This document shows positions 1 to 38,172 of a stretch of 38,172 bases of DNA, piece after piece; the first letter of the stretch is position 1; every line of letters starts with the position of its first letter. The translations under genes were made by a program, and so were the position numbers. The DNA comes from Candidatus Izemoplasma sp. Lineage in GTDB: Bacteria > Bacillota_I > Bacilli_A > Izemoplasmatales > Izemoplasmataceae. The DNA is taken from assembly GCA_007132465.1 (NCBI GenBank), contig SLOP01000044.1, positions 1 to 38,172 of the forward strand. Direction: 5' to 3'. Under the pieces are notes generated by a model. It was not told where the DNA came from. It did not search any database and saw nothing but the letters and a program-made list of their open reading frames with translations.

Positions 1-1
1 G

Positions 2-307
2 AGCGTCGGGTTGCTCGGGATTGTGGTCATCGTTGGTGGCGTCGTGGCACGTTCGGTCGGCGTGTGGCTGGCCACCATCCATAGCGATTTGACTCAGGGT
101 GAACGTGCATTTGTGGCGATGGCATTCATGCCAAAGGCCACCGTGCAAGCCGCGGTCGGTGCGATTCCCTTATCGCTCGGGGTGCCAGGCGGCGAGATTA
201 TGCTCGCCCTCAGCGTGCTAGCGATCGTCTTGACCGCGCCGGTTGGCGCGGCATTAATCCGCATCTTCGCCACGCGCTTGCTGGGGCAACCCGCCGATGC
301 GACTTAA
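2..307 (+). CDS. C-terminal end of a Na+/H+ (cation:proton) antiporter, partial
   Basis: The reading frame is open from the window edge, so the gene is cut at its 5' end and only about 101 residues remain. They form hydrophobic helices with a GER-FVAMAFMPKATVQAA segment followed by GxxIMLALSVLAIVLTAP. This is the usual end of CPA-type cation:proton antiporters, in which the lysine-containing PKATVQAA helix lies in the transport core. The protein would sit in the cytoplasmic membrane and exchange Na+ or K+ for protons. The family call rests on this one conserved stretch. CPA1 versus CPA2, and the ion specificity, cannot be decided from the fragment. Confidence 0.75.
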   Translation, partial: SVGLLGIVVIVGGVVARSVGVWLATIHSDLTQGERAFVAMAFMPKATVQAAVGAIPLSLGVPGGEIMLALSVLAIVLTAPVGAALIRIFATRLLGQPADAT

Positions 308-330
308 ACCGTTAAGATGGCGGTTTCATC

Positions 331-359
331 TTGTCGAGTTGCCCAACATATGGTACACT
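331..359 (+). promoter_or_regulatory. Predicted sigma-A promoter for the 388-1954 genes
   Basis: TTGTCG (331-336) and TACACT (354-359) are separated by 17 bp, about 29 bp before the ATG at 388. A weak hairpin (AAACCG/CGGTTT, 306-326) without a T-run precedes it. Confidence 0.5.
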
Positions 360-387
360 TAAAGTGCCATAGAAAAGGGGGAACCGC

Positions 388-549
388 ATGCGCATTACGT
401 TGCGAATTGCTGTTCGTGTTTTGGTCGTCGTCATCGTTTTTCTCGGGTTGGCGCTTGCGTTTTTTGCCTTAATACAAAATTCCGAAGACAACGAGAGTCT
501 CAACATCACACAAACGGCATTGGCTTTATCTTTCGACGCGCATCGATAG
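388..549 (+). CDS. Small single-pass membrane protein, LapA/DUF1049-like
   Basis: This 53-codon ORF has an SD-like AGGGGG 5-10 nt before its ATG and a promoter just upstream. It has a basic N-terminus (MRITLRIAVR), one transmembrane helix at about residues 10-30 (VLVVVIVFLGLALAFFALIQ), then QNSEDNESLNI. The 'F-x-L-x-QN' ending of the helix resembles LapA/DUF1049 proteins, but those normally have a second helix, absent here. It may be a short relative or an unrelated membrane peptide. A hairpin (CGACGCG/CGCGTCG, 534-556) spans its stop codon and could attenuate transcription into the next gene. Function unknown. Confidence 0.55.
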   Translation: MRITLRIAVRVLVVVIVFLGLALAFFALIQNSEDNESLNITQTALALSFDAHR

Positions 550-592
550 CGCGTCGTTTGCAACTTACGTAGAAGGAAATTGAGGTGTGGAC

Positions 593-1954
593 ATGCAAAC
601 CGAACTGACAAAAAACCAAGAAGTACTTATCACAATCAAGAAGATTGGCATCAACGGCGAAGGCATTGGCTATTACAAGCGCCAAGCGGTGTTCGTCGAT
701 GGTGTCTTTCCTCCCGAGGAAGTTGTCGTGCGCATTCGTGAACTCCATCGCGGTTATGCGGTGGCTGACGCGGTGCGCGTAAAAAAGCGGGCGTATTACC
801 GAACACGCCCGTTTTGTAAACATTACGGCGTCTGTGGCGGATGTCAACTTCAACACATTAAATACGACGAGCAATTACGTCTTAAGGAAGACTTGCTGCG
901 TCAAGCGTTTGAGCGCTACACGAAAGTAGATCTGAAACGCGTCACGTTTTCACCGTTTCACCCCGTGACCAACGTGCGGGATTATCGCCACAAAGCACAA
1001 ATGCCCGTACGTAACACCGAACAAGGCTTGGTTACGGGACTCTATCAAAAACAATCGAACGATCTCGTGGACATCTTAACATGCCCAGTGCACGACATGC
1101 GCATTAACGAAGTTAACCGCCGGGTGCTCGAACTGTGCGACGAGCACGACATTCGCGCCTTCGATCCCACCAACATGAAAGGGATGCTGCGTTACATCGT
1201 GACCCGCGTCAGCGCTGCCACAGGCGAGATTCAAGTGACGTTGGTGGTTACCATCTTCAATCATGCACTTAAACCCTTGGCGAAGAAGATTGTCGACATT
1301 CCCGATGTGGTGAGCTGTGCGATTTCGAAGAACCACGACGCGAAAAACCACGAAGTGTTTGGTGACACCTTCGAGGTGCTGGGTGGAAACCCACTCATCA
1401 CCGAAGCTATTGGCGAGACGCGATACGCGCTTAATCCAAAGGCATTTTTCCAGCTGAACCCGGAAGAAACGGCGAAACTCTACGCTTACGTGGATAGCCT
1501 GTTTGATGATAACGACAAAACCCTCCTGGATCTTTTCACGGGCAGCGGAGCGCTTGCGCTTTATGTGGCGAAACGATTTAAGCGGGTGGTGGGGGTTGAC
1601 GCTGATAAGTCGTCGATTGATAGCGCCAACGTGAACCGCAAGTTAAACAAGGCCAGCAACACCGTGTTTTATCACGGTGATGCTGCGGAGACAATGAAAA
1701 AACTCGACCAAAAAGGGTTGCGTTTTGACGTGGTTGTCTTCGATCCGCCGAGAAGCGGGCTGGATGATGCGTTGATTGATCGCTTGCTGAGAAATCCGAT
1801 TAAGAAACTCATCTACGTGTCGTGCAACCCGAGTACGCTGGCGAAAAACGTGCATAAACTAAGCCGTAAATACACCGTGAAATCGGTGATGCCCTTTGAC
1901 ATGTTTCCGCAAACAAGCCACATTGAATCGGTCGTGCTGCTCCAGGCAAAATAA
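593..1954 (+). CDS. rlmCD: 23S rRNA (uracil-C5)-methyltransferase, RlmCD/RumA/TrmA type
   Basis: This is a SAM-dependent enzyme placing a methyl group on C5 of uridine in 23S rRNA. It has an N-terminal TRAM RNA-binding domain (about residues 5-60). Next come four cysteines for a 4Fe-4S cluster, three in FCKHYGVCGGCQLQH and the fourth in TCPVHD. The C-terminal Rossmann domain shows LLDLFTGSGALAL (SAM site), FDPPRSGL and the catalytic-cysteine motif YVSCNPSTLAKN. About 453 residues is normal for the family. The ATG at 593 is preferred because GAGG lies 7 nt upstream; an in-frame GTG at 587 is possible. In Bacillota this type usually modifies U747 and U1939. That target assignment is from the family, not the sequence. 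Confidence 0.92.
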   Translation: MQTELTKNQEVLITIKKIGINGEGIGYYKRQAVFVDGVFPPEEVVVRIRELHRGYAVADAVRVKKRAYYRTRPFCKHYGVCGGCQLQHIKYDEQLRLKEDLLRQAFERYTKVDLKRVTFSPFHPVTNVRDYRHKAQMPVRNTEQGLVTGLYQKQSNDLVDILTCPVHDMRINEVNRRVLELCDEHDIRAFDPTNMKGMLRYIVTRVSAATGEIQVTLVVTIFNHALKPLAKKIVDIPDVVSCAISKNHDAKNHEVFGDTFEVLGGNPLITEAIGETRYALNPKAFFQLNPEETAKLYAYVDSLFDDNDKTLLDLFTGSGALALYVAKRFKRVVGVDADKSSIDSANVNRKLNKASNTVFYHGDAAETMKKLDQKGLRFDVVVFDPPRSGLDDALIDRLLRNPIKKLIYVSCNPSTLAKNVHKLSRKYTVKSVMPFDMFPQTSHIESVVLLQAK

Positions 1955-1977
1955 ACCCTCTCTGAGGGTTTTTCAAT
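1953..1977 (+). terminator. Rho-independent terminator of the methyltransferase gene
   Basis: An 8-bp stem AAACCCTC/GAGGGTTT with a TCT loop runs directly into T residues; it starts inside the stop codon. Confidence 0.85.
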
Positions 1978-1995
1978 TCTTGAAGAAGAAAGTAT

Positions 1996-2760
1996 GTGCA
2001 AGTGATGAAACGAGGTTACGGCGTTTTTGGAAAGGCTTACGAGACGATGTTGCGTCAAGGCGTGCACGATGTGCGCGCCGTTGATCATGCGATCTTACAA
2101 CACATGGTGCGCTTGGACAATGATTCTTTAGCGGCACTGTATCAGGCGCCATCGCACGTCCCACAAGCGGTTAAGAAGCATGAGTTATACGCGTTCGCCC
2201 AACGGTTTAAACGGGACAACGCGTTGGATACCATCAAGGCAGTGCTTCATTTTACCAAAGGCATGGCAGATTGTTTTGACGTGCCGTTTGCGTCGATGGT
2301 GTTTGGCGGGACCGAGAAGGAAATCATTGCCCGAGGCACCGATTGGTGTACGGATATCTCACGGGTCGGTGCAGCGCTCCTTCAGTGTTTGTTTATCCCG
2401 AGTCGCATCGTTGTGTTGGTCAACGGGGAAAAGGCGTATCACGGCCACCAAGCTGTGGAAGCGTACCTGGACAATCACTATGTGTTCTGCGACTTTTTGT
2501 ACGGTGTGATGGGACAATGGACATCAATGGTTGCAGTGGCTGACCTGCTGGAAAGTGACGACGTGGTGCGCTGTATCTACCGAGATGCGGTGTCTTCAGA
2601 TGCGCACTTGACCTATGTGGTCGGGCTCTTTGACCAAGCCGCCATCAGCGAGTACGACATCACCAAACCACACACATACATCACATCGCGCGCCAACGAC
2701 TACACCCTGAAACTGATGACACTCACCCAAGACGGCACCTGGCAAATGGGTGAAGATTAA
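1996..2760 (+). CDS. Transglutaminase-like (papain-fold) domain protein
   Basis: This 254-residue soluble protein has the three-part pattern of the bacterial transglutaminase/protease-like fold. Cys118 lies in GTDWCTDISRVGAALLQ, His151 in YHGHQAVEAYLDN and Asp166 in YVFCDFLYG. The spacing and the 'GIP-SR'-like IPSRIVV strand between Cys and His fit the family well. Members act as cysteine proteases, amidases or transglutaminases; the substrate is unknown. There is no signal peptide, so it is probably cytoplasmic. The start is uncertain: GTG at 1996 (weak GAAGAA upstream) or ATG at 2005. No clear promoter lies between the preceding terminator and this gene, so it may depend on read-through. 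Confidence 0.7.
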   Translation: MQVMKRGYGVFGKAYETMLRQGVHDVRAVDHAILQHMVRLDNDSLAALYQAPSHVPQAVKKHELYAFAQRFKRDNALDTIKAVLHFTKGMADCFDVPFASMVFGGTEKEIIARGTDWCTDISRVGAALLQCLFIPSRIVVLVNGEKAYHGHQAVEAYLDNHYVFCDFLYGVMGQWTSMVAVADLLESDDVVRCIYRDAVSSDAHLTYVVGLFDQAAISEYDITKPHTYITSRANDYTLKLMTLTQDGTWQMGED

Positions 2761-2790
2761 TGAGCGCTCAGTCCTTTAAGGAGAAAAGCT

Positions 2791-3573
2791 ATGATTGTTA
2801 GGAAACATGGAAAAGCGCCGTATTCCCTCGTCGTCGCCCATGGTGGGCCCGGCGCCGCCGGTAGCGCAAAACCTTTGTGCGAAGCGCTGGGAAAAACCCA
2901 TGGCGTCCTTGAACCGTTTCAAACGGAAAAGTCCGTGTTAGGTCAAATCGATGAGTTGCGCCGTGTCATTGAAGCACACGCAACGATGCCGGTGATACTC
3001 ATCGGCCATTCATGGGGCGCGATGCTCGGCTTTATGTTCACCGCAACCTACCCAAACCTTGTGAAGAAGCTTATCCTTGTTTCCAGTGGCATGCTCGAAG
3101 AAGGCCACCAGGATAACCTACACAAAAACCGAGAACGCAACCTTACGCCGGAAGAAACAACGGAACTAGCGTCCTTACGCGCGCGATTTGCGACACCCGA
3201 AAAAGAAGGCATGGACGATGCCTTCCGTCGTTTTGGCCGCTTGATGGACAAGGTCGATTCTTACCGACCCATCGAGATCCCAATCGACGATAGCCATTAT
3301 CGCTACGCGGTGTTTGCGTCAATCTGGCCTGAAGCCCATGCGATGCGCAAACGTGGTGAAATGATCGCGATGGGTGAAAAAATCACCTGCGACGTCGTCG
3401 CCATCCACGGCGATCAAGACCCGCATCCTGGTTATGCCATCAAGGCATCGCTTGAGAACGTCATCGACAACCCGCGGTTTTATGCGCTAAAAGATTGTGG
3501 TCACACGCCTTGGAAAGAGCGTGAAGCCAAGGATGCGTTTTTTGCGATGTTGGCCAAGGAGTTGTCCCCGTAG
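2791..3573 (+). CDS. Alpha/beta hydrolase, proline iminopeptidase-like
   Basis: A 260-residue alpha/beta hydrolase with AAGGAG 9 nt before its ATG. HGGPG (17-21) is the oxyanion-hole motif typical of prolyl aminopeptidase relatives. The nucleophile elbow is GHSWG with Ser74. Asp210 (HGDQD) and His238 (DCGHTPW) complete the triad. The cap region between residues about 100 and 190 is helical and charged. It is cytoplasmic, with no signal peptide. Family members cleave N-terminal proline or act on small esters; the HGGPG motif favours the peptidase branch without proving it. The gene follows the transglutaminase-like gene by 30 bp and ends at a strong bidirectional terminator. Confidence 0.78.
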   Translation: MIVRKHGKAPYSLVVAHGGPGAAGSAKPLCEALGKTHGVLEPFQTEKSVLGQIDELRRVIEAHATMPVILIGHSWGAMLGFMFTATYPNLVKKLILVSSGMLEEGHQDNLHKNRERNLTPEETTELASLRARFATPEKEGMDDAFRRFGRLMDKVDSYRPIEIPIDDSHYRYAVFASIWPEAHAMRKRGEMIAMGEKITCDVVAIHGDQDPHPGYAIKASLENVIDNPRFYALKDCGHTPWKEREAKDAFFAMLAKELSP

Positions 3574-3592
3574 GCAATTGAACAAAAAGCAA

Positions 3593-3630
3593 AAAGCCGT
3601 TTCCTATAAACACTGGGAAACGGCTTTATT
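3593..3630. terminator. Bidirectional terminator between convergent hydrolase and tetR genes
   Basis: A 12-bp stem AAAGCCGTTTCC (3593-3604)/GGAAACGGCTTT (3616-3627) is shared by both strands. The minus-strand read ends in TTTTTGCTTTTT, the plus-strand read in TTTATT. Confidence 0.85.
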
Positions 3631-3640
3631 GTGTGGTTTA

Positions 3641-4237
3641 TTAAACCAGTATTTTGATGAGTTCGTTGATGTATTTTTCTTTAAACGAGGGGTTTTTTAA
3701 CCCAGCGTGATCATCGCTGTTATCGAGGATTTGCAAAAAGAGGGGAATCGCAAAACTCGAGAACAAAAGAAGGTATTTGGCGCGCAGTGTTTCTTCATCC
3801 CGGATGCCGGTGGATTCGGCAAGTTTCTGTATGATGTTGCGGGTGAAGGGGGTGTCGCTAAAGAAGGCATCGAGCACCATGACACCGGATTCGTCTTTGT
3901 GTCGGGGTTCAAGAAAAATTTGCGTGATGATGCCGACGTTTTCTACGGCGAAGTCGTAGGTAATGTCCAGCATGATTCTCAGGGCTTGTTCGGGAGGGGT
4001 GTTTTTTGGCAAGGTAGCGATGTGGTCTTGTACGAGCGTCTTCAGTTCATCGATGACGCTATCCATGACACGGCTCATGAGTTCGTCTTTTGACCCGAAA
4101 TGGTAGTTAACCGCGGCGATGTTGATGTAGCACGCTTCGGCAATATCTTTGATGGTGACGTGACCACGGGATTTAACAAGAGATTTGGTCGTCTCAAAGA
4201 TGCGGTTTTTGACATCCGAGCTAGGTTTGCTTGGCAT
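3641..4237 (-). CDS. TetR family transcriptional repressor
   Basis: A 198-residue regulator with an N-terminal TetR helix-turn-helix. Helices span roughly residues 8-55, with VTIKDIAEACYINIAAVNYHFGSKDEL giving the recognition helix and the hallmark YHFGSKDEL. The C-terminal ligand domain is all-helical and poorly conserved. The ATG at 4237 is chosen because AAAGGCTGAGG precedes it; an upstream in-frame ATG at 4270 has no such site. It is divergent from an MMPL exporter and shares a 135-bp intergenic region containing an imperfect palindrome, so it most likely represses both itself and the exporter in response to a small hydrophobic ligand. The ligand is unknown. Confidence 0.88.
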   Translation of the reverse strand: MPSKPSSDVKNRIFETTKSLVKSRGHVTIKDIAEACYINIAAVNYHFGSKDELMSRVMDSVIDELKTLVQDHIATLPKNTPPEQALRIMLDITYDFAVENVGIITQIFLEPRHKDESGVMVLDAFFSDTPFTRNIIQKLAESTGIRDEETLRAKYLLLFSSFAIPLFLQILDNSDDHAGLKNPSFKEKYINELIKILV

Positions 4238-4271
4238 AAGCCTCAGCCTTTCATATCGATTTTCAAACAAG

Positions 4272-4292
4272 GTTTTAAAGCATGTTTCAAAC
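4272..4292. promoter_or_regulatory. Candidate TetR operator, imperfect palindrome
   Basis: Arms GTTTtAAA and TTTcAAAC are separated by GCATG, with 7 of 8 arm positions complementary. A further TTTCAAAC half-site lies at 4261-4268. The palindrome sits just downstream of the minus-strand TATAAT and at the expected -35 position of the plus-strand promoter, so occupancy could block both. Confidence 0.55.
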
Positions 4293-4307
4293 GGGGCTTC
4301 TATTGTT

Positions 4308-4315
4308 ATTATACT
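4308..4315. promoter_or_regulatory. Overlapping divergent -10 elements for tetR (-) and mmpL (+)
   Basis: The minus strand carries TATAAT (4313-4308) and the plus strand TATACT (4310-4315), so the two -10 elements share bases. Both -35 regions are poor, which fits promoters whose activity depends on a regulator. The assignment is by inspection only. Confidence 0.45.
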
Positions 4316-4372
4316 GTGTTAAACGTAAAATTAAAATATGCATTTAAAAATAGTTTTAGAGGAGGTGTTCCC

Positions 4373-6409
4373 ATGCATGGATGGTTGGCGAAACGCATCC
4401 GTCTGATTGTTTTCACTGTGACTGCCCTGCTAGTAGTTATCGCGGGGATTTTGAGTTTTCGGGTGGAGGCAAACTATGATTTGACAGCCTACTTGCCTGA
4501 CGACTCGATGACGGCAGAGGGCGTGAAACGGCTTCGGGAAACCTTTGGTGACAACGCGGTCATTGATGTGATGGTGTCCGATGTTGATGACGTTGAAGCA
4601 GGGATAGCCCTAAAAGCGCTGATAACATCCGTTGAGGGGGTTTTGGCTGTGGAATGGCTCGACGATGTGGTCGATGTCACTGACATGGAAGCGGCTGATC
4701 CGATGGTGGTTGCCGGCTACTACCAACAAGGCCACGCCCGCTTCATCGTGATGTTGGCGCATGGACCATACGATGTAAAAGCAGCGACGGTGATGGACGA
4801 GCTACGTGAGATTTTGTCGGACCATCCACTTGCGATGCGTGGAGAAGCGGTTGAAAACGCTGAGGAGCGACGGATTGCCGAGGGAGCCGTGGTGATGATG
4901 ATGGCGATTGTGTTGCCGGTGAGCATCATTATCCTGGTGGTTGCTTCCAAATCGTGGCTGGAACCGGCGTTGGTGCTTATTGTCCTTGGGGTCGCGGTGG
5001 TGCTCAACATGGGCACTAATGTGTTTTTACCGGAGATATCTTTCATAACCTTAACATTAGCCGCAGCCCTTCAATTGGCGATTTCCCTGGATTACTCCCT
5101 ATTTATGATTCACCGTTATTACGAGCATCGTGACGAGGGTGAAGCCGTGCACGTGGCCATTAAGCATGCGTGGATTAGAGCGTTTCCAGCGATATTGGCT
5201 TCTGCCTTAACGACGATTGCCGGGTTCATGGCGCTTTTGTTCATGCGTTATGGCATCGGTATGGACATCGGGGTGGTACTGGCGAAAGGGATTGCGCTTA
5301 GCTTTGTGTCGGTGATGGTGTTGATGCCGCTGTTGATTGCGGCCACACACACGCGCCTTGAAGCGTGGCGTCACCGCGCGTTCGTGTTTCATTTGGGGGG
5401 CCTTGGAAAGGCCATTGTGAAAGCACGTTATGCGTTGGTGGTGTTGCTTGTTTTGCTTGCGGGTGTAGGTTTTTTCTTCCAACAACGCGCCCCGTTTTAC
5501 TATGGAACCTCACGCGGTGATACGGCGACAACGGACGCGGCCCTAGAGGCCCGCAACATACGCGCAGTGTTTGGGGTTAGGCAGCCTGTGGTGGTGTTGC
5601 TTGAAACCATCGATAACGACCGGGAAATCGCTTTAATTAGTGATATAATGCAGATTGAAAATGTGATGTATGTGGACGCGTTGGTGACGCGTGTGGACTT
5701 GGAGACTGTGCCTAAAGCGGCGTTGCCACCGGAACTTGTCATGCAGTACGAACAAGGAGGCATGGCGCGGCTGATGGTGCTGACATCGGTTGTTGAAGAA
5801 GATGAAGCGATGTTCAATGTGCACGATGCGATCGATGCCGCCGTGGCTTCGCACTACGATACCTATTATTTATTGGGACGCATTCCTGGCACGGCGGAGA
5901 TACGGGACACCGTGCTTGCCGACACACCCATTGTGATGTTGGCGAGCGTCGGAGCGATCGCGCTGGTGTTGTTGTTGGTGTTTCGCAATGGTCTAGTCCC
6001 GGTGTTGATGTTGCTTGTCATTCAAGCGGCCATCTGGGTCAACGTGGGCGTGCTCGGTGTGTTTGAGACGCGCGTGGTTTACATTGGGTATTTGGTGGTG
6101 CTCGCGCTACAGCTTGGTGCGACCATCGATTACGCGGTGTTGCTGATGAGTCGCTACCGTGAGATGCGCCGTGCTCGCGAACCTAAAGAGGCTGTTCGTG
6201 AAGCATTGCGAAGGTCCAGTGTGCCCATCATGATTTCAGGGTTCGTGTTGGCCTCAGCGGGATTTGCCTCGGCGGCGACATCGGGGCTTTCGGTGATTGC
6301 CGACATCGGCCTTTTGATTGGTCGCGGCGCGTTGTTGTCGTTGGTGTTTGTGCTGGTTTTTCTTCCGGCGCTTTGTCACCTGTTTGATCGCGGGGTAAAA
6401 CCTCGATAG
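4373..6409 (+). CDS. MMPL/RND family membrane exporter
   Basis: This 678-residue protein has the two-fold RND/MMPL layout. TM1 (about 10-27) is followed by an extracytoplasmic loop, then five helices; the pattern repeats after a long hydrophilic loop from about residue 380. Each half carries the proton-relay motif after its fourth helix: LDYSLFMIHRYYEHR in the first and IDYAVLLMSRYREMR in the second. ATG 4373 is preceded by GAGGAGGTG. The frame is open much further upstream, but that part overlaps tetR and has no start signals. Such exporters use proton flow to move lipids, peptides or hydrophobic drugs out of Gram-positive cells. Control by the divergent TetR is likely. Confidence 0.85.
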   Translation: MHGWLAKRIRLIVFTVTALLVVIAGILSFRVEANYDLTAYLPDDSMTAEGVKRLRETFGDNAVIDVMVSDVDDVEAGIALKALITSVEGVLAVEWLDDVVDVTDMEAADPMVVAGYYQQGHARFIVMLAHGPYDVKAATVMDELREILSDHPLAMRGEAVENAEERRIAEGAVVMMMAIVLPVSIIILVVASKSWLEPALVLIVLGVAVVLNMGTNVFLPEISFITLTLAAALQLAISLDYSLFMIHRYYEHRDEGEAVHVAIKHAWIRAFPAILASALTTIAGFMALLFMRYGIGMDIGVVLAKGIALSFVSVMVLMPLLIAATHTRLEAWRHRAFVFHLGGLGKAIVKARYALVVLLVLLAGVGFFFQQRAPFYYGTSRGDTATTDAALEARNIRAVFGVRQPVVVLLETIDNDREIALISDIMQIENVMYVDALVTRVDLETVPKAALPPELVMQYEQGGMARLMVLTSVVEEDEAMFNVHDAIDAAVASHYDTYYLLGRIPGTAEIRDTVLADTPIVMLASVGAIALVLLLVFRNGLVPVLMLLVIQAAIWVNVGVLGVFETRVVYIGYLVVLALQLGATIDYAVLLMSRYREMRRAREPKEAVREALRRSSVPIMISGFVLASAGFASAATSGLSVIADIGLLIGRGALLSLVFVLVFLPALCHLFDRGVKPR

Positions 6410-6434
6410 AACGCGGGAAACCGCGTTCTTTTTA
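6408..6434 (+). terminator. Rho-independent terminator after the MMPL gene
   Basis: Stem AGAACGCGG/CCGCGTTCT with a GAAA tetraloop (6417-6420), followed by TTTTTA. Confidence 0.9.
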
Positions 6435-6435
6435 T

Positions 6436-6464
6436 TTGTGTTTATGGCCGCTTTGCGGTAGACT
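6436..6464 (+). promoter_or_regulatory. Predicted sigma-A promoter for the 6496-8970 gene group
   Basis: TTGTGT (6436-6441), 17-bp spacer, TAGACT (6459-6464), 31 bp before the ATG at 6496. Confidence 0.5.
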
Positions 6465-6495
6465 TAAAAGTGTATTTTACGAGCGAGGTGTTACC

Positions 6496-7218
6496 ATGGG
6501 AACGGTGATAAACGCACTTGCGATTGTGGTGGCGTCGATTGTCGGCGTCTTGTTTAAACGCGGCTTGCCTGAAAAACTTCAAAAATCAGCCATGTTTGTC
6601 TTGGGCTTATCGCTGGCCGTGCTTTCGGTTGGATGGTTTTTACGAGACTTTTTAATGATTGATGGTGATGGCGAAACGCTGGAGTTGCTTTCAAGCGGTG
6701 ATCTGTTGATTATTCTGTCTTTGGTGCTCGGCACGTTGATAGGCGAAGCGATTGGCATCGATGAAGGGTTGACGCGGTTTGCTCATGGCATTGAGAAAAA
6801 ATATGATCTGCCACCGCTTGCCAAAGGCTTTGTGTCGGGAACGCTAATCTTTTGTGTTGGTGCGATGGCCATACTCGGTCCGATTGACGATGGATTACAC
6901 GGCGACATGACCGTGTTGCTTGTAAAGAGTGCGCTTGACTTTGTGACGGCGATGATGCTCGCGGCGGTGCTTGGGATTGGCGTGCTTTTCGCGGCGTTTT
7001 CGGTGCTGATTTATCAGGGAACCATCACCATCTTGGCGGCACAGTTTGGTGTGCTTCTGACCGATGAGATGATTCGCGCGCTGTCGATGGTTGGAAACAT
7101 CATCTTAGTGGCCATGGGATTTAACTTTATGGGCATCACAAAGACGAGAGTGGCGAACATGTTGCCGGCGCTTTTGGTGCCGATTGTGTATTTTGTGATT
7201 CGAGGGTTTTTTGGATAG
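6496..7218 (+). CDS. DUF554 family membrane protein (YdfK/YqgA-like)
   Basis: A 240-residue polytopic membrane protein with about seven hydrophobic helices. It begins MGTVINALAIVVASIVGVLF and continues with LVLGTLIGEAIGIDEGLTRF, FCVGAMAILGPIDDGLHGD and a C-terminal VGNIILVAMGFNFMG. These glycine-rich helices and the GAMAILGPIxDG block are typical of DUF554, whose transport role is not established. ATG 6496 follows GCGAGGTGTTACC. The gene lies 9 bp upstream of a nitroreductase gene and is probably co-transcribed with it. Confidence 0.8.
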   Translation: MGTVINALAIVVASIVGVLFKRGLPEKLQKSAMFVLGLSLAVLSVGWFLRDFLMIDGDGETLELLSSGDLLIILSLVLGTLIGEAIGIDEGLTRFAHGIEKKYDLPPLAKGFVSGTLIFCVGAMAILGPIDDGLHGDMTVLLVKSALDFVTAMMLAAVLGIGVLFAAFSVLIYQGTITILAAQFGVLLTDEMIRALSMVGNIILVAMGFNFMGITKTRVANMLPALLVPIVYFVIRGFFG

Positions 7219-7227
7219 GAGGTTTCC

Positions 7228-7746
7228 ATGGATTTTCTAGCTTTGGTTAAGCGGCGTGAGAGCTGTCGAGCGTTCACGGGGGAAACCGTGGATGCGGCGT
7301 CGCTTGAGACAATCGTTGAGGCGATGCGGCTGGCGCCCTCGGCGACAAATCAACAACCGTGGCGTTTTGTTGTGGTGACGGACGTGAGCACACGCGAGAC
7401 GATGTGTAAGGGCATGCAGCGATTCACCAGTGATGCCGGCGCGTTTATTGTCATCGTTGAAACAGGAAAACGGCTGACGGTGAAAGGCATGGAGAAGGTG
7501 AAACGCCAAGCGTGGACTCATCATGACATTGGCATTGCCGCTTCGCACGGGACGCTCATGGCGACCGAACTCGGGCTTGGGTCGTGCATCATCGGATGGT
7601 TCAAAGAACGGCGTGTGGCAGAAGCCGTTGGTATGGCGAAAGCCGATCGCATCCGGTTGATTCTGGCGATTGGTGTCAAGAAAACCAACGACGTTCGCGT
7701 GAAGACACGAAAAACGATGGATGAGGTTGTTCGATGGATTCGATGA
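7228..7746 (+). CDS. Nitroreductase family FMN-dependent oxidoreductase
   Basis: A 172-residue protein with AGGAGG before its ATG. The N-terminus RRESCRAFTGETVD and the segment MRLAPSATNQQPWRFVVVTD match the FMN-phosphate and isoalloxazine-binding regions of nitroreductases. LGLGSCIIGWF is the usual later helix. It is short for the family (about 170-220), which places it with small NADH-dependent forms. Expected to be a dimeric cytoplasmic flavoenzyme reducing nitro, quinone or enone compounds; the substrate is unknown. Its end overlaps the start of the next gene. Confidence 0.85.
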   Translation: MDFLALVKRRESCRAFTGETVDAASLETIVEAMRLAPSATNQQPWRFVVVTDVSTRETMCKGMQRFTSDAGAFIVIVETGKRLTVKGMEKVKRQAWTHHDIGIAASHGTLMATELGLGSCIIGWFKERRVAEAVGMAKADRIRLILAIGVKKTNDVRVKTRKTMDEVVRWIR

Positions 7747-8597
7747 CACGACTGACGGCGTTGAAAGCATCGGTGGATGTGATGTTACAAACACTCGGCA
7801 AGGGCTTTGGTGATGGCCGTTTAGCTGATGCCATGCGCTATGCGTTGTTGGGTGAGGGCAAACGTGTTCGGCCACTGTTGACACTCAGCGTCATCGACCA
7901 CGCCGGGGTTGACCCTGCGCCGTTTGTGTCGATGGCGTGTGCCGTTGAGATGGTTCATGCGTATTCGCTGGTGCATGATGATTTGCCCGCGATGGACGAT
8001 GATACGCTCAGGCGAGGTCGACCGACGGTGCACGTCGCGTTTGATGAAGCCACGGCGATTTTGGCCGGTGATGCGTTATTGACGGATGCGTTTTCGGTGT
8101 TGAGCGCGTGTGACGCGTTGGATGCCGCGGCGAAAACGAAGGCCGTTCAGACGTTGGCATTGGCGGCTGGATCTAGTGGAATGGTGAAGGGACAGATGCT
8201 CGATCTTTGGCAAGAGAAAACCGAAATTGAAGCCGCTGACCTAATGCACGTTCATGCGCTTAAAACGGGCTATCTAATCGCGGCGGCGATGAAACTCGGT
8301 GCGCTGGCTGCCGACATGGACCTTGCCTCGTGGGACAGGTTGGGGTTCTTGGTGGGGAGAAGTTTTCAAATACAAGACGACCTCTTCGATGCCGAAGGCG
8401 ATGAGACGACCATTGGGAAAAGCCTCAGCGATGCCAAAAGGAAAAAACGTACGATGGTTAGCGTACATGGCCTTAGGAAGACCAAGTCCGTGCTATTGGA
8501 GACGTTTGACGCCATCGACGACATGCTTGATACATTGAACGTTTCGCACGGCGTGCTTAGCACGCTCCTCGATCAACTGAAATCACGACAAAAATAA
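7734..8597 (+). CDS. ispA: Farnesyl diphosphate synthase (short-chain polyprenyl synthetase)
   Basis: A 287-residue trans-prenyltransferase condensing isopentenyl diphosphate with allylic diphosphates in isoprenoid synthesis. GKRVRP (42-47) binds IPP. HAYSLVHDDLPAMDDDTLRRG carries the first aspartate-rich motif, with the two-residue insertion typical of E. coli-type (type II) farnesyl synthases. DDLFD at about 215-219 is the second. The tyrosine five residues before the first motif matches C15 products. ATG 7734 has GAGG 7 nt upstream; a second ATG at 7743 forms an ATGA overlap with the nitroreductase stop. Unlike the common xseA-xseB-ispA-dxs order, its neighbours here are a nitroreductase and an ArsC-like gene. 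Confidence 0.9.
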   Translation: MDSMTRLTALKASVDVMLQTLGKGFGDGRLADAMRYALLGEGKRVRPLLTLSVIDHAGVDPAPFVSMACAVEMVHAYSLVHDDLPAMDDDTLRRGRPTVHVAFDEATAILAGDALLTDAFSVLSACDALDAAAKTKAVQTLALAAGSSGMVKGQMLDLWQEKTEIEAADLMHVHALKTGYLIAAAMKLGALAADMDLASWDRLGFLVGRSFQIQDDLFDAEGDETTIGKSLSDAKRKKRTMVSVHGLRKTKSVLLETFDAIDDMLDTLNVSHGVLSTLLDQLKSRQK

Positions 8598-8613
8598 GAA
8601 GAGGTTAACTGCC

Positions 8614-8970
8614 ATGCGGACGCTTTTTCATTACTCTCCCTGTTCGACTTGCCAAAAAGCACGACGTTTTCTCGATGAACACGGCATCGCCTACACACCA
8701 AGACACATTGTGCAACTTCCGCCGCGAGTTGAGGAAATCACCGTTTGGGTCAAGGATTACGGGAACGACCCTATACGCCTTTTCAACACACACGGGAAAC
8801 GGTATCGAGAACTAGACATAAAGGCGAAGTTGCCGTCGTTGAGCGAGGAGCAAATAATCGAACTTTTCGCCGATGATGGCATGCTGGTGAAGCGACCCAT
8901 ATTGATTTTTGGCAAACGGATATTGATTGGGTTTAACGAACGCGTGTGGCGAGAGACATTGTTACATTAA
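8614..8970 (+). CDS. ArsC/Spx family thioredoxin-fold protein with CxxC
   Basis: A 118-residue protein beginning MRTLFHYSPCSTCQKARRFLDEHGI. Cys10 and Cys13 form CxxC at the start of helix 1, as in Spx and YusI/YffB-like members; classical arsenate reductases lack the second cysteine. LVKRPI at about residues 92-97 is the conserved cis-proline region of the ArsC/Spx fold, and ILIGFNERVWRETL is the usual final segment. It could be a small reductase or an Spx-like, RNA polymerase-binding regulator. The sequence cannot decide between them. It follows ispA by 16 bp with GAAGAGG upstream. Confidence 0.75.
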   Translation: MRTLFHYSPCSTCQKARRFLDEHGIAYTPRHIVQLPPRVEEITVWVKDYGNDPIRLFNTHGKRYRELDIKAKLPSLSEEQIIELFADDGMLVKRPILIFGKRILIGFNERVWRETLLH

Positions 8971-8973
8971 CCC

Positions 8974-9002
8974 TTGCGCTCCTTGTCAATGTATGGTAAA
9001 GT
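8974..9002 (+). promoter_or_regulatory. Predicted promoter for the FMN riboswitch/ribU transcript
   Basis: TTGCGC (8974-8979), 17 bp, extended -10 TGG-TAAAGT (8994-9002). A TTGTCA at 8983-8988 is an alternative -35 but lacks a well-spaced -10. Confidence 0.4.
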
Positions 9003-9025
9003 ATACGTGGTTTTACAATCGAATA

Positions 9026-9131
9026 CATCTTCAGGGCAGGGTGAAATTCCCGACCGGCGGTATAGTCCGCGAGCGCAAGCTGAGCAGGTGAAACTCCTGC
9101 ACCGACCGTATAGTCTGGATGGAAGAAGATG
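9026..9131 (+). ncRNA. FMN riboswitch (RFN element)
   Basis: The conserved core is visible in order: AGGGCAGGGTGAAATTCCCG, ACCGGCGGTATAGTC, GCGAGCGCAAGC, GCAGGTGAAACTCCTGC, ACCGAC and TATAGTC-GGATG. The closing P1 stem is CATCTTC (9026-9032) with GAAGATG (9125-9131). It lies directly upstream of a terminator hairpin and ribU, so FMN should switch off synthesis of the riboflavin transporter by premature termination. Confidence 0.97.
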
Positions 9132-9159
9132 ACAGCATTTGTTCCTTTTTGTGTTTGTT

Positions 9160-9188
9160 GCCCTGAGTCTGTGTTCAGGGCATTTTTT
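9160..9188 (+). terminator. Riboswitch-controlled intrinsic terminator
   Basis: Stem GCCCTGA (9160-9166)/TCAGGGC (9175-9181) followed by ATTTTTT. The 5' arm is also perfectly complementary to TCAGGGC at 9031-9037 in the aptamer, a plausible antiterminator partner. Confidence 0.9.
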
Positions 9189-9211
9189 ATGACCATAAAG
9201 GAGAGATTATT

Positions 9212-9829
9212 ATGCGCAGTAACAGAACCTTTAGGATGGTTGTCATTGCGAACTTGGCGGCAATTTCACTCTTGCTTTACATGCTTGGATCACTGGATAT
9301 TTTTGGCTTTCCGATGGCGCCGTTTTTAAAATTTCAGTTTTCAAACGTGCCGGCCATCATTGGAGGCTTCTTGTTTGGGCCGGGCGCAGGCGCCCTCATC
9401 CTCGTCGCCCGCACCGTTATTCGTTTGCCCTTCACCTCAACGGCTGGCGTCGGAGAGTTGGCCGATTTAGTTATCGGTGTGGCGACGGTGGTGGTGTCGG
9501 CATCAATCTACCGCAAATATCACAACAAGAAAGGCGCAATCATCGCCTCGGTGTGGGGCTCTGTGACCTGGGTTGTGGTGGCCGTTGCCGCGAACTGGGC
9601 GTTTCTGCTAAGAGCGTATGTGTACTTTTTCTTCGACGGCAATGTCCAGCCATTGCTTAGCATGATTCGCCTTCCTAACATCACCGAAACGAACTATCTC
9701 TGGATGTTTTCCCTTTACATCGGGGTTCCCTTTAACATGTTGTTGTCGGCGATGGTGTATGGCGTGACGTTCCTGGTGTACAAACGTATTTCAGAACTGA
9801 TGAAGTCGCTTCGAGAGCAGTTAGAGTAA
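9212..9829 (+). CDS. ribU: Riboflavin ECF transporter substrate-binding subunit RibU
   Basis: A 205-residue membrane protein with about six helices. The segment KFQFSNVPAIIGGFLFGPGAGALI is the characteristic ECF S-component block (substrate gate between TM1 and TM3), and the GELADLVIGVATV region fits RibU. S-components bind the vitamin and dock on the shared EcfA-EcfA'-EcfT module, not encoded here. The identity as a riboflavin carrier is firmly supported by the FMN riboswitch in its leader. The ATG follows AAAGGAGAG. It is transcribed alone and ends at a strong terminator. Confidence 0.93.
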   Translation: MRSNRTFRMVVIANLAAISLLLYMLGSLDIFGFPMAPFLKFQFSNVPAIIGGFLFGPGAGALILVARTVIRLPFTSTAGVGELADLVIGVATVVVSASIYRKYHNKKGAIIASVWGSVTWVVVAVAANWAFLLRAYVYFFFDGNVQPLLSMIRLPNITETNYLWMFSLYIGVPFNMLLSAMVYGVTFLVYKRISELMKSLREQLE

Positions 9830-9831
9830 GG

Positions 9832-9868
9832 AAAGTTTCCAAGTGCGTTGCGCTTGGAAACTTTTTTT
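9832..9868 (+). terminator. Rho-independent terminator after ribU
   Basis: Stem AAAGTTTCCAAG/CTTGGAAACTTT with a 9-nt loop, then TTTTG. Confidence 0.9.
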
Positions 9869-9877
9869 GTGTATAAT
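9848..9877 (+). promoter_or_regulatory. Predicted promoter for the P-loop kinase gene, overlapping the ribU terminator
   Basis: TTGCGC (9848-9853) lies in the loop and 3' arm of the ribU terminator; TATAAT (9872-9877) follows after 18 bp. Confidence 0.5.
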
Positions 9878-9900
9878 AAAGCCAGAGAGAGAGAGATACC

Positions 9901-10566
9901 ATGAACATACCGGATAACATATTAAACAAGCTATTCGAAAAGGTTGTTTTTGTGATTGGCACCAATTGCGGCGGCAAAACCACGATGGCTAAGTCGCTCG
10001 CGACCCGCCATCACAAAGTGCTTTACAGTGCCGATGAGCATTATTGGGACCATCGTGCGCTGAGCGACGAAACCAATCAACCCAACATGAATCGCCCATT
10101 TTTGGGGTGGGAAGACTATTTCGCTCGCGACCCTCAAGCACAAGCTGAGTGGCTGTATGCGTGTGAGCAAGAAGAAATGCCGTTTATCTTGTTGGATCTT
10201 GCCAGGCTTGCGCAGGCACATCCAAAGGGCGTGGTCGCCGATGTGCATTGCGTGCCCGAAACGTTGCTGAAAGTCAGTGATCATTCGCGTATCCTTGCGA
10301 TGACAGCGAGTGATGCGCTTGTCAGACGAGACTATTTTGCGCGTGACGATAAACACCCTGTATTAGCCTGCATTCGAAGAGAAACAGCCAATCCGGATCA
10401 GGCCAAAGCGAACGTTGAAGAGACCGCGGTGCGGATCGCGGGCATTGAGAAACAAGCGATTGAGGCGGCCGGTGTCTTTGCCGATGAACGCACAGAAGCA
10501 ACGGAACTCGACGCGCGTGTGAGACGCGCAGAAACCCATTTAGGATGGAGGAACGATGATGATTAA
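9901..10566 (+). CDS. P-loop NTPase, small-molecule kinase-like
   Basis: A 221-residue soluble protein. Residues 15-28 (VVFVIGTNCGGKTT) form a beta strand plus Walker A loop, G20-T28. The later RILAMTASDALVRRDYFARDDKH region has the strand followed by arginines expected of the lid of shikimate/gluconate/uridine kinase-type folds. The C-terminal third (ANVEETAVRIAGIEKQAIEAAG) is a long helix. I do not recognise a specific family. A GNAT acetyltransferase gene overlaps its end, suggesting a shared function, but no substrate can be named. The ATG is preceded by repeated GAGA rather than a strong SD. Confidence 0.6.
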   Translation: MNIPDNILNKLFEKVVFVIGTNCGGKTTMAKSLATRHHKVLYSADEHYWDHRALSDETNQPNMNRPFLGWEDYFARDPQAQAEWLYACEQEEMPFILLDLARLAQAHPKGVVADVHCVPETLLKVSDHSRILAMTASDALVRRDYFARDDKHPVLACIRRETANPDQAKANVEETAVRIAGIEKQAIEAAGVFADERTEATELDARVRRAETHLGWRNDDD

Positions 10567-11086
10567 GCTGCTCCCAATGAGTGAGTACAAAGGATATGAA
10601 CTTCGCTTCGCATACCAAACCGACAGCCACTTTCGTGTGACTCGCCAGGTGAGCGAGGATGAGATTAGTTTTCGTTTAACACGCGAACGCTTTGATAAAC
10701 CAATTGACAAACGCTTTACCGACAAGCTGTACGCCGATCATTTGGCATCACCCGAAGCCTATGGATGGTTTGAAGAGGAGGCGTGGGCCGGTGTTCTTGA
10801 AATTAACCACGAAACGTGGTCCAATCGGCTGCGCATCACGGAGTTGATCGTGTTTGAGAAACATCGTCGTCAAGGCATTGCCATGCGTTTGGTTGATTAT
10901 GCTAAAGACCGTGCGCGTGCGCTCGGTGCTCGGCAAATTGTCTTGGAGACACAGACGTGTAACGTCCCGGCGCTCGGGTTTTATTTCGCTGCCGGGTTTA
11001 CCCCGGTAGGCCTTGACACATCCTGTTACAAAAACGATGATATTGAACGGGGGGAAGTGCGTGTTGAGTTAGGGTTGTTACTATAA
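10559..11086 (+). CDS. GNAT family N-acetyltransferase
   Basis: About 175 residues with a GNAT core. LRITELIVFEKHRRQGIAMRLVDYAK contains the acetyl-CoA pyrophosphate loop (RRQGIA) on motif A, followed by RARALGARQIVLETQTCNVPALGFYFAAGF, the usual motif B. The N-terminal 80 residues (SEDEISFRLTRERFDKP) are variable and probably shape the acceptor site. ATG 10559 has GGAGG 7 nt upstream; ATG 10556 is also in frame. It overlaps the upstream P-loop gene by 8 bp, so the two are translationally coupled. It is also similar in layout to streptothricin-type acetyltransferases, but resistance cannot be inferred. Confidence 0.82.
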   Translation: MIKLLPMSEYKGYELRFAYQTDSHFRVTRQVSEDEISFRLTRERFDKPIDKRFTDKLYADHLASPEAYGWFEEEAWAGVLEINHETWSNRLRITELIVFEKHRRQGIAMRLVDYAKDRARALGARQIVLETQTCNVPALGFYFAAGFTPVGLDTSCYKNDDIERGEVRVELGLLL

Positions 11087-11118
11087 AAATAGAAGCTCAT
11101 GGCGAGCTTCTATTTTTT
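11086..11118. terminator. Bidirectional terminator between GNAT and phosphatidyltransferase genes
   Basis: Stem AAAATAGAAGCTC/GAGCTTCTATTTT (11086-11098/11104-11116). T-runs exit on the plus strand and, read from the other side, on the minus strand. Confidence 0.9.
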
Positions 11119-11631
11119 TGGTATTGGGATACGTGAAACCATCAATCCCGCCAGCAGCACCATAGACAGGCCACTAAACCAGGCTGCGGTGTTAGGGTGT
11201 TCAACCCTTAGGCTGATGTAGAGGATAACCACGAGTATGACGCCAGCTAAGGTGGAGGGAAGACCGTAAGCGGTGGTTGACGATTGACCGATAAGGAAGC
11301 GTCGTAACCGCCACGCGGTTGCGCCGACATACACAGTTGACACCCCCGTGGCGATAAGCCAGCCGGGATGAAGCATTGAGACGAGATATAAGGTGATGGG
11401 TGCCAGCCCAAAGGCGATGAAATCGTTTAAGGCATCAAGCTTTTTTCCCAAGGCGGTGACGCCACCGGTGCGGCGGGCGATGCGACCATCGTATCGGTCG
11501 ATGATGGCGCTGATGAGCACACAAAGCACGCCAAAGGCAACGGTGCTTGGAAACATGAATAACACGATTGCCGTCACCCCAAAGGCGATGCCGATGACAG
11601 ATAGCATGTTTGGTATGTGGGTTGTTCGCAT
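11110..11631 (-). CDS. CDP-alcohol phosphatidyltransferase (PssA-type)
   Basis: A 173-residue integral membrane enzyme transferring a phosphatidyl group from a CDP-activated lipid to an alcohol. The complete family signature D-x2-DG-x2-AR-x8-G-x3-D-x3-D is present, from DRYDGRIARR to GKKLDALND. The N-terminus HIPNMLSVIGIAFG matches the usual 'PN-x-lT-x2-N' opening, and five to six helices follow. The size and pattern are close to the phosphatidylserine synthase branch. ATG 11631 is chosen for AAAGGA 8-10 nt upstream. No decarboxylase gene is adjacent. It follows a methyltransferase-like gene by 23 bp, which raises the possibility of a methylated or otherwise modified head group. That is inference only. 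Confidence 0.85.
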   Translation of the reverse strand: MRTTHIPNMLSVIGIAFGVTAIVLFMFPSTVAFGVLCVLISAIIDRYDGRIARRTGGVTALGKKLDALNDFIAFGLAPITLYLVSMLHPGWLIATGVSTVYVGATAWRLRRFLIGQSSTTAYGLPSTLAGVILVVILYISLRVEHPNTAAWFSGLSMVLLAGLMVSRIPIPKK

Positions 11632-11654
11632 GATGCCAGTCCTTTCAATCGAGA

Positions 11655-12170
11655 TTAAGCGACGCACAATACGCTTGTTGATACGCCACGACCGCGATGT
11701 GAAACCCCGGCAAGGCGTTTAATGTTGAGGCGCTCTTTTCGTGCGGTACGGATGATAATGCGAGTGCCGGCTTTCGCTGATGCGACGAGGTGATCAATCA
11801 CCGCTTGTTTATGGATAAGTTGTTTGGCGAGAATGATGACATTGTGGTCCTTGACATTCATGCTTTCGCCTACCGCGTGCATGAAGCGAGTACGATGAAG
11901 CCCAAACCGCTTAGCAAAGTGTGATGCGCGGGCGACGGCATGAAAATCCATATCGATTCCCGTGAGGGTGGCGCCGCTTTGATTCACGACGAGCGCTGCG
12001 CTCACAGGCATCGAGCCGACGCCAACAAAAAGCACGTGATCGCAGGCTTGGATGTTGGCCAGGGCCAGCTCTTTTTTAACCACTGGGCGGTAGTAGGCAA
12101 AAAACAAGCGACGAAGCAACGTTGAGGCAAGAGGAATGGCTTCAAAGCGTTTGGTCAAGGCTTTTATCAT
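11655..12170 (-). CDS. Small Rossmann SAM-methyltransferase-like protein A
   Basis: A 171-residue protein with a single Rossmann domain. LFVGVGSMPVSAALVVNQSG is the SAM-binding loop and LTGIDMDFHAVARASHFAKRFG the acidic strand 2 end. The 'VGxGxxPxSA' wording and D-x-D pattern recall nicotianamine synthase-like enzymes, but this protein is much shorter than those. It is clearly paralogous to the protein at 12298: both share YxRPxxxxE-ALxNI, VGxGxxPxxA, a D-x-D-x-x-AV segment and an ILAxQ-like strand. The ATG has AAGGAG 8 nt upstream. It is probably co-transcribed with the phosphatidyltransferase downstream. Substrate unknown. Confidence 0.6.
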   Translation of the reverse strand: MIKALTKRFEAIPLASTLLRRLFFAYYRPVVKKELALANIQACDHVLFVGVGSMPVSAALVVNQSGATLTGIDMDFHAVARASHFAKRFGLHRTRFMHAVGESMNVKDHNVIILAKQLIHKQAVIDHLVASAKAGTRIIIRTARKERLNIKRLAGVSHRGRGVSTSVLCVA

Positions 12171-12222
12171 GGTTGTAACTCCTTTGTGATACAATGAGAA
12201 CGTAACGGTTTTCACGGTCATC

Positions 12223-12251
12223 ATTATAAGGCACCCATAGACCAGACACAA
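12223..12251 (-). promoter_or_regulatory. Predicted promoter for methyltransferase-like A and phosphatidyltransferase
   Basis: On the minus strand, TTGTGT (12251-12246), 17-bp spacer, TATAAT (12228-12223). The transcript would start near 12216 with a leader of about 45 nt. Confidence 0.6.
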
Positions 12252-12266
12252 GACATATTATAAAAA

Positions 12267-12276
12267 TTATAAATAA
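12267..12276. promoter_or_regulatory. TTATwwATAA box 1, upstream of methyltransferase-like B
   Basis: TTATAAATAA, an inverted repeat of TTAT/ATAA around AA, lies in a 27-bp AT-only stretch 22 bp before the ATG at 12298. The same box recurs twice in the feoA leader. Confidence 0.35.
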
Positions 12277-12297
12277 ATATTCAAAGTGGAGGCTTCC

Positions 12298-12837
12298 ATG
12301 CGTAAAATGGTGGTTAGGTTGGAACATCTTCTGGCTAAAACACGGCTAGGTGTTGCGATTTATTCGCGTCCTTATCGCCGTGTGATTGAGCGGGAAGTGG
12401 CCCTTGTGAACATTCGACCGACCGACACGGTGTATCATGTCGGGTGTGGTGCGGTGCCCTTTACGGCGCTTTTGATTGCCGAGCTGACGCAGGCTCGCGT
12501 GATTGCGGTGGACAACGACGCACGTGCGGTTAGGCAGGCAAAACGCGTGGTGGCTAAAGAAAAACTTGAACATCTTATTGAGGTTCGCCAGCACGACGGA
12601 ACAGAACTGCTGGATGCGCCATACACGGTGGCAATCCTGGCGCTGCAGACACGGCCGCTTGATCGCGTGATGGATGCCCTTGATTTTCGCCGTGCACGGG
12701 TATTGGTTCGCGAGCCAAGTGAACGCTACAAAAACCACTATGATAAGCTGCCAAGCGGCCTCGTGGTCATCTCGCAGGCACATCATGGCATGAAGGCGTT
12801 TGCTTCAACGGCACACGTTACAACGCGCCAATTATAA
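12298..12837 (+). CDS. Small Rossmann SAM-methyltransferase-like protein B
   Basis: A 179-residue paralogue of the divergent neighbour. VYHVGCGAVPFTALLIAE is the SAM loop, followed by ARVIAVDNDARAVRQAKRVV with the D-x-D of strand 2, and YTVAILALQT for strand 4. The N-terminus (YSRPYRRVIEREVALVNI) closely matches that of protein A. The C-terminus ends in a short strand pair without an extra substrate domain, so the target is unclear. ATG 12298 has GGAGG 5 nt upstream; the frame opens slightly earlier at a GTG overlapping that SD. The gene is followed after 112 bp by feoA in the same direction. Confidence 0.6.
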   Translation: MRKMVVRLEHLLAKTRLGVAIYSRPYRRVIEREVALVNIRPTDTVYHVGCGAVPFTALLIAELTQARVIAVDNDARAVRQAKRVVAKEKLEHLIEVRQHDGTELLDAPYTVAILALQTRPLDRVMDALDFRRARVLVREPSERYKNHYDKLPSGLVVISQAHHGMKAFASTAHVTTRQL

Positions 12838-12839
12838 GG

Positions 12840-12849
12840 TTATTTATAA
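12840..12849. promoter_or_regulatory. TTATwwATAA box 2, upstream of feoA promoter
   Basis: TTATTTATAA is the exact reverse complement of boxes 1 and 3. It lies 16 bp upstream of the feoA -35. Confidence 0.35.
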
Positions 12850-12864
12850 AGTTTATGGAGGGCG

Positions 12865-12893
12865 TTGACCTTCATGGTTTGGAACGGTATACT
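12865..12893 (+). promoter_or_regulatory. Predicted sigma-A promoter for feoA-feoB
   Basis: TTGACC (12865-12870), 17-bp spacer, TATACT (12888-12893). This gives feoAB a start of its own near 12900 and a leader of about 50 nt. Confidence 0.7.
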
Positions 12894-12917
12894 GTGGGTA
12901 GTAGAAAAATGTAAAAC

Positions 12918-12927
12918 TTATAAATAA
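12918..12927. promoter_or_regulatory. TTATwwATAA box 3, in the feoA leader
   Basis: TTATAAATAA within CTTATAAATAAG, a 12-bp inverted repeat about 18 nt after the predicted feoA start. This is a good position for a repressor. Confidence 0.4.
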
Positions 12928-12949
12928 GACTACAAAGACGAGGTGTGCC

Positions 12950-13198
12950 ATGGCCGTGATGCATGAAATGCTTTCCAACAACGCGTTCGCCACGATGAAC
13001 CGTCTTGAAAAAGGCGAAGAGGGCGTTGTGTATGCTGTGCCAGACGTGCGTTTGTTGGCGTCCTTGGGCATACGCTCCGGTAAGCGCGTTCGCGTGCTGG
13101 CCAAAAGTTTTGCTTCGGGGCCAGTCATTGTTGATATTGAAAGACGTTCAGTGGTCGTTGATCGATCGTTGGCGGCACAAATAACCATTAGAAAGTAG
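12950..13198 (+). CDS. feoA: FeoA family ferrous iron transport accessory protein
   Basis: An 82-residue protein with the SH3-like FeoA fold: MNRLEKGEEGVVYAVPDVRLLASLGIRSGKRVRVLAKSF..PVIVDIERRSVVVDRSLAAQITI. The LGIRxGxxV turn and the final 'a-x-x-I-x-V'-like strand are diagnostic. FeoA is a small cytoplasmic partner of FeoB needed for Fe2+ uptake. It starts at the ATG after GACGAGGTG and is followed by feoB after 9 bp, giving a standard feoAB operon. Confidence 0.9.
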   Translation: MAVMHEMLSNNAFATMNRLEKGEEGVVYAVPDVRLLASLGIRSGKRVRVLAKSFASGPVIVDIERRSVVVDRSLAAQITIRK

Positions 13199-13207
13199 CG
13201 GTACAAG

Positions 13208-14989
13208 ATGAGTTGCGCCACGACTAAATCCCGCGACACTAAGCATAAAAAAATCTTATTAATGGGCTTACCCAACGTTGGGAAAAGCGCCATTTTTTCT
13301 CGTTTTACGGGCATGCATGTGATGGTGTCAAATTACACGGGAACGACCGTGGAGTTTACCGAAGGAAAGATGGCGGTTGGTGATGACACCTACACGCTCA
13401 TCGACGTGCCGGGTGTCTACGACATCAAACAGAGCGTCGATGACGCTGAACGCGTGGCGGTGTCGATGCTTGAGGAGAAACCCGACGCCATTGTGTTTGT
13501 GGTTGATGCCTTAAACGTTGAAAGCAGCGTGTATTTATTGATGCAGGTGTTGGAATACAAGCTCCCCACGGTGGTGGCGTTGAACCGCGTGGATTTACTG
13601 AAGGTGCGTTCGATGCGCATCGATCATCGTGTGATTCAAGCGGCATTAAACGTGCCGGTTGTTCCAACCATCGCCTTGGGTGGCGATTCGCTTGATTTGG
13701 TCAAAGAACGCTTGGCTCGAGACTTGGCTTCACCCGACGCACCGCATTATGTGCTTGAAGAGAATGAACTTAAACGGTGGGATTGGGTTGAGCGAATCAC
13801 GGCTCGGGCGCTAAAACCGTTGTCTGACAACGCCACGATAAGACAAGACCGCTTTGCCTTTTTGATACGTCCTTGGCCAGGCTTGCCCATCGCCATTGGC
13901 GTGCTTTTTCTGATGTTTGCGGCTGTCATTGGCATCGGCATGGGACTCAGGCAGTTCCTCATCATGCCCTTGTTTGAGGGAATCAGGATAGGTGAACACA
14001 CGGTTGGGCTTTTTCCGTGGATACGAGCCGGAGTGGAGGCACTAGGCATCACGGGCACGTTTCAACGGGTGTTGGTTGGAGAATACGGCTTCTTAATTAA
14101 AGGCATTGAGTGGCCTTTTGGGCTTGTGTTGCCATATGTCTTGTCCTTTTATTTATCGATGAGTATACTGGAAGACACAGGTTATTTACCTCGACTTGCC
14201 GTGTTGCTTGATGGCGTGTTTAAAAAAATCGGTTTACCTGGAAACACCATCATCCCCTTATTGCTGGGGTATGGGTGTGGCATTCCTGCGATTTTATCGA
14301 CACGCTCAATGCGATCGCGAAAGCAACGCGTTGCGGTCGCGGTGATGATTTCACTCGCCGTGCCGTGTGTCGCGCAAAGCAGTGCGTTCATGTTTTTGTT
14401 GGTTGAGCATTCTTTGTTGGCGCTCGTTTTGGTGTTTATGATCAGTGTGTTTGCGATGGTGCTTGCCGGGTTTGTGATGGACCGCATCAAGCGTGAACCG
14501 ATGCCTTTGACGTTGACAGAATTGCCGGAGATGTTGGCGCCGAACCCGGCGTTGGTCGGTAAAAAACTGCTTTTCCGTGTGCGGCATTACGTGAAAGACG
14601 GGGCCATTCCAATGGTGATTGCGATTGTTGTGACGGCGTTTCTTTATGAGTTTGGCATCCTTGATGTGGCCGGGCGCGCAATGGCACCGGTGGTATCAGG
14701 ATGGTTGCGTTTGCCAGAAGAAGCGGCGACGCCGCTTATCATTGGCATCGTTCGCCGTGAACTCGCGGTGTTGCCGTTGATTGATATGAATCTGTCGACG
14801 GTGCAACTCTTTACCGGAGCCGTGGTGGCGCTCTTTTATGTCCCCTGTGTGGCAATGATTGCAACCCTGGCTAAGGAGTTCAACGCCAAAGTGGCCGTAG
14901 GCACGTTGTTGTTTACGACGACGACGGCCATTGTGATTGGTGGTTTGATGGCACGATTAGGTGGTCTTTTGGCCACATGGTTAGGCTAG
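13208..14989 (+). CDS. feoB: Ferrous iron transporter FeoB (short form)
   Basis: A 593-residue GTPase-coupled Fe2+ importer. The N-terminal G domain has G1 GLPNVGKS (20-27), G3 DVPG (66-69) and G4 NRVD (126-129). SNYTGTTVE occupies switch I, where the classical form has NWPGVTVE. A helical spacer domain follows to about residue 215. The membrane part contains the two Gate-type repeats, with EDTGYLPRLAVLLDGVFKKI, LLGYGCGIPAI-STR and IIGIVRRELAVLPLI typical of FeoB. It is shorter than the usual 650-770 residues, partly from a compact linker and no C-terminal cytoplasmic tail. The SD is weak, so it may depend on coupling with feoA. Confidence 0.95.
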   Translation: MSCATTKSRDTKHKKILLMGLPNVGKSAIFSRFTGMHVMVSNYTGTTVEFTEGKMAVGDDTYTLIDVPGVYDIKQSVDDAERVAVSMLEEKPDAIVFVVDALNVESSVYLLMQVLEYKLPTVVALNRVDLLKVRSMRIDHRVIQAALNVPVVPTIALGGDSLDLVKERLARDLASPDAPHYVLEENELKRWDWVERITARALKPLSDNATIRQDRFAFLIRPWPGLPIAIGVLFLMFAAVIGIGMGLRQFLIMPLFEGIRIGEHTVGLFPWIRAGVEALGITGTFQRVLVGEYGFLIKGIEWPFGLVLPYVLSFYLSMSILEDTGYLPRLAVLLDGVFKKIGLPGNTIIPLLLGYGCGIPAILSTRSMRSRKQRVAVAVMISLAVPCVAQSSAFMFLLVEHSLLALVLVFMISVFAMVLAGFVMDRIKREPMPLTLTELPEMLAPNPALVGKKLLFRVRHYVKDGAIPMVIAIVVTAFLYEFGILDVAGRAMAPVVSGWLRLPEEAATPLIIGIVRRELAVLPLIDMNLSTVQLFTGAVVALFYVPCVAMIATLAKEFNAKVAVGTLLFTTTTAIVIGGLMARLGGLLATWLG

Positions 14990-15010
14990 ATGATAAAAGG
15001 AAGTGACAGT

Positions 15011-16012
15011 ATGACGATTCAAAAACGTTTCCTTAATTACCTGGTGGCCACGCTTAACGGCATGGCGCTTGGTCTGTTTGCGACGCTGATTGTCGGCGTC
15101 ATCATAGAACAGTTTGCGACGTTGCTTAACGTGGCGGTTTTACAAGAGCTTGCCGAAGCGCTCAAAGGACTGATGGGTGTCGGTATTGGACTCGGCGTTG
15201 CCTATAGCCGTCATTTGAAGGGATTGCCGCTCATTGCGGGCGCAATGGCCGGGGGCATCGCGACGTACATGATTGGGGCTAACGATCCACTGGTGGCGTA
15301 TCTAACCACCGTGGCAGCCATTGAAGGCACCGGGTTGATTCTGCGTAAACCGACACCGTTGGATATTTTACTCGTTCCAATCTTAACGGCCTTGATCGCG
15401 CTTGGTGTGGTGCTTGTCATTGGGCCTACCGTGGCGGCTGCCATGCGTGCTTTTGGTGATTTCATCATGTGGGCAACTGAACGACAGCCCTTCACCATGG
15501 GGGTGTTGATTGCGGTGTTTATGGGCATGGCCTTGACCATGCCTATTTCCAGTGCCGCCATCGCTATTGTGCTGTATCTCTCTGGTATCGCCGCCGGGGC
15601 AGCGCTTGTGGGTGGCGCAGCACAAATGATTGGATTTGCCGTGATGAGTCGCAAAGATAACAAGCTCGGAGCGGTTCTCTCTATCGCCTTTGGCACGAGC
15701 ATGTTGCAGTTTAAGAACGTCTTACGCAATCCACGTATTTGGATACCTCCCATTGCCATCAGTGCGGTGTTGGGTCCGTTATCGACGATGGTGTTTCGCA
15801 TGGAAACGACGCGCTATGGTGCGGGCATGGGGACGAGCGCTTTGGTTGGACAAATTCAAACGTTTGACGCCATGGGCTACGGCGCATCAGTCTTCCTCGG
15901 AATTGTTGTTCTCCATTTTGTGCTTCCCATCGTGCTGGTGTTGGCGCTTGATGTGCTCCTTCGCCGCATCGGTTGGATTCGCCCCGGTGATCTCACCCTT
16001 AAAACCGAATGA
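15011..16012 (+). CDS. PfoR-like PTS EIIC membrane protein (PTS_EIIC_2 family)
   Basis: A 333-residue membrane protein with eight to ten helices. Hallmarks are a glycine-rich LPLIAGAMAGGIATYMIGANDP, RKPTPLDILLVPILTAL, MALTMPISSAAIAIVLYLSG, GGAAQMIGFAVMSRKDNKLGAVLSIAFGTSMLQFKN and ETTRYGAGMGTSALVGQI. These match the PTS_EIIC_2 family that includes the perfringolysin regulator PfoR. EIIC-like helices are present but there are no EIIA/EIIB domains, so sugar phosphotransfer is doubtful. ATG 15011 follows AAAGGAAGTG. It starts 21 bp after feoB without a terminator between, so it is likely the last gene of the feo transcript. Confidence 0.75.
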   Translation: MTIQKRFLNYLVATLNGMALGLFATLIVGVIIEQFATLLNVAVLQELAEALKGLMGVGIGLGVAYSRHLKGLPLIAGAMAGGIATYMIGANDPLVAYLTTVAAIEGTGLILRKPTPLDILLVPILTALIALGVVLVIGPTVAAAMRAFGDFIMWATERQPFTMGVLIAVFMGMALTMPISSAAIAIVLYLSGIAAGAALVGGAAQMIGFAVMSRKDNKLGAVLSIAFGTSMLQFKNVLRNPRIWIPPIAISAVLGPLSTMVFRMETTRYGAGMGTSALVGQIQTFDAMGYGASVFLGIVVLHFVLPIVLVLALDVLLRRIGWIRPGDLTLKTE

Positions 16013-16016
16013 GCTT

Positions 16017-16040
16017 AAGCCGACGCCTGTCGGCTTTTTT
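16017..16040 (+). terminator. Rho-independent terminator of the feo operon
   Basis: Stem AAGCCGAC/GTCGGCTT with a GCCT loop, followed by TTTT. Confidence 0.9.
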
Positions 16041-16075
16041 GTTGCGTATGCAAGGGGTTTTATCATCATGCGCGA

Positions 16076-16081
16076 TATAAT
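16076..16081 (+). promoter_or_regulatory. Candidate -10 for the VOC dioxygenase operon
   Basis: TATAAT at 16076-16081, 37 bp before the ATG, without a recognisable -35. This is consistent with activator or regulator dependence, or with a miscalled site. Confidence 0.3.
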
Positions 16082-16117
16082 TAACGTGAATTATGTCTAA
16101 ATAACGACAGGAGTTTT

Positions 16118-17065
16118 ATGATGAAGACCCAAGGCATTCATCACATCACCGCCATCGTCGGCAACCCTCAGGAAAACGTCGCGTTTTATGCCGGCGTGTT
16201 GGCGCTTCGCTTTATTAAGCAAACAGTGAATTTTGATGACCCCGAGACATACCACCTATATTTTGGTAACGAATCGGGCGCACCGGGTACGGCCATGACT
16301 TTTTTCCCGTGGCCAAACGCCTATCGAGGCACCATCGGTGGCGGCCAAGTTGGCGTGACGCGTTTTGCGGTGCCACGTGGAGCGCTCTCCTTTTGGCGTG
16401 AACGGCTCACCAGCGAAGGTGTTGTGTGTAAGGATAAGACGCGCTTTAATGAGACCGTGCTCGCTTTCAGCGATCCTCATGGGTTGCGCCTTGAGCTTGT
16501 CGAACACGAGGAAAGTCCGGTCAGCCGGTATGCGTATGATGGCGTTGATTCGACTGTGGCAATCAAAGGTTTCGCCGGAGCGACGTTGTATTCGACAGCA
16601 CCCGAGAAAACGCATCGAACGTTAACCGATGTGCTCGGTTTTGAGCGTGTTGTGGAAGACGATGAGCGCATACGCTATCGTGCATCAGGACCCCTTGGCA
16701 ACACCGTAGACGTCATTAAAAAGGCCGCCTCACGCGGCACGATGGGCGTTGGCACCGTGCATCACATTGCGTATCGTGCGGCTGACGACGACGCGCATGC
16801 GGCCTTTCGCTCACGTGTGCAAGAAAGCGGACTACGGGTGACGCCGTTTATCGATCGTTTATACTTCCGGTCCATTTACTTCCGCGAGTACGGAGACGTG
16901 CTCTTTGAAATCGCGACCGACGACCCCGGGTTCACGGTAGACGAACCGCTTGAAGCCTTAGGCGAAACCTTGCGTTTACCCCCGCAACATGAACACCTTC
17001 GCGAGGGGTTAAAGGGAAAGCTAAAGCCCATTGATGGCAAACGGTTTAAAGGGAAGATACAATGA
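16118..17065 (+). CDS. VOC family ring-cleaving dioxygenase, MhqO/MhqA-like
   Basis: A 315-residue protein with two glyoxalase/VOC modules. The first opens GIHHITAIVGNPQENVAFYAGVL and contains RLELVEHEE. The second has GTVHHIAYRAADDDAHAAF and DVLFEIATDDPGF. The His (HHIT, HHIA) and Glu (FEIA) residues are the expected metal ligands. The block KQTVNFDDPETYHLYFGNE is typical of the MhqO/MhqA hydroquinone-dioxygenase branch in Bacillota. It likely cleaves hydroquinone or catechol-type compounds produced during quinone stress. AGGAG sits close to ATG 16118; ATG 16121 is equally possible. Its stop overlaps the next start by 4 bp (ATGA). Confidence 0.83.
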   Translation: MMKTQGIHHITAIVGNPQENVAFYAGVLALRFIKQTVNFDDPETYHLYFGNESGAPGTAMTFFPWPNAYRGTIGGGQVGVTRFAVPRGALSFWRERLTSEGVVCKDKTRFNETVLAFSDPHGLRLELVEHEESPVSRYAYDGVDSTVAIKGFAGATLYSTAPEKTHRTLTDVLGFERVVEDDERIRYRASGPLGNTVDVIKKAASRGTMGVGTVHHIAYRAADDDAHAAFRSRVQESGLRVTPFIDRLYFRSIYFREYGDVLFEIATDDPGFTVDEPLEALGETLRLPPQHEHLREGLKGKLKPIDGKRFKGKIQ

Positions 17066-17658
17066 AGCTGCTCAACCTTAAGGCATTAGATAAGCGCGCC
17101 ATGTATCGGTTGCTTACCAGCGCCGTGGTGCCACGGCCGATTGCGTTGGTGACGACCAAAAGCCAAGACGGCTCCATCAACGTGGCCCCGTTTAGTTATT
17201 TTAACGTCGTGACCACAGAACCGCCCCGTCTCCACATCGTCGTGGGGCGCGACAAAAAAACCAATGAGCGCAAAGACACATCCCGTCATATTTTGGCGAC
17301 GAAACGGTTTGTGATTCAGGCGGTTACTGAAGCGAACTTGGTCGATGCCAACCAAAGCGCGAAACGCTTATCACCGCATCAAAGTGAGTTGGACATCACC
17401 GGATTCACCCCGATTACGCGCAAGGACTTTCCGGTGCCCTACATGAAAGAAAGTCCGGTGGCCTTTGATTGCGAGCTTGATCGCACGGTTGTGTTTGAAA
17501 CGAGCGAGATGTTTATCGGTCGTGTCGTTGGCATCCGGGTCGATGAGGCGTGTTTCACAGGGGGACAATTTGACATAATAAACACCGGGTTTATCGGCCG
17601 GTTGTCGGGAAACTCCTACGCCACATTGGGGAAGGTGATTGACCTTGAGCGACCGTGA
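17062..17658 (+). CDS. Flavin reductase-like FMN-binding split-barrel protein
   Basis: A 198-residue protein of the flavin reductase/DIM6-NTAB family. It has YRLLTSAVVPRPIALVTTKSQDGSINVAPFSYFNVVTTEPPRL, then DTSRHILATKRFVIQAVTE, and a C-terminal GRLSGNSYATLG. The RPIALV and NVAPFSYF segments form the FMN phosphate site. The long insertion around residues 70-130 resembles the 'SRHIL..T..F-x-i' family members found beside dioxygenases. It may supply reduced flavin or reduce quinones. It is translationally coupled to the dioxygenase upstream and the esterase downstream. Confidence 0.82.
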   Translation: MKLLNLKALDKRAMYRLLTSAVVPRPIALVTTKSQDGSINVAPFSYFNVVTTEPPRLHIVVGRDKKTNERKDTSRHILATKRFVIQAVTEANLVDANQSAKRLSPHQSELDITGFTPITRKDFPVPYMKESPVAFDCELDRTVVFETSEMFIGRVVGIRVDEACFTGGQFDIINTGFIGRLSGNSYATLGKVIDLERP

Positions 17659-18274
17659 TGGCATGCATCATGTGTGGTTGACAGGCGACCGTGGAGCCCC
17701 TGTTTTGGTGCTATTACACGGGACGGGAGGCACGGCACGCGATCTTATTCCGTTGGCGCAACGAATCCATCCGAATCCGTCCATTCTATCATTTTTGGGC
17801 GATGTGAATGAGGCGGGCATGGCACGCTTCTTTACACGGTTGAAACCGGGCGTGTTCGACGAGGTTGATGTGATAAGGCGCGCAAAAACGATGCGTGTGC
17901 GTTTAGAAAATCAAGCATCACAACGCGGGTTCTCGCTTCAAGAGGTGATTGCGATAGGGTATTCCAATGGGGCGAACTTGTTGGCGGCGATGCTTTTTTT
18001 GGATGAAGCACCGTTCAAGCGGGCGGTGTTGTTGCATCCGATGGTCCCGTTGGCGGCTGTGTCGCCGGCTGGTCTTGCTGAGAAAACCATCTTGGTGACG
18101 GCGGGGAAAAACGACCCCATTTGTCCACAAGACGAATCACAAACGTTGGCGGACGCGTTTAAGAACGCGGGAGCTGACGTCACGATTCGCTGGTTTAATG
18201 AAGGGCATTCCATTGGTAATGCGGAGGTTCACGGTGTCGAGTCGTGGGTGCAGAACACGATAAAAAAAGGCTGA
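17645..18274 (+). CDS. MhqD-like carboxylesterase/phospholipase, alpha/beta hydrolase
   Basis: About 209 residues. HGTGGTARDLIPLA gives the oxyanion hole, GYSNGANLLAAML the nucleophile serine elbow, GKNDPICPQDES the aspartate and EGHSIG the histidine. The layout matches the YodD/MhqD branch (carboxylesterases of the hydroquinone regulon) of the phospholipase/carboxylesterase family. TTG 17645 is preferred because AAGGTG lies 7 nt upstream; a TTG at 17639 is too close to that site, and ATG 17663 has no SD. The gene overlaps the flavin reductase-like gene by 14 bp. With the dioxygenase it completes a quinone-detoxification-type operon. Confidence 0.8.
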   Translation: MSDRDGMHHVWLTGDRGAPVLVLLHGTGGTARDLIPLAQRIHPNPSILSFLGDVNEAGMARFFTRLKPGVFDEVDVIRRAKTMRVRLENQASQRGFSLQEVIAIGYSNGANLLAAMLFLDEAPFKRAVLLHPMVPLAAVSPAGLAEKTILVTAGKNDPICPQDESQTLADAFKNAGADVTIRWFNEGHSIGNAEVHGVESWVQNTIKKG

Positions 18275-18288
18275 GCAATCAGCCTTTT
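18265..18288. terminator. Bidirectional terminator between convergent transcripts
   Basis: Stem AAAAGGCTGA (18265-18274)/TCAGCCTTTT (18279-18288) with a GCAA loop. The stop codons of both flanking genes lie within the stem, and the minus-strand read ends in TTTTTTTA. Confidence 0.9.
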
Positions 18289-18560
18289 CCTTTGGATCGG
18301 TTATAGAGCACGGTGCAAAGCACAATCGAGGCCATGCCGGCGACGATTAAGCTGGTGGAGATTTGGACGTACAGCTGCTGGGTTTGTTCGCTCATGTGAG
18401 GGTGTGAGAATACCCAGACGATAAACGGAAACGGGCCGAAAAAGCACAGTATTGAGGGCCCGAACAACAACCACCGTCTAACACGCGAGAGCCAAAAACC
18501 CATGGTGCCGATGATGTAGGTCATCGCGGCGATGAAGATAATCTGAATAAGTGGGTCCAT
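18279..18560 (-). CDS. Small three-helix membrane protein encoded downstream of mgtE
   Basis: This 93-residue protein is almost all membrane. Helices lie at about residues 5-25 (IIFIAAMTYIIGTMGFWL), 32-52 (LLFGPSILCFFGPFPFIVWVF) and 66-86 (ISTSLIVAGMASIVLCTVL), with a basic C-terminus NRSKGKG. It starts 6 bp after the mgtE stop and has no SD, so translation probably depends on ribosomes finishing mgtE. I do not recognise a family. The tight coupling suggests a partner or regulator of MgtE, but that is inference. Confidence 0.65.
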   Translation of the reverse strand: MDPLIQIIFIAAMTYIIGTMGFWLSRVRRWLLFGPSILCFFGPFPFIVWVFSHPHMSEQTQQLYVQISTSLIVAGMASIVLCTVLYNRSKGKG

Positions 18561-18566
18561 GGGCGA

Positions 18567-19967
18567 TCACATGATGGCGCCAAGCAGCCACGTCGCAAGC
18601 AAGAAATAAATCAATAGCCCGGTGATGTCTTTGATGGTTGTGATGAAGGGGGCGCTTGAGGCGGCTGAATCGGCACCGATTTTAAGCATGACGTAAGGCA
18701 CGAAGAAACCTAGTGCGGTCGCGATGACGATGGTCATGAAAAGTGCGGTGGAGATGACGATGGCGAGTTGGATGGCCAACTCAAAATCCAAAATCATACC
18801 TTGCCATATGTAAACGATGACGCCGCCCAACAGGCCCAGTATGAGCCCCATCAACGCACCGATGCCGACTTCACGGCCCCACTGCTTGATGAAACGCCCA
18901 AAGTTAATTTGTCCTAGGGCGACGGCACGGCTGAAAATCGTGGATGATTGTGTGCCGACGTTCCCACCCATGTCCATGATGACGGGGATGAAAAAGGCGA
19001 GCACAACGATGCTTTCAAGGATTGCTTCAAAACCGCCGATGACGAACCCGGCGAACATGCCGCCGGCCAAGGTGATGAGCAAAAATGGCACACGGACACC
19101 GAGCACTTGCGTCAACTTGCCGCTGGTCAGGATACGGCTCCGGTCGCGTTCACGGCTGGAAAAATCAATGAAACCGGCTGCGGTGATTTCACGATCGACG
19201 GCTTCATCTTCTAAGATGTCGATGGCGTCATCGACCGTCACGACACCGAGGAGACGTTGTTCCGTGTCGACGATGGGAACCGCGAGCATGTCGGAATCTT
19301 GAAGCAACTGCGCGACGACTTCATCGGGTGCGTCATGAACGACGTGTGTCGGGTCGGTGCGCATGATGTTTTCAATCTTTTCTTGCGGGTCGTTGACAAT
19401 CAAGTCTTTAAGCAAGACCATGCCTTCAAGTTTTCGCGTCTGGTCGGTCACATAAAGGTGATAAACGGTTTCGACTTCATCGGCGACTTCACGGATGCGA
19501 TTGAGCGCTTCTTGCACAGTCATGCCTTGTTTGAACGAGATGTATTTCGGGGTCATGATATGCCCGGCGGTGCCGGGTTGGTAGCCCATGACGAGCGTGG
19601 TGAGGTCGCGTTCTTTTTTAGACAGCGCTTGAAGGAGCCGTTTGGCAACTTTAGCCGGAAGTTCGTCCATCAAGGCGGCGCGGTCGTCTGGTTCGAGGTT
19701 TTTAAAAAATTCAATGGCTTTTTCGTCAGTGAAATTTTGGATGAGGTCTTGTTGGATCTCGGTTTCGATAAACTCAAACACGTCGAGGGCCGTTTGCTTA
19801 TCGAGCAACCGGAACACAACCACTTGTTTCTCTGGTTCGAGAATTTCAATCATGTCGGCTATCAAATACTCATCGAGGTCAGCGAGCATTTTCTTGAGTT
19901 CATCGGATTTGTTGGAATCAATCAGTTCACGAAGTTTTTTGATGGTCATGATTTTTTCTTTTTCCAT
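18567..19967 (-). CDS. mgtE: Magnesium transporter MgtE
   Basis: A 466-residue Mg2+ channel of standard length. The N-terminal helical superhelix (about residues 15-130) includes FFKNLEPDDRAALMDELP. Next are paired CBS domains (about 135-255) with GHIMTPKYISFKQGMTVQEAL and DMLAVPIVDTEQRLLGVVTVDDAIDI. The plug helix leads to five membrane helices with the filter segment DMGGNVGTQSSTIFSRAVALG. The ATG has AAGGAG 8 nt upstream. The leader carries an M-box riboswitch, so expression should fall when Mg2+ is plentiful. A leader ORF overlaps the mgtE start out of frame. Confidence 0.97.
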   Translation of the reverse strand: MEKEKIMTIKKLRELIDSNKSDELKKMLADLDEYLIADMIEILEPEKQVVVFRLLDKQTALDVFEFIETEIQQDLIQNFTDEKAIEFFKNLEPDDRAALMDELPAKVAKRLLQALSKKERDLTTLVMGYQPGTAGHIMTPKYISFKQGMTVQEALNRIREVADEVETVYHLYVTDQTRKLEGMVLLKDLIVNDPQEKIENIMRTDPTHVVHDAPDEVVAQLLQDSDMLAVPIVDTEQRLLGVVTVDDAIDILEDEAVDREITAAGFIDFSSRERDRSRILTSGKLTQVLGVRVPFLLITLAGGMFAGFVIGGFEAILESIVVLAFFIPVIMDMGGNVGTQSSTIFSRAVALGQINFGRFIKQWGREVGIGALMGLILGLLGGVIVYIWQGMILDFELAIQLAIVISTALFMTIVIATALGFFVPYVMLKIGADSAASSAPFITTIKDITGLLIYFLLATWLLGAIM

Positions 19968-20076
19968 GGGTTACACTCCTTGTCGTTGGTCGTATCGGGC
20001 TGTGTGAGATAAACTGCCTTGGAGACGCGTCGGGATCGTTTAGGCTGTGGGGGACGCTGTCGCGCGCACGGTTCAT
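19927..20076 (-). CDS. Putative 49-residue leader peptide overlapping mgtE start
   Basis: Between the M-box terminator and mgtE is an ATG with a near-ideal SD (GGAGGTGAT, 7 nt spacing from GGAGG), stronger than that of mgtE. The predicted peptide is hydrophilic, begins MNRARDSVPHSLNDPDASPR and contains five prolines, with NDPD, ASP and PIRP. It ends in a basic, His/Lys-rich tail. It overlaps the mgtE start by 41 bp in another frame. Proline/acidic leader ORFs control Mg2+ transporter genes in enterobacteria (mgtL, mgtP), but no homology can be claimed. The last part of the sequence is constrained by mgtE, so coding is not proven. Confidence 0.45.
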   Translation of the reverse strand: MNRARDSVPHSLNDPDASPRQFISHSPIRPTTRSVTHGKRKNHDHQKTS

Positions 20077-20094
20077 ATCATCACCTCCGACATG

Positions 20095-20120
20095 AAAAAA
20101 TGACCGTAACGAGAGGCCAT
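20095..20120 (-). terminator. M-box-controlled intrinsic terminator
   Basis: On the minus strand, ATGGCC pairs with GGTCAT (one G-T pair, 9-nt loop), followed by TTTTTTC. It lies right after the aptamer, and a Mg2+-bound aptamer is expected to allow it to form. Confidence 0.7.
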
Positions 20121-20129
20121 CGAAAAGAC

Positions 20130-20278
20130 TAACCCGTCGTTGAGTTTTGACACTACACGGCGTCGATGGACTAGCTGCGTTAAACAAAACCTTAATCCGG
20201 CAGTGTCTGTTGACCGATTGGCGTCTTTCGACGTTTCTCGGCAGCAGCGTGTATCCGTGTAGGAGCCTCACCTAACAG
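20130..20278 (-). ncRNA. M-box (ykoK) magnesium riboswitch
   Basis: The minus strand shows the conserved blocks in order: GTTAGGTGAGGCTCCTA (20276-20260), ACACGCTGCTGCC (to about 20240), AACGTCGAAAGACGCCAA, GGTCAACAG (20215-20207), TTAAGG-TTTTG-TTAA, GCAGCTAGTCC and GTAGTGTCAAAACTCAACGA. The order and spacing match M-box leaders of mgtE genes. A terminator and mgtE follow. Confidence 0.95.
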
Positions 20279-20304
20279 TAGTTATATTGTGGTTTCCGTA
20301 ATGC

Positions 20305-20333
20305 ATTATACTGCATTTTGGCCCTCATTGCAA
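20305..20333 (-). promoter_or_regulatory. Promoter of the M-box/mgtE transcript
   Basis: Minus strand TTGCAA (20333-20328), 17-bp spacer, TATAAT (20310-20305). Transcription would start about 20 nt before the M-box. Confidence 0.75.
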
Positions 20334-20396
20334 GTGAAGCCGGCTGTCGTGGACTCAGGATTATACCGCCGGGTCATCACGCATGCGCCTGCTTTG

Positions 20397-20405
20397 TGGT
20401 ATGAT
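20397..20405 (+). promoter_or_regulatory. Extended -10 promoter candidate for the grpB-like gene
   Basis: TGG-TATGAT at 20397-20405, about 59 bp before the GTG start at 20464; no good -35. Confidence 0.4.
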
Positions 20406-20463
20406 GGAGATGGCGTTTGTGGCATCGTGATGGTGCCGAAAAAACAGAAAGGACTGATCGTTT

Positions 20464-20988
20464 GTGCGAATGGTTGAGGTGGTTCCTTACCAGGCGGCTT
20501 GGCCGACGATGTTTGAACGGCTTTCCGCGCCATTACGAAGGCAGTTGAACGGGTTGATCGTTGCGGTGCATCACGTCGGCAGCACTGCCGTCGAAGGACT
20601 CGCGGCGAAGCCAATCATCGACATTGATGTTGAGATGCCTGACGAGGGTGATTTTTCAGCGGTGGTGGATTCGTTGGCCTCGTTTGGGTACGTTCATGTA
20701 GGCGACCAAGGCGTCGTTGGCCGTGAAGCGTTTAAACGACATGGCCCCACACCGATGGCCCATCACCTTTACGTGTGCCGTTCAGGGTCGGATGAACTTA
20801 AGCGTCATCTGGTCTTCCGCGACCACCTGCGAACGCATCGGGGAGATCGTGATGCGTATGCGGCAGTGAAACGCGAGGCGGCAAGCCGCTTTCCCCACGA
20901 CATCGATGGGTATTTAGCGCATAAGGGCAAAATCATCCAAAGCATCTATGTGAAATGCGGGTTGGTGCCGGAGGAAGGCATGCTATAA
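20464..20988 (+). CDS. GrpB/UPF0157 family nucleotidyltransferase-fold protein
   Basis: A 174-residue protein with the GrpB hallmark HHVGSTAVEGLAAKPIIDIDVEM. The GS and the two aspartates of DIDV resemble the active site of the nucleotidyltransferase fold. YVCRSGSDELKRHLVFRDHLRTHRGDRDAYAAVKR-AAS is the usual C-terminal half. The biochemical function of the family is not established. The GTG at 20464 is placed 10 nt after AAAGGA; ATG 20470 is an alternative. A GNAT gene follows with its own promoter elements overlapping this stop codon. Confidence 0.88.
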   Translation: MRMVEVVPYQAAWPTMFERLSAPLRRQLNGLIVAVHHVGSTAVEGLAAKPIIDIDVEMPDEGDFSAVVDSLASFGYVHVGDQGVVGREAFKRHGPTPMAHHLYVCRSGSDELKRHLVFRDHLRTHRGDRDAYAAVKREAASRFPHDIDGYLAHKGKIIQSIYVKCGLVPEEGML

Positions 20989-20989
20989 T
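20981..20989 (+). promoter_or_regulatory. Extended -10 promoter candidate before the GNAT gene
   Basis: TGC-TATAAT (20981-20989) overlaps the grpB-like stop codon, with TTGGTG (20962-20967) 16 bp upstream as a -35. Confidence 0.5.
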
Positions 20990-21010
20990 GGGATTGATGG
21001 AGGTGGAGTT

Positions 21011-21559
21011 GTGAACATTGAGACGGTGCTACGAACCGACAGAAAAACCATTAAACAGATTGCCACATTGATGAACGCAGCGTTTGAGCATAGCTACCCG
21101 AGTGTCAAAGTGGCCATTGAGGATTTGGACGAGCTCATGCGAGATGACCACGTGGTGTTGGTGGCGAAGGAAAAGGAACGGATCATCGGTGCCGTGGGCG
21201 CGGTGGCACGTTACGGACACACAGGGTGGGAGTTGCATCCCCTTATGGTGGATGCGCAGCACCGGAAAAAAGGCGTTGGTACAGCGCTTGTTCAGGCGTT
21301 GGAAGGGCGCATGAGAGCCAAAGGGTGCGTGACCCTTTATTTAGGCACCGACGATGAGTTTTCACAGACCTCATTGGCGGAACGCGATTTGTATCCTGAC
21401 GTGTGTGAACACCTCGCGAAGTTGACAAACCTTAAAAACCATCCTTATGGGTTTTACCTGAAGTGCGGTTTTGTGGTGGTTGGCGTCATCCCTGATGCCA
21501 ATGGGCTTGGTAAACCAGACATCATGATGGCAAAACGCATGCCGATGCAATCGCGATAA
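21011..21559 (+). CDS. GNAT family N-acetyltransferase
   Basis: A 182-residue acetyltransferase. LHPLMVDAQHRKKGVGTALVQALEGRM contains the acetyl-CoA loop (RKKGVGTAL), preceded by the strand IIGAVGAVARYG and followed by YLGTDDE. NLKNHPYGFYLKCGFVVVGVIPDANGLGKPDIMMAKRM is similar in layout to aminoglycoside 6'-acetyltransferase-like GNATs of Bacillota, which also carry 'GTDDE' and 'NGxGKPDI' elements. Resistance is not established by this likeness. The GTG start has GGAGGTGGAG just upstream. It is transcribed after the GrpB-like gene and ends at a terminator. Confidence 0.83.
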   Translation: MNIETVLRTDRKTIKQIATLMNAAFEHSYPSVKVAIEDLDELMRDDHVVLVAKEKERIIGAVGAVARYGHTGWELHPLMVDAQHRKKGVGTALVQALEGRMRAKGCVTLYLGTDDEFSQTSLAERDLYPDVCEHLAKLTNLKNHPYGFYLKCGFVVVGVIPDANGLGKPDIMMAKRMPMQSR

Positions 21560-21561
21560 TT

Positions 21562-21590
21562 AAAGGCGGTCGAGGACCGCTTTTGTTTTT
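21562..21590 (+). terminator. Rho-independent terminator after the GNAT gene
   Basis: Stem GCGGTC (21566-21571)/GACCGC (21575-21580), extended by A-T pairs, followed by TTTTGTTTTT. Confidence 0.85.
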
Positions 21591-21599
21591 AGATGGTTA

Positions 21600-21627
21600 T
21601 TGACATATGCCATTAACCTGATACAAT
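21600..21627 (+). promoter_or_regulatory. Strong sigma-A promoter for the DUF134-NifX fusion
   Basis: Consensus TTGACA (21600-21605), 16-bp spacer ending in TGA, and TACAAT (21622-21627): one of the strongest promoters in the window by inspection. Confidence 0.8.
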
Positions 21628-21649
21628 TAAAGTGAAACGAGGTGATTTT

Positions 21650-22390
21650 GTGGCGAGGCCAATGAAACGAAAACGCATTGGGTGTTGCATGGAAAATCGG
21701 CGTTTTGGGCCAGCTGATTGTGTGCCCAGCATGATGCTTCCGATGCCTATTGAAGCCTTTGAAGTGTTTCGTTTAATTGACTACGTAGGCATGGATCAGA
21801 CGGGTGCGGCCGCCCAGATGGGCGTTTCGCGAAGCACCGTTCAAAAACTGTACAAAGAAGCCAGAACGATGTTGGCTAAAGCCTTTGTCGAAGACGCACA
21901 TATTATGATACAAGGAGGAGATTTAACCATGACAACGTGTAGAGAAAGACACCAAACACACCACGGTCAACCCACGGTGACACGGATTTTGATGCCGCTT
22001 GATGGCAAACGCGTTGCCAGTTCGGTGGTGGACGCCGAACAATTTTGGTTGGTGACGATGGAAGCGGGACGTGTGGTGCGCAAAGACACCCTCATCGCTG
22101 AAGGCGACGAGAAGAAGGGGTGTCGTCGTTTTGTGATGTCGCTTGGCGTGAGCACGGTGGTGGCTGCCGGAATGCAAGCGAACGTGCATCAACGCTATAA
22201 AGCATCGAGCATTACGGTTTTTTATGGAAGCGGAGAGAAAGAGGACGTACTCAAGCGATACATCGACAACAACCTTGAGCCGATGCACCGGCATGTGAGC
22301 GAAGGGGCGTGTTGTCACGAAGGCGCTCATGGCGAGTCTAAAGACGGCTGTTGTGAAGCGCACCATGATGAAGAGGCATGCTGTGAATAA
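21650..22390 (+). CDS. DUF134 HTH protein fused to a NifX/NifB-type cofactor-binding domain with Cys/His tail
   Basis: The 246-residue product starts at GTG 21650 after GAGGTGA. Residues 1-90 are DUF134: a cysteine-bearing N-terminus (RPMKRKRIGCC, FGPADCVP), then an HTH of sigma-70 region 4 type (DYVGMDQTGAAAQMGVSRSTVQKLYKEARTMLAKAF). Residues about 110-215 are a dinitrogenase iron-molybdenum cofactor-type domain (ILMPLDGKRVASSVVDAEQFWLV, then TVVAAGMQANVHQRY). The last 30 residues carry three CC pairs with many His, Glu and Asp (GACCHEG, DGCCEAHH, EACCE). The domains usually occur as adjacent genes; here they are one frame, with a strong SD inside the junction. A metal- or redox-responsive role is plausible but not shown. 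Confidence 0.82.
   Translation: MARPMKRKRIGCCMENRRFGPADCVPSMMLPMPIEAFEVFRLIDYVGMDQTGAAAQMGVSRSTVQKLYKEARTMLAKAFVEDAHIMIQGGDLTMTTCRERHQTHHGQPTVTRILMPLDGKRVASSVVDAEQFWLVTMEAGRVVRKDTLIAEGDEKKGCRRFVMSLGVSTVVAAGMQANVHQRYKASSITVFYGSGEKEDVLKRYIDNNLEPMHRHVSEGACCHEGAHGESKDGCCEAHHDEEACCE
21912..21931 (+). promoter_or_regulatory. Internal ribosome binding site at the DUF134/NifX junction
   Basis: AAGGAGGAG (21912-21920) precedes an in-frame ATG at 21929. Initiation here would give a 153-residue protein containing only the cofactor-type domain and the CC tail. The site encodes the linker residues QGGD of the fusion. Confidence 0.55.
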
Positions 22391-22395
22391 GAGGC

Positions 22396-22421
22396 AAAGG
22401 GCGCAAATGGTTGCGCTTTTT
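22396..22421 (+). terminator. Rho-independent terminator after the fusion gene
   Basis: Stem GCGCAA/TTGCGC with an ATGG loop, extended by G-T and A-T pairs, then TTTTTG. Confidence 0.85.
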
Positions 22422-22440
22422 GTTTGCCTTTTGATACAAT
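22411..22440 (+). promoter_or_regulatory. Promoter for the SDR-PAP2 pair, overlapping the terminator
   Basis: TTGCGC (22411-22416, the 3' arm of the terminator), 18 bp, TGA-TACAAT (22432-22440, extended -10). Confidence 0.55.
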
Positions 22441-22462
22441 AAAGGCATCACATGGAGGCGTT

Positions 22463-23227
22463 ATGATGACATTAAATAAACGTGTCGTGCTCGTGAGTGG
22501 CGCATCACGAGGCATCGGTTATGCGCTGGTTAAGCGACTGTTGGATGAAGGCGCGGTGGTGGTTGCGTGCGCCCGCACGATGTGTGAGACATCAATCGCA
22601 CACGAGCGGTTGACGAAAATCGATGCGGATGTTGCGGTGGATGGCGAACTCGATCGTGTGTTCAATGAAGCCATCATGCGTCACGGCACCGTTGATGCGT
22701 TCGTGGCGAATGCAGGGTTCGCGTATTATGAACGGTTGAATGAACCCACGACCTCTCACATCGATGATATTTTTCACGTGAACGTACACCATGTCATCCG
22801 CGGCGCGGCGCGGATGAAACAGGTGAAAGGTGAGGAGCCGTTTAACGTGATGGTCACATCCTCAGGGGTGGCATTTGTCCAGACGCCTGGGTATGCGTTA
22901 TACAGCGCGACCAAGGCTGCGCTGGAGGGGTTCATTGGGAGCTATCGCCATGAGCTTGCACGCGGACAGGTGATACAAGCGGTTTATCCGATTGCCACCG
23001 AGACGGCGTTTTTTGACCGTGCCAATCAGCCGCATCGGCCATGGCCAGTGCAGTCAGCTGATAGGGTCGCTAAGGCGATGGTGCGTGGGTTGAAGAAAAA
23101 CAAGAAGCGCATCTATCCGCTGCCATTGTTTCCTATCGGGCGTGTGCTAACTCCATGGTTCTTTACGTGGTACGTTCGGCGTGAGAAAAAGCGGTTCGAT
23201 ACGCATCACAGCATAAAGAGGAGGTAA
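22463..23227 (+). CDS. Short-chain dehydrogenase/reductase (SDR)
   Basis: About 254 residues with a classical SDR layout. VVLVSGASRGIGYALVKRLL is the nucleotide-binding TGxxxGIG region, NAGFAYYERLN the NAG strand, VTSSGVAFV carries the catalytic serine and YALYSATKAAL the Y-x3-K pair. ARTM after strand 2 favours NADP(H). The C-terminus FFTWYVRREKKRF is basic and may lie at the membrane. GGAGG precedes two ATGs (22463 and 22466); either may be used. A PAP2 phosphatase gene follows after 3 bp, suggesting a shared lipid-related role. Substrate unknown. Confidence 0.85.
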   Translation: MMTLNKRVVLVSGASRGIGYALVKRLLDEGAVVVACARTMCETSIAHERLTKIDADVAVDGELDRVFNEAIMRHGTVDAFVANAGFAYYERLNEPTTSHIDDIFHVNVHHVIRGAARMKQVKGEEPFNVMVTSSGVAFVQTPGYALYSATKAALEGFIGSYRHELARGQVIQAVYPIATETAFFDRANQPHRPWPVQSADRVAKAMVRGLKKNKKRIYPLPLFPIGRVLTPWFFTWYVRREKKRFDTHHSIKRR

Positions 23228-23230
23228 CGT

Positions 23231-24109
23231 ATGTTTCAACGTGTGGAGATTATTCAGTGGGTGCAAGGGTTTGAGAACGCGTTTTTTGATTGGTTTTTTG
23301 ATGCGGTGAGCTGGTTTGGTGAAGAGTATTTCTACATTGTCGTGTTGGGCCTCATCTATTGGGCAATCAATAAGCGTTTTGGTGCCTTTGTGGCGATGGC
23401 GTTGGCGACGGGCATCGCCTTCAATAATGTGTTAAAAGACATCATTGCGGCCGACCGCCCTTTTGTCACACATGGCGAAGATGTTATCACGAACAAGCGT
23501 CCCGGCACGGCGACGGGCATGAGCTTTCCAAGCGGTCACGTGCAAAACAGCGGAACGTTCTTTTTTGCAATTGCGCTGTATTTGAAGCAACGGGTGTGGC
23601 TGGTGGTGGCGATTGTGATGACCGTGTTGATGATGATTAGTCGAATGTATCTGGGCGTGCACTACTTTGAAGATGTGCTTGTCGGTGCGATTTTGGCGAT
23701 TATCACGGCGGTGGTATTGCATGCGCTTTATGCGCGGTTCGCGCAAGATGAGAAGACGTTGATGCGCTTTTACGTTGTCCTAGCGCTTATCTTTTTACCG
23801 TTTTTCTTCATATTGCAAGGCAACGATTTCTTTCGTGGGTATGGCATCTTGGTTGGTTTGGTCGTGTCGCTTGCGTTTGAACGTCGTTACGTTGGATTCA
23901 CCCACGATGTGGCGCTTTGGCAAAAAGCCTTGCGCGTGGTGGTGGGGCTTCTTTTGATGGTGATTGTGTTAACCGGCGTGGGCGCCGCCTTCCGCCCGAT
24001 TGACAACCCGGTGTTTGTGGTTAACGTGCTCGGATTTATCCGGTATTTTCTGGTGGCTTTTATCGGTTTTGGCATCTATCCGATGGCGTTTAATCGGTTT
24101 AAGTTCTGA
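23231..24109 (+). CDS. PAP2 superfamily membrane phosphatase
   Basis: A 292-residue membrane protein with the full three-part PAP2 active site: K-x6-RP in KDIIAADRPF, PSGH in SFPSGHVQNSGTFF, and SR-x5-H-x3-D in SRMYLGVHYFEDVLVG. Four to five helices surround it. A C-terminal extension of about 100 residues adds three more helices (FLPFFFILQG, VVVGLLLMVIVLTGVG, FLVAFIGFGIYPM). Members remove phosphate from lipid phosphates such as undecaprenyl diphosphate or phosphatidic acid, on the outer membrane face. The ATG follows GAGGAGG; the SDR gene ends 3 bp upstream. The exact lipid is unknown. Confidence 0.9.
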   Translation: MFQRVEIIQWVQGFENAFFDWFFDAVSWFGEEYFYIVVLGLIYWAINKRFGAFVAMALATGIAFNNVLKDIIAADRPFVTHGEDVITNKRPGTATGMSFPSGHVQNSGTFFFAIALYLKQRVWLVVAIVMTVLMMISRMYLGVHYFEDVLVGAILAIITAVVLHALYARFAQDEKTLMRFYVVLALIFLPFFFILQGNDFFRGYGILVGLVVSLAFERRYVGFTHDVALWQKALRVVVGLLLMVIVLTGVGAAFRPIDNPVFVVNVLGFIRYFLVAFIGFGIYPMAFNRFKF

Positions 24110-24152
24110 TCAGTACACAACGCATACAAACGTTTCTCAGTTGGTGAATACA

Positions 24153-24161
24153 TGGTATAAT
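24153..24161 (+). promoter_or_regulatory. Extended -10 promoter of the PII-like/FetAB operon
   Basis: TGG-TATAAT at 24153-24161, about 30 bp before the GTG start at 24191; the -35 region is poor. Confidence 0.5.
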
Positions 24162-24190
24162 GAACTATCCGATCAAGGCGGTGAGACGAC

Positions 24191-24520
24191 GTGGCGACGA
24201 CGAAAAAACTGTTGGTGACCATCATCCAACGCGGGCATGTGAAAGCGATGCTTCGAGCACTACCGGAGGCGCTAGAACACGGGACTATCGTGCTTAAAGG
24301 GCGGGGAACCATCAACCCCGATTTGTTTGAGTCGCTTGTCGGTTTGACGTACGACGATGCCAGAGATGTCGTGTTGACGTTGCTCGATGCGGGCGACGTG
24401 AAAGCCGTGCAGGATGTGTTCATGCGTGTGGGACGAATGGATGACAAGAACACGGGAATCATGTTTGTGATCGATGGCGATCGAGCGCTGGGCATTGTCA
24501 GTCGATTCGATTATTTGTAG
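24191..24520 (+). CDS. PII-like nitrogen-regulatory-fold protein, copy 1
   Basis: A 109-residue protein with a ferredoxin-like PII fold. Strand 1 is KKLLVTIIQRGHVKAMLRAL, then TIVLKGRGTINPDLFESLVGL in the T-loop position, then the second strand RDVVLTLLDAGDVKAVQDVF, and NTGIMFVIDGDRALGI, equivalent to the PGKG-x-x-F strand. The T-loop is short and has no uridylylation tyrosine, so classical GlnB function is unlikely. The GTG start is preceded by GGCGGTGAG. It is first in an operon with a second PII-like protein and a FetA/FetB-type exporter. Confidence 0.7.
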   Translation: MATTKKLLVTIIQRGHVKAMLRALPEALEHGTIVLKGRGTINPDLFESLVGLTYDDARDVVLTLLDAGDVKAVQDVFMRVGRMDDKNTGIMFVIDGDRALGIVSRFDYL

Positions 24521-24530
24521 GAGGGATAAC

Positions 24531-24875
24531 ATGGCGACACATCAATGCGTCATCGCGGTTGCTAAACGTGGGACGGCGCAACATGCCGTTCAGGCTGCGC
24601 GGCGTCAAGGCGCACGTGGCGCAACGGTGCTTGGCGGGAAAGGTTCCTCGGTGTTCGAAAGCCGCGCTAAGAAACTGTTTGGAGCCCTATTGGAACCGGA
24701 GAAGGAAATCGTGCTTGTCGTCGTGGAACGCGAGAAAGCTGAGGCTGTTGCTGAGGAAATACGAAGAGAACTTGACCTCGACACGCCTGGCAAAGGCATT
24801 GTCTTCGTCTTTGACATTTCATCGGTTCGGGGGTTGACGCCACTCGATGCCTTGGCAGAAGACGATGACAGCTGA
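24531..24875 (+). CDS. PII-like nitrogen-regulatory-fold protein, copy 2
   Basis: A 114-residue protein more typical of PII-like sensors than its neighbour. It has HQCVIAVAKRGTAQHAVQAARRQGARGATVLGGKGSS, EKEIVLVVVEREKAEAVAEEIRREL and the TPGKGIVFVFDISSVRGL strand. GGKGSS matches the T-loop base and PGKGIVF the C-loop of the fold. The ATG has GGAGGG upstream, 10 bp after the stop of copy 1. Its own stop overlaps the ABC ATPase start. Such proteins bind nucleotides or other small ligands and control membrane partners. Here the linked transporter is the obvious candidate, by inference. Confidence 0.75.
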   Translation: MATHQCVIAVAKRGTAQHAVQAARRQGARGATVLGGKGSSVFESRAKKLFGALLEPEKEIVLVVVEREKAEAVAEEIRRELDLDTPGKGIVFVFDISSVRGLTPLDALAEDDDS

Positions 24876-25509
24876 GCCGTTGTTTCATGTGAAAAACGTT
24901 CGGTATAAAAAGGCGCTGAGCGTCGATAATCTCACCATTACCGCAGGCAACATTACCTGCTTGGTTGGGAAAAGTGGCGGGGGGAAGACGACGCTGTTAA
25001 GGTTGTTGAATAAAATGATTTCGCCGGACACCGGTGAGGTGTTTTATCGCGGAACGCCTTTGTCGACACTGGATTCGGTGGCGCATCGTCGCCGTGTGGT
25101 GATGTTGCATCAAAAACCATACGTGTTTCCTGGCACGATTCGTGATAATTTGCTGAGGCCGCTTACATTCCGCAGTGAGCACGCCGAGGATGCGACGCTG
25201 TTGGCTGCGCTCAAACGGGTTTCACTCGATAAAGCGCTTGACACGGACGCCGAGACCTTATCGGGTGGGGAGGCCCAGCGGCTTGCGTTGGCGCGTTTAA
25301 TGGTGCTTGATGTGGAGTGCGTGTTGCTCGATGAGCCGTCGAGTGCGCTTGATGAAGCGACCGAATCGGATGTGATCAACGCCGTGGTGTCGTACGTTAA
25401 AACGCATGCGTTGACGTTGGTGATGATCACCCACAGCAAAACGATTGCACAACAACATGGTGATGCGGTCTACACGATAAACAACGGCCACATCAAGGAG
25501 GGAACGTAA
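24865..25509 (+). CDS. ABC transporter ATP-binding protein, FetA/YbbL-like
   Basis: A 214-residue ABC ATPase. Walker A is GKSGGGKTT, the Q-loop is in MLHQKPYVFPGTIRDNLL, the signature is LSGGEAQRLALARLM, Walker B is CVLLDEPSSALD and the switch histidine is in ITHSK. The small size and the pairing with a UPF0014 permease match FetA (YbbL), the ATPase of an iron-export system described in E. coli. The ATG overlaps the PII-like stop by 11 bp and has no strong SD, so it is coupled. The metal is inferred from the family. Confidence 0.85.
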   Translation: MTAEPLFHVKNVRYKKALSVDNLTITAGNITCLVGKSGGGKTTLLRLLNKMISPDTGEVFYRGTPLSTLDSVAHRRRVVMLHQKPYVFPGTIRDNLLRPLTFRSEHAEDATLLAALKRVSLDKALDTDAETLSGGEAQRLALARLMVLDVECVLLDEPSSALDEATESDVINAVVSYVKTHALTLVMITHSKTIAQQHGDAVYTINNGHIKEGT

Positions 25510-25510
25510 C

Positions 25511-26290
25511 GTGAATGGCGATGTGATTCAACTGGCGTATTGGCAAGTAGGCATGGCGTATGTTTTTGTCATTGTGGTGTTGATTATGTTGCGACGTCGA
25601 GGCATCCGCCGTGAGACGACGTTGTTGTTGGCGTCGATTCGGATGACGCTTCAACTTGTGGCTGTCGGGTTTGTGTTGATGGCCGTGTTTGGCAACCCGC
25701 ATCCACTGATCACGACAGGCATCGTGCTTTTGATGATTGGGTTTGCCGTATACACGTTGTTTCGCAAGTTTAAACGAGACCTTTCGCCTGCACTACGGCG
25801 TGTGATTGCTATCTCTGTGCCGCTTGGCACCGTGCCTGTATTGGCGTTTTTCTTATGGCTTGTCATCGGCATTACCCCCTTATACGATCCTCAGTATGTC
25901 ATTCCGATTACGGGGATGATTGTCGGCAACAGCATGACCGGCATTTCGCTTGGCATTCATACGTTGGTGACCCGGTTCAAAAACAACCGCATGGAGATTG
26001 AGGAGGCGCTGGCGCTTGGGGCAACGCCTAAACAGGCATCCGATGGCATTGTCAATGACGCGTTTGACGCCGCCATCATGCCAACCTTGAACAGCATGCT
26101 GGGGATGGGCATCATCTTTCTTCCGGGCATGATGACGGGCCAGATACTATCGGGTGTCGATCCAACCTTGGCGATTCTTTATCAGATCGCCATCATGCTC
26201 GGCATTCTCGGTGGCGTCAGTGTGACAACCTATGTGTTTTTAGCGCTTGGGGTGACGACGTTTTTCACCGATCAACAACAGCTTGCGTGA
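25511..26290 (+). CDS. UPF0014 family permease, FetB/YbbM-like
   Basis: A 259-residue membrane protein with seven hydrophobic helices. The conserved block GMIVGNSMTGISLGIHTLVTRFKNNRMEIEEALALGATPKQAS carries the coupling helix that contacts the ATPase. FLPGMMTGQILSGVDPTLAILYQIAIMLGILGGVS is the other family hallmark. Together with the ATPase it should export iron or another metal. GTG 25511 is preceded by AAGGAGG 8 nt upstream, just inside the ATPase gene end. It is last in the four-gene operon; no clear terminator follows before 26300. Confidence 0.9.
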   Translation: MNGDVIQLAYWQVGMAYVFVIVVLIMLRRRGIRRETTLLLASIRMTLQLVAVGFVLMAVFGNPHPLITTGIVLLMIGFAVYTLFRKFKRDLSPALRRVIAISVPLGTVPVLAFFLWLVIGITPLYDPQYVIPITGMIVGNSMTGISLGIHTLVTRFKNNRMEIEEALALGATPKQASDGIVNDAFDAAIMPTLNSMLGMGIIFLPGMMTGQILSGVDPTLAILYQIAIMLGILGGVSVTTYVFLALGVTTFFTDQQQLA

Positions 26291-26313
26291 AACGCGCGAA
26301 CGTATGCTAAAAT
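26283..26313 (+). promoter_or_regulatory. Candidate promoter for the EAL gene
   Basis: TTGCGT (26283-26288) and extended -10 TGC-TAAAAT (26305-26313), a 19-bp spacer; about 100 nt of leader follows, in which I see no riboswitch. Confidence 0.35.
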
Positions 26314-26414
26314 GAACGTGTGCCATCACAACGAACTGATGTGTTCCCCGTACCCTTTCTTTACTATTCCCTTATGTACAAAGCAATCTGTAGCGTGAGA
26401 GGTGTGTGCGATTC

Positions 26415-28052
26415 ATGGATGAAAACAAACGGCTTGGCATCATGCGCTTTGTGTTGAAACAAACGCGAACCCAACGGTATTGGGCATTAGTGCTTTCGGC
26501 GTTGATGTTGGCGCTGGTGTATCTGTTGGTGTATGCCACCGGGGGCACGCATCAAGCCTACTTGCATGCGATGTACATCCCCGTGGTGCTTATCGCTGTG
26601 ATTTTCGGATTGCCGGGCGGTGTGCTTGTGGGTGTGGTGGCCGGGGTGGTGTTGGGACCGTTTATGCCGCTTAACGTGGCTGAAGGCGTTCCGCAAGAAA
26701 CGGTTAACTGGCTTTTCAGAAGCGTTTACTTTATTGGCGTGGGTGCGTTGGTAGGTTCAATCATGGACCAGGCACGCCGGCAGTACCGTAGAATTGATGA
26801 GCTTCATACAACGAACTCGGAAACCGGGTTGCCGAACTACCAAAAGTATCTGACGCGCTTTAATGAAAACGAGATAGACGAGGCCGACGTATCAATCAGC
26901 ATCATTGTCAACAATTACGAAGACATTGTCGTTTTGGTTGGACGCGCGATGTATGCCACTTTGATGCAAGACATTCACCGTCGAGTCAACAACGTGATTG
27001 AGAACTATGATGTGTATCAAGTGGATGCGCGAAAACTGTGGTTAGAAACCGACAACGACACGTTTAAAAACCGATTCAACACCTTGATAGAATTGTTTGC
27101 TCAGGCGGTGTTCACCATCAACAGCGTCCCGATGTATGTGGATATCTCTTTTGGGGTTTACTTGAAGGACGATAACGATTTTACGCGGTTGGATGCGTTT
27201 CGCGCGAGCGAGATGGCAGCGCTCCATGCCAAGAAAAACCAATTAAAATACGCCATTTACCAAAGCGATTTCGCTTATCCTCAACACAATCTTGAACAAC
27301 TTGGCTCGCTCCCCTTGGCCATTGAAAACGGAGAACTCTTTTTGGAGTATCAACCGATCATCAACTTGAAAAACAACGATGTGGTTGGCCTCGAAGCGTT
27401 GGTGCGATGGAACAAAGACGGAGAGATTATCGCCCCGCTTGACTTCATCCCGCTTGCTGAGGAAACCAAAATCATCGATTCAATCACCGATTGGATCGTC
27501 ACTCAAGTAATCGAGGATTACCCGAACGTCACCCAAGGACGCGATTTGATTATTCACCTTAACGTGTCACAACGCAACCTTCACAACCCCGTGCTGATTG
27601 AGTCGATGCTTGATAAAATCAAGAAGGCCAACTATCACAGAAAAGCCATTGGCATTGAAATGACAGAATCAACCATCATGTTGAACTTAAATCTGTCTCG
27701 AGCGTTGCTTGAAACGTTGAGAAAAGAGGGCATTCCGATGTCCATCGATGATTTTGGTGTTGGGTATTCGACGTTTTCTTGCCTCTATGAACTGCCGGTT
27801 GAACGACTGAAAATCGACCGGCAATTCGTGATGGACATGTTTGACAATCAAGGGGCGAAGCACTTGATTACGGTCATCATCGATTTTGCGCATAAGTTGG
27901 GCATTCAGGTGATCGCTGAAGGCATTGAGACAGAGAAACAAGAACGCGCCCTGAAAGCGCGAGGCTGCGATTTCGGACAAGGGTTTTATTACGCTAAACC
28001 CATGTCCGCAAAACGGTTTACAGCATGGTTGGTAGCCCGGGAAACAGCATAA
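26415..28052 (+). CDS. Membrane EAL-domain c-di-GMP phosphodiesterase with degenerate GGDEF
   Basis: About 545 residues. Residues 15-110 form three to four membrane helices (LVLSALMLALVYLLVYAT, AMYIPVVLIAVIFGLPGGVL, YFIGVGALVGSIM). A GGDEF-like domain follows (about 125-275), but the signature is replaced by DARKLWLETDN, so no cyclase activity is expected. The EAL domain (about 290-545) keeps the catalytic set: EALVRW, LNVSQ, EMTES, DDFGVGYS, LKIDRQF, AEGIETE and GQGFYYAKP. It should hydrolyse c-di-GMP. ATG 26415 is about 11 nt after AGAGGTG; GTG 26406 is possible. It is the natural opponent of the cyclase at 33922-35448. Confidence 0.9.
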   Translation: MDENKRLGIMRFVLKQTRTQRYWALVLSALMLALVYLLVYATGGTHQAYLHAMYIPVVLIAVIFGLPGGVLVGVVAGVVLGPFMPLNVAEGVPQETVNWLFRSVYFIGVGALVGSIMDQARRQYRRIDELHTTNSETGLPNYQKYLTRFNENEIDEADVSISIIVNNYEDIVVLVGRAMYATLMQDIHRRVNNVIENYDVYQVDARKLWLETDNDTFKNRFNTLIELFAQAVFTINSVPMYVDISFGVYLKDDNDFTRLDAFRASEMAALHAKKNQLKYAIYQSDFAYPQHNLEQLGSLPLAIENGELFLEYQPIINLKNNDVVGLEALVRWNKDGEIIAPLDFIPLAEETKIIDSITDWIVTQVIEDYPNVTQGRDLIIHLNVSQRNLHNPVLIESMLDKIKKANYHRKAIGIEMTESTIMLNLNLSRALLETLRKEGIPMSIDDFGVGYSTFSCLYELPVERLKIDRQFVMDMFDNQGAKHLITVIIDFAHKLGIQVIAEGIETEKQERALKARGCDFGQGFYYAKPMSAKRFTAWLVARETA

Positions 28053-28078
28053 AAGCGGCTCACGAGCCGCTTTTTTTG
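28051..28078 (+). terminator. Rho-independent terminator after the EAL gene
   Basis: Stem AAAAGCGGCT/AGCCGCTTTT with a CACG loop, then TTTG. Confidence 0.9.
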
Positions 28079-28106
28079 TTGCTCACGTGCAAACGTCGGC
28101 TTGATG

Positions 28107-28115
28107 TGGCATAAT
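28107..28115 (+). promoter_or_regulatory. Extended -10 promoter candidate for the GltS-type gene
   Basis: TGG-CATAAT at 28107-28115, about 31 bp before the ATG. A nearby TTGACA (28120-28125) has no matching -10 before the gene. Confidence 0.4.
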
Positions 28116-28146
28116 ATGGTTGACAACGCATAGGAAGGTGGTTTTC

Positions 28147-29571
28147 ATGAACGCAAACGTCATTGGGTTCACGATTTTACTCGTTGGCATCGGCTTGGTG
28201 TTAGGTAAATTAATCCGGATGAAGTTCCATGTGTTCTCGACGTTCTTTTTGCCGAGTTCGGTGCTCGGAGGGTTTTTGTTTCTCCTGCTAGGACCGAGCG
28301 TGCTCGGGCAACTGCTCACGCGTTTTGAGGCCACGGCGACCATGACGCATGGAATTTTCACAGAAGGCATCATCGAGGTGATGTCGTCGATGCCGGGCTT
28401 ATTAATCAGTGTAATCTTTGCGGCGCTCTTTCTGGGTAAGAAAATTCCCAACATCAAAGAAATTTGGATCACGGCCGGCCCGCAAGTGTCGTTTGGCCAA
28501 ACCGTCGCGTGGGGACAGTATGTGTTTGGACTGCTGGTGACCATGGTGCTGTTGACTCCGGTCTTTGGCGCCAACCCGATGAGTGGTGCCTTAATTGAGA
28601 TTGCCTTTGAAGGTGGGCATGGGACCGCGGCCGGATTGGAATCAACGTTTGTCGATCTCGGCTTTGCCGAAGGCGCCGACTTGGCGCTCGGACTCGCCAC
28701 GGTCGGTGTGGTGAGCGGTGTCGTAATCGGTGTTTTTCTCATCAACTGGGGTGTGCGCAAAGGCAAAACCAACTACTTGAAACGTCCCGAAGATTTTGAC
28801 GAGTCGCAACTTCGCGGCGTTGTTGACGCCGAAATGCGCGAATCCAGCGGCAGCATGACGGTCAGCCCGCAATCCATTGAGCCTTTGGCGTTACATCTGG
28901 GCATCATCGGCATCGCCGTGGTGCTCGGGTATGGCATGTTGGAACTGCTTGTGTGGATTGAATCGATGACGTGGGGTGCCAACGACGGCGTGCAGATATT
29001 CCGCTATGTACCGCTGTTCCCTCTGGCGATGATTGGTGGGGTCATTGTGCAGCTCTTTCTTGATAAATTCGACAAACACGCCCTTGTGGACCGCGAAACC
29101 ATCAAACGCCTGCAAGGCTTAGCGCTTGATTTTCTTGTGTTCAGCGCCATCGCCACGCTGTCGCTTCAAGTCATCGGTGCCAACATTGGCATCTTCCTCA
29201 CCTTGGCGCTCGTCGGCATTACGTGGAACGTGCTTGCGTTTATCTGGCTCGCTAGACGCATGATTCCCAAAAACTGGTTTGAACGTGGCATCGGCGATTT
29301 TGGCCAATCGATGGGCATGACCGCCGCCGGGCTGATGCTGATACGCATCGTTGATTCTAAGGGAGACACGCGCGCGCTTGAAGCCTTCGGGTATAAGCAG
29401 CTGCTTTTCGAACCCTTTGTCGGTGGCGGCATCATGACGGCGCTCAGCGTCCCTTTAATAGCCAACTTCGGCCCCCTTGCCATCTTCATCTTTGTGCTGG
29501 TGGTCATGCTCGGATGGATGACGCTCGGGCTTTTCTATTTTGGAAAAAAAGATGCTTCAGAAATCGCTTAA
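28147..29571 (+). CDS. Sodium/glutamate symporter family protein (GltS/ESS type)
   Basis: A 474-residue transporter with about 12 helices in two inverted halves. The first re-entrant region shows FEGGHGTAAGLESTF, matching the GGHGTA motif of GltS. The second shows DFGQSMGMTAAGLMLIR. The early segment VSFGQTVAWGQYVFGLL is also typical. E. coli GltS has about 401 residues; the additional length here lies mainly in the central cytoplasmic loop (RPEDFDESQLRG to SPQSIEPLA). It should take up glutamate or a related dicarboxylate with Na+. The frame opens at a TTG (28120), but ATG 28147 has GGAAGGTGG upstream. Transcribed alone. Confidence 0.85.
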   Translation: MNANVIGFTILLVGIGLVLGKLIRMKFHVFSTFFLPSSVLGGFLFLLLGPSVLGQLLTRFEATATMTHGIFTEGIIEVMSSMPGLLISVIFAALFLGKKIPNIKEIWITAGPQVSFGQTVAWGQYVFGLLVTMVLLTPVFGANPMSGALIEIAFEGGHGTAAGLESTFVDLGFAEGADLALGLATVGVVSGVVIGVFLINWGVRKGKTNYLKRPEDFDESQLRGVVDAEMRESSGSMTVSPQSIEPLALHLGIIGIAVVLGYGMLELLVWIESMTWGANDGVQIFRYVPLFPLAMIGGVIVQLFLDKFDKHALVDRETIKRLQGLALDFLVFSAIATLSLQVIGANIGIFLTLALVGITWNVLAFIWLARRMIPKNWFERGIGDFGQSMGMTAAGLMLIRIVDSKGDTRALEAFGYKQLLFEPFVGGGIMTALSVPLIANFGPLAIFIFVLVVMLGWMTLGLFYFGKKDASEIA

Positions 29572-29581
29572 CAACGCCTGG

Positions 29582-29612
29582 CGCGTGACGGATTAACCGT
29601 CGCGCGTTTTTT
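29582..29612 (+). terminator. Rho-independent terminator after the GltS-type gene
   Basis: A 10-bp stem (29582-29591/29597-29606, one T-G pair) with an ATTAA loop, then TTTTTT. Confidence 0.9.
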
Positions 29613-29623
29613 GGTCAAACCCC

Positions 29624-29652
29624 TTGACAAATGCTCATTCAGTGGGTAAAAT
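29624..29652 (+). promoter_or_regulatory. Heat-shock operon promoter
   Basis: Consensus TTGACA (29624-29629), 17 bp, TAAAAT (29647-29652). A TATAAT overlaps at 29652-29657 but is too far from the -35. Confidence 0.8.
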
Positions 29653-29661
29653 ATAATTGAG

Positions 29662-29688
29662 TTAGCACTCGTACGCAAAGAGTGCTAA
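29662..29688. promoter_or_regulatory. CIRCE operator (HrcA binding site)
   Basis: A perfect TTAGCACTC-N9-GAGTGCTAA inverted repeat placed at the expected transcription start. It predicts HrcA repression of hsp20-clpB; hrcA itself is not in this window. Confidence 0.97.
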
Positions 29689-29713
29689 CAAAATAACCTA
29701 GGAGGGATGTCTG

Positions 29714-30154
29714 ATGTTTAAACTGTCACCGTTTACCTCGAGTCCGACCACACGTGATGACTTCGTTGACTTCTATGACATTTTTGACGATTTCTTCAAG
29801 GCCCCTTTCCGCTCACTACGGCATGACACGTTCAAGATCGATGTGCGTGAGGAAGCGAACATGTACCTCATTGAAGCGGACATGCCTGGCGTCAAACGCG
29901 AAGACATCAAGGTTGCTTACGATGATCAAACCTTGACGATTTCGGTTGAACGTAAGGAAGAGACAGAGGCCAAAGAAGACAAAGAGCGAAACTATCTACA
30001 CCGTGAACGCACCCTCGTGTCCATGAAGCGAGGCATTCATTTGCCAAACGTTGATCCTAAGAAGATCAAGGCGAAGCTTGATGAAGGTGTGTTAAAAATC
30101 GTCGCGGAAAAAACAGACGGACAAGAAGTCGGTCACGTCATCAAGGTCGACTAA
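29714..30154 (+). CDS. hsp20: Small heat shock protein, Hsp20/alpha-crystallin family
   Basis: A 146-residue holdase chaperone. A variable N-terminus precedes the alpha-crystallin domain (about residues 38-135), which has FKIDVREEANMYLIEADMPGVKREDIKVAYDDQTLTISVER and the signature GVLKIVAEK. The domain ends with little extension beyond VIKVD, so the C-terminal I-x-I anchor is weak. It protects unfolded proteins in the cytoplasm and hands them to ClpB and DnaK. The ATG follows AGGAGGG. The CIRCE operator in the leader shows heat-shock control. Confidence 0.95.
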   Translation: MFKLSPFTSSPTTRDDFVDFYDIFDDFFKAPFRSLRHDTFKIDVREEANMYLIEADMPGVKREDIKVAYDDQTLTISVERKEETEAKEDKERNYLHRERTLVSMKRGIHLPNVDPKKIKAKLDEGVLKIVAEKTDGQEVGHVIKVD

Positions 30155-30158
30155 GACC

Positions 30159-30182
30159 AATCGGGGCGTCGCCCCGATTTTT
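30159..30182 (+). terminator. Intercistronic hairpin/partial terminator between hsp20 and clpB
   Basis: Stem AATCGGGGC/GCCCCGATT with a 3-nt loop, then TTTCA. No promoter lies before clpB, so this is probably a leaky terminator that lowers clpB relative to hsp20. Confidence 0.7.
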
Positions 30183-30202
30183 CATAGATAAGGAGCGTTC
30201 CC

Positions 30203-32773
30203 ATGGAAGAAAAAATGACCGAAAAAATGCGTGAAACCATGCGCGAAAGCCAAAACATCGCCACCCGATATGACCATCAATCGATCACACCAGAGCATTT
30301 GCATCTGGCGCTGTTGATGATCACCGATTCACTGGTTGTGAGGTTGCTTGAGCACATCGATGTCGATGTTGAGGCGCTCAAAAAAGACCTCAACCGCGAC
30401 CTTGAAAAATTGCCGAAAGTCAGCGGCGAGCAACTCTACATGTCACGGCAGGCAAACAAGGTGTTGTTGGAAGCGGAAGATCGGATGAAGAAGATGCAAG
30501 ACAGCTATGTAAGCGTTGAGCATCTTTATTTGTCGTTACTGAATCAAACCGGCTTGCCGTCAAGCACACTCTGTGAACGCCACGGCATCACCGAAGCCAA
30601 AATCCTCGACGCGCTGAAAACGATACGACATAATCGCAAGGTGGACAATCAAAGCCCAGAAACCCAATACGATGCCCTGGAAAAATACGGGCGTGATCTC
30701 GTTTCGCTTGCAAGAAAGGGGAACCTCGACCCGGTCATTGGACGTGATGAGGAAATCCGCCGTGTCATCCGTATCCTCTCTCGGCGTACCAAAAACAACC
30801 CGGTCTTAATCGGTGAACCAGGTGTCGGTAAAACCGCGATCGTCGAAGGGTTGGCGATGCGCATCGTCAACGGCGACGTGCCCGAGGGGTTAAAAGAGAA
30901 AACCATTTTCGCCCTCGACATGGGCGCGCTCGTGGCTGGCGCAAAATACCGCGGTGAGTTTGAAGAACGACTGAAGGCTGTCTTAAAAGAAGTCAGCGAT
31001 AGCGAGGGAGAGATCGTGCTATTTATCGATGAACTGCACCTCATTGTCGGCGCTGGCAAAACCGAAGGCGCCATGGACGCCGGCAACATCCTTAAACCGA
31101 TGCTCGCACGCGGCGAGTTACACTGCATTGGCGCGACGACCCTTGACGAGTATCGACAATACATTGAAAAAGACGCTGCCTTGGAACGCCGCTTCCAACA
31201 AGTCATGGTCGACCAACCAAGCGTCGAAGACACCATCTCCATCCTTCGAGGCATCAAAGAGAAGTTCGAAATTCATCATGGCGTGCGCATCAGTGACCAA
31301 GCCCTCATCGCCTGCGCCAAGTTGTCACATAAATACATTAGCGATCGTTTCTTACCCGATAAAGCCATCGATTTGATGGATGAAGCGGCAGCGATGATTC
31401 GCACCGAAATCGATTCGATGCCGGCTGAACTCGATACCTTATCGCGGCGATTGCTGCAGCTGGAAATCGAGAAAACGAGTCTAGCCAAGGAACACGACGA
31501 CGCCTCAAAAAAACGTTTGGCAGACCTAGAAACAGACATTCAAGACGTCAAAACAAAACACGACGACCTCAAGCTGCGCTGGGAGAAAGAAAAGGCTGGC
31601 CTCGGTGACATCAAAACCCTTAAGCAGACAATCGAAGCCATTAAGCGCGACATCGAGGACGCCAGCCGCAAGTACGACCTTGAACGCTTGGCAAAACTGC
31701 AACACGGCGATTTGCCGGAAGCCGAAAAAGCCCTGGAAAACGCGCGGGAAAACACCGTTGAAAAGACACTCATCAAAGAAGAAGTGACCGAGGATGAAAT
31801 TGCGAACATCATCGCCCGGTGGACGGGCATCCCGGTCGAAAGGCTTGTCGAAAGCGAACGCGAGAAACTGCTGAAACTCGAAGCCCATCTCCAACAACGC
31901 GTCATCGGCCAACACGTGGCGGTTAAAAGCGTCGCCGACGCTGTCTTGCGGGCGCGTGCCTTATTAAAAGATCCACACCGGCCGATAGGGTCGTTCATTT
32001 TCCTCGGACCGACAGGCGTCGGCAAAACCGAGCTTGCCAAAACGCTGGCGGCGTCGCTTTTTGACAGCGAAGATCAGATGGTGCGGATTGACATGAGCGA
32101 GTACCAAGAGCGCCACACCGTGGCGCGATTAATCGGTGCACCACCGGGATACGTCGGCTATGAAGAAGGTGGGCAGTTGACCGAAGCCGTGCGCCGCAAA
32201 CCTTATAGCGTTATTTTGTTCGACGAGATTGAGAAGGCCCATCCAGAGGTGTTTAACGTGCTTTTACAGGTGCTTGATGATGGCCGTTTAACGGATGCCA
32301 AAGGCCGCATGGTCAACTTTAAAAACACCGTGGTCATCATGACGTCGAATCTTGGTAGCGATGCCTTGCTTGAAGGCATCGATCAGGAGGGAACCATTCC
32401 TAAGGACGTAGAAAACGACGTGTTTAGCAAGATGAGAAAGCATTTCCGCCCGGAGTTCCTCAACCGCATCGACGACATCATCTTGTTCAAGCCGTTACAA
32501 AAAGACGACGTGCTCGCCATCATCGATTTACAAATCGCCGATCTCAATGCCACATTAAACGACGAGCGTCTGACGCTCACGTTTGACCAAGAAGCAAAGC
32601 AGTTTGTGTTGTCGCGAGCTTATGATGTGCAATACGGCGCTCGGCCGATTCGACGGTTCTTACAAAAAGCCGTTGAAACGACGCTCTCACGTAAAATCAT
32701 CGCTGGCGACATCAAGCCAGGTGACACGATTCACGTGGGTGTGAAAAACGACGCGTTGAGTTTCAAAACATAA
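30203..32773 (+). CDS. clpB: ATP-dependent disaggregase ClpB
   Basis: 856 residues, the usual ClpB length. The N-domain has two Clp_N repeats ([21 protein letters not shown]). NBD1 holds Walker [10 protein letters not shown] at about 204-212 and the [13 protein letters not shown] Walker B. A coiled-coil middle domain (about 405-525, [15 protein letters not shown] and following) marks it as ClpB rather than ClpA or ClpC. NBD2 has GPTGVGKTE at about 603-611, IRMSEY-like [30 protein letters not shown] and [18 protein letters not shown]. It threads aggregated proteins through the hexamer pore, working with DnaK. The ATG follows AAGGAG. It is co-transcribed with hsp20 under CIRCE. Confidence 0.98.
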
Positions 32774-32800
32774 AAAGTGTTGGTTCGACAACACTTTTTT
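32773..32800 (+). terminator. Rho-independent terminator after clpB
   Basis: Stem AAAAGTGTTG/CAACACTTTT with a GTTCGA loop, then TTT. Confidence 0.88.
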
Positions 32801-32809
32801 TGTTATGAT
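32780..32809 (+). promoter_or_regulatory. Candidate promoter for the chromate transporter pair
   Basis: TTGGTT (32780-32785, in the clpB terminator), 18 bp, extended -10 TGT-TATGAT (32801-32809). Confidence 0.45.
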
Positions 32810-32834
32810 AGACATGGAAAGAGGGCATGGTAAC

Positions 32835-33386
32835 ATGTCGGCATGGAAGCTTTTTTTTATCTATCTAAAAGTCGGTGCGTTCACGTTTGGCGGGGGTTAT
32901 GCGATGATCCCCGTTTTTGAACGCGAACTGGTGATGAAACATCATGTCATCAAGCCCGAATCGTTTTACGACACATTGGTTATCTGTCAATCGCTTCCCG
33001 GCGCCATCGCCGTTAACTTCGCGGCGTTTACCGGGTATAAACTGCGTGGCTACACCGGCGCGTTTGCGAGCGTGCTCGGGGTCATCTTACCCTCGTTTGC
33101 GATGATTTTGCTGGTGGCGGTATTTTTGTTTCGCTTTGTGGAAGAACCCTTGTTCGAAGCGTTTTTCAAAGGCGTTCGGCTGAGCGTGGTTGCGCTGATG
33201 TTTTTGGCAGGGTGGAAGATGTTCAAACGTCACCGCTCAGGGTTTGGGCTGTTTATCATCGCCATCACGTTATCGATGTTGCTGGGTTTCTCAGCACACC
33301 CGATTATCGTCGTGGTGTTTGCTGGCGTGTTTGGTTACACGAGTTTGACGGTGAAGGCGGTGGTCAATCATGACGCTTCTCGTTAG
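32835..33386 (+). CDS. Chromate transporter family protein, first half (ChrA N-type)
   Basis: A 183-residue membrane protein with one CHR domain: FTFGGGYAMIPVFERELVMKH, QSLPGAIAVNFAAFTGYKLRG and two to three C-terminal helices. Single-domain CHR proteins work as pairs encoded by adjacent genes, equal to the two halves of full-length ChrA. ATG 32835 has GAGGG upstream; the frame opens at 32805 without an SD. The substrate may be chromate, sulphate or another oxyanion; resistance is not established. The next half overlaps by 17 bp. Confidence 0.88.
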   Translation: MSAWKLFFIYLKVGAFTFGGGYAMIPVFERELVMKHHVIKPESFYDTLVICQSLPGAIAVNFAAFTGYKLRGYTGAFASVLGVILPSFAMILLVAVFLFRFVEEPLFEAFFKGVRLSVVALMFLAGWKMFKRHRSGFGLFIIAITLSMLLGFSAHPIIVVVFAGVFGYTSLTVKAVVNHDASR

Positions 33387-33894
33387 CATTTTTCTGGCGT
33401 TTTTAACCATTGGTCTCGTGTCGTTTGGTGGTGGGTATGCGATGCTCCCGCTCTTTGAACGCATCGTCGTGCTCGATAACGCCTGGTTGTCCATGGAACG
33501 GTTCGTTGACATGATTGCTATCAGTCAGGTCACCCCGGGGCCTATCGCCATCAACAGCGCCACGTTCATCGGGTATCAGACCGTCGGCGTCCTCGGCGCC
33601 GCCGTGGCGACCCTCGGTGTCGTGCTGATTCCTGTGACCTTGGTGTTGTCGGTGGCGCATTTTGACCGATCGTTTCAACAATCTCGCATCGTCAGACGCG
33701 TGCTCGTTGGGCTTCGCCCGGCACTGGTTGGATTAATCATGGCGAGCGTCTTTTCCGTGGCCACAAGCGCCATAATCGATTGGAAAAGCGTGGTTATTCT
33801 CGGGGTGTTATTGCTGATGCTTGTGAGAGTTAAAGCGCATCCCATGGTGGTCATTGTGCTCTCAGGTCTGCTCGGGATGGTGGTTTACAGCTAA
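33370..33894 (+). CDS. Chromate transporter family protein, second half (ChrA C-type)
   Basis: A 174-residue partner with the matching CHR motif FGGGYAMLPLFERIVV and SQVTPGPIAINSATFIGYQTVG. The start lies inside the preceding gene (17-bp overlap) with GAAGGCGG upstream, so both subunits are made in fixed ratio. Five to six hydrophobic segments follow. The two halves are each complete, with their own starts. This is a natural short-chain pair, not a frameshifted long gene. Confidence 0.88.
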   Translation: MTLLVSIFLAFLTIGLVSFGGGYAMLPLFERIVVLDNAWLSMERFVDMIAISQVTPGPIAINSATFIGYQTVGVLGAAVATLGVVLIPVTLVLSVAHFDRSFQQSRIVRRVLVGLRPALVGLIMASVFSVATSAIIDWKSVVILGVLLLMLVRVKAHPMVVIVLSGLLGMVVYS

Positions 33895-33897
33895 AAA

Positions 33898-33919
33898 AAG
33901 AAACGCGGTGGCGTTTCTT
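33898..33919. terminator. Terminator between convergent chrA and GGDEF genes
   Basis: Stem AAGAAACGC/GCGTTTCTT with a 4-nt loop. The minus-strand read ends in TTTTTTTA and is strong; the plus-strand side has only a short T-rich tail. Confidence 0.75.
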
Positions 33920-33921
33920 CA

Positions 33922-35448
33922 TTAATCTCGGCGCTTTATCCACGCTTTAAACGAGTTTCGATAGGTTGGTGAAACGAGCGATTTCATCTCGTAAAGCTCA
34001 TCATCGGCGCGCCGCAGGGTCTCTTCTAAACTTTCGTTGTCTTGGCGCACGGCGTTTCCAATCGACACGCTGATGTGTTCTTCAAAGTCTTTTGACTCAC
34101 AGGCGGCTAGTATTTCACGTTGTATTTTTTTTACCGTCTTTGTGTCGGTAGCTAAACACAACAACAAAAACTCGTCGCCACCCATGCGAAACGGCAAGAC
34201 ATGCTCGCTTTCAAAGCGCTTGAGGATGTCGACATAGCGCCTGATTAACCGATCGCCGGCGGCGTGACCGAAGTAATCGTTATGTAGCTTTAGCCCATTT
34301 AGATCGCTGATAATCATGCCCGCGTTCGGGTATTTTTTTTCGTACGCTTTGCGGTTTTTCTCGAAGAAATTCCGGTTGTATATGCCGCTCATGTCGTCGT
34401 AGCGAATGTAGTAGTTCAGTCGGTCGACCAACTGCATCAACCGCGTTTCATCGTACATCAACACGAGGATGCCGGTTTGTTCAAACCCAGGAATTGAGAA
34501 GTTTTTAATGATGGTGTAAAGATAAGCCTTATCGATATAGGGGTCGTCTTTGATGTGGTCAAAGGTTTTGTAGAGCACGGCATGGGTGCGCAATGTGTCC
34601 AAAAAAGCATCGAGCTTCTCACGGGCTTCGCGGGGGACATCGAACTTGTCAATCAAGGCGTTGGAATACTCAATGACATGGCCATCTTTATCAGCGATGA
34701 TGTACATCTCGCGCATGGCATTGATTAACACATCTCGGCTTCCCGAGAGCAACCGAAAGCGAAAATCACGGGTGAACACGAGCCAGTACAAGAAAAACGC
34801 AAACAGCACGAAGGTGATGTATGTGGGACTAAAATAAACACGCGTGATGAAGACATGCCACACGTTCAGACCAAACCCGATGATAATGAGCGCCAAGATG
34901 CTGAAAAACGGCACGTAACCGTAGTGGGTCTTACGGGGTCGCTTAAAATGCCAAAGCAAAAATCCCATCGAAATGAGCACCAACCCATAGCCGATGGCCG
35001 TGTGCAGATAGAAAAACGGGCCGTAGGAAGTAAAGAAGACGTCTTCGACGCTACTGACTTCCGAGGGGATAATTGATAAATACCATCGATGCAACGGATT
35101 GGTCAACGCCATCGATAAATTGAGGAAGAAAAACCCAACCGCCACAATCCGCACCCTAGGCATCGGGTTATAGCCAAGAAAGTGGCGTATCGTTTCAAAC
35201 GAAAGGTAGACAAACAAAAACACCATCGGATAAATCAGAGCACTGGCGTAATACACCACCATCAGGCTGTTTGAGAAGTACGTGATGAACGTTAAAATCG
35301 AATACACGAACGTCGTGTTTATCAAGTAGCGCAAAAGCCGGTAACGTTTGTAACTCCGATACCGATGCAAAATAATCATGGGAATAAACGATACCAACAA
35401 GAAAACGCTGATGGTCATTTCTAGCAAGATGGTCATAAGTTCCTCCAT
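33922..35448 (-). CDS. Membrane-bound diguanylate cyclase: 7TM sensor, PAS-like, GGDEF
   Basis: About 508 residues. The first 235 form seven membrane helices of the histidine-kinase-N-terminal 7TM type, with the extracytoplasmic loop RWYLSIIPSEVSSVEDVFF. A PAS-like region follows (about 240-340, MYIIADKDGHVIEYSNAL). The GGDEF domain (about 355-490) has DDMSGIYNRNFFE, IISDLNGLKLHNDYFGHAAGDRLI and intact FRMGGDEF, so it should make c-di-GMP. The RxxD inhibitory site expected just before GGDEF is absent (ESEHVLPFR), suggesting no product inhibition there. Starts at 35448 (AAGGGG upstream) or 35436 (GGAGG upstream). Signal unknown. Confidence 0.9.
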   Translation of the reverse strand: MEELMTILLEMTISVFLLVSFIPMIILHRYRSYKRYRLLRYLINTTFVYSILTFITYFSNSLMVVYYASALIYPMVFLFVYLSFETIRHFLGYNPMPRVRIVAVGFFFLNLSMALTNPLHRWYLSIIPSEVSSVEDVFFTSYGPFFYLHTAIGYGLVLISMGFLLWHFKRPRKTHYGYVPFFSILALIIIGFGLNVWHVFITRVYFSPTYITFVLFAFFLYWLVFTRDFRFRLLSGSRDVLINAMREMYIIADKDGHVIEYSNALIDKFDVPREAREKLDAFLDTLRTHAVLYKTFDHIKDDPYIDKAYLYTIIKNFSIPGFEQTGILVLMYDETRLMQLVDRLNYYIRYDDMSGIYNRNFFEKNRKAYEKKYPNAGMIISDLNGLKLHNDYFGHAAGDRLIRRYVDILKRFESEHVLPFRMGGDEFLLLCLATDTKTVKKIQREILAACESKDFEEHISVSIGNAVRQDNESLEETLRRADDELYEMKSLVSPTYRNSFKAWIKRRD

Positions 35449-35467
35449 TGATGCCCCTTCATGGATA

Positions 35468-35476
35468 AGTATAGCA
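35468..35476 (-). promoter_or_regulatory. Extended -10 promoter for the diguanylate cyclase gene
   Basis: Minus strand TGC-TATACT (35476-35468). It leaves only a short leader, so no riboswitch fits in it. Confidence 0.5.
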
Positions 35477-35490
35477 TATAAGTCATGAGG

Positions 35491-35499
35491 TGATATTAT
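35491..35499 (+). promoter_or_regulatory. Extended -10 candidate for the orphan RNA
   Basis: TGA-TATTAT at 35491-35499 would start a plus-strand transcript near 35506, inside an otherwise gene-free stretch. Confidence 0.35.
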
Positions 35500-35505
35500 T
35501 AATTT

Positions 35506-35702
35506 TAATCGCTCCGCCTAAAATCATCAAGACAAGGGACTACACTGGATAACGTAGGCGATGTCGGTGTTGGCCTATACATCACGCACAGTGTCTTCCT
35601 CACTGCGTAGGCGCTGATGGTTTACCGACACCATCGCGCAGGCTGATCGGCGTCGTGGCCGCATTCATCGGTGGGCTAAAAAGCACGCCCGGCGTGCTTT
35701 TT
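35506..35702 (+). ncRNA. Unassigned structured RNA candidate, about 197 nt
   Basis: The 300 bp between the cyclase and trmFO hold no convincing ORF but end in an intrinsic terminator (GCACGC/GCGTGC, 35683-35697, then TTTTT) that serves no upstream plus-strand gene. The ends can pair, TCCGCC (35513-35518) with GGTGGG (35670-35675). Inside, TGTCGGT/ACCGACA (35562-35568/35624-35630), GCCTA/TAGGC (35573-35577/35608-35612) and AGTG/CACT give a nested arm. GATGGT/ACCATC is an alternative. CGTAGGCG occurs twice. Size and layout fit 6S-type or other large structured RNAs, but I recognise no family signature. Confidence 0.5.
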
Positions 35703-35715
35703 ATGAGGTTGGTTA

Positions 35716-35724
35716 TGCTATAAT
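35716..35724 (+). promoter_or_regulatory. Extended -10 promoter for trmFO-xer-rlmH
   Basis: TGC-TATAAT at 35716-35724, 28 bp before the GTG start, just after the RNA terminator. Confidence 0.65.
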
Positions 35725-35752
35725 GAACTTACCATCGAAGGGAGGAGACGCT

Positions 35753-37045
35753 GTGATCAACGTGAACGTCATTGGCGCCGGCCTCGCCGGCAGTGAAGCC
35801 GCTTACCAGCTTGCGCGTCGCGGTTTCCACGTAACCCTTTATGAAATGCGTCCAACCACCACCTCGCCCGCGCACCACACGGGCTGGTTTGCTGAGCTCG
35901 TGTGTTCAAATTCCCTGCGCGCCGCCGACCCCACGCAAGCGGTTGGGGCGCTGAAAGAAGAAATGCGCATGATGGGGTCGCTCATCATGCAAGCCGCCGA
36001 CCTTACCCGCGTGCCTGCCGGCGGCGCCTTAGCGGTTGATCGTGAAGGGTTTTCTAAGCATATCACCGACACCCTGACCCACCATCCCACCATTGACGTC
36101 GTCCATCGACGTGTCGACGCGATTCCTGATGGCCCCACCATCGTCGCCACGGGTCCGCTGACCGATCCAGCGTTGGCAGATAACCTCGCCAAGACCTTAG
36201 GCACCGAGAAACTGTATTTTTTCGACGCCGCAGCCCCCATCATCGATGCGTCATCGATAGACATGTCGGTGTGTTATCGAAAGAGCCGGTATGACAAAGG
36301 CGGCGCCGACTACATCAACTGCGCGATGAGTAAAGAAGAATACGACCGTTTCTACCATGAACTCATCCATGCGGAATGCACCGAACTCAAAGACTTCGAA
36401 CTCAAACTCTTTGAGGCCTGCATGCCCGTTGAAGAGATGGCCAGACGCGGAAAAGATACCCTACTTTTTGGCCCGTTAAAACCTGTAGGCCTTGGCCTTG
36501 AAGGCCGCGAGAAACCCCACGCCGTCGTCCAGCTCAGGCAAGACGACGTGCGCGCCACGATGTACAACATGGTCGGTTTCCAAACCCACCTCAAACACAG
36601 CGAACAAAAACGCGTCTTCAGGTTGATTCCCGGCCTTGAAAACGCGCGATTCTTGCGCCACGGCGTGATGCATAGAAACACCTATATTCACGCTCCGGGT
36701 GTGCTTGATGCTACCTTCCGCGTGAAAGGACATCGTCCGCTTTATCTCGCGGGACAACTAACCGGCGTTGAGGGGTATGTGGAGAGTGCTGCATCGGGGG
36801 CGCTTGCGGGCTGGAATCTGGCGCGCGAACTCGAAGGGCTAAAGCCCATCACCCTTCCTAAAACCACGATGCTTGGCGCGCTTGCCGATTACATCGCCAC
36901 CGCCCAAGGTGATTTTCAACCGATGCACGTCAACTACGGCCTGGTGCCTGAACTCGGATATAAACACAAGAAGAAAGAGCGAAAACACTTCTATAGCGAA
37001 CGTGCGATGGCGGCGATGAAGGATGTGATTCACCGTGAACGATGA
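35753..37045 (+). CDS. trmFO: Methylenetetrahydrofolate-tRNA-(uracil-5-)-methyltransferase TrmFO
   Basis: A 430-residue flavoenzyme making ribothymidine at U54 of tRNA, using methylene-tetrahydrofolate. The N-terminal FAD site is VIGAGLAGSEAAYQLARRG. HHTGWFAELVCSNSLRAADPTQAVGALKEEMRMMGS, FFDAAAPII and LYLAGQLTGVEGYVESAASGALAGWNLA are all standard TrmFO blocks, and CSNS holds a conserved cysteine. GTG 35753 has GGGAGGAG upstream and gives the usual length; an earlier ATG at 35723 overlaps the -10. The Xer-type recombinase gene overlaps its end, the common Bacillota order. Confidence 0.97.
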   Translation: MINVNVIGAGLAGSEAAYQLARRGFHVTLYEMRPTTTSPAHHTGWFAELVCSNSLRAADPTQAVGALKEEMRMMGSLIMQAADLTRVPAGGALAVDREGFSKHITDTLTHHPTIDVVHRRVDAIPDGPTIVATGPLTDPALADNLAKTLGTEKLYFFDAAAPIIDASSIDMSVCYRKSRYDKGGADYINCAMSKEEYDRFYHELIHAECTELKDFELKLFEACMPVEEMARRGKDTLLFGPLKPVGLGLEGREKPHAVVQLRQDDVRATMYNMVGFQTHLKHSEQKRVFRLIPGLENARFLRHGVMHRNTYIHAPGVLDATFRVKGHRPLYLAGQLTGVEGYVESAASGALAGWNLARELEGLKPITLPKTTMLGALADYIATAQGDFQPMHVNYGLVPELGYKHKKKERKHFYSERAMAAMKDVIHRER

Positions 37046-37937
37046 CGAACTCATCACGTTGTTTAAAGACTATTGCCTCGCCGTGTTACGCTTCAGCCAC
37101 CACACGGTGCGTGCGTATTCCCAGGACCTTGACGATTTAAGGCATTTTTTGATTCGCGAGGATTTCGGGACTTTGCTTGATGTGACCCCGCGCACAGCGA
37201 AATACTACGTCACCGATGCCGCCCTGCGCACCGGTGCGCGTACAGTTGCCCGCAAAGTGAGCACGCTACGCAGCTTCTACCGATTTTTAGTGCGCGAAGG
37301 CCTGCGCGAAAGCCATCCGTTTCTTGACGTGAACCTCCCTAAAGTGGATAAGAAACTTCCCAAGTTTGTTTACCCCGAAGAAGTTGAAACGCTCTTCGAC
37401 TCCATCGATCGCTCAAGCGATCTAGGCATGCGCGATGCGATGCTTTTTGAGATGCTCTATGGCACCGGCATTCGCGTCTCTGAGCTTTGCGAGTTGAAAA
37501 CGAAGGACATCCACCCCGCCGAACGCACGATGCGTGTGCGCGGCAAAGGCGGTAAAGAACGCGTCGTTCCACTAGGTGAACGGTTGATTACCCTGTATGA
37601 AGCCTACGTCTTTGGCGCCCGCACCACCCTAATGAAAAACAAACACCACGACAGCGTCTTTGTCAGCGCCAAAGGTGACCCCCTAACCACACGGGGTACT
37701 CGCTACGTCGTACAGGCGGTGCTTGATAAGGCTGGAACCCACATGAACATCTCACCACACACGCTTCGCCACACCTTTGCGTCGCATCTCCTCAGCCGTG
37801 GCGCTGACCTCAGAAGTGTCCAAACGCTCCTCGGCCACGCCAGCATCTCCAGCACGCAAATCTACACCGGTATTGCCAAAGAAGACTTGCGCGAGCGCTA
37901 CATGAGGGCACACCCACGAGCGAGGAAGAAACCATGA
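37035..37937 (+). CDS. xerC: Tyrosine recombinase XerC/XerD type
   Basis: A 300-residue site-specific recombinase. The N-terminal SAM-like core-binding domain (about residues 1-90) is followed by the catalytic domain with the R-K-H-R-H-Y set: Arg in YGTGIRVSELCEL, Lys in VRGKGGKERVVPLG, HTLR in SPHTLRHTFASHLL, His in LLGHASISSTQ and Tyr in IYTG. Length and position after trmFO match chromosomal XerC, which resolves chromosome dimers at dif. XerC versus XerD cannot be settled without a second copy. The GTG start overlaps trmFO by 11 bp. No att repeats or phage genes are near, so it is not an integrase of a mobile element. Confidence 0.92.
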   Translation: MNDDELITLFKDYCLAVLRFSHHTVRAYSQDLDDLRHFLIREDFGTLLDVTPRTAKYYVTDAALRTGARTVARKVSTLRSFYRFLVREGLRESHPFLDVNLPKVDKKLPKFVYPEEVETLFDSIDRSSDLGMRDAMLFEMLYGTGIRVSELCELKTKDIHPAERTMRVRGKGGKERVVPLGERLITLYEAYVFGARTTLMKNKHHDSVFVSAKGDPLTTRGTRYVVQAVLDKAGTHMNISPHTLRHTFASHLLSRGADLRSVQTLLGHASISSTQIYTGIAKEDLRERYMRAHPRARKKP

Positions 37938-38172
37938 ACATCGAACTCTTATGCGTTGGAAAGATTAAAGAAAAGTACTTGCAAAGCGCGATTGACGAAT
38001 ACGTCAAACGCCTCTCCAAGTTCATCAATGTAAAGGTACGCGAAATCTCCGAAGCCCGCGTCGACAAGCACGAACGCGAGGCAGACATCCTAGTAGCCCT
38101 GCAAAAAGAAGCCGATCAGATTCTCGCCAAACTCCCACAAGCCTACGTCATCGCCCTTGCGATTGAAGGCGA
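37934..38172 (+). CDS. rlmH: 23S rRNA pseudouridine-1915 N3-methyltransferase RlmH, 5' part
   Basis: Starts in an ATGA overlap with the recombinase stop and runs off the window after 79 codons. MNIELLCVGKIKEKYLQSAI and DEYVKRLSKFINVKV match the SPOUT-fold RlmH N-terminus (vGK-KEKY, EY-KRL), and AYVIALAIEG is the strand before the knot. The C-terminal SAM-binding knot lies outside. The full protein is expected to be about 155-160 residues. It modifies helix 69 of 23S rRNA. Confidence 0.93.
   Translation, partial: MNIELLCVGKIKEKYLQSAIDEYVKRLSKFINVKVREISEARVDKHEREADILVALQKEADQILAKLPQAYVIALAIEG

Follow-up and report, generated by a model that had tools for sequence, protein, structure and literature searches.

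Does a single reading frame in a Candidatus Izemoplasma genome specify one protein or two? The question is raised by the gene at positions 21650–22390 of contig SLOP01000044.1, analysed here within the window, the whole stretch of 38,172 nucleotides. Its single open reading frame, running from GTG 21650 to the stop codon at 22390, encodes 246 residues comprising a DUF134 domain, a linker, a NifX/ORP-type domain and a Cys/His tail. The initial annotation had described one frame with a DUF134 domain, a NifX-type domain and a CC/His tail, and the reading frame, the profile scores and the three CC pairs agree with it. Judged from comparative sequence evidence, this is probably a two-product gene (probability about 0.8), from which one frame would yield both an autoregulatory long DNA-binding protein and a stand-alone NifX-type protein.

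The gene is monocistronic, with intrinsic terminators on both sides (Table 1), and belongs to a genome of 1.43 Mb (45 contigs, 99% complete). Its promoter is near consensus, as first described. The frame is open already from GTG 21632; the extension 21632–21650 is not conserved, and the start common to the family is GTG 21650 (V/M-ARPMKRKR). The GNAT acetyltransferase encoded upstream (window 21011–21559) resembles AAC(6')-Ii with an E-value of 1.4e-53, yet scores far under the family cut-off.

Table 1. Features of the DUF134–NifX gene and its flanks (window coordinates).
Feature	Position	Strand	Basis or remark
Intrinsic terminator of upstream GNAT gene; insulates the studied gene	21561..21585	+	11-pair stem, then T-run
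Sigma-70-type promoter TTGACA-16-TACAAT	21600..21627	+	11/12 consensus matches; TG before -10
Predicted operator TGACATATGCCA, near-palindrome overlapping -35	21601..21612	.	One of the commonest forms upstream of DUF134 genes
Shine–Dalgarno sequence (SD) of long form, GAGGTGA	21639..21645	+	Pairing -10.2 kcal/mol
Long-form CDS, GTG start, 246 aa	21650..22390	+	ORF, domain profiles, structure model
DUF134 / sigma-region-4-like helix-turn-helix (HTH), residues 3–93	21656..21928	+	Profiles; modelled helices 34–45, 50–57, 61–80
Internal SD AAGGAGGAG	21912..21920	+	Unpaired in local RNA fold; codons CAA GGA GGA GAT TTA ACC ATG
Predicted short form, 153-aa NifX-type protein from internal ATG	21929..22390	+	Comparative evidence
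Nitro_FeMo-Co / NifX-ORP fold domain	22001..22264	+	Sole PF02579 match of the genome
Disordered tail, three CC pairs, His/Glu/Asp-rich	22310..22387	+	pLDDT <50 at residues 224–246
Intrinsic terminator 3' of the gene	22392..22425	+	15-pair stem, T-rich tail

At the N terminus is the DUF134 domain, for which profile searches gave matches to PF02001 (54.0 bits, cut-off 27) and to sigma region 4 (PF08281, 26.4 bits, cut-off 25.7). The C-terminal domain matches PF02579 (28.1 bits, cut-off 26.3) and has a fold most similar to PDB 2yx6 (Foldseek E of 6e-7), with ORP (2wfb) and NafY (1p90) matched as well; integrase matches, with E-values of 5e-3 and worse and r.m.s.d. above 10, were judged spurious. 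By its sequence the window protein is a divergent member of PF02579. The HFG(H) motif is absent (SSVVDAEQF, against HFGHTKEF in relatives), leaving cofactor binding uncertain, and since a conserved Cys (GCRRF) and the Cys/His tail stand in its place, the ligand may differ. CC/His-rich tails are present in most relatives of the window's clade. A genome-wide search for PF02579 returned exactly one gene, this one, so that a free NifX-type protein could arise only from an internal start.

Such a start lies at the joint between the domains. The SD AAGGAGGAG (21912–21920) is followed in frame by ATG 21929, both as given in the initial annotation, and the structure model refines the location of the ATG: it is codon 94, at the margin of a 16-residue disordered linker (residues 93–108) joining two confident domains, both of which would be left whole by initiation there. 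Of 300 in-frame ATGs inside the genes of the window, this one has the second-strongest predicted SD pairing, which also exceeds that of the long form's SD (-11.2 versus -10.2 kcal/mol). The only stronger pairing, at 4373, appears to mark where a mis-called gene really begins, that of a large membrane protein (window 4100–6409) whose mechanically assigned ORF start is probably wrong; without it, the internal SD is the best. Spacing to the ATG is slightly long, at 10 nt after AAGGAGG and 8 nt after a second GGAG register. Folding of the RNA at the internal start revealed nothing beyond what shuffled sequences give, and the SD is open in the local fold.

Conservation of this arrangement was assessed in fused genes outside the window's family, in which the start codon was placed by protein motif alone, blind to the SD. 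An ATG is present at the start of the cofactor domain in 58 of 58 genes, and all 58 have an SD core of at least 4 bases located 5–11 nt 5' of it. Of 2,704 ATGs inside flanking genes, 11.2% satisfy the same rule (1.8% for cores of at least 5 bases); for genuine NifX starts in split operons the figure is 23 of 30. In a sequence logo built from 54 non-redundant fused genes, the information falls mainly at positions -15 to -8 (AAAGGAGA), -3 and the start codon, with little farther upstream.

The constraint acts on nucleotides. Within the SD zone, 43 of 52 Gly codons are GGA, where 16.4 would be expected from flanking codon usage; the remaining Gly codons of the same genes show no bias (GGA in 415 of 1347, 412.6 expected). 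The corresponding z-scores are 8–9, inflated by kinship among the sequences, and 0.1 for the within-gene control, which uses the same genes; the seven window-clade members in this test are those that possess the internal start, and the counts retain one mis-set, regex-placed start in the group labelled family B (codon AAT). Formed in all three codon phases, the SD is encoded through unrelated peptides (KGE, KEE, QEE, TED, GRN and KRR), which indicates that it is the nucleotides that are kept, and not the peptide. At a domain boundary the fused genes carry a conserved SD with a start codon in frame, and their synonymous sites there are constrained, as expected of an internal in-frame start. Between the two possibilities raised in the initial annotation, recent fusion or two products, the comparison thus strongly supports the latter: separate fused clades have kept the internal SD and its start codon, and the synonymous bias stays within the SD zone.

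The fusion itself is old. Among 101 related genomes, those of the window's family mostly carry fused ORFs of 216–268 residues. Stand-alone DUF134 ORFs (93–168 residues) are found in a neighbouring family of the order, usually with a NifX-type gene immediately 3' that has its own ribosome-binding site, forming a split operon. The comparison of split and fused forms proposed in the initial annotation therefore places fused genes throughout the Izemoplasma-type family of the window, and also in Clostridia, as three to four separate old clades, with split operons in neighbours and the internal SD conserved. In a tree built from 129 paired DUF134 and NifX-type domains, the 11 fused genes of the window's clade group together with support 99, as do 16 more from the same bacterial family in a second clade (100) and a pair belonging to another family (100); a further, large group, drawn from Clostridia and related families, holds 57 fused genes and 1 split (99), and one fused gene stands apart as an outlier. 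At least four changes of fused or split state are required, and end branches within the fused clades often measure 0.3–1.5 changes per column. Fusion must therefore be old, having arisen more than once or having been lost and regained. A recent fusion is not supported, given this depth and its occurrence throughout the bacterial family. A sequencing error that removed a stop codon, the other concern voiced at the outset, is ruled out, since a gene from the same genus, 66% identical, has the same architecture. One fused gene (L090, G360:C28) has a frame break near the DUF134 N terminus, its internal ATG and NifX domain being intact; this may be an assembly error.

Age bears directly on the alternative that survives best, which we nevertheless consider unlikely: that the SD and ATG are remnants of a separate downstream gene, stranded by loss of a stop codon and now unused. 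Split operons possess just such a ribosome-binding site, and some fused relatives have lost the internal one. Yet the fused clades are deep, and across them the SD persists in differing codon phases, with a Gly-codon bias limited to the SD zone. Moreover, the sole family-B gene whose NifX domain lost HFGH (L040, G014:C63, a fused gene) also has a weakened internal SD (GGA to GGT).

Losses can be followed in the window's own clade. The initial annotation had counted fused homologues with neither an internal SD nor a short product against its reading; a usable internal start is missing in 4 of the 11 window-clade genes (G007, G015, G018 and G022) and in the outlier (G032), but not in the great majority of fused genes. 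These exceptions suggest that the short form is probably advantageous rather than essential, being dispensable in some lineages. Compensation by a separate NifX gene was considered and is unsupported: whether or not they have the start, clade members carry essentially no PF02579 gene besides the fused one. Where the start is retained, it takes two forms. In the window gene and four relatives (G002, G004, G006 and G021), codons GGA GGA/GGC are followed by three more codons and then ATG or GTG, in 5 of 5 cases, whereas G016 and G045 have a KGE-type internal site.

Less probable still is a single full-length regulator in which the internal site serves ribosome pausing between domains to aid folding, or protection of the mRNA; we regard this as very unlikely. 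A slowing of ribosomes by SD-like sequences within genes has been proposed, and in the structure model the site falls exactly at the domain boundary. Pausing would have no need of a conserved start codon, yet the ATG is present in 58 of 58 genes, and changes from Met to Val in the window's clade invariably use GTG. Scarcely credible is the idea that the SD-like DNA arises simply through conservation of a peptide: although the window-clade SD overlies the Gly-Gly of the conserved DUF134 I-x-G-G motif and many junctions elsewhere read Lys-Gly-Glu, synonymous recoding of the same peptides would put SD cores of at least 5 bases into 10.9 of the 54 genes when 36 actually have one, several fused genes build the SD from unrelated peptides, and the unfused DUF134 genes with the Gly-Gly motif (n = 28, covering loci up to L093) have mixed Gly-Gly codons and an ATG or GTG four codons on in 0 of 28.

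Upstream of the DUF134 genes is a second conserved element, a CATATG-centred palindrome of the form TGACATATG(T/C)CA or GTGCATATGCAC. Its commonest forms are TGACATATGTCA (28 genes), GTGCATATGCAC (15, second clade) and TGACATATGCCA (12, including the window). The palindrome lies within 90 nt of the start in 59 of 86 fused and 23 of 73 unfused DUF134 genes, compared with 7 of 644 other genes (1.1%). Given the HTH predicted in DUF134, this palindrome in the promoters of its own genes is a candidate DUF134 operator. Its position, overlapping the -35 element in the window and following the -10 element in the second clade, suggests repression.

The site is nearly unique, at about one per genome, located at the fused gene. 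With up to one mismatch it occurs at two places in the window's 1.43 Mb genome, one being this promoter and the other (C36:39569) probably a chance match. Each of seven second-clade genomes has the exact 14-mer at the fused gene, and it occurs elsewhere only once, in G013. Three genomes of the neighbouring family (L194, L200 and L202) contain two exact sites, one of them ahead of a DUF5320 and NifX-type operon, which suggests a small NifX/ORP regulon. No palindrome within three mismatches of the 14-mer precedes the FeoA and FeoB genes about 7 kb upstream of the fused gene (window 12950–14989).

The second clade adds a NifX-rich neighbourhood: 3' of the fused gene is another NifX-type gene, followed in the two loci read (L037 4671–6717 and L038 5021–6705, in gene orientation) by two MinD/ParA-class ATPases, a context resembling the orange-protein clusters of anaerobes. 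Ferredoxin-type stretches are present in both ATPases of L037, the one locus scanned. Taken with the operator positions and the sites at DUF5320 and NifX-type operons, this neighbourhood makes it most likely that the DUF134 domain would act as a repressor of NifX/ORP-type operons, its own first. As a separate observation, two adjacent family-B palindromes (L181 and L190; G013:C2:225445-225486) lie upstream of an unrelated 319-residue gene, a homologue of which is found near a one-mismatch copy of the palindrome in G025 (L189).

Returning to the two-product reading, we propose the following mechanism. The DUF134 HTH of the long form (246 residues) would bind the CATATG palindrome in its own promoter, most likely repressing it, and the C-terminal NifX-type domain and Cys/His tail would bind a metal or metal–sulfur cofactor that tunes DNA binding. 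Ribosomes entering the same mRNA at the dedicated internal SD and ATG would produce the 153-residue NifX-type protein, which may serve as a cofactor carrier or buffer and might also mix with the longer protein. With both forms made from one mRNA, repression would set the amount of both. Four points here we infer: both proteins accumulate, the long form represses by binding, the signal is a metal cluster, and the two forms interact with each other. Of the metal-responsive switch suggested in the initial annotation, the DNA-binding half has gained a conserved operator; the sensing half is what we infer, and in the window it would reside in a domain without HFG(H). Whether the DUF134–NifX genes form widespread one-gene feedback circuits in anaerobic Bacillota is a proposal we consider evenly balanced: an autorepressor acting on TGACATATGTCA-type operators and a cofactor-carrying partner would be made from one frame through an internal start selected in several fused clades, with dose and mixing setting the response.

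DUF134, a domain of unknown function with scant literature, gains from this a predicted operator, a predicted local regulon of NifX/ORP-type operons and a predicted two-protein output. Fusing two genes, moreover, would not have to deprive the cell of the free subunit, the earlier start being retained at the nucleotide level. Annotation pipelines normally list just the long form of such frames, and small cofactor proteins may therefore be missing from databases. In the literature searched, which covered few subscription journals, we found no functional paper on DUF134, UPF0251 or the operator sequence, nor proteomic or ribosome-profiling data for the short protein; apparent mentions of DUF134 in three papers, two on iron starvation and one on an encapsulin, are the longer numbers DUF1349 and DUF1345. 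Within that scope the predicted DUF134 operator is new. Internal in-frame starts are already known (AerR, Cas11b and SpaO/Spa33); the new element is a test, at the level of nucleotides, of such a start that lies where two domains are fused and that several clades have kept.

The closest relatives in gene content are the operons of stand-alone DUF134 (UPF0251) and NifX-type genes, with the same domains in the same order and often the same operator palindrome, but as two genes separated by a stop codon where the window has one frame. For the C-terminal domain, a parallel is MrpORP of Desulfovibrio, whose NifX/ORP-type (Di-Nase) domain binds Fe–S clusters (PMC6345978); a homologous domain, that of the orange protein, binds Mo-containing clusters according to papers cited in that work. 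Both MrpORP and the window protein fuse a NifX/ORP-type domain to another, which in MrpORP is a P-loop NTPase (PMC6345978). The window protein is not itself an MrpORP: it has no P-loop, and its score of 48.5 bits (cut-off 450) comes solely from the C-terminal part.

Production of a full-length protein and a C-terminal subunit from one frame is known for the short forms of SpaO/Spa33 (PMC13059759, PMC10302723), and the C-terminal subunit Cas11b of archaeal type I-B systems likewise arises by internal translation (PMC11899642). These belong to structural complexes rather than to a regulator, and their sequences are unrelated to the window gene. Among regulators, a parallel is AerR of Rhodobacter capsulatus, which exists as long and short isoforms with opposite actions, the short one made from an internal in-frame start with an upstream ribosome-binding site (PMC6199135). 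Like AerR, the window gene would provide a cofactor-binding regulatory protein in two isoforms. AerR, however, has cobalamin as its ligand, and its short form lacks only about 40 residues (PMC6199135), whereas the internal start of the window gene lies between a whole DNA-binding domain and the NifX-type one, and several fused clades have retained it.
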